DNA of 44,979 nucleotides from Oscillospiraceae bacterium. GTDB lineage: Bacteria > Bacillota > Clostridia > Oscillospirales > Oscillospiraceae. Each line of letters begins with the position of its first letter. Within the stretch, counting starts at the first letter, position 1. Shown here piece after piece: positions 1 through 44,979 of the stretch. The notes below the pieces were generated by a model, which was given only the letters and a program-made list of their open reading frames with translations, made no database searches and was not told the DNA's origin. The stretch covers positions 1-44,979 of the forward strand of contig JAFZDL010000055.1 in assembly GCA_017561205.1 (NCBI GenBank), given 5' to 3'. The position numbers and the translations under genes were made by a program.

Positions 1-3
1 AAA

Positions 4-35
4 TGGAAAAAGAGGAAGGCAGCACGCCTTCCTCT
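4..35 (-). terminator. Rho-independent terminator of rpmF
   Basis: A perfect 10-bp stem (AGAGGAAGGC / GCCTTCCTCT) with loop AGCAC lies at 11-35. On the minus strand it is followed by a T-rich stretch (TTTTTCC). It sits just past the rpmF stop codon and reads as the end of the yceD-rpmF transcript. Confidence 0.85.
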
Positions 36-57
36 CAGCTTACGCTTTTTTCCAGCC

Positions 58-243
58 TTACTCAGCCTTAGCTTCCAGGACCTGGCGGCCATTGTAGGTA
101 CCGCAAGCCTTGCAAGCTCTATGAGGCATAACGGGCTCACCGCACTTGGGGCAAACAGCCACACTGGGGGCGGACAGCTTCCAGTTGGAACCGCGGCGCT
201 TGTCACGGCGGGCGCTGGACACTTTACACTTAGGGACAGCCAT
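58..243 (-). CDS. rpmF: 50S ribosomal protein L32
   Basis: Structural protein of the large ribosomal subunit, 61 residues. The start is set at the ATG giving MAVPKCKVS, the usual L32 N-terminus, with AAGGAGG eight bases upstream. A longer reading to 264 adds seven residues without a ribosome site. The N-terminal part is basic (SSARRDKRRG). The C-terminal half holds a zinc ribbon with two Cys pairs, CPKCGE and CKACG, separated by PVMPHRA, so this is the zinc-binding C+ form of L32. It lies 48 bp downstream of the yceD-like gene in the arrangement common across bacteria and is probably cotranscribed with it. Confidence 0.97.
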   Translation of the reverse strand: MAVPKCKVSSARRDKRRGSNWKLSAPSVAVCPKCGEPVMPHRACKACGTYNGRQVLEAKAE

Positions 244-291
244 TTGAGACACCTCCTTGGTCAAACTGCTTTTTACAGCATTCTTTGTTTA

Positions 292-792
292 CTACTTATC
301 GAGAAGCTGCCTTAAAGCAGCAAAACGGGGATCGAGCTCCTTCTGGCAAGTGCAGGGACCATCGTTGAGGTTCTTGCCGCATCTGCAGCAAAGACCGGCG
401 CAGTCCTCTTTACACAGCAGCTTGGAATCCATATTCAAGACAAATATTGTCCGGATGATGTCATCCAAATCAGCAGTGTCTGCCTCCAGGGGGAAAACCC
501 ATTCATCTTCGTTCTCTTCGTTAGCAAGTTCTGAAACGAGCACCGCATCGATGGGAATCTCCACATTGCGGTCAAAATCAGACGCGCAGCGATCGCAGGT
601 TCCGTGAATGCAGGTTTTGATCAAACCCTTCATCACAAGGACACCGGCAGTATTGCGCACCGTGCCGCTGGCCAGCACCGGCTCAGAAACCGGCTTGCTT
701 GTGCCATACACAAGATCACTCAGATCCACGCTGACAGAGTAGGCTACGCTTTCACCGGGACGGTCTATAATTGAAGACAGATCCAGTCGCAT
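292..792 (-). CDS. YceD/DUF177 family protein
   Basis: A 166-residue protein of the YceD (DUF177) family, whose genes regularly precede rpmF. Family members are linked to 23S rRNA or ribosome-assembly metabolism, but the biochemical role is not settled. The start at 792 (MRLDLSSII) has GGAGGGGG six bases upstream; the longer frame to 852 has no such site and runs over the promoter. The N-terminal part is mixed alpha/beta. A Cys pair occurs mid-protein (HGTCDRC). The C-terminus has the family's Cys cluster, CKEDCAGLCCRCG followed by DGPCTC, which may bind metal. A consensus promoter lies 31 bp upstream. Confidence 0.92.
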   Translation of the reverse strand: MRLDLSSIIDRPGESVAYSVSVDLSDLVYGTSKPVSEPVLASGTVRNTAGVLVMKGLIKTCIHGTCDRCASDFDRNVEIPIDAVLVSELANEENEDEWVFPLEADTADLDDIIRTIFVLNMDSKLLCKEDCAGLCCRCGKNLNDGPCTCQKELDPRFAALRQLLDK

Positions 793-823
793 AGTATCCC
801 CCTCCTCACAATCGTGCTTAGCT

Positions 824-852
824 ATTATATAGGCAAATTCCCCGTTTGTCAA
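824..852 (-). promoter_or_regulatory. Sigma-A promoter of the yceD-rpmF operon
   Basis: On the minus strand TTGACA (847-852) and TATAAT (824-829) are separated by exactly 17 bp, a full match to the housekeeping consensus. It lies 31 bp upstream of the yceD-like start codon. Confidence 0.93.
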
Positions 853-867
853 ACATTATTTTTACAT

Positions 868-1956
868 TTATTTGGGTTTTTTCAGAAAAATCTTCTCTGC
901 GCCCAATCCATCGGCGCTTTCCCAAAAAAGACGGAATGCAGTGGGCAGGGCTATTTGCGCGTTGATCTCCTCAGCTGTCAACCAAAGATAATCGCCACCG
1001 CAGTTTGCCGTTTCCACATAAGCTCCACACATATCCCACTCTATATGGGTAAATATATGTTTTCGCTCCACTTGCATTAGAATTTCTTTCGGTTTTACTC
1101 CGATTTTCTCCACTTCCGCAAGTGTCCCCTGTATATTCAGTTTCGCCGGCACATTGGGAAACTGCCAAAGGCCTGCCAGCAGTCCTTTATTGGGTCGTTT
1201 TTCCAAAGCAAAACGACCATCACAGCATAGGATCAGTACTGTCTTTTGCTCTACCTTTCGTTGCTTAGTGGGAGATTTTTTCGGAAGACTTGGCGCTGTT
1301 CCTCTCTGATAGCCCAAGCAAAAAGCCTTGCAAGGGCAATTTTCACAATCCGGTGGGCGGTTTGGTCCGCAACGGGTTGCCCCCAACTCCATCAAAGCCT
1401 GGGTAAAGTCCCCTGCCCTGTCCGGATAGATTTTTTCCAATTCCTCACGGGCAGATTTCTTGAAAGCAGGATTATCGATGGGGGTATCATCGTCAGTAAG
1501 TCTGGACAAAACTCTCAGCACATTGCCGTCCACCGCCGGAGTTTTTTGATTAAAAGCAATGGAGCTGATTGCACCGGCAGTATAATCGCCAATACCGGGT
1601 AAATTCCGGATTCGGCTATACTCATTAGGAAATATACCATTATATTGATCTACGATCTGCTGGGCGGCTTTTTTTAGATTGCGTACCCGGCTGTAATACC
1701 CCAGGCCTTCCCAAAGCTTATGGAGTGCATCATCGTCGCAGTTTGCCAAAGCTTCAACTGTGGGTAGTTTTTCCAAAAAACGGGCATAGTAGCCCTTCAC
1801 CGCCTCTACCCGGGTCTGCTGGAGCATGATCTCCGAAACCCAAATATGGTAAGGATCTTTGTCCTGCCGCCAGGGCAGTTCCCGGTGGTCGGCATCATAC
1901 CAGGGAAGCAGTGCCCCCGGCAGCTTGGCAAGTATCGCATTTTTCGCCATCGGCAC
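868..1956 (-). CDS. mutY: A/G-specific adenine DNA glycosylase MutY
   Basis: Base-excision repair enzyme that removes adenine mispaired with 8-oxoguanine; 362 residues, normal for the family. The N-terminal glycosylase domain shows the helix motif WVSEIMLQQTRVE with the catalytic Glu, the helix-hairpin-helix LPGIGDYTAGA (about residues 118-128), and the catalytic Asp in VDGNVLRVLSR. The 4Fe-4S cluster ligands follow as Cys-X7-Cys-X2-Cys-X5-Cys; the first spacing is one longer than in E. coli. The C-terminal part from about residue 235 is the NUDIX-like domain that reads 8-oxoG. GGGAGG lies seven bases before the ATG at 1956; a second ATG two codons later is possible. The gene is monocistronic and divergent from the tRNA. 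Confidence 0.96.
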   Translation of the reverse strand: MPMAKNAILAKLPGALLPWYDADHRELPWRQDKDPYHIWVSEIMLQQTRVEAVKGYYARFLEKLPTVEALANCDDDALHKLWEGLGYYSRVRNLKKAAQQIVDQYNGIFPNEYSRIRNLPGIGDYTAGAISSIAFNQKTPAVDGNVLRVLSRLTDDDTPIDNPAFKKSAREELEKIYPDRAGDFTQALMELGATRCGPNRPPDCENCPCKAFCLGYQRGTAPSLPKKSPTKQRKVEQKTVLILCCDGRFALEKRPNKGLLAGLWQFPNVPAKLNIQGTLAEVEKIGVKPKEILMQVERKHIFTHIEWDMCGAYVETANCGGDYLWLTAEEINAQIALPTAFRLFWESADGLGAEKIFLKKPK

Positions 1957-2051
1957 ACCTCCCTTTCGCGTAATTATTTTACATCAAAGGCCGCTTTTAT
2001 GTCAAGGCTGAAGACATTTAGAAAAATATGTGAAAATTCTGAAAAAAGGGC

Positions 2052-2080
2052 TTGCATTTTGATTCGGGATGTGTTATTAT
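2052..2080 (+). promoter_or_regulatory. Promoter of tRNA-Arg
   Basis: TTGCAT (2052-2057) and TATTAT (2075-2080) with a 17-bp spacer. The tRNA begins 28 bp after the -10 box, which leaves a short 5' leader. Confidence 0.8.
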
Positions 2081-2108
2081 ACTTTGGCACTTGAGAAAAG
2101 TGTGGTAT

Positions 2109-2185
2109 GCGCCGGTAGCTCAGTTGGATAGAGTGACTGGCTACGAACCAGTAGGTCAGGGGTTCGAGTCCCTTCCGGCGTACCA
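2109..2185 (+). tRNA. tRNA-Arg (anticodon ACG), attachment site of the prophage
   Basis: The full cloverleaf can be folded by eye. The acceptor stem GCGCCGG pairs with CCGGCGT (first pair G-U). The D arm is GCTC/GAGT, the anticodon stem ACTGG/CCAGT with loop CTACGAA (anticodon ACG, read as ICG), and the T arm AGGGG/CCCTT with loop TTCGAGT. The discriminator is A and CCA is encoded. The prophage begins at its 3' end and leaves the gene intact. The terminator it would have had before integration appears to lie at 37318-37353. Confidence 0.97.
2173..2185 (+). other. Putative attL (left attachment site)
   Basis: TTCCGGCGTACCA, the last 13 bases of the tRNA. The right end of the element has TTCCGGTGTACCA at 37303-37315, which differs at one position. 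The shared GTACCA is the likely crossover core. To the left is host tRNA, to the right phage DNA. Confidence 0.75.
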
Positions 2186-2248
2186 AATAGTGCAAATCCG
2201 AACCCTGTGTTCTTCGTGAAAGACTGTTTTGGATTTGTAATCGAGATT

Positions 2249-2281
2249 GAGGATGTGGGGTAACCCGCATCCTCTTTTTCT
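2249..2281 (+). terminator. Phage-borne terminator next to attL
   Basis: Stem GAGGATGTGGG / CCCGCATCCTC (one G-U pair) with loop GTAA, followed by TTTTTC. In the integrated state it sits 64 bp past tRNA-Arg. In the excised circle it would lie directly at the stop codon (2261-2263) of the alternative integrase reading frame, so it is probably the integrase terminator of the phage form. Confidence 0.85.
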
Positions 2282-2287
2282 ATGCAA

Positions 2288-2355
2288 AATGCCCCTCCCT
2301 GGAACAGATCCAGAGAGGGGTTTCTTACGTGCATCTTTTGGAGAAATATGCACGT
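2288..2355 (-). terminator. Two hairpins at the end of the late operon
   Basis: One hairpin is CCCCTC-CTGG / CCAG-GAGGGG (about 2290-2318). The other is an 8-bp perfect inverted repeat, ACGTGCAT / ATGCACGT, at 2327-2355 that abuts the holin stop codon. Neither has a long T-run on the minus strand, so termination is likely but not certain. Confidence 0.5.
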
Positions 2356-2537
2356 TAGGTTTTCTTTTCGTGCTGGGTACCGAAGTAGAAGGCAATGACT
2401 GTTGACACGATCATCAACACATTATCTGCGCTGATGGCACCTTTCAAGGCCAGTACTGCGAACACTGTGATAACCACCAGAGTAACGATGGTCTTCACTT
2501 TTACCAAGTTCGCAAGATTCTCAGTTAACTTCTTCAT
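2355..2537 (-). CDS. Small holin-like membrane protein
   Basis: A 60-residue protein with two hydrophobic stretches (about residues 13-31 and 35-52) separated by a short polar turn (ALKGAISADN). The N-terminus is basic and the tail ends HEKKT. Size, topology and position as the last late gene fit a phage holin that forms membrane lesions at lysis. No lysin gene follows, which is unusual. The gene overlaps the end of the upstream gene by 4 bp (ATGA), suggesting translational coupling. Function is inferred from topology and position only. Confidence 0.7.
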   Translation of the reverse strand: MKKLTENLANLVKVKTIVTLVVITVFAVLALKGAISADNVLMIVSTVIAFYFGTQHEKKT

Positions 2538-2812
2538 TTACTATCTCCGTTTCCGTTGGGTTTATGAAACTGCTCCAAATCACTGATCCTGTGGTTGATT
2601 ACCTTGATCTGCTCTTCAACCACCGGCATTCGTTTGGCAAAACCGTTATGCTCCCGGACCTCCCGGGTCAGCTCTTCCATTTGAGCCTTCATAACAGCCT
2701 GGGCAACCTCTTGGCTTTTCTCACTCTTCTTTGCGGTGGATCTGCAGGTAACCACTACGCCGATCAGTGATAGGCTGCCAGTGATCAGTGCCACAACAAT
2801 GGCTTCACTCAT
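2534..2812 (-). CDS. Membrane-anchored coiled-coil protein (XhlA/holin-accessory-like)
   Basis: A 92-residue protein with one N-terminal transmembrane segment (about residues 3-22, AIVVALITGSLSLIGVVVT). A long charged helix follows, with heptad-like spacing, suggesting a coiled coil. This layout resembles the holin-accessory proteins of Gram-positive phages (for example XhlA or Phi29 gp16.7-like proteins), but no specific family motif is visible. The start at 2812 is preceded by GGGGGTG; the longer frame to 2839 would run further into the upstream gene. It overlaps the upstream gene by 8 bp and the holin by 4 bp, so the three genes are tightly coupled. Confidence 0.65.
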   Translation of the reverse strand: MSEAIVVALITGSLSLIGVVVTCRSTAKKSEKSQEVAQAVMKAQMEELTREVREHNGFAKRMPVVEEQIKVINHRISDLEQFHKPNGNGDSK

Positions 2813-3140
2813 TATCACACCCCCTATACCCGAGTGCATGACGGAGCTCCGCCATCCGGATATCCCACCATTTCAACCGCTGGCTGCAGGGTGTGTCGCA
2901 CCAGTCACGGCAGGGACACTCCAAGCAGGGATCCTTGTCCATCACCGGCCGCTCGTGGGGAAGCTCATACTGGAAGTGTTCTCTCTTACCGCGAAGATCC
3001 ATTGCATACCACGCAAAGCGATTGAATGATTTCCAAGCTTTTAGAAACCATCGGCGGAAACGATCGCAGTTATCACATGCAAAATCGGTCTTAGCTAAAT
3101 CACACCCCCGACATGGGCATTTTTTGCTATAAATACACAT
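2805..3140 (-). CDS. Cysteine-rich small phage protein of unknown function
   Basis: 111 residues with 14 cysteines in two clusters: near the N-terminus (CPCRGCD, CDNCD) and near the C-terminus (CLECPCRDWC, TPC). Such pairs suggest two metal-binding sites or, if exported, disulfides; there is no signal peptide, so zinc binding is more likely. Proteins of this kind occur near the holin region of clostridial phages without assigned function. It is translationally coupled to the next gene and starts 16 bp after the upstream one ends. The cytoplasmic-looking composition argues against a lysin. Confidence 0.7.
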   Translation of the reverse strand: MCIYSKKCPCRGCDLAKTDFACDNCDRFRRWFLKAWKSFNRFAWYAMDLRGKREHFQYELPHERPVMDKDPCLECPCRDWCDTPCSQRLKWWDIRMAELRHALGYRGCDNE

Positions 3141-3156
3141 ACATATACCTCTTAGC

Positions 3157-3579
3157 CTAAATGCCTATGTCATCGCCGGCATATAGTTCACCACTGTACC
3201 GAAAAGAATTGATTATGCCAATTACCCGGTTGTATACGAGCTGAAGAGCTTCTTCAATAGAGTTGGCACCTTGCCAGTCGAGGTAGTCAGGAGAGCCCGG
3301 AACATTCTCGGAATCGATATGGAACAAGTCACATAGAGCAGTTACATTCTCAAGATACCGTTGCATTTGTTCGTCCGTTGGCCAGCTATCAGCTGAAAAA
3401 ATACCAGGAGGCCCCCAGTCAGTTTTGGTGGCAAGTTTAGGATATAGGTCAAGTTGGGTAGCTAAAATACAGAGATCCGCAACTGCCTGCTCTACGCGGT
3501 TTAAGTCCGTATACCGATACCGCCCTTTTGCATTGCCCAAAAGAACATCTTCTTCTGTTCTGTCAGTAATAAATTCCAT
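3157..3579 (-). CDS. Hypothetical phage protein downstream of the tail hub gene
   Basis: 140 acidic residues with no membrane segment and no motif I recognise. Its start codon overlaps the stop of the 573-residue tail protein (TAATG), so both are made together. Its C-terminus (YSGELYAGDDIGI) resembles the last residues of that upstream protein (YSGRLYSGDTEGMY), which suggests they interact with the same partner or share a short domain. A baseplate or receptor-binding accessory role is possible, but this is inference from position. Confidence 0.65.
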   Translation of the reverse strand: MEFITDRTEEDVLLGNAKGRYRYTDLNRVEQAVADLCILATQLDLYPKLATKTDWGPPGIFSADSWPTDEQMQRYLENVTALCDLFHIDSENVPGSPDYLDWQGANSIEEALQLVYNRVIGIINSFRYSGELYAGDDIGI

Positions 3580-5300
3580 TAGTACATTCCCTCCGTATCG
3601 CCAGAGTAAAGTCGACCGGAATATTGATATCCGTCGTAATTGAGTTCAACACCCAGTATCGTTACCGATGCGGTATGGCCAGTGGGGGTAAGGTCGCTTT
3701 CCATAGATGTGATATGTCCCTGAAGCAGTTCTCCCCAAGGGTTATCCGATGTTACTTTTTGCCCAGCTCGCTGTGTGGAGACAACTACCTCCTGTGTCAG
3801 GGTCTGACGGAATTGGGATATATCATAGAGTCGCTTCAAAACGGCAGCAACATTTCCGCTATGCACAAGAGTAGCTTCCTCGGCGGCAAACACATTGTTT
3901 CGCTCAGATGCTGTTGCTTCTGTATTTCTCTGGCTGTAACGGACCGTACTATGTATATATTTCTTTCCGGTCAAGGTCACTTCGCCGGCTGCGGTAATTG
4001 TTACCCAGTTCGCTCCGCTTCCGGTAATTGTACCTCCGGTAATGGCGTAACTATGATGTGGATCTGTGAAGGTTACCAACACTTCATTACCGTTAATGGT
4101 TTCTGCATCCATCAGCGTTTCAACCTCGGAGGATTGAGAGAACTTGTGAGCGACAACCTCCACTTTGGCTATTCGCGGCTCTGTTTCTACTTTGCTGCCT
4201 TGGAATATATTGGTCTTTGTGAATGGTGCAGAGATTTCAGAAGGTAACGGCACAATTCGAATGGCATTACTGCCTTGAGTGGTAATAATTGCCCCAATAG
4301 CAAAGGCCAACTGTTGTAGAGCTTCCCGACGGGTGCAGATCGGCAGGTATCCGGTAATAGTGATTTCGGCAAATTTGTTGTGGAGTTCAAAGTTGAATCC
4401 ATCCAAGATATCTTCAAGCACCGATATAATAGGGGCAGCATTATAAATACCACCAAGATAATCTCCTTCTAGCAAGCCAATGGCGGACTGACAAGAGAAT
4501 GTGTAGTATTGCTTTGCCTGCCTGCTGCTACCAGTTATGTAGTGAACGGCATATAGGTTGCCATTTTGATACAGTTCCATCTGCTGATTTTTTTGGGGAA
4601 TCAGCGTGCGCTCTTTTCTGTCGTGAATATTGATCTGCATCGTATCTACCGTTAATTCACTTAAGGAGGGATCTATCTCGTTAACAATGTGAATGGATGT
4701 GATTTCTTCTTGGTTAAACCAAACGGTTTGACCAATTTCAATTCTTTGAACCTTTGCAAAATGCCCGGCATAGTTTGTCTTTCGCAGTTCGATGGTTACT
4801 TTATCGAACCCATCGACAGCCTTTTGGATTGTCCAGTGAGCTTCAGTAGGATAAGAGGTCTCCTGTGTGATAATCGATGTTCCATCGTACCAGGACACAC
4901 ATATTTCTGTACACCATTCACCAGAGCTGGGAGAAAAAGTAATCGAAATGCCAGTGGCAGTATACTTTTCAGGGAAGGATAAAGTGATTACAGGAGGCAC
5001 CTCGAATTCAGCAGATCCGTCAGTTTCACCCAGGACGGCTAATCCCAAAATGGCTTGACCCAACACAGCGGAATCGTTAACAGAAACCTGTGTGCTCCAA
5101 AAGCCGGTTTTCATATTAACCGATGTGGTGCGTCGGCTCCCATCCAACGGCCATCCTTCCGGCTCCAATGTAGCATAGGCCACATCTTTGGTGCCGGAAG
5201 CGACCATATTCATATCGGTGAAGGGCTGCCCTTGCCCTTCGACCTGGGCAGCCTCCTGTGCACCTTCCGGAACATCAAGGTACTTCACACTTAAACTCAT
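3579..5300 (-). CDS. Tail-tip or baseplate hub protein (Tal-like)
   Basis: 573 residues, encoded two genes downstream of the tape measure, where the tail-associated (Tal/gpJ-type) protein normally lies. It is beta-rich. Residues about 200-400 contain phrases typical of baseplate hub folds (LTVDTMQINIHDRKERTLIPQ; a middle helical part EALQQLAFAIGA). The C-terminal third is Thr/Ser/Gly-rich beta structure. I see no NlpC/P60, lysozyme or peptidase active-site motif, so there is no evidence that it cuts cell wall. It overlaps the upstream gene by 4 bp. Tail-tip assignment is based on position and general composition. Confidence 0.75.
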   Translation of the reverse strand: MSLSVKYLDVPEGAQEAAQVEGQGQPFTDMNMVASGTKDVAYATLEPEGWPLDGSRRTTSVNMKTGFWSTQVSVNDSAVLGQAILGLAVLGETDGSAEFEVPPVITLSFPEKYTATGISITFSPSSGEWCTEICVSWYDGTSIITQETSYPTEAHWTIQKAVDGFDKVTIELRKTNYAGHFAKVQRIEIGQTVWFNQEEITSIHIVNEIDPSLSELTVDTMQINIHDRKERTLIPQKNQQMELYQNGNLYAVHYITGSSRQAKQYYTFSCQSAIGLLEGDYLGGIYNAAPIISVLEDILDGFNFELHNKFAEITITGYLPICTRREALQQLAFAIGAIITTQGSNAIRIVPLPSEISAPFTKTNIFQGSKVETEPRIAKVEVVAHKFSQSSEVETLMDAETINGNEVLVTFTDPHHSYAITGGTITGSGANWVTITAAGEVTLTGKKYIHSTVRYSQRNTEATASERNNVFAAEEATLVHSGNVAAVLKRLYDISQFRQTLTQEVVVSTQRAGQKVTSDNPWGELLQGHITSMESDLTPTGHTASVTILGVELNYDGYQYSGRLYSGDTEGMY

Positions 5301-5689
5301 GGCTTCACCTTAGGTCCCATAGCAATGAAGTTTACTGTAATTTCTCCCCAATGGGCCGTTTTGGCAGAGACCAGTTTAAGATCCTGTTCGCCACTGGTTA
5401 CATACATTCTTTGGGAAAGGAGATCCTGTCCGTAGGGGAATGTGCACACATGGCTTGCAACAGGCTTGGAAATAGCTTCCCAAAATGCGTCCAAAGCTGT
5501 AGGATCCTCGCTCTTGCCTCGAACCGACATGGTGTAATTGTAAAAAGTACCAACGGTATCGCGATACATCTCCCCGTCCATAGTACGGCCGGTTTTATCT
5601 GTGTCCAGCACAGAGAATTTTCGCGTAAGCTTTGTAACGTCTACGTTATAGCCCACACCGTTAATGGTAAATAGATGATTATCTGCCAT
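5297..5689 (-). CDS. Small tail protein, distal-tail position
   Basis: 130 residues starting MADNHLFTING. It is beta-rich with several tyrosines, and has a length and fold-like pattern found in small tail proteins coded between the tape measure and the hub protein. In siphoviruses this slot holds the distal tail (Dit) protein, but Dit is usually longer, so the call is tentative. AAGGAGG lies 11 bases before the ATG. It begins at the last base of the tape measure gene and overlaps the next gene by 4 bp. Confidence 0.7.
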   Translation of the reverse strand: MADNHLFTINGVGYNVDVTKLTRKFSVLDTDKTGRTMDGEMYRDTVGTFYNYTMSVRGKSEDPTALDAFWEAISKPVASHVCTFPYGQDLLSQRMYVTSGEQDLKLVSAKTAHWGEITVNFIAMGPKVKP

Positions 5690-8505
5690 TAGAGACTACC
5701 CCTCCTTAAGATATTTGTGCCAACACGGCGGTTCTCCTTCTCTAGTACCGGTTTTAACAAGCGACCCAGCTGTGCCAAATCACCGGTAAAGTAAAGGTTG
5801 AAATCAAATCCCATCTCTGCCAACGCAGATACGATTGCAGCGGAAATAGTATCGCCTAAATCTCCCAGCACTTCTGCCATTGTTTCCTGCAGTAAGGATT
5901 TGGGAGCGGCAATCTCCGGATTGCTTTTGGCGCCGGGATATTCACCCATCATTGCGAGGGTTGGCTGCGTGATAACACCACCGTTGGCAAGCATAGGGAT
6001 TTGGGGAGCAGTGATTGTACTCAAATTAAAGCCGAAGGTTTTGCCACCCAAAATAGGCACCCAATCCGGTACATCCCATTTCAGCTTGTTCATTGCACGG
6101 ATGATGGTATTGATACCGTCACAAACACCGGAAATCAGACCGTTGATAAAGCCAATGACGCTGTTAATGGTTCCTTTTATGCCATCAACAATTCCATCGA
6201 AAATACCTACAATACCGTCCCATGCTCGCTCCCAGTCGCCTGTAAATACACCAGCAACAAAGTCGACAACACCACTGATAACATCGATAACAGTACCAAC
6301 AACAGTGCTAATGATATTTCCAATAAACTCGAAAGTAACGGCCACCTTTTCCTTCCAGTAATCAAATACTGGCTTCACTACCTTCCAAACTGCACCGATG
6401 ATCTCACCTATGCCAGAGATGATGTTCTGAATTTTATCTCCCTTTTCGGTAAAGACCTTAGCCAGTTTTTCAAAAATGCTTTTCAAACCGTCCAAGATTA
6501 CCATAGCGGTATCTTCGATAAATTTGATAACTGGATCAAGGCCTTCCATAAGACCATCTAAACCGTCTTTAACAGGCTTGAGAATGGCAGACAAAGCATC
6601 AAATTCCGCGGTAAATACATCCACAGAAGCCGGTATTGCATCTTCAATTACCCACCCGAGAATCGGTTTCATAACGGTGTCATAGACCTCTGCCAAGGTT
6701 CCGCCTACAAGTTCTGCGAAATCCCATACAGAATCCCACAGTCCTTGCAAAGAGGTAACAGATGCAGAGAAATCAATGCCTTGCAAAGGAATGAATTCGC
6801 TGGTAATTCCGGTAATCAAATCCAGTATGCCGTTGAAGCCTGCAGTCAAAGATGTTTTAAATTGCTCCCAATCGATGTTAAAGAAAATGCTGGAAATACC
6901 GGAACCAAAACCACTTCCAACAGACTTCCAATCCACTTCCGAAAAGAAGGTACCAATAGATCCAACAAGAGTGTTAAGGGCATTGCTGATCGTGGATCCA
7001 GCAAGACTGAAATCCAGATTTTGAACAAATCCGTTAATTCCTTGTGCAATTCCAGAAATCCAAGTAGACGCCTTCTGCTGAATACTGGGCCAATTAATGG
7101 AACTTAGGCAACTGTTCAGTTTTTCGGATACAAGGGCACCTACATTGCTCCAGTTGCCTCCCTTAACGGATTCCATAACAGAATCGAGGAAAGAACTTTG
7201 ACCTTGGAAATTAAAGTTAGGTTCTACTTCTGCAGCACCGCCGCCCCCACCGGGACTATCGTTACTGTCAAGTTTCTGTATCTCATCGAAGCCAGCGAGA
7301 GAACCCATAGCTTTCTTGGCTGCTCCGGCCGTGCTCTGGATCTTCTTTGCGGCACTGGACATGGAAGACACCGTTTTTCCGGTGAAGAAGGAGATCAGCC
7401 GGGTTAAGTACGAAAGGACCGTAGCTGCCCCGTTGGCCAGAGCCGTAAGAGCAGGTGTGAGCATTTCCACAATAGGCTGTGCAGCTGTCATAGCCGCACC
7501 CTTTAGGTTGGCCAGTGCATCCTTCATTTGCGAGGATGAACCGATAGCGGTACCGAGATAGTCGGTCATTTTCCTCAGTGCAGAGCTCAACAGGTTAAAC
7601 ACCAACGCTCCGGAAATGATGCTCTTCAACCGGGTACCAAAGCGGCCTGCAGATTTGCCTGCAGAGGAAAGCTTGCTCTTAATGCCGGTTACGGCCTTAC
7701 CAAAACCGCCAGCCATTTTCTTTGCACCGGAAAAAGCTTTGGAAAACGCATTCTTCATACGAGCAGCGGACTGCTCGTGAGCCTTTGCGGCGGCTTGTGC
7801 AGCCTTTTGCTGGGCAGCTTCATTCTTCCTTGCTTCTCTCTCTTGTGCGGCAGCAGCCTGCTGGGCGGCTTTCTGGGCAGCAGCGGAAGCTTTCTGCGCG
7901 GCTGCCTCTTGCTTTGCTTTCTCCCTGGCTTCTGCTTGGGCAGCCTTCTGTGCGGCCGCTTCCTCTGCAGCAGCCCTTTTCTGTGCGGCAGCCTGCACTT
8001 CGATGGCAAGACGATCCTGGGCGGCTTCAAGCTGGGCCATCAACTTTTCCTGCTCAGCAAGCAATTTCTGCGTGGCTTTGCTTGCGGGATCAAAGGCACC
8101 GCTATACCACTGGCCGTCCAGTTTATAGGTTACGGCATCAAAAGCCTTTTCCAGCTGTGCCACCTTAGACTGGGCAATAGCAACAGATTTGCTGAAGGAC
8201 TGCCCGATGGTGTTTTCTACCTGCTGTCCGCAGGAAGTGGCACTGGAAGCGGCAGCCTGCACGGCCTTCTGTGCGGCGTCTGCAGCTTGGGTGGCTGCTC
8301 TGCTTGCGCTGGAGGCGGCAGAGGTAGCAGCCTTGGTTGCCTTTGCAACAGCTTTTTCTACTGCCGCGCTGATAGCCTGCTCCATTCCAGCAAAAGATTT
8401 CTGTGTTGTGGCTTGGGCCTTTTCAGCCATAGCCTGCACTTGTTTATCAACAGTATCCCTGACAACCAGGTCAAGGAATACCGAACCTACGCTACCATCA
8501 GCCAC
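5689..8505 (-). CDS. Tail tape measure protein
   Basis: About 938 residues; sets tail length and is ejected on infection. The GTG at 8505 gives MADGSVGSVFLDL, with GGAGG eight bases upstream, and matches how clostridial tape measure proteins begin; the frame is open to 8526. Residues about 40-260 are an Ala/Gln/Lys-rich coiled coil with repeated AAAQKAA units. A Gly-rich linker (SPGGGGGAAEVE) follows at about residue 420. Repeats with regular Phe/Trp spacing follow, then a hydrophobic stretch with periodic VVDFVAGVF-like units. If the usual 1.5 angstrom per residue holds, the tail would be near 140 nm. Confidence 0.94.
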   Translation of the reverse strand: MADGSVGSVFLDLVVRDTVDKQVQAMAEKAQATTQKSFAGMEQAISAAVEKAVAKATKAATSAASSASRAATQAADAAQKAVQAAASSATSCGQQVENTIGQSFSKSVAIAQSKVAQLEKAFDAVTYKLDGQWYSGAFDPASKATQKLLAEQEKLMAQLEAAQDRLAIEVQAAAQKRAAAEEAAAQKAAQAEAREKAKQEAAAQKASAAAQKAAQQAAAAQEREARKNEAAQQKAAQAAAKAHEQSAARMKNAFSKAFSGAKKMAGGFGKAVTGIKSKLSSAGKSAGRFGTRLKSIISGALVFNLLSSALRKMTDYLGTAIGSSSQMKDALANLKGAAMTAAQPIVEMLTPALTALANGAATVLSYLTRLISFFTGKTVSSMSSAAKKIQSTAGAAKKAMGSLAGFDEIQKLDSNDSPGGGGGAAEVEPNFNFQGQSSFLDSVMESVKGGNWSNVGALVSEKLNSCLSSINWPSIQQKASTWISGIAQGINGFVQNLDFSLAGSTISNALNTLVGSIGTFFSEVDWKSVGSGFGSGISSIFFNIDWEQFKTSLTAGFNGILDLITGITSEFIPLQGIDFSASVTSLQGLWDSVWDFAELVGGTLAEVYDTVMKPILGWVIEDAIPASVDVFTAEFDALSAILKPVKDGLDGLMEGLDPVIKFIEDTAMVILDGLKSIFEKLAKVFTEKGDKIQNIISGIGEIIGAVWKVVKPVFDYWKEKVAVTFEFIGNIISTVVGTVIDVISGVVDFVAGVFTGDWERAWDGIVGIFDGIVDGIKGTINSVIGFINGLISGVCDGINTIIRAMNKLKWDVPDWVPILGGKTFGFNLSTITAPQIPMLANGGVITQPTLAMMGEYPGAKSNPEIAAPKSLLQETMAEVLGDLGDTISAAIVSALAEMGFDFNLYFTGDLAQLGRLLKPVLEKENRRVGTNILRRGSL

Positions 8506-8884
8506 TCTTTCCACCTCCAAACGCACTTGCGAGCATTCTTTCCAGCTGCTTCATTTGCTGTTCCATATCCTCTGTGGACTGCTGCGACATTCTCTGTGCC
8601 TTAAAGGCATTCCAGTCTGCTCGGATCTGTCGCTGCCAGGTCGAGAATTGGGAAATTACTTTTTGATCTGTTTCTGTTCGCACTGCCACAACACGGCCCA
8701 ACGGCGTATCGTCCATCAAACCACTAACCAGCTTGGACCATTCCGAGTATGACAGATTCCCCTGTTGGCTCGGAAGGATCCCATATTGAGTGGCAATGCT
8801 TTGCTCGATCAGAACTTTGTCAAATTCCTGATCGTAGGCAGCATCTTGGATGTTATTTCTCTTGGTCCTGAAATCGATCAGCAA
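8498..8884 (-). CDS. Gp15-like tail assembly protein, probably made by ribosomal frameshift
   Basis: 128 residues with the phrase LVSGLMDDTPLGRVVAVRTETD and a basic C-terminal helix, like the Gp15 family coded after the tail assembly chaperone. The frame has no ATG near its beginning. The first possible start is a TTG at 8884 with no ribosome site, and the frame overlaps the upstream gene by 32 bp in the +1 (or -2) frame. This fits the G/G-T arrangement in which some ribosomes shift frame and make a fused chaperone. The shift site is not obvious; UUU C near 8869 is one candidate. Confidence 0.8.
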   Translation of the reverse strand: MLIDFRTKRNNIQDAAYDQEFDKVLIEQSIATQYGILPSQQGNLSYSEWSKLVSGLMDDTPLGRVVAVRTETDQKVISQFSTWQRQIRADWNAFKAQRMSQQSTEDMEQQMKQLERMLASAFGGGKSG

Positions 8885-9173
8885 TCACATCGGCATCTTC
8901 ACCGGTGACTGCTGCCATAACCAGTTCAAACATCCGCTGGTAAGCCTTATGGGGCATATTCATATCGTCGATTTCTTTTGCAGCTTTGGGACCCAGAGCA
9001 AGGGTCAAAGCCTCGGAAATGCTGCCGTAGGGATCATCGGCGATGTTCTTGGAAATCTCCTGAATCTTCTTGACGGTCTTTACCCGATCATCTACAGGAT
9101 AGACCTTATCACCGATGCGGATCTCGGAGGTCTCGGTCAGCAGCTTATTATCGAGGGTGTACATCTTACCCAT
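8853..9173 (-). CDS. Tail assembly chaperone
   Basis: 106 residues, coded between the tail tube and tape measure genes as in other siphoviruses. Chaperones in this slot coat the tape measure protein during tail assembly. It starts MGKMYTLDNK with GGAG nine bases upstream. The N-terminal part resembles beta strands (EIRIGDKVYPVDD) and the rest is helical and acidic. The 3' end overlaps the Gp15-like frame by 32 bp. A strong hairpin separates it from the tail tube gene. Confidence 0.8.
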   Translation of the reverse strand: MGKMYTLDNKLLTETSEIRIGDKVYPVDDRVKTVKKIQEISKNIADDPYGSISEALTLALGPKAAKEIDDMNMPHKAYQRMFELVMAAVTGEDADVIADRFQDQEK

Positions 9174-9198
9174 AGTTGTTATCTCCTTTCACGAGAAA

Positions 9199-9223
9199 CC
9201 CCCACCCCGCCCAGGGGTGGGGG
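9199..9223 (-). terminator. GC-rich hairpin between tail tube and chaperone genes (attenuator)
   Basis: A perfect 10-bp G/C stem (CCCCCACCCC / GGGGTGGGGG) with a 5-base loop lies in the 74-bp gap and is followed on the minus strand by TTTC. The short T-run suggests partial termination or mRNA end protection, which would give more tail tube protein than chaperone. This is inference. Confidence 0.6.
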
Positions 9224-9247
9224 CATAGTGTAGAATATTGAGCAGCC

Positions 9248-9673
9248 TTAAGCCGCTGCGGGGGTGTATTCGGGCTTGCCGTTGGACATAATGTCTACTT
9301 CCAAAGCAGCCACATTGCGGCTTTCACCGCTGCCGGGGTTGGTAACGCTAACCACGCAGGGGAAGGTCAACTTTGCACCGCTGGGGAACTCCCACTCGAA
9401 GTAGCCCTCGCAGTCTGCGCCGGTCTTCCATGCTTTGTTGGCAATGTAGTCGTTGCCAGTATCGCCAACGCACCGCTTGCCGGACAGGGAGATGGTCAGC
9501 GCCTTGCCGGTTACCATGCGCTTCAGCCAGCCTTCGGCTTCCATGGGGCTCCACTCTTCCACATTGCCATCGATGGAAACAGAGAAGTTTTCCATTTCGG
9601 CGATGGTATTCACCGCTTCGGCACTGTCGCCGATCTTGAACTTGTTCTTAAAAACAGGGTACACGCCAGTCAT
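9248..9673 (-). CDS. Major tail tube protein
   Basis: 141 residues forming the tail tube; probably the second most abundant virion protein. It begins MTGVYPVFKNKFKIG and has the pattern of the phi13/TP901-like tail tube family (VEEWSPMEAEGWLKRMVTGKALTISLSGKR, then a beta strand series and NVAALEVDIMSNG near the end). It has GAAGGAG eight bases before the ATG. It lies directly after the three minor capsid genes and before the chaperone gene, the standard order. Its 3' hairpin may favour high expression. Confidence 0.9.
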   Translation of the reverse strand: MTGVYPVFKNKFKIGDSAEAVNTIAEMENFSVSIDGNVEEWSPMEAEGWLKRMVTGKALTISLSGKRCVGDTGNDYIANKAWKTGADCEGYFEWEFPSGAKLTFPCVVSVTNPGSGESRNVAALEVDIMSNGKPEYTPAAA

Positions 9674-9678
9674 TCATT

Positions 9679-10077
9679 TCACTCCTTCATATAGGTGATA
9701 GTAAGATTGATGGTGTACTCAAACACGCCATCTCCGCCCCGTCCCATAGGCACAGGACCCGAGCTGGGATCAACAAAGGAAACTGTAGCACCGTCCATAA
9801 CGATGTCTGTGAGGCCGTAGAACAGCTCCCACAGAGCATGTGCCTGCTTTTCCGCAGCAACTTGGCTCTTTCCCCAGCGAAGCAGCAATCGGACATACAG
9901 GGTGCCGTGCTTGGTGCATTCAGCACCGCCAAGGGCAATGTGGGTCCGCCCGGCAGGATTGCCGGGGTACACACCCAGAAAACGCTCTGCATTTGCATCG
10001 ACCGCACCCAAGCGGATACAACCGGCAAACTCAGGAGCTTGTGCCTTGATCCAGTTCTTCACTTGTTCTGTGATCAT
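9679..10077 (-). CDS. Minor capsid protein 3 / tail terminator-like
   Basis: 132 residues of the phage minor capsid protein family usually coded third in the head-tail joining block (Minor_capsid_3 type). It begins MITEQVKNWIKAQAPEF, and the final strand (VFEYTINLTITYMKE) is typical of tail terminator/completion proteins, which cap the tail tube and join it to the head. It overlaps the upstream gene by 4 bp and ends 5 bp before the tail tube gene start. Family assignment is from memory of the sequence pattern. Confidence 0.82.
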   Translation of the reverse strand: MITEQVKNWIKAQAPEFAGCIRLGAVDANAERFLGVYPGNPAGRTHIALGGAECTKHGTLYVRLLLRWGKSQVAAEKQAHALWELFYGLTDIVMDGATVSFVDPSSGPVPMGRGGDGVFEYTINLTITYMKE

Positions 10078-10454
10078 TTGCCTAACCTCGCTCTCAGTTT
10101 GAGATGGTATGTATCGAGTAAGAAGCTTTCATTCGCTCCACCGGGGAGCCAGGGAGAAAGCCAAAGACCTTGGGCGTTGGGGTTGTTGACAGTTTGGAAG
10201 TTGTATTCCGGATGGTGGTACATCTTCCGAGCATAGGGTGTATCGGTCAACAATGCAGTATGGATATCGTCGCCTTCTATCCGCTGCTCCACGCTCGTAT
10301 GCTTTTTCTGCATATCGCCATTATCAAATGGCATAACTTGTGCAGTGATGACTTCACCGCGCAGTGCAGAAACTGTCTCCAATGCCGCATCCATAGCCTC
10401 ACGACGAAGGCCGTCCAATGCGGATAGATTAAGCTTTAGTTCAGCACGGGGCAT
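10074..10454 (-). CDS. Minor capsid protein 2 / head-tail joining protein
   Basis: 126 residues matching the Minor_capsid_2 type: an N-terminal helix (LDGLRREAMDAALETVSALRGE), then VMPFDNGDMQKKHTSVEQ, and the conserved TDTPYARKMYHHPEYNF segment and LWLSPWL. These proteins act at the neck between the head and tail. It starts MPRAEL, 1 bp after the upstream stop, and overlaps the next gene by 4 bp. Confidence 0.88.
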   Translation of the reverse strand: MPRAELKLNLSALDGLRREAMDAALETVSALRGEVITAQVMPFDNGDMQKKHTSVEQRIEGDDIHTALLTDTPYARKMYHHPEYNFQTVNNPNAQGLWLSPWLPGGANESFLLDTYHLKLRARLGK

Positions 10455-10455
10455 A

Positions 10456-10785
10456 TCACATCAGCTCCAGCTTCGTGTAATTTACAGTTCCATCCGGATT
10501 GCGGCACTTAGTTCCTTTATGGATGTTCCATTTAGCACCGTAGATCTCTACGGTACCAGCTAAAACATCCACTTTGGGAGCAATATCACCGGTGAACAGA
10601 GCAACGCCGCCCAGTTGTATCAGCCGGCGTTCTGCATCCAATACCTGCCGGGGATTATCCTGCCAGTTACAGCTTATTTCGAGGGTTGCAGCCACGACAG
10701 GAGCGCAATCTTCCCCTTCACCTGCAGTCAGAATGACCTTGCAAGGGGTGTTGCACACTCCCGGTGGCACCAAGCACGGCCACAT
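10456..10785 (-). CDS. Minor capsid protein 1 / head closure-like protein
   Basis: 109 residues of the Minor_capsid_1 type, beta-rich, with the closing segment KWNIHKGTKCRNPDGTVNYTKLELM. Head closure proteins sit under the connector and stop DNA leaking. Its first base coincides with the last base of the upstream gene and it is followed after 1 bp by the next gene, so the block is translated as a unit. The start codon gives MWPCLVPPGV; some alternative downstream start is possible because no strong ribosome site is visible. Confidence 0.82.
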   Translation of the reverse strand: MWPCLVPPGVCNTPCKVILTAGEGEDCAPVVAATLEISCNWQDNPRQVLDAERRLIQLGGVALFTGDIAPKVDVLAGTVEIYGAKWNIHKGTKCRNPDGTVNYTKLELM

Positions 10786-11177
10786 CAGGGGATCAGCCGG
10801 GTGGCAAGACCCGACTGCCTCAGCTGCTGCATGACTGCCTGGTTGGTGGTAACACCGCCCTGTGTTACCACCTTTGAGGCATCGAAACTCATACTTACGC
10901 CGTTAATACCATAACTGGAAAGCGGACTATTCAAGAGATCTCCATAGGTTAAGAGAAATTTTGCGTGCAAACACACTGCTTTTTTTACCTTCTCCTGTTG
11001 GAACTCCGTTAGATTGTCAAAACCAATCTTGCGAATACGTCCGTAGCAAAGAGCGTCTATAGCATCACTTGCTAGTTGCAGGCAATTACCGATAAGCTCG
11101 CCTTTGATGTTTTCACCGAAAACATACGCACCGGAGTCATTTAGGTAATAGTCAATGCCGGCGTAAGCTTCCCTCAT
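10785..11177 (-). CDS. Head-tail connector (adaptor) protein
   Basis: 130 mainly helical residues, coded directly after the major capsid protein, the position of gp6/gp15-type adaptor proteins that bind the portal. Helices include LIGNCLQLASDAIDALCYGRIRK in part and a conserved-looking FQQEKVKKAVCLHAKFLLTYG segment. Typical adaptors of this type end with a Gly/Leu-rich tail, here LRQSGLATRLIP. Its start touches the last base of the capsid gene. Confidence 0.8.
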   Translation of the reverse strand: MREAYAGIDYYLNDSGAYVFGENIKGELIGNCLQLASDAIDALCYGRIRKIGFDNLTEFQQEKVKKAVCLHAKFLLTYGDLLNSPLSSYGINGVSMSFDASKVVTQGGVTTNQAVMQQLRQSGLATRLIP

Positions 11178-12112
11178 TAGGCTACCTCGGTATTGATGTC
11201 TACATAGACACTGTCAACCTTGCCGGTCTTGCCGTTGGGGAAGGTGAACACATCGGACAGCTCACGCTCCTGGTACAGATAGCCATCGCCCTCGGTATGA
11301 GAACCGGGATTGAAGTAGTACACGGAGCTGATCTTGGGCACCAGCTTGGTGGTCACAGGGGTAGCGACCAGCACATTGATCTTGTGGGCACCTTCAGCGG
11401 GCACAAAGCCGCCATCAGCGGAATCGAAGTTGAAGGCATCGTAGAACACCTCATCATCGATGACTTCCATGACAGGAACACCGTCGATAGAGGTGATACG
11501 GGTCTCCAGACCAGTGCCGCCGTCAGCCACGGTAGTGACCTCAATGGTACGGGTGAAGTCGGGGCTCTGCTCCAGTAGATCCATGATGAAACTGGCCACG
11601 TAGCAGATCAGGGCACCCTTGGACTTGTATAGCTTCAGCTTGCCGGCGCCGATCATTGCCTTCAGCTTGCCGTAGACATTCTCCTTGGTCCAGTCACCTG
11701 CAGCAGTGGAGCTGTGGTAACCATCCAAGCCCTTGGCAGTCGTAGCGACCTTGGAGAAGAACAGGGCGTCCTTTTCGGGAGCAGACTGGGTCTGGGTGAA
11801 GGTGTGGGCGATGTTCTGAATGGAGGCGGTCTGGTTGCTTTCATCCACATCGGCCTTATCCACCAGGAACTCGATGTCACGGTCGTGCATCAGAGTGAAG
11901 GGGTGGTCGGTCTGGGTGAACTTACCGCGGTTCCAACCGCCATCACGGCTGTGGCTCTTAAAGCCGGAGGTAGCCATGCTGGTGAAGTGGAAGGTCCGCG
12001 CATCCAGGAAACGGACATTGTTGGTGATGAAGGGAGTACACAGAGTGTTCTGGCTGATGATTTCCAGCAGTTCAGGCTCCCATCTTTCTGCGTAGTTTAC
12101 AACATTAGACAT
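11177..12112 (-). CDS. Major capsid protein
   Basis: 311 residues; the shell subunit. It begins MSNVVNYAERWEPELLEI and continues with FHFTSMATSGFKSHSRD, phrasing found in HK97-fold capsid proteins of clostridial siphoviruses. The C-terminal half has the P-domain-like ALICYVASFIMDLLEQ and the strand series NVLVATPVTTKLVPKISS. No separate protease gene is present upstream, so cleavage may not occur. It follows the scaffold gene by 28 bp. Codon use is markedly GC-rich (frequent CTG, GTG, ACC), as expected for a very highly expressed gene. Confidence 0.92.
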   Translation of the reverse strand: MSNVVNYAERWEPELLEIISQNTLCTPFITNNVRFLDARTFHFTSMATSGFKSHSRDGGWNRGKFTQTDHPFTLMHDRDIEFLVDKADVDESNQTASIQNIAHTFTQTQSAPEKDALFFSKVATTAKGLDGYHSSTAAGDWTKENVYGKLKAMIGAGKLKLYKSKGALICYVASFIMDLLEQSPDFTRTIEVTTVADGGTGLETRITSIDGVPVMEVIDDEVFYDAFNFDSADGGFVPAEGAHKINVLVATPVTTKLVPKISSVYYFNPGSHTEGDGYLYQERELSDVFTFPNGKTGKVDSVYVDINTEVA

Positions 12113-12140
12113 AGTGTTATTTCATCCTTTCTTGAGTGAT

Positions 12141-12785
12141 TTACTTAAAACGGTTCCACCGCTTGGAATTACCGCCGGACTTGTCGCCGGACTTCTTGCC
12201 ACCGGAGCTCTTGTCGGGATCTGCGCCCAACTTAAAGCCACCGGCACCGGACTTCTTGCCATCAGATCCGGAAGCCTTCCACTCAGGGTGGCGCTTCAGA
12301 ACATTGGCCATTGCCTTGGTGACACCGGCTTCCGTGAGATCGCCTTCCTTTTGAGCTTCTGCGGTTGCCAAGATCACGGCATCGCCGACCTTGGAGGGAT
12401 CTACGCCGGCAGCATAGGCTGCCAACTGACCACGTGCCTCCAGCAGTTCGGTCTGCAGCTGTGCTTCACGCTCGGAGACCTCATCGCCAGGAGCAGGAGC
12501 AGCAGGAGCCTTTGCAGGCTCATCCTTCGGCTGTTCTGCATCCTCGGGCTTCTCTTCCTCGGGCCTATCTTCGTCCTTCTTGGGATCCTCAGCCTCCTCC
12601 GGCTTTTCCTCGGAAGGCTTGTCTTCAGGGTTGCCCTTATCCTCGGGGGTTTCCTCAGCGGGCTTCTCTTCAGGCTTGCCGTCCTTGGGAGTTTCCTCTG
12701 CAGGCTTCGGATCTTCCTCGGGTGCGGCCGGAGCCTTGCCCTTAGTCTCTTCTTCCTGCTCGGGAGTCTTCTTAGACTTGCTCAT
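12141..12785 (-). CDS. Scaffold protein with a long acidic Pro/Glu/Lys-rich N-terminus
   Basis: 214 residues, coded just before the major capsid protein. Residues about 1-105 are low-complexity P/E/K/D repeats (PEEKPAEETPEDKGNPEDKP-like), predicted disordered. Residues about 108-175 are helical and carry the scaffold-like core (EREAQLQTELLEARGQLAAYAAG). The C-terminus is Gly/Ser/Lys-rich and basic, which may bind the capsid inner face. A scaffolding role is inferred from position and from the GP20/DUF4355-like core. AAAGGATG precedes the start at 12785. Confidence 0.8.
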   Translation of the reverse strand: MSKSKKTPEQEEETKGKAPAAPEEDPKPAEETPKDGKPEEKPAEETPEDKGNPEDKPSEEKPEEAEDPKKDEDRPEEEKPEDAEQPKDEPAKAPAAPAPGDEVSEREAQLQTELLEARGQLAAYAAGVDPSKVGDAVILATAEAQKEGDLTEAGVTKAMANVLKRHPEWKASGSDGKKSGAGGFKLGADPDKSSGGKKSGDKSGGNSKRWNRFK

Positions 12786-12953
12786 TGTTTTTCATCCTTT
12801 CTGTGAGATTTGTATAACATAAACCCGCTGAAGCGAGCATGTTTACTGGTGGGGGTTGACACAAATCAAAATGCTGTGTATAATATTTACAGAGCTGATC
12901 GTCGTCGGTTTATTCTTCCTTGTGGAGATGTGATGGCGTGTCGGCTCTATTTT
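12786..12953 (-). promoter_or_regulatory. Spacer upstream of the scaffold gene
   Basis: A 168-bp gap, large for this compact late operon. It holds a weak hairpin (CTCGC TTCA GCGGG followed by TTTATG, near 12822-12836) and an AT-rich TATTATAC stretch near 12880 that could be a -10 box. An internal promoter or processing site to raise scaffold/capsid expression is possible, but the evidence is weak. Confidence 0.35.
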
Positions 12954-14708
12954 TTATGCCTTTTTGTACACCTTTTCGATTGCCCGGTCACGGATAATAA
13001 CGATTTCATCCACGAATTGTGTTTCTGTATCAGTAAACACTTTTTCAACTTGGGAAAGAATCGTCTCTGGATCCAAATTAGATATCGTTACATCGTAGAT
13101 GATTTTTCTAGTTTGTCCGCTGCACTTTTTAGCCGGGTTCAAAATCGGGTCTTTACCAGGCGGCACCTTCTTCAGGGTCTTTAAGTCGTAATAGCTACCG
13201 TTAAATAAATAGTCCGGTGTGCGCACGCCCTGCGGGAAGTTAACCTTCGGAACCATATACAATTCTCCGCCGACTTCTCTTTCGAGGAGTTCGGCGATTT
13301 CTTTTTCATAGTCCGAGTATTCCAGCTTTACGCGACGGCCGTCAACCTGGTATGTAACGCCGTTAATCGTAACGCTTTGAAGGTCTTGTACAGGATGGCT
13401 GTTAGGTACTGCATCCGGGTACCAGTTTCCAGTGATATCATGATATCGTTTTGGAGGTTCTGCAGGTGCAGCCGGTTCCGGTGCTGCAGGAGCCGGTGTA
13501 GGCTCAGCAGAAGGTTTGTCCACAGGGGGGTTATCTGCAGTCTTATACAGCTTTTCGGTGGCGTCCACTTTTGCTTTCGGCGGTTCTGCCGGTACGATAT
13601 CTTCCTGCACTGGTTTGGCAGACTTTGCAAGGTCATTACGCTCACGCCATGGATCCCGCCGCAGCACATCGCCATTTTTCTTCACGAATTCTCGCAAGTC
13701 AGCCTGCGCTGCACGGACCCTTGCCTTTGCGGCTTTCTGTGCTTCCGGATCTGTAAGACCTTCGGCCTGTCGCTTTGCTTTACGAACCTTTCGCTCCAAC
13801 GCCCGCTGGGTCTTCTCCAGCTTGTTTATGCGCTCGATCTCCTTCACATCCATAGGCTTGGGCATTGTGGAAACACCCTCAATCCATGTGGTGATCGTGT
13901 GCCGGCAGTTAGGATGGAACAAACCACCTTTGATGGCCACTGAAAGAAGCATGTACTGCCTGCCGTTCCGGCTGATACCGAAGCTACCAGTCCGGGGACC
14001 ATTATAGGTCTGGAATACATCATCGATGTACACACGGCCCTGCCACGGAAGGCAGGTATCAGAGCAGGCACCATACTGGCTGACAAGAACGGTATCAATG
14101 CCCATCCGTTCTCGCTGCTTCGCTTCACCCATAAGCATTGCCCGGGTGTTGCAGGTACGCAGAGCCATTTCTGCATAGCTGGCTATGTTCACAAGCCTGC
14201 CATTTGAGTATCGGATACAGTTAATACCCTGAGCAAGAAAATCCGCGGTAGCTTCGTCCACGGCTTTGTGCATACTCATTCCGCCGGCATTCATGGCGGT
14301 AGCGGTACGGAGGATGGTCTTGCGGTACACGTCGCTCATATACCGCAGGCAACCTTGCTTCACCCGGACTTCGTTATTCTGCATCTCGTGGATCAGTGAT
14401 TCCAGTTTGGGATCAGAAGACCCAAAGAAGCTATCGGCACCGCCTTCAGCATACTGCTCACGCAACAGCTTTTCAGTTTCCTCCTCAATGGTAGGCATAT
14501 ACTCACCGAGGATTTTTTCATTTTCACGGCGAAAGCGGCGGACATCCCGCAGTTTTGCGGACTGCCACGCTTCCCAGTGTTCCGGAACACCGTCTTTGCC
14601 GCCTTCGTCCTGTTCCTGCCTGCGGTGGCGCATAAGATTCCGCTTGAGGGAATTGATCAGGTGAAGCTCCAGCTGTTCAAAGAGCTCAACGATCTCTTGG
14701 ATTGTCAT
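12954..14708 (-). CDS. Minor capsid protein 2 (SPP1 gp7/Mu F-like) with a C-terminal PD-(D/E)XK nuclease-like domain
   Basis: 584 residues. The first about 280 form the phage minor head protein (Phage_min_cap2 type), with the conserved CLPWQGRVY (about 219-227) and HPNCRHTITTW (about 265-275) metal-binding signatures. A basic coiled coil follows (about 290-350), then a Pro/Ala-rich linker (about 395-420). The last 160 residues look like a separate domain: EKEIAELL (468-475), then TPDY-x7-YDLK with D499, D508 and K510, and the GQTRKIIYD strand (531-539). This is the layout of CdiA-CT/polymorphic-toxin PD-(D/E)XK nucleases. Minor head proteins of this class may be ejected with DNA, so the tail could act in the recipient cell; this is inference. 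The start overlaps the portal stop by 4 bp. Confidence 0.82.
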   Translation of the reverse strand: MTIQEIVELFEQLELHLINSLKRNLMRHRRQEQDEGGKDGVPEHWEAWQSAKLRDVRRFRRENEKILGEYMPTIEEETEKLLREQYAEGGADSFFGSSDPKLESLIHEMQNNEVRVKQGCLRYMSDVYRKTILRTATAMNAGGMSMHKAVDEATADFLAQGINCIRYSNGRLVNIASYAEMALRTCNTRAMLMGEAKQRERMGIDTVLVSQYGACSDTCLPWQGRVYIDDVFQTYNGPRTGSFGISRNGRQYMLLSVAIKGGLFHPNCRHTITTWIEGVSTMPKPMDVKEIERINKLEKTQRALERKVRKAKRQAEGLTDPEAQKAAKARVRAAQADLREFVKKNGDVLRRDPWRERNDLAKSAKPVQEDIVPAEPPKAKVDATEKLYKTADNPPVDKPSAEPTPAPAAPEPAAPAEPPKRYHDITGNWYPDAVPNSHPVQDLQSVTINGVTYQVDGRRVKLEYSDYEKEIAELLEREVGGELYMVPKVNFPQGVRTPDYLFNGSYYDLKTLKKVPPGKDPILNPAKKCSGQTRKIIYDVTISNLDPETILSQVEKVFTDTETQFVDEIVIIRDRAIEKVYKKA

Positions 14709-16165
14709 ACTCCGGTACCGACATCAGGCTCAGGAAGCTCCGTAATGCCGCGTTCATAGCGGATTCGGGCAACCTCCTGTTTCTTCCATTCATCATCCTT
14801 AGAGGATCCCCACAGCTCATCCACCTGTGCTTCGATGCTCATAACGCCACTACCGGCAGCACTACCAACGGTCTGCACACGGCTGTCAAAGTCGGGAGCA
14901 CCATACTCACCGAAGGTCACTGTTGCGTTATAGGTGCCGGCCGTGCCACCGCTGAGAATATCCTGGGCAGCAAGCGCGATCTGTGCAACCTTGGGTAATG
15001 CTTCTTCCAACGCACTGGTAATGGCATTGCGGGTAATACCGGTAACATCCTTCTTTTCCCGTTGTGCCTCCGCACTGGACATCTTGCCCACGTCGATACC
15101 AAGTGTGGCAGGGCTCATAATGCCCTGCAGACACATATTCAGTGTGGCGGTATAACTGGCAAGGAAGGCTTCATACCGGATCTCCGGCTGAATGGTTTTG
15201 ATTTCATCCTGTGCGTTTTCTTTGTTGGAGGTTTCGATAGCCACAAAATGGCTGCCAAAGCTATTAGGCTTTTGCAACGCACCGGTTTTGGGATCCTTAG
15301 GAATGAGGGATTCCGGTATGTACTTCTGTACTCTACCGGAACGGACCGCGTCCAGCCACTGGCTGATCACTTCATCATGAGCGTCGAATGCATCATTCTT
15401 GCGGTCATAAATGGACTGTCCACGACCTCGCCACCGGGAAGATGGCCAGAACCGCATAGGAACCGCCAACATAAAATCACCGTTGAATTCCACAGGCTGA
15501 AGATCGGCAGTGCTCTCTTCTGCATCCAAAGGCAATTCGTGGTCATTCTGCATCAGCTTATATGTAATGTCCCCCGGCTTGTAGATCTCTTTGAGGATCC
15601 GTCCGCGCTCTCCAACAGCAGAAAGGAAATGTATCTCCTGCACACGGCCATGGCTGTACACATATTCCACGCTATCAGCGCCCCAGTACTCCAGAATGGG
15701 AGAAGAAGAAATATTGGTATCTATGTTCAGCTTGAAGGCACCATCGCCGGTAACAAGTGTTTCAGCAATCGCATTGCTGATCAGTTCGGGGAGCTTGTTC
15801 TCTTTGGCGATCTGCTCCCATTCTCCTTTGGCTTGCTCATCGCCGTCAAAGTCAATATCGTCAAGGTCAGCCGCTACCAGTGCAACAAAGGTATCAACCA
15901 TGATACCGGGCAAACCGCTGTGTGCTTTCCGGATAGATTCATCCTGCGGTGCTGCCGCCCAAAATCTTGCGTTGCACACGGCATCTTCTGCCAGTGCCTT
16001 GAAAAGCTGATCCAGCTCGGAAGCGTCACCGCGATACCAAATCCGGTTACGCATAACATTGGTTTCAAAACTGATAGGCTCACGGATCGTAAACCCTTTG
16101 GCACTTGCCGGCTGAATTTCCAGCCAGTTACGAATCATACTTTTCACCCTCTCCATGATTCTCAT
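14705..16165 (-). CDS. Phage portal protein (SPP1 gp6-like)
   Basis: 486 residues, forming the dodecameric DNA channel at the capsid vertex. The length and order of terminase, portal, minor head protein match SPP1-type phages. Recognisable segments include the early ISFETNVMRNRIWYRG, the middle RFWPSSRWRGRGQSIYDRKNDAFDAHDE and ISPATLGIDVGKMSSAEAQREKKD before the long crown helix. The ATG at 16165 has GGAGG nine bases upstream and overlaps the terminase stop (ATGA). Confidence 0.94.
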   Translation of the reverse strand: MRIMERVKSMIRNWLEIQPASAKGFTIREPISFETNVMRNRIWYRGDASELDQLFKALAEDAVCNARFWAAAPQDESIRKAHSGLPGIMVDTFVALVAADLDDIDFDGDEQAKGEWEQIAKENKLPELISNAIAETLVTGDGAFKLNIDTNISSSPILEYWGADSVEYVYSHGRVQEIHFLSAVGERGRILKEIYKPGDITYKLMQNDHELPLDAEESTADLQPVEFNGDFMLAVPMRFWPSSRWRGRGQSIYDRKNDAFDAHDEVISQWLDAVRSGRVQKYIPESLIPKDPKTGALQKPNSFGSHFVAIETSNKENAQDEIKTIQPEIRYEAFLASYTATLNMCLQGIMSPATLGIDVGKMSSAEAQREKKDVTGITRNAITSALEEALPKVAQIALAAQDILSGGTAGTYNATVTFGEYGAPDFDSRVQTVGSAAGSGVMSIEAQVDELWGSSKDDEWKKQEVARIRYERGITELPEPDVGTGV

Positions 16166-17520
16166 TTGTTGATTCCTCCGATCTTATCCTTGAAGGGCAA
16201 CCATGCATACTGGCAACTGTTAATGCAGTGATCGTTGCCGTCCTCCGGCTCATACTTATCTTCCTTCCAACTGTACAGGTCCAGCTCCTCCAGTAGTGGT
16301 GTGCAGGTATCAAGAATCAGGAAATCACTGTGAGCCATCCAACCGGACTGCAGCTGTATGCGGTCAATGATCTTCGTTTTCTTCCACGCAGCGAGGAAGT
16401 TGTATATGCTGCCGGTCTGCCGCTTGTACTTCTGGCACTCCAGGATCGTTGCTTGGTCTGCAGAATCAATGAAATTATCCTTAGAGAATCCCCACCGTGA
16501 CCGGTTAACCTCAAGAAACTGCTCATACAGTCGAGGTAGGTCACTTGGCGTCAGCGGGGTTTGCAGATCCCTGTTGTTGTATGTTACTGCGTCCAGTACA
16601 ATCAGCTTTCTGCAGGCAGTAATGCCACAGAAGGTAAAAGCGAATGTGTCTTGCGACTGCTGACTGTAAGCGGTGTCCAAGCCTGCTGTGAATATGTCAA
16701 AGCGAAGAGGGTTATTTTCATCACCCATTTTTGCTCTGAGCCCGTCTAAGGTGATTATGTTCTTGGGCTGAAGGTCAAAGACCAAGCCGGTTGCACGGCC
16801 GCGCAGACCCTGTATTTTGTTCTTGTAGAGCTTACTGCTCTTTGGAACATTGCTGATGATCTGTTGTTTCTTAGCAGGTGTCAGTCCCAGGTTGTGGTCA
16901 AAAGAAAAGAACCAATGAACCCAGTTCGGCTTTGCCGGCTGATTTAACTGTGCAAGAAGAGCAGCAGGCGTTTCGTGCTCCCACTCCGGAAGCGACCGGC
17001 TGCAGTTGATGTATTCCCGGTATACCGGAAGGTTGGGATCGTCAGGGTTCAGCGTGGCCATCAGATAGTCGCAACGCATGACTGTCTCACGCACATACTC
17101 GATATCTGCAATGTTGATCTCATCGATGTACAGGCAGCCATACTGACCGCCCAGTGCTTTTTTCCATCTGGTCTTATTGTCGTAGCCCAGCACATAGATG
17201 ATCTTCAAACCATTTTCGGTCTGGAACGCAAGGTGCGGAAGGGAATGCTCTCCACGGCCTCCTCGGTAATAGGTCACCAGATCTCCAAAGTCATCGAGAA
17301 TGCCAAGCTCCTTGGTAATGATGTTCTTCTCGACTGTGCCCAGATCCAAGCCGGACAGGATATGTATCTTCTTGGGGCTCTCAGCCACCTTCAGCATAAA
17401 TTTGAATAAGCCGACAGTAGTCTTGCCGGCTGCGGTTGTGCCTTCCAGGAACTCTACAGGAGCATCACACCGTAAAAATGCTTTGTACTTTTCGGACAGC
17501 AGCAGATCAGCCACTGACAT
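16162..17520 (-). CDS. terL: Terminase large subunit
   Basis: About 452 residues; the ATPase and nuclease that packages DNA. Walker A is GTTAAGKT near residue 28 and Walker B is CLYIDE near residue 130. The C-terminal nuclease half has an RNase H-like first strand with Asp (FTAGLDTAY) after residue 270. It belongs to the PBSX/Terminase_3 group, consistent with headful packaging. The start is uncertain: ATG at 17520 is close to the ribosome site GAGAGG, a GTG lies one codon upstream, and a GTG at about 17514 has better spacing. The first codons overlap terS. Confidence 0.94.
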   Translation of the reverse strand: MSVADLLLSEKYKAFLRCDAPVEFLEGTTAAGKTTVGLFKFMLKVAESPKKIHILSGLDLGTVEKNIITKELGILDDFGDLVTYYRGGRGEHSLPHLAFQTENGLKIIYVLGYDNKTRWKKALGGQYGCLYIDEINIADIEYVRETVMRCDYLMATLNPDDPNLPVYREYINCSRSLPEWEHETPAALLAQLNQPAKPNWVHWFFSFDHNLGLTPAKKQQIISNVPKSSKLYKNKIQGLRGRATGLVFDLQPKNIITLDGLRAKMGDENNPLRFDIFTAGLDTAYSQQSQDTFAFTFCGITACRKLIVLDAVTYNNRDLQTPLTPSDLPRLYEQFLEVNRSRWGFSKDNFIDSADQATILECQKYKRQTGSIYNFLAAWKKTKIIDRIQLQSGWMAHSDFLILDTCTPLLEELDLYSWKEDKYEPEDGNDHCINSCQYAWLPFKDKIGGINK

Positions 17521-17977
17521 CACCTCTCAGCTGTGCAAGCACATTGCTGAGCTGACCAGTATTAAGGCTGCCACTCACATGCACCTTATCGCTGAACATT
17601 CCCAGATGCTTGCCTATCAGCTCCAAGGCTCGGAGGGCACCCTTGCTGTCAAACTGATACATGCCGGTCTCTTCCATCTCCTCGGTCGAAGGATCGTACC
17701 GCATAACCGGGGTAGGCTCACGGCAGCACTTATAGGTTTCAAGGAGCTGCAGCACCACATAATCCTGACTGATAGCCAAGCGGTCCAGCTGATCCTTCTG
17801 CAACTCATGCACGCGTGCGAGAATGTTAGCATTTGTTAGCAATTTTGAAGCAGTTACTTTGGCACTTTCTTTTTTGTAACCGGCACGGACAGCGGCCTGC
17901 GTGCCGTTGTAATCCACCACATACTCCTGGCAAAATAGTTCTTGCCGTTTCTTTAATTCGGTCATTGGTTTCTGCAT
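17507..17977 (-). CDS. terS: Terminase small subunit
   Basis: 156 residues that recognise the packaging site and load the large subunit. The N-terminal part has the classical Terminase_2 pattern, KKRQELFCQEYVVDYNGTQAAVRAGY, where NGTQAAVRAGY begins the DNA-binding helix-turn-helix. A coiled oligomerisation stretch (ANILARVHELQKDQLDRL) follows. The start at 17977 has GAGG only two bases before ATG; the ATG at 17965 (MTELKKRQ) has a 12-base spacing and agrees better with family starts. It is the first protein gene of the late block, after tRNA-Ser. Confidence 0.92.
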   Translation of the reverse strand: MQKPMTELKKRQELFCQEYVVDYNGTQAAVRAGYKKESAKVTASKLLTNANILARVHELQKDQLDRLAISQDYVVLQLLETYKCCREPTPVMRYDPSTEEMEETGMYQFDSKGALRALELIGKHLGMFSDKVHVSGSLNTGQLSNVLAQLRGDVSG

Positions 17978-18054
17978 CTCCTCTCTGATAGAATGATCCG
18001 GCTTACGGTGCCGGGAACCGCTTTTTCAGGTCCCTACTGTGCAAGGGCTTTCAT

Positions 18055-18146
18055 TGGCGGAACGAGCTGGACTCGAACCAGCACACCGAAATCCATCGGT
18101 GAACGGAGTAGCAATCCGCTGCAGTACCTGTTATGCTTACCGTTCC
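18055..18146 (-). tRNA. Phage-borne tRNA-Ser (anticodon GCT)
   Basis: A 92-base type II tRNA on the minus strand. The acceptor stem GGAACGG pairs with TCGTTCC (one G-U), the D stem is GCA/TGC, and the anticodon stem GCGGA/TCCGT has loop TTGCTAC (anticodon GCT). The long variable arm is CACCGA/TCGGTG. The T stem GCTGG/CCAGC has loop TTCGAGT, the discriminator is G and CCA is encoded. It lies between the late terminator and terS inside the prophage, so it is phage cargo, reading AGC/AGU codons. Confidence 0.93.
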
Positions 18147-18240
18147 ATGTATAAGGCAGGATTTTCACCTGCACGGATTCCGAGGGCAGTGTTGCAGCAC
18201 ATCCGTCGTGGCCCATCTTGAAAGGAGGTCCCCATATGGA
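18147..18240 (-). ncRNA. Structured, tRNA-like leader upstream of tRNA-Ser
   Basis: Read on the minus strand this stretch can fold into several helices: ACGGAT / ATCCGT enclosing GTG-CTGCAA-CAC, and GCAGG-TGAAAAT-CCTGC, which looks like a T arm whose loop has lost TTC. The outer parts CCAT.ATGGGG and CCTTATACATGG can pair with a bulge. It also contains ACCTCCTTTC, identical to the anti-Shine-Dalgarno tail of 16S rRNA. It may be a decayed second tRNA or an untranslated leader. On the plus strand the same bases read as a strong ribosome site. Confidence 0.4.
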
Positions 18241-18475
18241 AAAAGAAAGAAAGCAATATACTTGGTGCCAAAAACTGCGGCACAGCAGAAAAAAAGCAAG
18301 AGACCGGCAGACACCAGCCTCTTGCGAAATTTTCTTTATAATATGCTACCACAGGAAAACGGAAAAATCATCCGGTATTTTTCCGCTACTCTGTCACGCA
18401 TCCATACAGGCTTCTGGTGAACTTTTCCAGAGCCTTGTTCCTGCGTTCGTATACTGCGGATCTCTCAATGCATAG
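18236..18475 (+). CDS. Doubtful plus-strand ORF with a perfect ribosome site
   Basis: A 79-codon frame starting MEKERKQYTWCQKLRHS, with GAAAGGAGGT seven bases before the ATG. The first 40 residues are very basic. Against it: it runs through the late terminator and antisense to the end of the late regulator gene, has no visible promoter and no recognisable family. If real, only the N-terminal part looks protein-like. It is listed because the ribosome site is unusually good. Confidence 0.15.
   Translation: MEKERKQYTWCQKLRHSRKKARDRQTPASCEIFFIICYHRKTEKSSGIFPLLCHASIQASGELFQSLVPAFVYCGSLNA
18288..18334 (-). terminator. Terminator separating early and late prophage regions
   Basis: On the minus strand GCAAGAG-G-CTGG, loop TGTCTG, CCGG-T-CTCTTGC, followed by seven T. 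It lies about 50 bp past the stop of the ArpU-like regulator and upstream of tRNA-Ser and terS. It therefore ends early transcription unless antitermination or a separate late promoter operates. Confidence 0.85.
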
Positions 18476-18826
18476 CTTCTCACAAAGCATATCCGCACCA
18501 TTCTTCCGTGGGTGAATGAAGAAGGTGTCCAAGAGCAAGTACTCTTCTTCTGTCATAGCTGATAGCGCCATGTTGATGGCAGCTACAGTTTTCTTTGCTT
18601 CCTTTAATCTGTGTTCCAATTCATCTCGATACACAATGGCAGAGAGCTGAGTGTCATTATCGGCAGGGATCTTCTTATATACTTTCGCGGGGTTGTTAGT
18701 GCGAATTCTGCCAACAATCATCTTCTGCCGTTCAATGAGATCCGGAAGACTTTGGAGCGACAAACATACTTCTTTGTATGTACGCAGCTCTTTTATTGCA
18801 ACTGCCTTCCAGTCGATTTGGCTCAT
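18386..18826 (-). CDS. ArpU/sigma-70-region-4-like late transcription regulator
   Basis: 146 residues. The C-terminal 60 residues form a helix-turn-helix like sigma region 4 (LSAMTEEEYLLLDTFFIHPRK, then GADMLCEKLCIERSAVYERRNKALEKFTRSLYG). The N-terminal part is a long coiled helix (KELRTYKEVCLSLQSLPDLIERQ). Proteins of this kind, including ArpU of enterococci, lie just before the terminase genes and switch on late transcription. Here a terminator, the tRNA and terS follow directly, which supports that role. It starts in a 4-bp overlap with the upstream gene. Confidence 0.78.
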   Translation of the reverse strand: MSQIDWKAVAIKELRTYKEVCLSLQSLPDLIERQKMIVGRIRTNNPAKVYKKIPADNDTQLSAIVYRDELEHRLKEAKKTVAAINMALSAMTEEEYLLLDTFFIHPRKNGADMLCEKLCIERSAVYERRNKALEKFTRSLYGCVTE

Positions 18827-19407
18827 CCGGATCCACCTCCTTTACTATTCTTGTGAATTTCCACAACGGGCTGTTCTGCGATCAGCTTCGGCAGAAGTCG
18901 CCGCAACACATCATTACCACCGCGCATCTGATCATAGGACCTTGCTCGGTATTCCAGCTTGTTGAGATCGGCCAGCAGCTTGTCCATCGAAATAAAACGC
19001 TCTGTCCTGCTATCCCATAGAACCTTGAGATCGTAGCCACTTCGTATAAAATCAATTGTTAGCTGATGATTGATACCGTTACCAATGCAAGTGTAGATTC
19101 CCAGGTACTGCTTTTCAGTGAAGGCCTTGCCCAGCAGCTTGTTCATACCCTTAAGCATATACCTCCGGAAATTCCTGTTTGCTTCCGGTGTTTCAAATGG
19201 TGCGGACTTGCAGCAGTCTATTGTCAGCATCTCAAGAGCGGCGGCAATGACATCCTCTTCTGTTTCACACTGGCCAAGTTTACAGCAGGCAGCACCATAA
19301 TGACGATTTGCACCACGATGTGCAATAAAGTCGTTGAAGTAATTTATCCAGCTGTCTGGAAAGCACCGCCTCAACAAATCTACCATTTCTTCCACTTCAG
19401 GTTTCAT
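18823..19407 (-). CDS. Conserved phage protein of unknown function
   Basis: 194 residues. The start at 19407 (MKPEVEEMVDLL) has AGAGGTG six bases upstream; the longer frame to 19461 has no ribosome site and overlaps the HNH gene more deeply. It is alpha-helical, with 6 cysteines including a YGAACCKLGQC motif and DCC shortly after, possibly a metal site. I recognise no catalytic pattern. It overlaps the HNH gene upstream by 11 bp and the regulator gene downstream by 4 bp, so it belongs to the same transcript. Confidence 0.7.
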   Translation of the reverse strand: MKPEVEEMVDLLRRCFPDSWINYFNDFIAHRGANRHYGAACCKLGQCETEEDVIAAALEMLTIDCCKSAPFETPEANRNFRRYMLKGMNKLLGKAFTEKQYLGIYTCIGNGINHQLTIDFIRSGYDLKVLWDSRTERFISMDKLLADLNKLEYRARSYDQMRGGNDVLRRLLPKLIAEQPVVEIHKNSKGGGSG

Positions 19408-20092
19408 CAGATGCACCTCTTTTCTTTTGCCTGCGCCGGGTCTGCAGATTAACTTTTGCAATCAGCATCCCTGTTTCAGTGAGCTGGGCATTATCAAAAC
19501 GCAGATTCTTATGATTCATTTCGAGTCCTACATCATAGGGACAAAGTGCCAAGTTCTCCAATTTGTAATTTCTGCGATCACCGTCAAGGAAAATAACCAT
19601 GTGTCCCTCCGGGACAGGGCCGTTGGCTTCCTCCCACACCATTATGTGCTTTGATTTCCAATTCTCATTTGAATTTGGACCGTCCGCCACTTTCTCATAG
19701 TACCAGGAATCCTTACGAAAGATCAGTGTACCGATCGGCACATACCGGGAAGCAACACCACTGCGGAGACCATGCTTTCGGTAGTAGGAATAAATCTGTT
19801 TTTCTGTGTAATTGGTACCAAACTTTTCGTTGAGAAGCACGACCATTTCCCTTGCTCTGTTGCCTTTGCAGTTGTCAGCCATAAACTGCCGGATTTCTTC
19901 AGGGAACACGCTCGGTTTATGTAACAGTCCATTGCCCAAGCCACGCCGGTGAACACAAGCGGCAATAGAGTTCTTGCTGATATCTGTACCAAACCTCGCA
20001 TTGAATTGATCCGTTAATGCCTGCAGGGGTGTGCCTTCTACATGGTCTCGTAGAAACTGCAGCATTTCCTCTGTGTAAAATATCCGGCTCAT
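19397..20092 (-). CDS. HNH endonuclease
   Basis: 231 residues. Two helix-turn-helix-like repeats come first: MLQFLRDHVEGTPLQALTDQFNARFG and a similar EIRQFMADNCKGNRAREMVVLLNEKFG, each followed by a short basic segment (about 1-105). A homing-type HNH core follows (about 135-200), with WKSKHIMVWEEANGPVPEGHMVIFLDGD and RRNYKLENL, the usual H...N pattern. Two DNA-binding modules plus HNH is a layout seen in phage group I homing or packaging-associated HNH proteins. HNH nucleases near terminase often assist DNA cutting, but this one lies three genes away. It overlaps the upstream gene by 4 bp. Confidence 0.88.
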   Translation of the reverse strand: MSRIFYTEEMLQFLRDHVEGTPLQALTDQFNARFGTDISKNSIAACVHRRGLGNGLLHKPSVFPEEIRQFMADNCKGNRAREMVVLLNEKFGTNYTEKQIYSYYRKHGLRSGVASRYVPIGTLIFRKDSWYYEKVADGPNSNENWKSKHIMVWEEANGPVPEGHMVIFLDGDRRNYKLENLALCPYDVGLEMNHKNLRFDNAQLTETGMLIAKVNLQTRRRQKKRGASDET

Positions 20093-20340
20093 TTCTTACT
20101 ACCAGGGAGAAGCATTACAGGAACCGGCGCCAACTCTCCATCTTGACGGTATTCATTCATGTGAGCCATCACCTTGTATGCCAACTCACCGTTGCGCACA
20201 ATAGTCTCAGCAACAGCTGTTACAGCCTTGGATCGTGCGATCTCCTTCTCCATCTGCTCTGGAGTAACATCATCATCCATCAGTTTTTCCAACTGTGCAA
20301 ACAGATGGTTATTAAGATCATCCAGTGTGTTTTTTGCCAT
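20089..20340 (-). CDS. Small conserved phage protein of unknown function
   Basis: 83 residues, helical and acidic at the N-terminus (LDDLNNHLFAQLEKLMDDDVTPEQMEKEIARSKAVTAVAETIV), with a Pro-rich tail. This type of protein is common in the accessory region of Gram-positive prophages, always without assigned function. GGAGG lies seven bases before the ATG at 20340. It overlaps the HNH gene by 4 bp. Confidence 0.75.
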   Translation of the reverse strand: MAKNTLDDLNNHLFAQLEKLMDDDVTPEQMEKEIARSKAVTAVAETIVRNGELAYKVMAHMNEYRQDGELAPVPVMLLPGSKK

Positions 20341-20970
20341 TAAATTACCTCCAGATCAATGTTAGATTTTCGATTGTTTTTACCCCGGTATTTTCCAACA
20401 TAGGAAGAACCGGGGAAAGATGTTGAGCCGCAAGGAGTTGGAAGCATGGGGGTGTATAGTTTTCTACCCTGGTCTTTAGAACCCCCGGTAGAAAACACAT
20501 AATCTTGAAAGAAAATTAGGCCGGGTGACTGCTCTCTCCGACTAGATTTTGAGAACCAAAAATCTGTAACCTCTTGCGGCTCAACCGTAATTCGAGGTTG
20601 CGTTATGTGTCGCAAGAGGGGTGGAAATACACCCCCTTGCGTAACATGATTTTTGAGCGAAATCGGGTCGGTGTTCAGGACGGTTTTCGTCTACGTACAG
20701 CTCTGACCACCGAAAAAGGCATTGTTTGAAATTGAGAAAAGCTATGTGCCCCAACGACTTTCCGGTTTCAAAAGTTGACCATTTGTCCCCACGTAAAAAA
20801 TGGCCCATTTTGGTATTGTTTTTTAGCATAAATTTTATGCTAGGTGCAGTACTCCTACCTAAGATTCAACCACTTCCAAAACCGGAAAACTGTGGCACCA
20901 CAAAGACTTCCTTCAGGAAAAAGTTGTTGCATTTTATGCTCGAGAAAAATGGTCGATTTTCAACAACTTT
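20341..20970. other. 630-bp stretch without a convincing gene, rich in hairpins
   Basis: Two minus-strand frames (20340-20615, beginning with TTG; 20581-20829) and one plus-strand frame (20726-21073) are open but have no ribosome site, family or normal composition. The stretch holds a long hairpin at about 20599-20648 (CGCAAG-GGGGTG / CACCCC-CTTGCG core), a palindrome AGCATAAA-T-TTTATGCT at 20826-20842, and a 12-bp inverted repeat AAAAAGTTGTTG / CAACAACTTTTT at about 20919-20974. It may be decayed coding DNA or an RNA-producing spacer. Confidence 0.5.
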
Positions 20971-21159
20971 TTACCGGCTTATTCCGGCAGCTTTTTGGCG
21001 TTCCAGTTCCTTCATCTGCCGGCGCTCCTGCAGCTCTCCAGACTGCAGGCGATCCACAACATCACTCCGATGATTGAAGATCTTCTGTCGGTGGCGCCGA
21101 TCTGCCTGGGCGTTAGGGATGAAGGTGGACTTCATCCCGTATAATCTGGCTTTACCCAT
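20971..21159 (-). CDS. Small basic phage protein
   Basis: 62 residues, MGKARLYGMKSTFIPNAQADRR onwards, with 16 Arg/Lys and a C-terminal helix (GELQERRQMKELERQKAAG). GGAGGGG lies six bases before its ATG, which sits inside the last codons of the upstream gene (8-bp overlap). The open frame continues to 21306 but that part is a shadow. Charge suggests nucleic-acid or protein binding; function is unknown. Confidence 0.65.
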   Translation of the reverse strand: MGKARLYGMKSTFIPNAQADRRHRQKIFNHRSDVVDRLQSGELQERRQMKELERQKAAGISR

Positions 21160-21622
21160 CGAACACCCCTCCATCCATCTGCGCGCCGCAAAAGCTGCAG
21201 TAGTTGCCACGACCGTATGACAGTGCTTTGCAATCTGTGCAACGGTAGATCTTCCGGCCGGCAGACACTCCTGCAAATTCCCATGCTGCATGTCTGATCG
21301 GCGCATACTCTACCGGATCCGGAGGGCGCTCCCATACCACATTCCGGTCTTCATCCAGCACCTGCAGCAACACGCCATAGATCTCTGCAGATAAAAACAG
21401 GATGTTCCTGGATGGATCTAAGTACCGGGTCCGCACAATCGGATGATCTCCGGTCCGGACAAGCTCCTTCAGGTAGCCATTAATGCAAATTGCAGGATCA
21501 TTACAGTGAACGACGTCAAAGAGCCTGGGTTCCGCGTCTTTGTCGATCACGGCAATGCCGCTGGAGGGGATACCTAACCCCTCCAAACAATCACCGGACA
21601 TGCGGCACTCTACTATGTTCAT
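21152..21622 (-). CDS. Phage protein with a C-terminal zinc ribbon
   Basis: 156 residues starting at the ATG at 21622, which has a perfect AAAGGAGG site; the frame to 21691 is shadow. The N-terminal part contains a beta-rich domain with SGDCLEGLGIPSSGIAVIDKDAEP and later a LSAEIYGVLLQVLDEDRN segment. That arrangement recalls the S24/LexA peptidase fold, but no Ser-Lys pair can be assigned with confidence. The C-terminus is a zinc ribbon: YRCTDCKAL and NYCSFCGAQM. It overlaps its neighbours by 4 and 8 bp. Function unknown. Confidence 0.75.
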   Translation of the reverse strand: MNIVECRMSGDCLEGLGIPSSGIAVIDKDAEPRLFDVVHCNDPAICINGYLKELVRTGDHPIVRTRYLDPSRNILFLSAEIYGVLLQVLDEDRNVVWERPPDPVEYAPIRHAAWEFAGVSAGRKIYRCTDCKALSYGRGNYCSFCGAQMDGGVFDG

Positions 21623-21939
21623 TGCTCCACCTCCTTTGCCGACGACCGGAGCCACCGCAGTACACAGGCTTTTTCCATTTCCGGAGTACATGTGATATTT
21701 CCATCCTTATCGATGCAGTTGTTCTTCCCGTCGCAAAAGAGATCACTCAGATCATTCAACGTTCCTTCAGCAAGCTTGCTATAAAGGCCGTGGATCGTGG
21801 CTGCCAATTCTTCATCGGTCTTAGATCTAATACCGTCTGCGACTGTCTGCTCCCGGAGGGAGCCGATGGCACCTGCGGAGCGCCGGCCGGCGGTGTAACC
21901 TGCTGTATATCCGTTTGTAAATGCTTGATTGTGGGCCAT
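21619..21939 (-). CDS. Small hypothetical phage protein
   Basis: 106 residues from the ATG at 21939, giving MAHNQAFTNGYTAGYTAGRR with a repeated GYTAGYTAG. The C-terminal half has 4 cysteines (FCDGKNNCIDKDGNITC, then KACVL). It lies 2 bp after the methyltransferase stop. The frame is open upstream to 22155, but that part overlaps the methyltransferase and is probably shadow. No family recognised. Confidence 0.6.
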   Translation of the reverse strand: MAHNQAFTNGYTAGYTAGRRSAGAIGSLREQTVADGIRSKTDEELAATIHGLYSKLAEGTLNDLSDLFCDGKNNCIDKDGNITCTPEMEKACVLRWLRSSAKEVEQ

Positions 21940-21941
21940 GA

Positions 21942-22490
21942 CTATCCTCCGTGTACATTGCGACCCATCTGCTCCAGGGCCTGTAGTGTCTTTTCTGTTA
22001 CTTTTGAGGGCTCCTCCCGGCGCGGATCCGGAATCCATACCTTTTGGTTGCCGCGCTTGACATAGATCAGCGGTCCCCAGGTCTGGATCTCTTCCACATT
22101 CTCCATCATCAGCACACGGGGTCGAACTTCCAGTGCCCACTTCAGCACCACCCACGACAAACTGCGAATGTTCTTGTTTACCGGCTTACCGCCCCGTGCT
22201 TTGGAGAAGTGCTTACAGTCGGGACTTGCCCACAACAATCCTACCGGCCGGCCCTCACAGATTGTTTCAGGCTCCACATCCCACACGGAGGTCTGATAGT
22301 GCTTTGTCCACCGGTGATTTGCCGCATGCTGTGCAATGGCATCCGGATCGTGATTCACCGCAGCGAATATCGGTAGGCAGAGGGCCTGCTCTATGCCCAT
22401 GGAGGCTCCACCACCACCGGCAAACAGATCCACGAAAATTTCTTGAAAACAGCTAACTTGATAGCGGTCTATTTGTTTTTTCTGTCCCAT
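21942..22490 (-). CDS. C5-cytosine DNA methyltransferase, N-terminal half only
   Basis: 182 residues. The AdoMet-binding motif I is VDLFAGGGGASMG (about 20-32), the catalytic motif IV appears as ASPDCKHFSKARGGKP with Cys92, and ENVEE (130-134) is motif VI. Phage members of this group normally continue for another 200 or more residues through the target recognition region and motifs VIII-X. Here the frame ends at GRNVHGG and no downstream frame carries those motifs. It is thus truncated and probably inactive, unless the half protein has a regulatory or competing role. GGAGG lies nine bases before the start; it overlaps the PAPS-reductase-like gene end by none or few bases. Confidence 0.85.
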   Translation of the reverse strand: MGQKKQIDRYQVSCFQEIFVDLFAGGGGASMGIEQALCLPIFAAVNHDPDAIAQHAANHRWTKHYQTSVWDVEPETICEGRPVGLLWASPDCKHFSKARGGKPVNKNIRSLSWVVLKWALEVRPRVLMMENVEEIQTWGPLIYVKRGNQKVWIPDPRREEPSKVTEKTLQALEQMGRNVHGG

Positions 22491-22491
22491 C

Positions 22492-23796
22492 TCACACATC
22501 CTCCGGTATATCATCGAATTCTTCGGGATCGTAGTCGGTGACACCCTTATCCTTGGTGAGATCGTCCATAACCAGTTTGTCGATGCGATCAAAGGCGCAA
22601 GGTCTGTTCTCAATTAGGTAATCGGCATCACCGATAAAGTCCAGCACTGAAAACTGGCCATTCCGCTTTGCTTGCTGTAGCTTCTGGATCTCAGCTGCGG
22701 TACCGGCTTTCATAAAGACCTTCCAAGCCTTCGGGTGAGTACGGCGCAATGTTGCAAGATGATTGTTGGCATAAAGCAAATCTGTGCCGCAGGGCATACA
22801 GCCATTCCGGGGAATCACATGAAAAATGCCGTCTTCATCTTCCCAACCTACTTCGTACAGCTTGGAATAGGGTACATCATAGCGGTGGATATACTCCCAA
22901 ATATCATCATCTGTCCAGATTGACAGCGGATTGCAATGCCAGAAGCTATCACCCTCCGGTAAGTGATCACGGCTGGATTCAAACAGATACCCCCGTGATA
23001 GGAAGTTTGTTTGACGGGTTCGGGATTCTGCGGCCATCAACCCCTTGAAGATCACATCCACATCCAGCTCTGCCTGCATTTTCTCACTGGGTTCTTTTTT
23101 CAAGATATCGCAGCAGGCCTGTGAGATCTTCACTTGGCGGAGAATATCGTAATAGGCAGCCAGCTCCGGCTTTTCGCTTTTGCTCTTGGAATATGTGAGG
23201 AAACAATCGATGTTGATACGGTGCGCCTTCAGTTTGGAGAAGGCCTTACCGAGCAGAGGATAACCATACTGATCTGTGCACCAGTAGTAATTCTTAGGTG
23301 TGCCTTTTTTCCAAATCAGCTTGCGCCTCCGGAAATCTTCCATCATTTCCGGCGGACACAGATCGTCCAGAATATCCGTTCGCTTCAACTTACCTTCGTG
23401 CGTTAGTATCTCTCCAAGGCGGTCATGCTCAACCATGTATTTGAGCACTTCGCACTGAGCCTCGTACTTCAAGCCATCCTTTTCAAGCGGTAGTGGCTTT
23501 GTTTCCTTGAAACGGTTACCGCCCCACTCCTTGCCAAGCCACTTGGCGAATTGCAAACTTTCCGGATATTCAACACCGGTATTGCCGTAAATGATATAAA
23601 ACATCTCAGCATATTCCGGCAGAAACCTGCGAATCAGATCCCAAAGAACTGTGGAATCCTTGCCACCGGAGAACGCAAGGGCACATGTATGTTTACTAAC
23701 CGCAAAACCGCGTGCTAATGCTTCTACTGCCTTCTCGATTTTGTAATCCAGAGGCTTTTCCTGCTCTGCGCTCAATTCTTTGTATGTCATGTACAT
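22492..23796 (-). CDS. Phosphoadenosine phosphosulfate reductase-like (PP-loop) protein
   Basis: 434 residues of the PAPS-reductase/PP-loop ATP pyrophosphatase superfamily. The PP-loop SGGKDST is near residue 43. A YGNTGVEYPESLQFAKW segment follows, as in DndC/PAPS reductase proteins. Cysteines occur late, including NGCMPCGTD (about 335-345) and CC in the middle (SQACCDILKK). Phage members are thought to modify or mark DNA or RNA, but no reaction is proved here. The start is ATG 23796 (TGAATG junction with the previous gene); ATG 23790 is an alternative. It lies directly before the methyltransferase, so both may relate to DNA modification. Confidence 0.88.
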   Translation of the reverse strand: MYMTYKELSAEQEKPLDYKIEKAVEALARGFAVSKHTCALAFSGGKDSTVLWDLIRRFLPEYAEMFYIIYGNTGVEYPESLQFAKWLGKEWGGNRFKETKPLPLEKDGLKYEAQCEVLKYMVEHDRLGEILTHEGKLKRTDILDDLCPPEMMEDFRRRKLIWKKGTPKNYYWCTDQYGYPLLGKAFSKLKAHRINIDCFLTYSKSKSEKPELAAYYDILRQVKISQACCDILKKEPSEKMQAELDVDVIFKGLMAAESRTRQTNFLSRGYLFESSRDHLPEGDSFWHCNPLSIWTDDDIWEYIHRYDVPYSKLYEVGWEDEDGIFHVIPRNGCMPCGTDLLYANNHLATLRRTHPKAWKVFMKAGTAAEIQKLQQAKRNGQFSVLDFIGDADYLIENRPCAFDRIDKLVMDDLTKDKGVTDYDPEEFDDIPEDV

Positions 23797-24159
23797 TCAG
23801 CGCCACCCCTTCTTTCCATGATTGTAGTTGGGTTTCTTCAAGAAGGGATACCGGTCTTTGAAAGGTACGGTCTGATCACCATGGATCTGCCGCAGCCGGC
23901 GGTCAAGATGCTCCTGCATCACATCGGAATCCACATTTTGCAGCCAAGCATCGCCATACTCACTTTCGTATTTGTGCAAGGCTTCAAAGATCCGTCCAAT
24001 GCGCTCTCTGCCAAAGGTGTCTTTTTTCATGACTTCCGGATCATTCAAAACGCACTGAAGAAGATCCCAGCACTTCTGAAAGCCGGTGTCCATACCCACA
24101 TCGAGCAGAGCCTGATTGAACATCTCCTGTTTCTGGAGGTAAGCATTTTGTTTCTTCAT
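23797..24159 (-). CDS. Hypothetical phage protein
   Basis: 120 residues, helical, ending in a basic tail (FLKKPNYNHGKKGWR). It contains the stretch MDTGFQKCWDLLQCVLNDPEVMKKDTFGRERIGRIFE. Homologues are common in clostridial prophages between RusA and the PAPS-reductase gene, without assigned role. Its stop is followed directly by the start of the next gene (TGAATG), indicating coupling. Confidence 0.7.
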   Translation of the reverse strand: MKKQNAYLQKQEMFNQALLDVGMDTGFQKCWDLLQCVLNDPEVMKKDTFGRERIGRIFEALHKYESEYGDAWLQNVDSDVMQEHLDRRLRQIHGDQTVPFKDRYPFLKKPNYNHGKKGWR

Positions 24160-24164
24160 AGCGC

Positions 24165-24530
24165 CTACGCTCCTTTCCGCTTCACCCGGTAGATTGCTTC
24201 GTACAGCTTGTCAGCATTTTCTACAGAGGGAGACTTGGCGTAATTGGCTGCGGCTATCTCGATCCGCTTCCACATCTGGACTGTGGATTCCTCCACCTCT
24301 TCCAGGAAGCGGTTAATCTTGTAGGCCTGCATAATCTCGTGCTTTTCACGGCGGCCCTGCTCCGGGGACATCTGCACCCGCTTTGCGTAATCGTAAAGAT
24401 TGCGGAAGGCTTGGAACAACACACATTGTGCTTGACTGCGGAGGTCAGGCATCTGCCCACCGTTGTAGGCGATATCCTCCAGCTGATCTAAATCCATCAC
24501 CTGCACCGGCTGATACTCAGTTACATCCAT
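24165..24530 (-). CDS. Hypothetical phage protein
   Basis: 121 residues from the ATG at 24530 (MDVTEYQPVQVMDL) with GGAGG four to five bases upstream. The longer frame to 24620 overlaps rusA fully and is shadow. The protein is helical with acidic and basic patches; residues about 40-110 include FRNLYDYAKRVQMSPEQGRR and LEEVEESTVQMWKRIE. No family recognised. It overlaps the rusA-like gene end by 14 bp. Confidence 0.65.
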   Translation of the reverse strand: MDVTEYQPVQVMDLDQLEDIAYNGGQMPDLRSQAQCVLFQAFRNLYDYAKRVQMSPEQGRREKHEIMQAYKINRFLEEVEESTVQMWKRIEIAAANYAKSPSVENADKLYEAIYRVKRKGA

Positions 24531-24942
24531 AAGCATCCTCCAATTCCAGTACATTGATGTAGATCCCAGGCACCTTCGCCCAGAACTTCTCCACGATCTC
24601 CGATGCCACCTGTGCATCATCCTTCCAGTATCCCAAGTCTGTCATACAGTCCTTGAGCAGCTTCTGGAGGTTGTCGGTGTCGGGGCGGGTAGTCTTCCAC
24701 TCCCCATCTTCGTGCTTGCCGGTGACCGGGAAGCACCACTTCACTCCCAACCGGACCGCACCTCGCAGCGGTGCCGCCGGGACGTGCTGCCCAAGGTAAG
24801 CCATCAGCTTGCTGCGTGCTTGCTTCAGCTTGGCAGGCTCATAGTGCACCGGTTTACCTTTCACAACATGGACCGCCTTCTCTTGATGCGTGACGGTCGG
24901 AGGTTTCATCGGTAAGAAAAAAGAAATCTGCAACTTTCTCAA
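24517..24942 (-). CDS. RusA-like Holliday junction resolvase
   Basis: 141 residues; cuts four-way junctions and helps resolve or trim recombining phage DNA before packaging. The conserved RPDTDNLQKLLKDCMTDLGYWKDDAQV stretch in pieces carries the acidic residues D88, D90 and D109, equivalent to the catalytic aspartates of RusA. The N-terminal strand begins LQISFFLPMKPP, typical of the family. No strong ribosome site is visible just upstream. Confidence 0.93.
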   Translation of the reverse strand: MRKLQISFFLPMKPPTVTHQEKAVHVVKGKPVHYEPAKLKQARSKLMAYLGQHVPAAPLRGAVRLGVKWCFPVTGKHEDGEWKTTRPDTDNLQKLLKDCMTDLGYWKDDAQVASEIVEKFWAKVPGIYINVLELEDAYGCN

Positions 24943-25209
24943 CTCCTAACTTTTTTGCCAAATTTGAAATTTGCATTTGTCACGTTATGCTCGGTAGGGA
25001 AAAACGGCGGCTCATGAGCCGTTTTTCTACCGTCCGAGCGTGACGTAACGCGAGTGTACACTCGGTAGAGTTACCCCCGTAGGGGGTAAGTATTTTGCCG
25101 CGTATACACGAACCATAAAAACAAGGTTTTTGCCGTGCGGCAGAAACCATAAGATTATGGATTTTGCCGCGTATACACGAACCATAAAAATCATGATATT
25201 TTCCGCCGC
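24943..25209. repeat. Palindrome and direct-repeat cluster; candidate replication origin or structured RNA
   Basis: From left to right: a 71-bp hairpin (24979-25049) with long arms that match if G-U pairs are allowed; a perfect 14-bp palindrome CGAGTGTACACTCG (25051-25064); an inverted repeat TACCCCC / GGGGGTA (25072-25088); and two identical 30-bp direct repeats (25092-25121 and 25161-25190, starting ATTTTGCCGCGTATACACGA). A decayed third copy and a CCATAA-GA-TTATGG palindrome lie between. It sits beside the primase-helicase gene, so an origin is plausible. Confidence 0.55.
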
Positions 25210-27444
25210 TTATTCCTCGGATTTGAGCACCTTGCCGGTGTTCTTATCAATGTAAAATCCGAACTTTTTGACCCAACTTCGGATTGTCCGTTCAGGTACA
25301 TCTTTACCTGTCGAGGAATACCATTGAGACAAATCTTTGACGGTCGGCGGCTCTCCCATGTTGCAGTTCTGGACCGCGGATTCAAAGTCTTGTTTTTTAT
25401 TAGCGGCGGTGACTTCCGCTTTTTTCTTTGCCTTATTGGAAGCCTTCCGCCAAGGCGGCTGCACACCATCGGAATCCAGATCCCGGAGGATCCCGCTATC
25501 ATCGATGCGGTGCCGGGGATAATCAAACCACATATTGACCGGGGCAAACTTCGGGAACTCACGCAAGGTGCCTTCCACACGCCACGCTGTACGGCTGCGT
25601 ACCGCCTTTTCTTTGGATTCGATGTCTGCCAGCAGCTGCTCATATACCGGGGCACTGAGCCGCCGTCTGCAGGTCTCCAGCATAATTCTGGCTACACACA
25701 TGTCATCCTGAGAGGCTTCGTCACGCCAGTACATTGCGTTCTTATCCAGATAATCAATACAAAGGGCAACGACCTCTTTATCCAGTTCTGTCTGTACAAC
25801 GGCGTCTGTGACCTCCAGCTCGATCATATCGATCAGCGCGTCAGGGTCACGGGCAAACACACCGGATCCGGAAGCACGGTCCATAGACCGCTTCTGGCCC
25901 TGTCCGCCCTTCGAGTGATGGTGACAGTAGATCACCGCGCACCCAAGCTCCGTACATACCAAGTCAAACTGGTTGCAGAACTGCGCCATCTGATCAGCGC
26001 TGTTTTCGTCGCCGGTGATGATCTTGTAAATGGGGTCAATGATAATAGCGATATAATTCTTCTTGGCTGCCCGGCGGATCAGCTTCGGTGCCAGTTTGTC
26101 CATGGGTACCGACTTACCACGTAGGTTCCAAATATCGATATTCCGGATGTTCCTGGGCTGCCATCCCATGGCGGTGTAGATGTCCTTGAAACGGTGCAGA
26201 CAGCTTGCCCGGTCCAGCTCCAAGTTGACATACATCACACGGCCTTGGCTACACTTCCAACCAAACCAGTCTCTACCTTCTGCTATGGCACAGGCCAGCT
26301 CGATAAGGCCGTAGGACTTACCTGCCTTGGAAGGTCCGGCGATCAGCATCTTGTGACCTTGCCGTAGCACACCGTCAATCAGCGGCGGTGCCAGATCCGG
26401 CAGATCGCCCCAGACATCCTCCAAGCCTTCCGGGTTTGGCAGATCATCTGTAACGGCTTCAATCCACTCCTGCCATTCCTTGAAGCTGGCTTTACCGATG
26501 TTGGTGTCCATAAGGAACTGCTTGCGGCCTTTGCGCATAACACCGGGCATCCGGGAGAGCCGGGACGGATTCTTATTTTGGGTATCCACCGGCAGACCGT
26601 TCTTTTTCAGTACATTGTAGAGGTAATCTACACGCTTCCGGTATTCGTCATAGTTGGCGGCTTCGATCTTGACTATGGCATGAATAGATTTGCCGCCACT
26701 GTATACAAGACAAGCTACAGGCAGCTCCAGCTCTCGGATCAGGGCGTGCTGCTGCTCCAGCTCCATGCAGTCGGATTCTACCAACGCATAGCGGTAATCG
26801 GTGACATTCTCATTCTTGACACCGTTACCGTCTAGAGGGTTGAAGCGGATCCATGCACCTACTTCCGGATTGCAGTCACCAAAGACGCTGGCAACATCGT
26901 GGTATTTGTTCAGTTGCTGGATCAGCTCACCTGCAGTACGGTCGCACAGTCCCTTTGAGGGGAAGTGCTTGCCGTCCCTCTCCCAGCTCTCGGTTACATA
27001 GCCAACATTCTCATCAGGCTGGAACAGCACTTCCAGGTACTTGGTGATATCCTTCACGGGATCCCAGTTAGAAGGCTCGTGGACATCCTTGCCCTCAAGC
27101 CACCCTTTGTCCACCAGAACACCGTCACGGCTACCGATGATATCATCCCATCCTAGCTCATAGCCGGGACCATCGCCCGAGCTGGGCCGCCATCCGTGCT
27201 CTTTGGCCATCTGTACCAAAGTGCCGCCGGTTATGGGTGACGCAGCGCCCCGGAAGGTATTCCATTTCTTTTCGCATTCTCCGGCGTGGTACCGGGAATC
27301 ATTGCGGCTCCACTCTTCCCAGTCGGAGGCTGAATAGCCAGCCTCCTTTAGGGCCATACCGACATTGACCCACTCTTGATAGGTAAGTTCAGCGGGAGGT
27401 ATGTACGGCAAAAGAGAGAGCAGATCAATGTCAGTCTGTGCCAT
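25210..27444 (-). CDS. Phage primase-helicase (PriCT plus AEP-like plus RepA-type helicase)
   Basis: About 744 residues. A PriCT-like domain is at about 15-88 (AELTYQEWVNVGMALKEAGYS). The middle third (about 195-320) resembles an archaeo-eukaryotic primase module: FNPLDGNG, YRYALVESDCMELEQQ, YSGGKSIHAIV, and RMPGVMRKGRKQ. The C-terminal half is a RepA/AAA_25-type hexameric helicase with Walker A AGPSKAGKS (about 371-379) and a helicase-like IIIDPIYKIITGDENSADQM segment, CHHHSKGGQG. The C-terminus has a winged-helix-like part (PTVKDLSQWYSSTGKDVPERTIRSWVKKFG in part). The start is ATG 27444, with GGAGG seven bases away; ATG 27450 is an alternative. This is the likely replication initiator of the phage. 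Confidence 0.92.
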   Translation of the reverse strand: MAQTDIDLLSLLPYIPPAELTYQEWVNVGMALKEAGYSASDWEEWSRNDSRYHAGECEKKWNTFRGAASPITGGTLVQMAKEHGWRPSSGDGPGYELGWDDIIGSRDGVLVDKGWLEGKDVHEPSNWDPVKDITKYLEVLFQPDENVGYVTESWERDGKHFPSKGLCDRTAGELIQQLNKYHDVASVFGDCNPEVGAWIRFNPLDGNGVKNENVTDYRYALVESDCMELEQQHALIRELELPVACLVYSGGKSIHAIVKIEAANYDEYRKRVDYLYNVLKKNGLPVDTQNKNPSRLSRMPGVMRKGRKQFLMDTNIGKASFKEWQEWIEAVTDDLPNPEGLEDVWGDLPDLAPPLIDGVLRQGHKMLIAGPSKAGKSYGLIELACAIAEGRDWFGWKCSQGRVMYVNLELDRASCLHRFKDIYTAMGWQPRNIRNIDIWNLRGKSVPMDKLAPKLIRRAAKKNYIAIIIDPIYKIITGDENSADQMAQFCNQFDLVCTELGCAVIYCHHHSKGGQGQKRSMDRASGSGVFARDPDALIDMIELEVTDAVVQTELDKEVVALCIDYLDKNAMYWRDEASQDDMCVARIMLETCRRRLSAPVYEQLLADIESKEKAVRSRTAWRVEGTLREFPKFAPVNMWFDYPRHRIDDSGILRDLDSDGVQPPWRKASNKAKKKAEVTAANKKQDFESAVQNCNMGEPPTVKDLSQWYSSTGKDVPERTIRSWVKKFGFYIDKNTGKVLKSEE

Positions 27445-27446
27445 TG

Positions 27447-29039
27447 TCATGCCTCCTTGGGATTAAAGTACAGAGGGTCAATACCGCGGGGTATTTTCCA
27501 AGAATTTGCGGCGATTCTGTCAATGAGCCGCTTAGCTTCACCAAATTGCCAAGTTCCTACATGCTGGAAACCACGGCTTTCAAGGAAGCGGATTTGCTTT
27601 GGTGTGGTAAGGCCTGCAAGCCTGCGTTTGTCCAGTTTATCCAGCAGCATTGCAGCTTTGCCGGCATTGTCGATTTCATCCGGGAGTATTCCCATCTTCT
27701 CCAATGCGCTGCGTTGCTTGTCGGAGGCGGGACCCATCTCCCAACCGAAAGAAGGTGTATAGCCTGCAAGGTCCTCAGCCTGGATGGACATTTCAAACTG
27801 CAAAGGATCAACCAGCTGCCGCTTCCGCTTCTTCATTTCTGCCAGCTTCTGTGCAAGTGCGGCTTCCCGTTCTGCAATCACATCTTCACTGGCCTTCTGC
27901 TCTGCTTCCTCGATATCTACCGGGCAGCCTGCTTCTTCCACATTCTTGGTCATCTTAGCGGCAACCTCTGGGGATTCGCAGATCAGGTGTGCAGGGTGGC
28001 ACAAATCGTGGCGGTCTGTGTGCCACAGGAAGTCCAGCAGCAGAAGGTGGTCTTTTCCGGTTTCCGGACTAAGCCGGGTACCACGACCGACCATCTGACA
28101 ATATAGGCTTCGTACCTTTGTTGGGCGGAGCACCACAACGCAGTCAACGGAGGGACAGTCCCAACCTTCGGTCAGAAGCATAGAATTGCAAAGCACATTG
28201 TATTTGCCTGCTGCGAAATCTGCTTGGATCTGTGCACGGTCGGGACTGTTGCCGTTAACCTCTGCCGCACGGAAGCCTTTTTGGTTGAGGATATCCCGGA
28301 ATTTCTGTGAGGTGGCAACCAACGGCAGAAATACTACCGTTTTACGGTCAGCGCAGTGCTTCAGCATTTCATCTGCAATGGAGTGCAGATACGGATCCAA
28401 GGCGGTACCCAGATCGCCGGCCTTGAAGTCACCGGACTGTACTCCAACACCGGACAGATCTAGCTTTAACGGAATGCTCAGTGCCTTAATGGGAGAAAGA
28501 TAGCCTTCTCGGATTGCTCTGGGAAGGCTGTATTCGTAGGCAAGGCTATCAAAGTACTGTCCGAGGTTTCGCATATCGCCCCGGTCTGGGGTGGCGGTAA
28601 CACCGAGCACCTTCGCTTCGGAGAAGTGGTTCAGTACCCGCTGATAGCTTTCGGACAGGCAATGATGGGCTTCGTCCACGATGATGGTATCGAAATAGTC
28701 AGGAGCAAACTGCTCCAGGCGTTTTTCACGCATAAGGGTCTGCACACTGCCAACTGTTACACGGAACCAACTACCAAGGCAGGTTTCTTCTGCTTTTTCC
28801 ACGGCACAGTGCAGACCGGTAGCTTTCAGCATCTTATCGGCCGCTTGATCAAGAAGTTCTCCCCGGTGAGCCATGATCAGCACTCGGTCACCATTGGACA
28901 CCACATCTTCTGTCAATTTACAGAAAACAATGGTCTTTCCGCAGCCTGTAGGGAGAACTAAGAGCGTCCGGCGTACACCGGACGCCCATTGTTCAAGAAT
29001 AGCGGCCTCTGCTTCCTTCTGGTATGGCCGCAGCTCCAT
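27447..29039 (-). CDS. SF2 DEAD/DEAH-box helicase
   Basis: 530 residues. Q-motif region LRPYQKEAEAAI, Walker A LPTGCGKT (about 29-36), DEAH at 122-125, TATP (about 148-151), and motif VI QMVGRGTRLSP (about 315-325) all belong to a type III restriction/RecG-like SF2 core. The C-terminal 150 residues are a charged coil followed by small helical motifs (DKQRSALEKMGI, LTTPKQIRFLESRGF) common in phage replication helicases. It unwinds DNA in replication or recombination. Its stop overlaps the start region of the primase-helicase gene. It shares the ATGA-type junction with DUF669. Confidence 0.93.
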   Translation of the reverse strand: MELRPYQKEAEAAILEQWASGVRRTLLVLPTGCGKTIVFCKLTEDVVSNGDRVLIMAHRGELLDQAADKMLKATGLHCAVEKAEETCLGSWFRVTVGSVQTLMREKRLEQFAPDYFDTIIVDEAHHCLSESYQRVLNHFSEAKVLGVTATPDRGDMRNLGQYFDSLAYEYSLPRAIREGYLSPIKALSIPLKLDLSGVGVQSGDFKAGDLGTALDPYLHSIADEMLKHCADRKTVVFLPLVATSQKFRDILNQKGFRAAEVNGNSPDRAQIQADFAAGKYNVLCNSMLLTEGWDCPSVDCVVVLRPTKVRSLYCQMVGRGTRLSPETGKDHLLLLDFLWHTDRHDLCHPAHLICESPEVAAKMTKNVEEAGCPVDIEEAEQKASEDVIAEREAALAQKLAEMKKRKRQLVDPLQFEMSIQAEDLAGYTPSFGWEMGPASDKQRSALEKMGILPDEIDNAGKAAMLLDKLDKRRLAGLTTPKQIRFLESRGFQHVGTWQFGEAKRLIDRIAANSWKIPRGIDPLYFNPKEA

Positions 29040-29575
29040 CAGAACTTACCCGGGGTATATCCGGTAGTTGCTGCAGGAGTGCTGCTCTGCGGCAGATTAT
29101 CAGTATGGAATGGCAGGCTTCCGTTCGCGGGGGTCTGCTGCGGGGGATAGAATTTGTCGATGTCGTTTGCCCACAGCGTCTTGCCCGGCTCTTTGTTGGA
29201 TTCAAAGGACCGTTTAGACACCTTGCACCGGCCTCTGGAACCAATAACCGCATTCCAGTTCATAGCAACACGCTGACCGGACTGCCGCTGACCGATGGAA
29301 GTGAAGAATTCGCACAGCTTCCATTCGGTTTTGGAGTGCAGGAACAGATTGTGCTTGATCTCGCAGGTACCGTCACTGCCGGGGATCTCCAAGCGGATCG
29401 TCAGCTTTGCTTGGTTACAGGGAGGCATTTTGGTGGAGCCTTGGAAGCGGCCGCGCTCGAATGCTGTGACTACGAAATCATAGTCGCCGGGTTCTGCTAC
29501 GATAAATTCTGAGCCTTCGTTCTCAATTTCCGAATCCCAGTCCAGCTCATAGCCCTTATTTTCATAATCGCTCAT
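29039..29575 (-). CDS. DUF669 single-strand DNA-binding-like protein
   Basis: 178 residues of the DUF669 family, coded between a Sak4-like ATPase and a helicase in many Gram-positive phages. The N-terminal half is an OB-fold-like beta barrel (GDYDFVVTAFERGRF; LTIRLEIPGSDGTCEIKHNLFL). An acidic N-terminus and a disordered Pro/Thr-rich C-terminal tail resemble single-stranded DNA-binding proteins. It begins 1 bp after the upstream stop and overlaps the helicase start. Confidence 0.88.
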   Translation of the reverse strand: MSDYENKGYELDWDSEIENEGSEFIVAEPGDYDFVVTAFERGRFQGSTKMPPCNQAKLTIRLEIPGSDGTCEIKHNLFLHSKTEWKLCEFFTSIGQRQSGQRVAMNWNAVIGSRGRCKVSKRSFESNKEPGKTLWANDIDKFYPPQQTPANGSLPFHTDNLPQSSTPAATTGYTPGKF

Positions 29576-29576
29576 A

Positions 29577-30638
29577 TCAGTTATTCTCCTTAATCAGTTG
29601 ATAGACTTGCGGCCAGGCACCCACAAGGACACCGGATACAAAGTCGGGATCATAGTTTTTGATGGGGGTTGCTTCCGGGTAGTAGCCTCTGCTGGCTACC
29701 GCTTTCCGAATCTGTGCTTCAGTAACCTTATTCTGCTCCATCAGCTGGTGCAGTGCCGGAGGAATACCGTCATTGTCAAAAAGGGAGTTCTGGGTCGTCT
29801 CCGGCAAGACAGACCCACCCGTCGTAGGGTTTTCCTCTTTCTTCGGTGCAGGGGGTGGAGGTGTGACCGCAGGCGGTACGGAGATGGTGGGAGCTGCCGC
29901 AGCGGAAGGGGCTGCATTGAAGCAGTGGGCAATGTGAGAGAAGTCAAAGGGAAGCTTCTCGGGCAGACCAAAGCGGTTCTTTGCATCCCAACAGGGGTGG
30001 TGGGTGGTGTGCATGACCCGTTTGCCACCGGTCACTTTGTTCTTCTCCATCTCGTTTTTGCCCTTGATTACATAGGTCTCATAGTTGGCGAACAGAACCA
30101 TATCTGCCCATTCCTTGAGCATATTGGCAATGCTGCATTTCTGGGCATTGATCAGCTTCAGTTCCCAACGGTCATAGGCACCGGATTCGTCCGGCTGCTC
30201 AAATTTTCGCATAGCAGCGTGGGCGGTGACGATCACATTGATACCACGATCTGTTACCTGATCCAGAAGGTTCAGCATCCTGCCGAAGTCTTCATACACA
30301 TAGGTATAACCCTTGCCATAGCCGAAATCTTCAAGACCGGATTTGCTGTTCTTGGAACACACACCGTCACGGCACAGCCGCTCTGCCCAGTCTGCGGTAT
30401 CCAACACAAGGGTCTGGCATACCGTAGGATTGGAAATGACATAGCGGATCTCTTCCTGGATCATCGTGAAGCTGGTGGGTGCAGGCAGTCGCCGGACATT
30501 CATTCGAGATGTACTGCCTTCGGTGTCGATGAACAGAGGTCCGGGTGCCTGCGCTGCGAAGGTGCTCTTGCCGATACCTTCAGGACCATAGATAACCACC
30601 TTGAGAGGGGTGGACAAAACTCCGGATGTAATTTGCAT
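29577..30638 (-). CDS. Sak4-like RecA-type ATPase (AAA_24)
   Basis: 353 residues with a single RecA-like core: Walker A GPEGIGKS (18-25), LFIDTEGST (about 35-43), Walker B TLVLDTAD (about 76-83), and VIVTAHAAMRKFEQP at about 140-155. Members promote single-strand annealing with the phage SSB, fitting the DUF669 neighbour. The C-terminal 120 residues hold a Pro-rich linker (VPPAVTPPPPAPKKEE) and a small tail domain (HQLMEQNKVTEAQIRKAVASRGYYP). It overlaps the SMC-like gene by 1 bp. Confidence 0.9.
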   Translation of the reverse strand: MQITSGVLSTPLKVVIYGPEGIGKSTFAAQAPGPLFIDTEGSTSRMNVRRLPAPTSFTMIQEEIRYVISNPTVCQTLVLDTADWAERLCRDGVCSKNSKSGLEDFGYGKGYTYVYEDFGRMLNLLDQVTDRGINVIVTAHAAMRKFEQPDESGAYDRWELKLINAQKCSIANMLKEWADMVLFANYETYVIKGKNEMEKNKVTGGKRVMHTTHHPCWDAKNRFGLPEKLPFDFSHIAHCFNAAPSAAAAPTISVPPAVTPPPPAPKKEENPTTGGSVLPETTQNSLFDNDGIPPALHQLMEQNKVTEAQIRKAVASRGYYPEATPIKNYDPDFVSGVLVGAWPQVYQLIKENN

Positions 30639-31936
30639 TAGAACACACCTGCCTTCCAGCCAGAATTGGCAGCCGGGATCTCCGGCAGTACTTCACCGGC
30701 CACGTGGCCGTCCTCAATGATGATGGTACACTCGGAGCCGGTACTGACCCGGGTGGCAATAGCCTGTAGGTTCTGAGTCTCAAGCCACTGCCCAAAGGTC
30801 TGCATAGTCTGCAGATCCATCTGCTCCAACTTATCCAACAGGACAAAGCCACACTCGGGATTAAGAGCACGGACAATAGCGGTGGCTACCTTCAGTTGGT
30901 CACTGCCGCTCATGCCGTCCCACTTCTTGCCGTGGTAGGTCAGTTCTCCGTCCTCCACGGACAGGCCCTCCAAGGGAAGCACAGCGTCTGCCAGAAGATC
31001 GACCTTTGCTTTGCGGACACTTTCAAGCTGTCCGGTCAGATCGTCATACTGCTGACTGTGCTGCTGGGCATCCTGCTCAGCACGCTCCCGGTCGCTGTTG
31101 GCACGGACCTTGACATTGATAGCTTCAATGTTCTCCAGATCCTGCTCAATCTGCGCGGTGGATTCGTCCTGCAGCTCAGCGGCAGACTTCCGGGCGGTAT
31201 CTAAATCTTCGCAGATGGTGTTGTACTGCTCTTGCAAACTAAGCAATTCGTTCTGCAATGATTCAATGCGCTGCCGGGTGTTGGAGCATTGAAATTCCAG
31301 TTGGGACAGCTGCTGCCGCTTGCGCTGATTCTCACCGTTGTGGGCAAGGATTGCCTGCTGTCGCTGGATCAGCTCGAGGGCAGATACAGGCTCTGCCGGT
31401 GCGTCCGGGTAGTAAGGCATTTCCAAAGCGAATTTCTTCTTTTGGTCAGCGATCTGCCCGATAGCATGGCGGCGGTTATACAGATCTCTTTCCTGTAATT
31501 CCAGAGCGTGGAGCTGATCTCCAACGCCGATAACCTGCAGGAGGGTTTCGGCTTTGTCTCTGCTGGACTGCTCCATGAACTTGGGGAGGTTCAGTGCCAG
31601 CTCTTCTACAAAGCTGTTGAGCAGCTGCTGCCCTCTCTTCTGCCCGTTGGGATCTGTGACCTTGAGGACACTGTTCTTACCGGCTCTCTCTACGATCAGA
31701 CCGTTGGACAGGGTGATTTTGATTCGGGGTGGGATAGTGGAGCCGTCCCTTGTAGGATTACTGGGCCGGTAGCGGTCGCCACCTAATGCCCAGGCGATGG
31801 TGTCGAGAATACTGGTCTTGCCTTGGTTGTTATTGCCACCGATTACCGTAAGGCCGGAGGGTGACGGTTCCAAAGCTACCGCACGGATGCGCTTGACATT
31901 CTCAGCTTCAAGCGCTGCGATCTTTACAGCACACAT
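30638..31936 (-). CDS. SMC/RecN-like AAA ATPase with coiled coil
   Basis: 432 residues. Walker A GGNNNQGKTS is near residue 33. A coiled-coil region spans about 170-320 (NQRKRQQLSQLEFQCSNTRQ; AAELQDESTAQIEQDLENIE). A Walker B-like LLDKLEQMD follows near residue 380, with an ABC-like MSGSDQ signature about 40 residues earlier. This is the RecF/SbcC-type phage ATPase coded next to Sak4. The start is ATG 31936, spaced eight bases from AAAGGA; ATG 31942 is closer and less likely. It is probably a recombination or replication repair factor. Confidence 0.9.
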   Translation of the reverse strand: MCAVKIAALEAENVKRIRAVALEPSPSGLTVIGGNNNQGKTSILDTIAWALGGDRYRPSNPTRDGSTIPPRIKITLSNGLIVERAGKNSVLKVTDPNGQKRGQQLLNSFVEELALNLPKFMEQSSRDKAETLLQVIGVGDQLHALELQERDLYNRRHAIGQIADQKKKFALEMPYYPDAPAEPVSALELIQRQQAILAHNGENQRKRQQLSQLEFQCSNTRQRIESLQNELLSLQEQYNTICEDLDTARKSAAELQDESTAQIEQDLENIEAINVKVRANSDRERAEQDAQQHSQQYDDLTGQLESVRKAKVDLLADAVLPLEGLSVEDGELTYHGKKWDGMSGSDQLKVATAIVRALNPECGFVLLDKLEQMDLQTMQTFGQWLETQNLQAIATRVSTGSECTIIIEDGHVAGEVLPEIPAANSGWKAGVF

Positions 31937-31985
31937 TGACATTTTCCTTTCAGTAGATTAGAATGATGGTGGATCTTTTTCCATT

Positions 31986-32026
31986 GCCGCCTTTCCAGAC
32001 TGCTACTCTGGAGGGCGGCTTTTTTA
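31986..32026 (+). terminator. Plus-strand terminator inside the minus-strand early operon
   Basis: Stem GCCGCC-CCAGA / TCTGG-GGCGGC with T7 on the plus strand, exactly in the 81-bp gap between the Spo0A-like and SMC-like genes. The T-run is only on the plus strand, so it should stop antisense transcripts rather than the operon. On the minus strand it may still be an mRNA hairpin. Confidence 0.7.
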
Positions 32027-32506
32027 CGCCTGCGCACGGACCACATTGGAGATCCGGGCGATAAACTCGCTGTTGGTAGGCTTGCCTTTAGTAGCACTGA
32101 CAGTGTTACCGAAGTACACTTGAAGGATTTCAAGATCGCCTCTGTCCCACGCAATTTCGATAGCATGCCGGATTGCACGTTCTACTCGGGAACCGGTGGT
32201 GTTATACTGCTCTGCTACCGTGGGATACAGATAGCTAGTGATTTTATCCACTGCGGTAAAGTCGTTCGCTGCGAGGGTCAGTGCAGCAACAAGGTACCGC
32301 TGTCCCAGAATGTGATCCGGTACACCCAAGTCAAGCAGAACTCTGCGGATAGTTGCATCCACATTTCTCTGTGCAACTGGGGGAGCGGTGGGAATGGAGT
32401 TGTCGAGGATTCCTCGGCAGGTGGCCATTGCTTCTGCGCGGCCTTCCTCAGTTTCAGCGGTGCAAAGACGCATAAGAGCGTCAACCTTCATTTCCAGATT
32501 ACTCAT
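32024..32506 (-). CDS. Spo0A C-terminal DNA-binding-domain protein
   Basis: 160 residues without a receiver domain. From about residue 50 it matches the sigma-A-activating, 0A-box-binding domain of Spo0A: DATIRRVLLDLGVPDHILGQRYL, then ITSYLYPTVAEQYNTTGSRVERAIRHAIEIAWDRGD and GKPTNSEFIARI. The recognition helix (SRVERAIRHAIE) is strongly conserved. The N-terminal 45 residues are unrelated and helical. Spo0A controls sporulation; a phage copy could steer host genes or time phage genes with sporulation. It starts with GAAAGGAG seven bases upstream and overlaps the previous gene by 8 bp. Confidence 0.93.
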   Translation of the reverse strand: MSNLEMKVDALMRLCTAETEEGRAEAMATCRGILDNSIPTAPPVAQRNVDATIRRVLLDLGVPDHILGQRYLVAALTLAANDFTAVDKITSYLYPTVAEQYNTTGSRVERAIRHAIEIAWDRGDLEILQVYFGNTVSATKGKPTNSEFIARISNVVRAQA

Positions 32507-32864
32507 GGTGTTTCTCCTTTCTTTGGTGGCGGCCTACGAAAAGGCCAATCTTACAGCTTGCAATGCACAGGCACACGGCGGTACCGGGCAATGCAATAAA
32601 CGGAACGATGTACCCCATAAAATGGGAAACCAGCAGGACAGCAGCCAATGCGAACATAGTTGCAGACCATTTGACGGTGCTCCGCAGAGCTTTCATCTTC
32701 CGGCCAGCATTGCGCTTCATGGTATCGCTGCGCTTCTTGGCAGCCATAATACGATTACCAGTCAGCCTGTTCAGTGTGGCAAACCATAATACATCTTCGT
32801 CGATGTGGATAGACTGCACACCGTTGTCAGTCTTGTGGGCAAGGTAAATTCCGTTATTATTCAT
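32499..32864 (-). CDS. Two-transmembrane phage protein of unknown function
   Basis: 121 residues: a soluble N-terminal half rich in basic residues, then two hydrophobic segments (about residues 66-84 and 86-108), then a basic tail ending KEKHHE. The start is preceded by GAAGGAG. It overlaps the Spo0A-like gene by 8 bp. The topology suggests an inner-membrane protein, perhaps involved in exclusion or sensing, but nothing more can be said. Confidence 0.65.
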   Translation of the reverse strand: MNNNGIYLAHKTDNGVQSIHIDEDVLWFATLNRLTGNRIMAAKKRSDTMKRNAGRKMKALRSTVKWSATMFALAAVLLVSHFMGYIVPFIALPGTAVCLCIASCKIGLFVGRHQRKEKHHE

Positions 32865-32867
32865 TTT

Positions 32868-33035
32868 TCATACTCCTTCTGGGGCCGGGTGGCCATATTT
32901 CTCTAAGTACCAGGCTTGGAATGCTGCCTCGTGTTCTGGATCTTTGTAGTAATCCAAGATTCTATCAGCAATCATTACAATTCCTCGGGCCAGCGTGTCT
33001 ACCTGCTGCGGGGTTAGGGTGCAGTTTGGATTCAT
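32868..33035 (-). CDS. Small early protein (55 residues)
   Basis: MNPNCTLTPQQVDTLARGIV onwards, helical and acidic, ending PAPEGV. It is followed three bases later by the start codon of the next gene, whose ribosome site lies in its last codons. Small early proteins next to Cro are candidates for the recombination directionality factor a serine integrase needs, but there is no motif to support that. Confidence 0.65.
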   Translation of the reverse strand: MNPNCTLTPQQVDTLARGIVMIADRILDYYKDPEHEAAFQAWYLEKYGHPAPEGV

Positions 33036-33050
33036 CGCGATCACCCCAAA

Positions 33051-33212
33051 TCAGTACGGGTCGGGATAGGCCCGGTCGATGAGCGCTTTCAGCTTCGGCC
33101 AGTCATCGGCAAAATCAATATGCGCTCTGCGGAGGATGCTTTCTTTCAGCGGAACAGGGTCTGCCGGATTTAACGCATCCCAGTATTCTTTGAATGTGAA
33201 TTTGCGGGGCAT
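33051..33212 (-). CDS. Small early protein (53 residues)
   Basis: MPRKFTFKEYWDALNPADPV onwards, with GGAAGG six bases before the ATG. Charged and helical, ending LKALIDRAYPDPY. Second gene after the Cro-like regulator. Function unknown; as for its neighbour, an excision or regulatory role is possible by position only. Confidence 0.65.
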   Translation of the reverse strand: MPRKFTFKEYWDALNPADPVPLKESILRRAHIDFADDWPKLKALIDRAYPDPY

Positions 33213-33253
33213 GTGCCACCTTCCTTTCCGTCCTAATTAGGACCGTAATTGCG

Positions 33254-33472
33254 TTAGCCTGTGGTTGTGATAGGTGCGTCCAGCTGGTCATCATCTTGAA
33301 GCAACTCATCGACAGTGCACTCTAAGATTTTTGCAATAGCAGGAAGCCGCTTTGCCGTAGGCATTGCCTTTCCGTGCTCCCAGTTGTGAACAGCAGTCTG
33401 GTCGACACCAAGCATTTTCGCAAGGTCGTTCTGACTTAAGCCAAGCTTCTTGCGTCTACTTGCAATTCCCAT
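33254..33472 (-). CDS. Cro-like XRE-family repressor
   Basis: 72 residues that are nearly all one helix-turn-helix domain: SRRKKLGLSQNDLAKMLGVDQTAVHNWEHGKAMPTAKRLPAIAKIL. It is the first gene leftward from the control region and opposes the CI-like gene, the usual position of Cro. It should turn down the lysogenic repressor and set early transcription. AGGAGG lies eight bases before the start codon. Confidence 0.92.
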   Translation of the reverse strand: MGIASRRKKLGLSQNDLAKMLGVDQTAVHNWEHGKAMPTAKRLPAIAKILECTVDELLQDDDQLDAPITTTG

Positions 33473-33685
33473 CTACATACCTCCTTTTACAAAATATGAG
33501 TTTTACTCATTGACAAGCAACAAGAAATGAGGTAGAATTGTTTTGTGGAACGATAAACACTCAGCAGAAGGGGCTTTCCCCTCCGGCAGTATTTCTTATT
33601 GCTAAAATGAGTTTACCTCATTTATGAGTGTTTGTCAATGAGTAGATTTCATTTCTACATTTTTAACAAATGAGGAGGCTTCATT
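33473..33685. promoter_or_regulatory. Lysogeny control region with four operators and divergent promoters
   Basis: Four inverted repeats of the form ATGAG-N5-(C/T)TCAT at 33496-33510, 33607-33621, 33638-33652 and 33670-33684. On the minus strand TTGTCA directly precedes operator 1, and on the plus strand TTGTCA (33632-33637) directly precedes operator 3, so both promoters carry an operator in the spacer. Operator 4 covers the ribosome site (GAGGAGG) of the repressor gene. A GGGG-CTTT-CCCC hairpin lies mid-region. Confidence 0.85.
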
Positions 33686-34174
33686 TTGGCTATTATTTCT
33701 GAATTCTACAAAAGACTGCGTGATCTTTGTGAGGAAAGGAACATGACCGTAAATGAGTTGGTGCGAATTCTCGACTTATCGAGCGGTTCGCCAACAGCTT
33801 GGAAAAGCGGAGCCACACCGCGACGTGCGACTGTTCAAAAAATTGCTGATTATTTTCATGTTTCTGCAGATTACCTGTTAGGGAATGTATCTGAACCTTA
33901 TTTCTGTTTGGATGATGACCGCATTCTCGCTGACATCAATAGCTATGAAACAGAAAATGCGCCCGCCCTCACAGAGAGGGACAGGCGCGATATTGCCAGA
34001 GATCTGGAAGATATGATGGCTCATTTAGAATCCTCCGGAGATCTAATGTTTTATGGAGATCCTATGAGCGACGAAGCAAGGGAGAGCATCCGGGCCGCTA
34101 TGAAACTAGGACTGGAAGCCGCTAAGCTGAAGAATAAAGAACTGTATACGCCGAAAAAGTATAGAAAGGGATAA
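33686..34174 (+). CDS. CI-like XRE-family phage repressor
   Basis: 162 residues. The N-terminal helix-turn-helix (KRLRDLCEERNMTVNELVRILDL, then AVQKIADYFHVSADYLLG-type pattern) binds the operators upstream. The rest (about 80-160) is helical and acidic (ALTERDRRDIARDLEDMMAHLE), with no S24 peptidase pair; repression is probably lifted by the ImmA/IrrE protease coded next. The start codon is TTG at 33686, seven bases after GAGGAGG; the ribosome site overlaps operator 4, so autoregulation can act on initiation of transcription and translation. Confidence 0.93.
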   Translation: MAIISEFYKRLRDLCEERNMTVNELVRILDLSSGSPTAWKSGATPRRATVQKIADYFHVSADYLLGNVSEPYFCLDDDRILADINSYETENAPALTERDRRDIARDLEDMMAHLESSGDLMFYGDPMSDEARESIRAAMKLGLEAAKLKNKELYTPKKYRKG

Positions 34175-34180
34175 TTGCCG

Positions 34181-34651
34181 ATGAAATTAAAGCGTTTGGC
34201 TGAATCCTTGGTGAAAAAATATCATACCCGCAACCCATTCCGGATTGCCGACGCTTTGGGATATATTGTGCTCCGGGTGCCATTGAAGGGGATCCGTGGT
34301 TATTACCGCCATATGAAGCGGCGCACAATTATCTACATAGACAGCAGTTTGGACTGGTGGGAGGAAGATTTTGTGTGCGCTCATGAAATTGGGCATGCCC
34401 TTTTACACCGGGGATGTAACCGCATTTTTATGGATAGCAACACATATTTCAAGGTGGATCAATATGAGATTGAGGCGGATAAATTCGCACTGAATCTACT
34501 ATACTCAGATGATGATGTTGCTTGCTTCTTCTGCCTGCCAGCGGAGGTATTTGCCGATGCTGTAGGAGTAAGCACCGAGATAGCTCTGTATAGAATGGAT
34601 CTTGTTGATTTCAAAAAGCTAAATGAGGAGTGGGCTCGGACGCACAGTTAG
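34181..34651 (+). CDS. ImmA/IrrE zinc metalloprotease
   Basis: 156 residues with the gluzincin-like zinc motif HEIGHALLH (about 68-76) and a downstream Glu in YEIEADKFAL. This family cleaves phage repressors in response to DNA damage or other signals (ImmA of ICEBs1, IrrE). It follows the repressor gene by 6 bp and is almost certainly its partner. The TTG at 34175 would add two residues; the ATG at 34181 has GAAAGGG upstream. Confidence 0.94.
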   Translation: MKLKRLAESLVKKYHTRNPFRIADALGYIVLRVPLKGIRGYYRHMKRRTIIYIDSSLDWWEEDFVCAHEIGHALLHRGCNRIFMDSNTYFKVDQYEIEADKFALNLLYSDDDVACFFCLPAEVFADAVGVSTEIALYRMDLVDFKKLNEEWARTHS

Positions 34652-34724
34652 TGGATCTGTACGTACAGATCCGTTGCTTGCAAGACTGATGCCATAGAAG
34701 ATATTCCAAAGGGGTGGAACATAA

Positions 34725-35666
34725 ATGTCCTACACTATACGCAAATTTGCACACTATGCTGTGAGATCTGTAGCCGCATTTTTGAGTTGGCTAGTATTGA
34801 CGGCGGTTTTAATGTGCATTCCTTCTTTTATAGAGGCTAGCGGTGATTCGGTTACGCTAACTTCTCCCATTCCTATATTGATACCGCTGGCTATCGCAGT
34901 AGGTGTTTTCTTCCTGATTAAGAAGCCGTTGAATAACAGCAACCACTTCTATAACCCGGACGCTTTTCTATCCCACACAGATTATAGAAGCACCCAAAGT
35001 AGCAGTGTTGAAACAGAACTTATGGAAATTGACCTTATGGAAGGTCTGGACTTTGAGTACTGGTGTGCCGATCTGCTAACCAGTCTGGGGTATACGAATG
35101 TTGAAGTTACAAGGGGAAGCGGTGATCAGGGCGTTGATGTGCTTGCTCAAAAAGATGGTATTAAATATGCCATTCAGTGCAAGTGCTATTCGTCCAACCT
35201 TGGAAATACTCCTGTGCAGGAGATCAACACCGGCAAAGTGATCTATCATTGCCATGTTGGCGTAGTAATGACTAACCGCTACTTCACAGAGGGAGCAAAG
35301 GAAGCTGCCGAAGCCACTGGTGTTCTCCTGTGGGATCGAGACTGGATTGCTGAGGGGTTGAAGGCTACCGGCAGAACCGACGGGAAGAGCAGCTGCGAAG
35401 TATCTACAGAATCCCCCTTAAATACTGACATACACTACAGTGAGGATAACAAGCTTTGCTGTGAGGCTGTAGATGCAATAATGACTTCTCGTAAAGCAAC
35501 TGTGGCTGTGATTCAGCGCAAGCTAAAAATTGGGTATGCTCAAGCTGCTAGACTTATGGATATGATAGAACAACGCGGCATTGTTGGCCCGTTTCAAGGC
35601 AGTACACCCAGAGAAATTCTTATAACGGATACTCAATGGGAGAATATGCGTACCCACTTCAAATAA
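34725..35666 (+). CDS. Membrane-anchored Mrr-type nuclease with FtsK-gamma-like winged helix
   Basis: 313 residues. Two hydrophobic segments (about 14-34 and 46-65) anchor it. From about 105 to 215 it carries the Mrr_cat PD-(D/E)XK core: FEYWCADLL, the G-S-G-D-Q-G-V-D segment (131-138) and QCK (151-153), so the probable catalytic residues are E111, D138, Q151 and K153. Residues about 245-302 (AVDAIMTSRKATVAVIQ, GYAQAARLMDMIEQRGIVG, then a PREILI strand) match the gamma winged helix of FtsK, which reads KOPS sequences near dif. The gene sits between the repressor/protease pair and the integrase, the usual slot for lysogenic conversion or exclusion genes. A DNA-entry defence at the membrane is a plausible inference. 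Confidence 0.85.
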   Translation: MSYTIRKFAHYAVRSVAAFLSWLVLTAVLMCIPSFIEASGDSVTLTSPIPILIPLAIAVGVFFLIKKPLNNSNHFYNPDAFLSHTDYRSTQSSSVETELMEIDLMEGLDFEYWCADLLTSLGYTNVEVTRGSGDQGVDVLAQKDGIKYAIQCKCYSSNLGNTPVQEINTGKVIYHCHVGVVMTNRYFTEGAKEAAEATGVLLWDRDWIAEGLKATGRTDGKSSCEVSTESPLNTDIHYSEDNKLCCEAVDAIMTSRKATVAVIQRKLKIGYAQAARLMDMIEQRGIVGPFQGSTPREILITDTQWENMRTHFK

Positions 35667-35670
35667 AAGA

Positions 35671-35702
35671 AAATGCCCTCCCGAAGTTGCAGCTCCGAGA
35701 GG
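35671..35702 (+). terminator. Hairpin after the Mrr-like gene
   Basis: GCCCTC / GAGGGC enclosing CCGAAGTTGCAGCTCCGA, 10 bp past the stop codon, with an inner part that may extend the stem. It lacks a T-run, so it may act as an mRNA stabiliser or weak terminator. The following gap also holds GGGGATA...TATCCCC (about 35732-35765). Confidence 0.5.
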
Positions 35703-35788
35703 GCGTGTAGAAAACCACTCAATACCACTTGGGGATAGTCTACCTGTGTATGATAGCATATCCCCTCTGAAAAAGCAAGGAGAAACCC

Positions 35789-37384
35789 ATGCCGCCTATT
35801 CCATACAACACACTTTCCACTGAAGCACTGAGCGAGTACTTTCCGGTGGTAATATATGCCCGGTATTCCAGCCAAGGGCAGCGCGAGGAATCCATAGAGG
35901 GCCAGCTCCGGGAATGCAGGGCATTTGCAGAGCGGAACGGCTGGACAATCGTGGGTGAATACATTGACCGGGCACTGTCCGGCAAGACTGACAAGCGTGA
36001 CGATTTCCAGCGGATGATCAAGGACAGCGAGAAGGGCCACTTCCGCGGTGTCCTGATGTACACGTTGGACCGCTTTGCCCGGAACCGATATGATTCCGCA
36101 ATGTACAAGGCAAGACTGAAAAAGAACGGTGTCCGGGTGTTTTATGCCAAGCAGTCCATCCCTGATGGCCCGGAAGGTATTATTCTGGAATCCGTACTAG
36201 AGGGCTATGCAGAATACTACTCCGAAAATCTATCCAGAAATGTGAGGCGGGGAATGATGGAGAACGCATTGCAGTGCAAGACTACCGGTGGCCTCTGCCT
36301 TGGTTACCGGAAGGCAAAAGACGATACATGGGAGATAGAACCTGTCGGTGCAAAAGTGGTCCAAGAGATCTTCCAGCTCTATGCAGACGGCACCTCCGCC
36401 ACGCAGGTGATCGCCTATTGCAACGAAAAAGGTTATAAGACTGCACGAGGGAAAGCCTTCACCCGGAACAGCCTGCATACGATCCTGCGGAACAGAAAGT
36501 ATATCGGCATATATGAGTATGAGGATGTGTGCGTGGAGGGTGGCATACCGGCGATCATCAGCACAGAACTATTTGACCGGGTGCAGGCCCGGCTGAAGCA
36601 CAACTATTCCGCCAGAGCCAAAGCAAAGGCCACCACAGACTACCTGCTTACAACAAAGGTTTTCTGTGGTCACTGTGGATCTCCTATGATCGGTGAGAGC
36701 GGTACATCCCGGCATGGTACCACATATCACTATTACAAATGCGCTTGCCGCAAACGCAGTGCCAATGCCTGCCAGAAGAAAACAGAAAAGAAAGAGTGGC
36801 TAGAAGCCTTTGTGGTAAGGACTATTGTGGAGAAGGCTCTAACGGATGATAATATCGATGAGATATCAACCAATGCAGCTGCTCTCTATGAGAAGGAATG
36901 CGCCGACACACGGCTGCTGGTGAGCTTGGAGCAATCTTTGGGCGATACTACCACCCGGCTGAAGAATATTCTGGATCTGATGGAACAGGGCATTGCCACT
37001 GCAAGCACCAAGGACAGGCTGCTGGAGCTGGAGGAACGGAAGCAGGATCTGGAATGCAAGATTGACCGGGAGCGCAGAAAAAAGCCGACCCTGACTAAAG
37101 AACGCATTGCACATTGGTTGATGTCCTTCCGAGACGGTGATGTCAATGATCCGGAACACCAGCAGAGAGTAATCGACACACTGTTGAATTCAGTTTATAT
37201 CTATGATACGGATGGTGGCGGTCGACGATTTGTTTTCACATTCAATCTGTCCAAGAATCACACCGCCACACTGACCCTGTCCGACATTTCGGATATTGTG
37301 TGTTCCGGTGTACCAGAAAAGCAGATATCCCATTTGGGATATCTGCTTTTTTTGCTTACACGTCGAGGGACTCGAATAGTCTAA
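35789..37384 (+). CDS. Large serine integrase; last 22 codons are host DNA past attR
   Basis: 531 residues in the integrated form. The resolvase N-terminal domain has YARYSSQG with the catalytic Ser27 and GQLRECRAFAERNGW. DRFARN occurs near 92-97 and the recombinase domain runs through about residue 290. A zinc ribbon (FCGHCG, then CACRKR and NAC) with a coiled coil follows (about 360-430). AAGGAG lies six bases before the ATG. attR falls at codons about 506-509 (tcc ggt gta cca). Codons 510-531 (EKQISHLGYLLFLLTRRGTRIV in two parts) are templated by the host hairpin at 37318-37353. In the rebuilt attP the frame instead gives a 25-residue tail ending EDVG at a stop codon (2261-2263). The catalytic core is complete. 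Confidence 0.93.
   Translation: MPPIPYNTLSTEALSEYFPVVIYARYSSQGQREESIEGQLRECRAFAERNGWTIVGEYIDRALSGKTDKRDDFQRMIKDSEKGHFRGVLMYTLDRFARNRYDSAMYKARLKKNGVRVFYAKQSIPDGPEGIILESVLEGYAEYYSENLSRNVRRGMMENALQCKTTGGLCLGYRKAKDDTWEIEPVGAKVVQEIFQLYADGTSATQVIAYCNEKGYKTARGKAFTRNSLHTILRNRKYIGIYEYEDVCVEGGIPAIISTELFDRVQARLKHNYSARAKAKATTDYLLTTKVFCGHCGSPMIGESGTSRHGTTYHYYKCACRKRSANACQKKTEKKEWLEAFVVRTIVEKALTDDNIDEISTNAAALYEKECADTRLLVSLEQSLGDTTTRLKNILDLMEQGIATASTKDRLLELEERKQDLECKIDRERRKKPTLTKERIAHWLMSFRDGDVNDPEHQQRVIDTLLNSVYIYDTDGGGRRFVFTFNLSKNHTATLTLSDISDIVCSGVPEKQISHLGYLLFLLTRRGTRIV
37303..37315 (+). other. Putative attR (right attachment site) inside the integrase gene
   Basis: TTCCGGTGTACCA, matching the tRNA-Arg 3' end (TTCCGGCGTACCA at 2173-2185) in 12 of 13 bases. 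Left of it is phage DNA, right of it the host sequence that presumably followed tRNA-Arg. Confidence 0.75.
37318..37353 (+). terminator. Probable original tRNA-Arg terminator, repeat unit hairpin 1
   Basis: A perfect 14-bp stem (AAAGCAGATATCCC / GGGATATCTGCTTT) with loop ATTT, then TTTT and more. It lies three bases after the attR core, where it would have followed tRNA-Arg at once before integration. Its inner GATATCCC/GGGATATC is shared with the hairpin at 40469-40500, while the outer three base pairs differ in a compensated way. Confidence 0.85.
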
Positions 37385-37478
37385 ATGCAACGCGGATGAG
37401 CGTTGCTGCCGACGGCTCGACGGAGGCAAACCTTAATTTTCATTCCCTGTGGAAAATGAAAACGCAAACGAGTCCCTT
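37365..37478. repeat. Structured repeat element, copy 1
   Basis: About 114 bp. The outer stem is GAGGGACTCG / CGAGTCCCTT. Inside are a hairpin GCAACGC-GGATGA-GCGTTGC, a conserved CCGACGGCTCGACGG segment, and an AT-rich hairpin TTTTCATT / AATGAAAA. Copy 2 (40516-40631) has the same layout with paired changes in the first hairpin, which points to selection on folding, either as RNA or as single-stranded DNA. Confidence 0.7.
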
Positions 37479-37671
37479 CCGTTGTATCATTAAACAGATC
37501 TCTACTATCCACTATTATTTATTATTTGTAACACATCATTGTAACACCTACAATAGTGCCTTTCCTCGGCAGGTCATACAACTTGCATTTTACGTCTTCA
37601 TTTGATAAAATAATGGAAATATTTCCAGTCACAAAAAGGAATTTCCAAAGAATAGAAAGGTCAAAATTGCA
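37479..37671 (+). promoter_or_regulatory. Spacer upstream of yfhO with a promoter
   Basis: TTGCAT (37583-37588) and TAAAAT (37606-37611) with a 17-bp spacer form a good sigma-A promoter for the downstream gene. The rest of the spacer is AT-rich. TTGTATCATTAAACAG near 37482 resembles the sequence just before the second repeat (TTGTACCATTAAACAG near 40459). Confidence 0.65.
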
Positions 37672-40311
37672 ATGAAAATTATGTTGTGTCATAATAGTGC
37701 GGTTCGGAAGCCGTGGATATTAGGGATCCTTTCCTGGTTGATACCAGGCGGAATTTTTTTACTTTCAATGGCATTAATCGGCGCAGCTCCCTTTGGTGAT
37801 GAAACAATCCTCTTACGGGATTCTGTGGGACAGTATTTGGATTTTATTAACTATTTTAAAACAGTGTTGCGTGGAGAAAATGATCTTTTCTATACCTTCA
37901 GTAAGACACTGGGTGGAGATTTGCTGAGTTTAGCGTCCTATTATCTGCTCAGTCCGTTTAACCTGTTGTTCATATTCTCTACAAATGAGAATATCCCCCT
38001 GTTTTATACGGCAGTTGTGGTACTGAAACTGTCTGCCTGCGGAGGAGCTTTCTGCTGGGCAGCCCTGAAGCGGGAAGACGCGAAATACAGCCACCTGCTG
38101 TTCTCCACCGCCTATGCGCTGATGTCATATAATATTCTGTACCAATGGAATATTATGTGGCTTGACGGTGTAATGATCCTGCCGTTACTTGGATTGGGCA
38201 TAGAACGCATATGGGAAAGAAAGTCTCCTGTACTGTATATATTTAGTCTTGGATACGCACTTGTTACAAATTTTTACATAGGGTATATGCTTTGTGTTGC
38301 GTCGGTCCTCTTTTCTTTTGCGCGGTTTCTTCTGTATAAGGGCAACTTGCGAGAACGCTGTGGACTGTTGAGAAAATATCTTTTTGCCTCCTGTGTAGGA
38401 GGATTGGGAACAGCATTTGTTTGGCTGCCATCATTTTTATCTCTGCGAAAAGGGCGGCCGCAATTCGACGAGAGTATTTTTTCATTTGTGCTAAATTTTG
38501 ACCCGCCAGAGTTAACTGCAAAGCTAGTAGCAGGCGCAGGTGGACCGGAACAACTAGGAAATGGCCTGCCGCATATTTTTTGCGGAACGTTGACTCTGTT
38601 CTTGGTATTTCTGTTTTTCTTTTCAAAAAAAGTGCCTTGGAAAGTTCGCATCACAGTACTCTGCACAGTTCTGACTATAACAGGAAGCTTTTTCTTCCGT
38701 TTCACCGATGTGGCCTGGCATGGTTTTTCACCTAATAATTCCTTTAATTTCCGATATGCCTTTATTTTGTCGTATCTTTTAATTATGATCGCTCAGCATA
38801 CACTATCCAAGAAAATTCCAATCAGCTTTTTAGGAAGTCTCGCTGCTGCAATACCCTTGGGTGTTATCTATATTTTTCTATTAACAAAGGATTATGATTA
38901 TGTACAGCCGGTGGGTATCGGCTTGGGCACCTGCGTGGTGACAGTCTTTTTGATCTTCGGAAATCGCCTGGGAGGTAAAAAGCTGGCATACCTTTTGCTC
39001 TGCGCAGTCAGTATAGTAGAACTTGGAGTAAACAGCTTTTTGCTGCTAGATGGTGTTGTAGGAGAAGTGTGGACGCTGCGGATGTCGGAATGGAACAGTC
39101 AAATCCCCAAGATTACGCAGGCAGTAGATTATGTAAAGCAACAAGATACATCGTTTTACCGAATGGAAAAGACTTTCCAAAGGACCCACAACGATGCCAT
39201 GTTTTTTGCGTATAACGGTCTTAGCCACTTCAGTTCGGCGGAGCGAGCCTTTGTTCCAGAATTTACAGAAAAAATGGGTCTGCGTAATCATCTTGAAGCT
39301 TGGACTTATTACAACGCAGGATCCACGGCAGAGGTGGATTCACTGCTGGGTATCAAGTATGTGCTGAGCAAAGCGGACCTGACCCATCAGAAAGGATATA
39401 CGCTGCTGACGAAGATTGAGGATATCGGTGTTTATCAAAATCACAATGCGCTACCCATTGCTATGCTAGCAGATCCCCAAATTGTGGAAGTCTCCATGGA
39501 TAGGGATAATTATTTCGCTCTGCACAATGAAATATGGAGCAGCATTTGCGGTGAGGAGCTTCAAGTGGTAAACCGTGCAGATCACGATTCGGTCACATTT
39601 GTCAATTTAAAAGAGTCCATAGATGCTGCAGGCAATACTGTTTACAGTAAGATTAACAGCACGCAGGAAGCAATTTGCCGCTACGAGATCACAATCACAC
39701 AACACAAGCCCCTGTATTTTTATTTTTCAGCACCGGATACGCAAAATGTAACTGTACGTGTAAACGGCGAAGATCAAGGTGTATATTTCGATGTTTACCG
39801 ATGGGATATGTCCAGTGCAGGAACGTATCAGCCGGGAGATTCTGTTGTGATTGAGCTGGTTCCCGGCACAGATACAATGACGGTGAACGAAAGCTATTTT
39901 TACTATGAGGATCTGCAAGCACTCACGATGGCATCCCAAAGTATCCAGGACAACCACGTAGTTGTGCAAAGTCAATCCAGCTCCCACCTGACCGGAGAAA
40001 TAACTTCCCGGCAGGACGGCTATCTTCTGTTTACGATTCCTTATGACCAGGGTTGGCAACTGTGTATAGATGGAAACCCAGTGCAAACTGTAAAGGGGTT
40101 GGATACCTTTTTGGCGGCACAGATCACAGCCGGTACCCATAGATTCACCTTGCATTATACTCCCGATGGCCTGTATATTGGCTGTGTGCTGTCACTAATC
40201 ACAATGACGGTAGCACTGGTGCGTACGTTGCACAGAAGGCGCTCCTTAGCATCTGGCGACCACAGTATACCCATATGTTCTACTGCATCTGCCACTGACA
40301 GTACAGAATAA
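37672..40311 (+). CDS. YfhO-family polytopic membrane protein
   Basis: 879 residues of the YfhO (DUF6541-like, GT-C-type fold) family. The first about 470 residues contain roughly 11-12 transmembrane helices, with the conserved early extracellular loop DSVGQYLDFINYFKTVLRG and YNILYQWNIMWLDGVMILPLLGLG. The C-terminal about 380 residues are an extracytoplasmic beta-rich domain (YLLFTIPYDQGWQLCIDGN) followed by a last membrane segment at about 840-860. YfhO proteins are linked to glycosylation of teichoic acid or other wall polymers in Bacillus. Its base composition is AT-richer than its neighbours, and it is flanked by the two repeat copies, so horizontal gain is possible. It has a weak ribosome site (AAAGGTC). 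Confidence 0.92.
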   Translation: MKIMLCHNSAVRKPWILGILSWLIPGGIFLLSMALIGAAPFGDETILLRDSVGQYLDFINYFKTVLRGENDLFYTFSKTLGGDLLSLASYYLLSPFNLLFIFSTNENIPLFYTAVVVLKLSACGGAFCWAALKREDAKYSHLLFSTAYALMSYNILYQWNIMWLDGVMILPLLGLGIERIWERKSPVLYIFSLGYALVTNFYIGYMLCVASVLFSFARFLLYKGNLRERCGLLRKYLFASCVGGLGTAFVWLPSFLSLRKGRPQFDESIFSFVLNFDPPELTAKLVAGAGGPEQLGNGLPHIFCGTLTLFLVFLFFFSKKVPWKVRITVLCTVLTITGSFFFRFTDVAWHGFSPNNSFNFRYAFILSYLLIMIAQHTLSKKIPISFLGSLAAAIPLGVIYIFLLTKDYDYVQPVGIGLGTCVVTVFLIFGNRLGGKKLAYLLLCAVSIVELGVNSFLLLDGVVGEVWTLRMSEWNSQIPKITQAVDYVKQQDTSFYRMEKTFQRTHNDAMFFAYNGLSHFSSAERAFVPEFTEKMGLRNHLEAWTYYNAGSTAEVDSLLGIKYVLSKADLTHQKGYTLLTKIEDIGVYQNHNALPIAMLADPQIVEVSMDRDNYFALHNEIWSSICGEELQVVNRADHDSVTFVNLKESIDAAGNTVYSKINSTQEAICRYEITITQHKPLYFYFSAPDTQNVTVRVNGEDQGVYFDVYRWDMSSAGTYQPGDSVVIELVPGTDTMTVNESYFYYEDLQALTMASQSIQDNHVVVQSQSSSHLTGEITSRQDGYLLFTIPYDQGWQLCIDGNPVQTVKGLDTFLAAQITAGTHRFTLHYTPDGLYIGCVLSLITMTVALVRTLHRRRSLASGDHSIPICSTASATDSTE

Positions 40312-40468
40312 TGCTACCCGTCCGGCACACGCCGCCTATAGAGTGGCAAGAGAACGGATTGCCATGTTGCTTTGCTCCTTGCAATGACATACTCTCCTGT
40401 ACTCTTGTGTAAAAGGTGTTGGTATTACTCGCTTTTTACTCAACCCCCATAAGAACAATTGTACCATT

Positions 40469-40500
40469 AAACAGGATATCCCATCCGGGATATCCTGTTT
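40469..40500. terminator. Terminator after yfhO, repeat unit hairpin 2
   Basis: A perfect 14-bp stem AAACAGGATATCCC / GGGATATCCTGTTT with loop ATCC, followed by AATTTTT. The inner GATATCCC/GGGATATC is shared with 37318-37353; the outer part differs in a compensated way (AAACAG / CTGTTT against AAAGCA / TGCTTT). Confidence 0.85.
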
Positions 40501-40515
40501 AATTTTTATGTAAGG

Positions 40516-40631
40516 AAGGGACTCGAACGATTAAATGCAACAGTCCGGTTGACTGTTGCCGCCGACGGCTCGACGGAGGCGAACCTTAATTTTCATTCCC
40601 TGTGGGAAATGAAAATACAAACGAGTCCCTT
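40516..40631. repeat. Structured repeat element, copy 2
   Basis: About 116 bp. The outer stem is AAGGGACTCG / CGAGTCCCTT. Inside are GCAACAGTC-CGGTT-GACTGTTGC, the conserved CCGACGGCTCGACGG segment, and TTTTCATTCCC / GGGAAATGAAAA. It is a direct repeat of 37365-37478, with the GATATCCC hairpin preceding it in the same way at 16 bp (12 bp in copy 1). Confidence 0.7.
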
Positions 40632-40682
40632 TCGGCCTTTGTATAAAACAATGACAATATAGCCAACATAGCATTTTCCCTC

Positions 40683-40711
40683 TTGTTTTTTTCTGCAAGA
40701 GCGGTTATAAT
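40683..40711 (+). promoter_or_regulatory. Promoter of the DUF1858 gene
   Basis: TTGTTT (40683-40688) and TATAAT (40706-40711) with a 17-bp spacer, 30 bp upstream of the start codon. The -10 box is perfect. Confidence 0.85.
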
Positions 40712-40741
40712 ATGGCAAGAAAAAGATTAGGAGGTCATATT

Positions 40742-40978
40742 ATGGCTGTTAAAATTGAGAAAGAAACCATTATCGGTGATGTTTTGGACATCGCACCCCA
40801 CGCAGCACCTTTGTTCTTCGCAATCGGTATGCACTGCCTGGGCTGCCCCTCTTCCCGCGGTGAAACCGTCGAGGAAGCCTGCGCCGTTCACGGCATCGAC
40901 TGCGAGCCTTTCCTGGCTCAGCTGAATCACTTTCTGGAGGCCTACGAGGCTGATCAGGCTGCGAAAGCAGAAAAGTAA
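40742..40978 (+). CDS. DUF1858 domain protein
   Basis: 78 residues, starting at the ATG at 40742 (MAVKIEKETIIGDVL) with GGAGG seven bases upstream. The DUF1858 core is intact: TIIGDVLDIAPHAAPLFFAIGMHCLGCPSSRGETVEEACAVHG. The MHCLGCP motif with two Cys may form a redox site. The family is often found next to hybrid cluster protein genes and is tied to iron-sulfur or redox metabolism, but the exact role is unknown. The gene is monocistronic, with its own promoter and terminator. Confidence 0.92.
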   Translation: MAVKIEKETIIGDVLDIAPHAAPLFFAIGMHCLGCPSSRGETVEEACAVHGIDCEPFLAQLNHFLEAYEADQAAKAEK

Positions 40979-40985
40979 TCACCGG

Positions 40986-41022
40986 CCATACCATCCCGTT
41001 TCGCCGGGATGGTATTTTTTTA
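40986..41022 (+). terminator. Terminator after the DUF1858 gene
   Basis: ACCATCCCG / CGGGATGGT with loop TTTCGC-like and a following T7 run, ending 13 bp before the trmK start. Confidence 0.9.
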
Positions 41023-41034
41023 TGAGGTAAGCGT

Positions 41035-41721
41035 ATGAAGATTCCCCTGTCAAGTCGGCTTTTGGCCTGCTGTGATTTTATTACCCCCGGTGACCGGGTG
41101 GCGGATATCGGCTGTGACCATGGGTACTTAGGTATTTATTTACTGCATAAGGGCATTGCCAGCGCAGTAATCGCGTCTGATATCAACGAAGGTCCTCTGC
41201 AAAGCGCTGTCCGCAACAGTGAGAAATTCGGTGTACGAGATAAAATTTCTTTTTATCTTTCTGACGGTGTGCAAAATATCCCCCGGGAGTTTGATACTAT
41301 GGTATGCGCCGGAATGGGCGGTGACACAATGGTGTCCATTCTTTCCGATGCGCCCTGGCTGCAAAGCAAGCAGTATCGGCTGATACTGCAATGTCAGTCC
41401 AAGACACCGCTGCTGCGGAAGTATTTATCGGATACAGGCTGGCGAATCTCCCAAGAAAAAGTCTTGAAGGATGGCAAATTCCTCTATACTGTGATGGAGG
41501 TTCTTTGGCAGCCGGATTCTCCCACGCTGACCCCGACTCAATGCTACATCCCCCCTGCCCTAATTGAATCAGAGGAAGCCGTTGCTTATCGCAATTGGGT
41601 AGTGGAAGGTTTGCGGATTGCCACAGCCCATTCTGATGACCCGGAGAAAAAGCAGATTCTAAAAGAGCTTGAGATTGCCACACCAGTGTGCGCACTGGTT
41701 CGCAATGACGTAGAAGAATAG
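41035..41721 (+). CDS. trmK: tRNA (adenine22-N1)-methyltransferase TrmK
   Basis: 228 residues. The AdoMet-binding motif I is VADIGCDHGYLGIYL (about 22-36), followed by VIASDINEGPLQSA (about 45-58) and the family motif MVCAGMGGDTM (about 88-98). TrmK methylates N1 of adenine 22 in tRNA-Ser and other tRNAs of Gram-positive bacteria. Position next to the nif3-like gene is the common clostridial arrangement. The start is ATG 41035, with GAGGTAAGCG upstream. Confidence 0.95.
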   Translation: MKIPLSSRLLACCDFITPGDRVADIGCDHGYLGIYLLHKGIASAVIASDINEGPLQSAVRNSEKFGVRDKISFYLSDGVQNIPREFDTMVCAGMGGDTMVSILSDAPWLQSKQYRLILQCQSKTPLLRKYLSDTGWRISQEKVLKDGKFLYTVMEVLWQPDSPTLTPTQCYIPPALIESEEAVAYRNWVVEGLRIATAHSDDPEKKQILKELEIATPVCALVRNDVEE

Positions 41722-41731
41722 GAGATTTATG

Positions 41732-42502
41732 ATGTCTACTGTAAAAGATATTTTACATTTTATCGAGTCCATTGCGCCCCCCACTTTAAAAATGGAGGGT
41801 GACAATGTGGGTCTTTTGTGCGGTCGGGCTGACAAGGAGGTTAAAACCGTCCTGGTTGCCCTTGATCCCTTCCCCCCTGTATGTCGGGAGGCTGCGGAAG
41901 AACAAGCGGATTTGCTGGTAACGCACCATCCCCTTATTCATGGAAGCATCACATCTGTAACCGATCAGACTACTTATGGACAGGCTATCTTGGAGCTGAT
42001 GGCCCACAACATTTCCGCTGTCAACGCTCACACCAATTTGGATTGCGCCGATGGCGGTGTCAATGACACTTTGGCTGCGCGGCTGGGTTTGTCCCATATT
42101 CAAAAAATCTCTGCTGATCCCTATGGACTTTTGCGGCAGGGACAGGTGGATACCCAGTCTTTGGAGGATTTTCTGGCTAAAGTGAAAGCAAATTTGGGCT
42201 GCGCCGGTCTGCGGTATACCGATGGTGGCAAGGAAGTTCGCAAGGTTGCCGTGGGCGGTGGCTCCTGCGGTTCTGAATTAGCTGCAGTAGCAGCAGCCGG
42301 GTGCGACACCTTTATCACCGCCGATGTGAAGTACAATCAGTTCTGGGATGCCAAGATGCTGGGTATCAATATGATCGATGCCGGTCATTTCCACACGGAG
42401 AATCCAGTGGTGGCTGTCCTGGCAGAGAAAATCCAGGCCGCATTCCCCCGTATCCAGGTAAAAATCTCGAAAAGCCACTGTGACTGCATGAAATTCTATT
42501 GA
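41732..42502 (+). CDS. Nif3-like dinuclear metal centre protein
   Basis: 256 residues of the Nif3/YbgI/YqfO family. The metal ligands appear in LLVTHHPLIHG, AVNAHTNLDCADGGVND, and AGHFHTENPVVAVL near the C-terminus. This is the short form, lacking the PII-like insert of YqfO (about 370 residues). It is suggested to be a GTP cyclohydrolase-like or ring-opening enzyme, but the role is unsettled. AGGAG lies seven bases before ATG 41732; ATG 41729 is an alternative. It is co-transcribed with trmK, 10 bp apart. Confidence 0.94.
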   Translation: MSTVKDILHFIESIAPPTLKMEGDNVGLLCGRADKEVKTVLVALDPFPPVCREAAEEQADLLVTHHPLIHGSITSVTDQTTYGQAILELMAHNISAVNAHTNLDCADGGVNDTLAARLGLSHIQKISADPYGLLRQGQVDTQSLEDFLAKVKANLGCAGLRYTDGGKEVRKVAVGGGSCGSELAAVAAAGCDTFITADVKYNQFWDAKMLGINMIDAGHFHTENPVVAVLAEKIQAAFPRIQVKISKSHCDCMKFY

Positions 42503-42527
42503 TTTTTCCAGTCTGTAGTGCTAAAAT
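42499..42527 (+). promoter_or_regulatory. Promoter of yebC
   Basis: TTGATT (42499-42504) and TAAAAT (42522-42527) with a 17-bp spacer, 33 bp before the yebC start; the -35 box overlaps the stop codon of the previous gene. Confidence 0.75.
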
Positions 42528-42560
42528 AGTTGCGATAATTTTTGAAGGGAAGAAAGAAAT

Positions 42561-43289
42561 ATGTCCGGACATTCCAAATGGCATAATATTCAAAAGACCA
42601 AGGGCGCACAGGACGCGAAACGTGCTGCCGCCTTTACCAAAATCGCCAAGGAGCTGATTGTAGCTGTGAAGGAGGGCGGCGGCATCACCGATCCCGCCAA
42701 CAACTCCCGTTTGGCAACTGTCATTACCAAGGCTAAGGCTGCCAATATGCCCAACGATAACATCAAGCGCTGCCTGGAGAAGGCTGCAGGCGGTGGCGGC
42801 GGCGACAGCTACGAGACCATCACCTACGAAGGCTACGGCCCCGGCGGTGTCGCTGTGATCGTGGAAGCTATGACCGACAACCGTAACCGTACCGCAGGTT
42901 CTATGCGTCACCACTTTGACAAATTCGGCGGAAACCTGGGTGCTTCCGGCTGTGTGGCCTGGAGCTTCGATAAGAAGGGCGTGCTGGTCATCGACAATGA
43001 AGATGGCGACTACGATGAAGAAGAAGTTATGATGGACGCAATGGACGCAGGCGCTGATGATTTCGAGGCCGAGGAAGATTGCTTCACCATCTACACCCTC
43101 CCCGATGATTTTAACGATGTTGTTGCCAAGCTGGATAAGTACAACTTCGTTTCTGCACAGATCGAAATGGTTCCCCAGAACTATCAAAAGCTGGAAACCG
43201 AAGAGCAGGCTACCCAAATGCAGAAGCTCATCGATGCCATGGAAGATGACGACGATGTGCAAAACGTGTGGCACAACTGGGAAGAGTAA
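42561..43289 (+). CDS. yebC: YebC/PmpR-family regulator or translation factor
   Basis: 242 residues, full length. The N-terminal MSGHSKWHNIQKTKGAQDAKRA and the KEGGGITDPANNSRLATVI block are diagnostic of TACO1/YebC. Three domains are expected, and the C-terminal part is acidic (EDGDYDEEEVMMDAMDAGADDFEAEE). Family members were described as transcription regulators and more recently as factors that relieve ribosome stalling at proline-rich stretches. GGGAAGAAAG lies upstream of the ATG. Confidence 0.96.
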   Translation: MSGHSKWHNIQKTKGAQDAKRAAAFTKIAKELIVAVKEGGGITDPANNSRLATVITKAKAANMPNDNIKRCLEKAAGGGGGDSYETITYEGYGPGGVAVIVEAMTDNRNRTAGSMRHHFDKFGGNLGASGCVAWSFDKKGVLVIDNEDGDYDEEEVMMDAMDAGADDFEAEEDCFTIYTLPDDFNDVVAKLDKYNFVSAQIEMVPQNYQKLETEEQATQMQKLIDAMEDDDDVQNVWHNWEE

Positions 43290-43295
43290 TTCACA

Positions 43296-43330
43296 AAAAA
43301 TCCCGCGTGTTCGGTTGAACACGCGGGGTT
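43296..43330. terminator. Bidirectional terminator between yebC and ldh
   Basis: CCCGCGTGTTC / GAACACGCGGG with loop GGTT. There is an A-run on the left and a T-rich stretch on the right, so it can stop both converging transcripts. Confidence 0.9.
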
Positions 43331-43334
43331 AATT

Positions 43335-44279
43335 TTACAATTGGATCTGTGCGATGACTTCTTTCAGCTTGTTGGCACTATTCTGAAGCTTGGCGACCTC
43401 CGCATCGGTGAGCCTGTTGAGGATCTTACCGCGGACGCCCTTACGGTCAACAAGAGCCAAGGTGGACAGGCACACATCGTCCACACCGTACTCGCCGTGC
43501 ATCATGGTAGACACGGTCAGCGCAGTGCCGGCGCCTGCATAAATGCACTTGCAGATATGGCATACGGACATTGCCACCGCATAGAAAGTTGCGCCCTTAT
43601 TTTCAATAATCACGCCACCGGACTTCTTCACAAAGGTCTCAACCTCCTCATAGTCCTGATGCCAGTTGATGCGTTCCTTATCGGGAGAGTTCTCTTTATA
43701 CACATCAATATGGTTATTGGCGATGGTTGCCAAGGACCAGGGCACGAAGGAACTGTCGCCGTGTTCGCCATAGACGTGGGCGTGGACATTCTTGGGGCTG
43801 ATATGGAAGCGCTTGGCAAGCTCGGACTGCAAGCGGCTGGTATCCAGAATCGTACCGGAGCCGATGATCTGATTTTCGGGCAGTCCGGAGATCTTATGGA
43901 ACACATAGGTCAGCACATCCACAGGATTGGATACGATCACATAAACAGCCTTGGGTGCGTGCTGCACCACATTTTTAGCCACGTCCTTCAGAATATTCAC
44001 ATTGGTCTGTGCCAGGTCCAAGCGGCTCATACCGGGCTTGCGGGCAACACCGCAGGTGATGACCACGATATCAGAACCCTCTGCTTCTGCATAGTCACCG
44101 GAGCGGACAACAGCAGGAGAATGGAAGGGCGCGCCCTGGTAAATATCCAATGCTTCACCAAAGGCTTTCTTAGTATTGATATCCACCAAAACGATCTCAG
44201 TAGCAATGCCCTGGACCATCAAATCATTGGCAACAGTAGCGCCCACGCTACCTGCGCCGATCACAGTAATCTTGCTCAT
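43335..44279 (-). CDS. ldh: L-lactate dehydrogenase family protein (lactate/malate specificity uncertain)
   Basis: 314 residues, NAD-dependent 2-hydroxyacid dehydrogenase. The NAD-binding motif is VIGAGSVGATVA (about 6-17). The catalytic pair is the Asp before it-type D147-R149 (LDTSRL) and His173 in GEHGDS. LDH-like features are AFGEALDIYQGAPF and KGATFYAVAMS. However, the substrate-specificity loop reads GVARKPGMSR: the residue equivalent to Gln102 of LDH is Arg80, the choice seen in malate dehydrogenase. Pyruvate or oxaloacetate may both be substrates. It lies next to ackA. A strong consensus promoter lies upstream, and AAGGAG is nine bases before the ATG. Confidence 0.88.
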   Translation of the reverse strand: MSKITVIGAGSVGATVANDLMVQGIATEIVLVDINTKKAFGEALDIYQGAPFHSPAVVRSGDYAEAEGSDIVVITCGVARKPGMSRLDLAQTNVNILKDVAKNVVQHAPKAVYVIVSNPVDVLTYVFHKISGLPENQIIGSGTILDTSRLQSELAKRFHISPKNVHAHVYGEHGDSSFVPWSLATIANNHIDVYKENSPDKERINWHQDYEEVETFVKKSGGVIIENKGATFYAVAMSVCHICKCIYAGAGTALTVSTMMHGEYGVDDVCLSTLALVDRKGVRGKILNRLTDAEVAKLQNSANKLKEVIAQIQL

Positions 44280-44336
44280 AACTGTCAGCTCCTTAACATT
44301 ATAATCGCGGTGTTCTCCACCGGAAGTATCGATATC

Positions 44337-44365
44337 ATTATACCGATATCCGCATTTTCTGTCAA
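44337..44365 (-). promoter_or_regulatory. Consensus promoter of ldh
   Basis: On the minus strand TTGACA (44360-44365) and TATAAT (44337-44342) are separated by 17 bp, matching the sigma-A consensus. The spacer and start region hold GATATC twice (GATATCGGTATAATGATATC), a possible operator. Confidence 0.92.
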
Positions 44366-44391
44366 GTGTATTTCCGGAAAAATTATAGCAA

Positions 44392-44421
44392 AAAAGGCCC
44401 GCCGAAGCGGGTCTTTTTTAA
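44392..44421. terminator. Terminator of ackA
   Basis: GGCCCGC / GCGGGTC with loop CGAA, flanked by A6 and T6, so it can work in both directions. On the minus strand it follows the ackA stop codon. Confidence 0.9.
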
Positions 44422-44428
44422 TGCTATA

Positions 44429-44979
44429 TTACTTGGCAGCAGCGACCAGCTCAGCGGTATCCTGAGCGATCATCAGCTCTTCGTTGGTGGGAACAACCCA
44501 AACCTGAACCTTGGAATCGGGAGTGGAGATCATCATCTCAGTGCCACGCTTCTTGTTCAGCTCGGGATCAATCTTAACACCCAGGAAGCCCAGGTACTCA
44601 CACACATCAGCGCGGACAGCGCCGTCGTTCTCGCCAACACCGGCGGTGAAGGTCAGAACATCGATGCCGTTCAGAGCAGCAGCGTAAGCGCCAACATACT
44701 TAGCAACCTCGTAGCAGAACTTAGCACGGGCCAGAGCGCAGTTCTCATCGCCGTTGTTTGCGCCGTCTTCCAGATCACGGAAGTCAGAGGAAACACCGGA
44801 GATAGCCAGCATACCGGACTTCTTGTTCAGCATATTCAGGCACTCATCAACGCTCATGCCGTACTTGTTGCAGATGAACTGCACAACAGCGGCATCGATA
44901 TCACCGGAGCGGGTACCCATGGGAACACCGGCCAGAGGGGTCAGACCCATGGTGGTATCCTGGCACTTGCCGTCCTTCA
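44429..44979 (-). CDS. ackA: Acetate kinase, C-terminal part (5' end beyond the window)
   Basis: Converts acetyl phosphate and ADP to acetate and ATP. The visible 183 codons include TTMGLTPLAGVPMGTRSGDIDAAVV, a FICNKYGMSVDE segment, the SGMLAISGVSSDFRD motif and the C-terminal nucleotide site VDVLTFTAGVGENDGAVR. Highly GC-rich codon use suggests strong expression. The gene continues beyond position 44979; the ATG at 44950 is internal. Confidence 0.97.
   Translation of the reverse strand, partial: KDGKCQDTTMGLTPLAGVPMGTRSGDIDAAVVQFICNKYGMSVDECLNMLNKKSGMLAISGVSSDFRDLEDGANNGDENCALARAKFCYEVAKYVGAYAAALNGIDVLTFTAGVGENDGAVRADVCEYLGFLGVKIDPELNKKRGTEMMISTPDSKVQVWVVPTNEELMIAQDTAELVAAAK

Follow-up and report, generated by a model that had tools for sequence, protein, structure and literature searches.

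Integration of a tRNA-targeting prophage is predicted to exchange the C-terminal tail of its large serine integrase

Here we describe a prophage whose large serine integrase gene, judged from its DNA, has two states with two different C-termini, integration exchanging the end of the integrase as well as the hairpins that lie behind the integrase and tRNA genes. The phage attachment site (attP) probably extends across the end of the integrase gene, and the conserved phage-encoded tail is probably functional before integration and swapped out by crossover, most likely serving integration. Relatives indicate that the phenomenon is more than an oddity of one prophage.

The prophage, its integrase and the attachment site

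The window, the whole stretch of DNA analysed here, is a contig of 44,979 bases (G000:C49) from a genome assembly that is 83% complete. Its prophage, which carries genes for a portal, a minor head protein, a terminase (weak match), a tape measure protein and a primase, spans the interval from a tRNA-Arg(acg) gene to a large serine integrase gene. The following features, all on the forward strand, are relevant to the argument.

2109-2185, +: tRNA-Arg(acg), the host target, whose 3' end is the attachment core (ARAGORN; Rfam RF00005)
2173-2185, +: attL core TTCCGGCGTACCA, the 3' end of tRNA-Arg, with one mismatch to the attR core
2186-2263, +: integrase tail left as an orphan in the prophage, 25 codons (NSANPNPVFFVKDCFGFVIEIEDVG) plus TAA at 2261-2263, from the reading frame and attP-form relatives
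2194-2203, +: right attP arm AAATCCGAAC, 8 nt after CCA, an inverted repeat of the left arm with spacing conserved in relatives
2249-2279, +: phage terminator-like hairpin plus T run, spanning TAA 2261-2263 (fold z -7.15)
35789-37384, +: large serine integrase, whose integrated form has 531 aa (Pfam Resolvase, Recombinase, Zn_ribbon_recom)
37287-37296, +: left attP arm TTTCGGATAT inside the integrase gene, 16 nt before CCA, with the same spacing in relatives
37303-37315, +: attR core TTCCGGTGTACCA, 13 nt, within the integrase gene by sequence match; codon 509 is CCA at 37313-37315
37316-37384, +: integrase tail that the lysogen draws from host DNA, 22 codons (EKQISHLGYLLFLLTRRGTRIV) plus TAA, from the reading frame and contiguity in genomes G028 and G001
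37317-37356, +: host tRNA-Arg terminator, which the inserted prophage separates from the tRNA and places behind the integrase gene, from its fold and contiguity in G028 and G001

The integrase carries the Resolvase, Recombinase and zinc ribbon domains that define large serine integrases, with recognised Pfam domains reaching residue 346. Its domain content and fold are the same as those of the A118, SPbeta YokA, Bxb1 and phiC31 large serine integrases. For the relative L137, the top PDB fold matches are serine integrases. In a profile of 515 positions, the A118 structure 4kis matches positions 153-462, placing the tail beyond the matched part.

After codon 509, the 22 host codons read through the host tRNA-Arg terminator, a perfect 16-bp hairpin followed by a T run (37317-37350; fold z -7.6). 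The orphaned tail at the opposite prophage end comes into frame with the integrase only once attP is restored, that is, when codon 509 is joined to base 2186. The hairpin at 2249-2279 would then terminate the integrase mRNA in the excised phage, and tRNA-Arg transcription in the lysogen. A preliminary description of the window had given the same coordinates and codon counts (22 host and 25 phage codons), which proved correct on re-checking. Its argument that so tidy an open frame is unlikely by chance is weak: given an open arm, and at the base composition of the window, tails 12-33 codons long would arise by chance with a probability of about 0.5. As the open frame alone is weak evidence, the case rests on comparison with relatives.

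The 13-nt cores of attL and attR differ at one position (C at 2179, T at 37309). This position is C in all tRNA-Arg copies matched by the pattern (9 of 19 loci scanned) and T at attR, which points to a crossover to the right of the mismatch, within GTACCA; T occurs there in the tRNA-Arg(ccg) genes of three relatives (L269-L271). The inverted repeat TTTCGGATAT/AAATCCGAAC is complete only across the proposed join, its halves being parted in the prophage, one at either end, as such a join predicts. The restored site is dyad-symmetric, with GTTCGGAT-like arms at fixed spacing around a short core. Among integrase relatives, a GTTCGGATTT-like motif stands 16 nt before the core CCA; in attP forms, the reverse complement of this motif follows CCA at a distance of 8 or 9 nt. 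On the host side, the joined flanks (117 nt, tRNA plus terminator) align contiguously to two genomes of the same genus, G028 (92%, query 1-114) and G001 (88%, query 1-115), which fits empty sites.

That the attR repeat arose by chance and the 3' end of the integrase gene is merely unusual, an artefact of assembly or boundary assignment, is scarcely credible. The incomplete assembly speaks for it, as does the failure to find the excised form: the exact joined attP of the window phage matches 0 stretches among the viral contigs, and only the attL place is present in its own genome assembly. Against an artefact stand the dyad arms, the contiguous sites in the two genomes of the same genus, dozens of relatives in both forms and the genome of phage Pioen.

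Relatives that carry an intact attP

With the window integrase as the sole query, 2 viral loci and 1 genome locus were found; the others were reached through the arm pattern and alignment A1. Both arms around CCA occur in 88 viral stretches, and 71 pattern matches among the first 80 of these 88 loci lie directly behind a serine integrase match. In a similarity-based sample that is independent of the arm pattern (the best 80 of at least 529 confirmed viral loci), 35 of the 80 carry the right arm with at most 2 mismatches. Integrases at least 60% identical to that of the window are found at 20 of the 80, several of them near-identical copies. Among these 20, 17 tails are of the type N.N/NP..FF...FGF, and 16 loci have both arms by script and end in NP[NK]...FGF; L153, one of the 17, has a variant core and arm, yet the tail end NLNPQFFFVGHIFGFVLVVSRIG. 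The tails of L151 and L152 are unrelated, and that of L178 is cut off by the contig end. L137 is the closest full-length attP form among the similarity-sampled loci (69% identical); its tail NCANPNTFFFVKHCFGFVLQIEDIG is identical by eye to the tail predicted for the window at 18 of 25 residues.

A DNA-only criterion (CCA core, few arm mismatches), which errs in both directions, classes 115 of 166 viral loci as attP forms, the 166 comprising all 88 arm-pattern loci plus the similarity-based loci, among which contigs recur. For example, L165 (tail PDGANWNAAAFL) is a doubtful inclusion, and L153, L160, L171, L173 and L187 are missed though their tails look attP-like. There are 75 distinct attP ends (L137 is excluded because its blast match began before the start codon) and 70 distinct tails. 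Counted from the core codon, the tails of the 75 ends are 12-33 aa long (mean 23.9, sd 4.4), mostly with 16-30 residues past the core, compared with 25 in the window. The classification into attP and integrated forms excluded loci whose integrase body contains a stop, and the nearest genome relative (L010/L215, 84-85%) was unusable for attP, its contig reaching only about 2.5 kb upstream of the integrase gene.

As a separate observation, eight integrases of group A (L067, L090, L075, L060, L056, L064, L089 and L091) have a GGAGGT ribosome-binding-like site and no usual start codon, reading ATT/ACT and ACG/ATC where the related L053 has ATG.

Relatives in the integrated form

The integrated class comprises 37 of 156 loci with the core found, including L168, L169 and L185, which have attP-like tails and are probably attP forms. 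The preliminary description had named as counting against it that related integrases should all end before the attR position, and they do not: at 26 of 28 integrated-class loci examined (three of the 28 probably misclassified attP forms), the frame reads past the core codon. The integrase gene stops at the core codon in the other two, L012 and L045, and also in L010. At the 36 loci where the tail ends within the locus, integrated-form tails extend 0 to 115 residues past the core codon, many of them running through a hairpin and then T.

Several pairs of relatives share an integrase and part only after the core. L192 and L193, both integrated, are 100% identical over 495 aa and then end in tails whose lengths from the core codon are 27 and 5 residues; one integrase with different integrated tails indicates that the class can enter different sites or hosts. 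Likewise, L019 and L020, both integrated, are 98.4% identical over 485 aa and differ after the core, and L020 and L038 (95.2% over 290 aa) differ only there. Moreover, the integrases of phage Pioen (PP479940, attP form) and FP_Taranis (MG711467, a linear record with the integrase gene at one end) are 98.8% identical over 498 aa, their ends differing after the core, so that a single integrase occurs in named phages with either kind of end; L107 and L172 (91.5% over 213 aa) are another such pair.

Left prophage ends give a complementary picture. The right arm adjoins CCA in 44 of 149 genomes, and the reversed control pattern occurs in none of the 149. A loose pattern finds a tRNA-3'-like sequence upstream at 23 of the 30 right-arm loci listed. 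An orphan NPN...FG tail is present at 20 of these 23, window included, and at 2 of the 7 listed loci lacking such an upstream sequence; the tRNA-linked sites without it are L262 (contig end), L279, and L280 (the last apparently frameshifted). In many of the searched genomes, members of the class are located at the 3' end of a tRNA gene.

The loci L257-L286 (e.g. L266, L271 and L283) include left ends of prophages that adjoin genes for tRNA-Val, -Arg, -Leu and -Ala. Their orphan tail DNA has AATCCGAAC...GTTCGGATT ends with T-rich sequence behind them, and the varying inner bases appear pairable by eye; on this visual impression, the tail DNA may replace the terminator lost by the tRNA.

Selection on the phage-encoded tail

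To measure constraint, pN/pS was computed on the codons beyond the arm within clusters built from integrase bodies. Tail groups picked by amino-acid motif had been tried and were replaced by these clusters, since such groups are circular for pN/pS. The measurement covered the four main clusters (A, C, D and B; n=19, 17, 14 and 12) of a set that also holds 13 smaller clusters or single tails. In the integrase frame, tail pN/pS was 0.45, 0.51, 0.61 and 0.47 (bootstrap upper bounds 0.65, 0.72, 0.78 and 0.65), compared with 0.82-1.92 in the two other frames, with synonymous sites near saturation and a protein-level alignment of the tails that biases the comparison towards the integrase frame. The integrase body (last 200 codons; 18, 16, 12 and 12 of the cluster members) gave 0.35, 0.41, 0.44 and 0.50. 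These values support purifying selection on the tail as a protein; the modest codon-wise nucleotide identity within cluster A counts against it. Such selection on the phage-encoded end would imply a role when the integrase gene is read from attP. The claim of the preliminary description that integrated and excised integrases differ in their tails is strongly supported, attP-form relatives carrying the predicted tail and showing signs of selection on it.

We consider it unlikely that the swap is a passive by-product, in which attP resides in the integrase gene for co-inheritance, the downstream sequence is conserved only as DNA and the exchange is without effect. Prophages do exist despite unrelated integrated tails, and NPN follows from the arm motif regardless of any requirement of the protein. 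Furthermore, 68 of the 75 attP forms have a terminator-like hairpin close to the stop, which the hairpin overlaps in 38 of them; the figure for sequence with its single bases shuffled is 6%. The tail DNA of the tRNA-Val/Arg subfamily resembles a terminator hairpin and shows no frame preference past FGF (pS 0.59, pN 0.54). With the core-proximal NPN set by the DNA arm and FGF lying in a hairpin in one subfamily, conservation is partly at the DNA level. However, pN/pS is clearly below 1 in the integrase frame only, in four clusters and near body values, and positions 2186-2224 of the window are unstructured (fold z 0.5). The residues also outlast the DNA: the reading frame through the arm DNA differs between clusters B and A (KSEP versus NPN), yet most members of cluster B keep [YF][IV]FV..VFG, in some members the hydrophobic-G-hydrophobic residues persist where the TTCGGATTT word is lost (MIGIV and MLGIV in cluster B), and L153 and L160 have other arm DNA, yet a tail FFFV.H.FGFVL.

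An AlphaFold model of the attP form of L137 places strands at 497-500 and 503-510 of the tail. The tail may thus form a beta-hairpin, at low model confidence (block means 45, 58 and 52, with the preceding stretch 471-495 below 50).

Less probable still is a stability switch, whereby the phage tail either marks the integrase for degradation or protects it, and integration alters the half-life of the integrase. Short hydrophobic [IVL]A[VIM] ends occur in 15 of 17 cluster C tails, and an ssrA-like tag sits on the repressor in integration-dependent immunity (available part of PMC9934374). Clusters A, B and D, however, share no such terminus, their conservation being internal, and host tails are unrelated to each other; apart from the cluster C ends, no common C-terminal tag was found across the tail clusters.

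Proposed mechanism

Our preferred reading, that the conserved tail acts before integration and is removed by it, can be put as a series of steps. The attP site would span the final codons of a gene for a large serine integrase that targets tRNA genes. In the circular phage, this gene would encode the full-length enzyme with its conserved C-terminal tail, closed by the phage terminator. As the sequence shows, crossover in the shared GTACCA at the tRNA-Arg 3' end exchanges everything after codon 509, the tRNA gaining the phage tail DNA and terminator and the integrase gene gaining the host terminator and a host-encoded tail. The phage tail, as its selection as protein supports, would contribute to integrase function as long as the phage is not integrated, most likely promoting attP x attB integration or guarding the new lysogen against early excision. 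Integrated relatives have unrelated tails or none, and loss of the tail seems tolerated there; the integrase made by the prophage, without the phage tail, would excise the phage together with a recombination directionality factor (RDF). The swap may alter the stability, directionality or activity of the integrase.

A more far-reaching proposal, which as a whole is possible and rather doubtful, is that a widespread class of serine integrases, many of which target tRNA genes, uses the tail exchange as an inbuilt means of setting direction. The tailed enzyme would integrate and resist excision, integration would delete the tail so that an RDF could switch the enzyme to excision, and in some members the same DNA would serve as attP arm, replacement terminator for the tRNA and coding sequence of the tail.

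Serine integrases are widely used genome-engineering tools, for which control of direction is a central question. Nature here supplies two enzyme forms that are the same up to the crossover, and the conserved tail belongs solely to the form that precedes integration. Integrase sequences of this class that come from lysogens end in host-encoded residues instead of the phage tail, a point to heed when cloning from prophages.

Relation to known systems

The principle is known from phage Mx8, and the serine integrase version would appear to be a new variation. In SSV-type archaeal viruses, integration partitions the integrase gene. SSV-type integrases resemble the present one in that the gene extends across attP, the available part of PMC4383910 naming the Mx8 and SSV integrases as doing so and limiting 'integrase' to tyrosine recombinases; they differ in that the recognised domains here (up to residue 346) stay intact. 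In Mx8, attP lies inside int, and the recombinant gene formed on integration has a new 3' end, a change that is reported to alter specificity without inactivation (available part of PMC6070905). An attP within the integrase coding sequence and a new int 3' end on integration are thus shared with Mx8 (and Mx9). The window enzyme, by contrast, is a large serine integrase, whereas Mx8 Int is implied to be a tyrosine recombinase (PMC4383910, as far as available); furthermore, the targets here are tRNA 3' ends, and selection on the tail is measurable across many phages. The location of class members at tRNA 3' ends contrasts with a statement in the available part of the 2014 paper PMC4383910 that serine integrases are not known to target tRNA genes.

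The preliminary description had pointed to integration-dependent immunity (mycobacteriophage BPs group) as a parallel. The likeness holds insofar as attP lies in a coding gene and integration changes the C-terminus of a lysogeny protein, and it is looser than that to Mx8, where attP is inside int itself. In that system, the gene is that of the repressor, from which integration removes an ssrA-like tag (available part of PMC9934374), whereas here attP lies inside the integrase gene and no tag is evident; a repressor-like HTH gene is located elsewhere in the window, at 33254-33472. Titles and abstract openings in the open literature, subscription journals being mostly outside this scope, revealed no serine integrase tail exchange, which is no proof of absence.

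Other features of the window

The prophage also contains a tRNA-Ser(gct) gene at 18055-18146 (-). Upstream of the integrase gene, a gene at 34725-35663 (+) encodes an Mrr-type restriction endonuclease domain fused to an FtsK gamma domain. Behind the attR terminator, a stretch of about 130 bp (37361-37489) carries an inverted copy of the tRNA T-arm (GGGACTCGAA) and a GC-rich middle, and ends with a direct tRNA 3'-like sequence (CGAGTCCCTTCCG). Its pattern has three matches in its own genome, recurring in the window from 40518 onward and near 8944 of contig G000:C72 (L290). The L290 copy is flanked by two tRNA 3'-end repeats, each followed, by eye, by a terminator-like hairpin, an arrangement that on such inspection resembles a small site-specific element.
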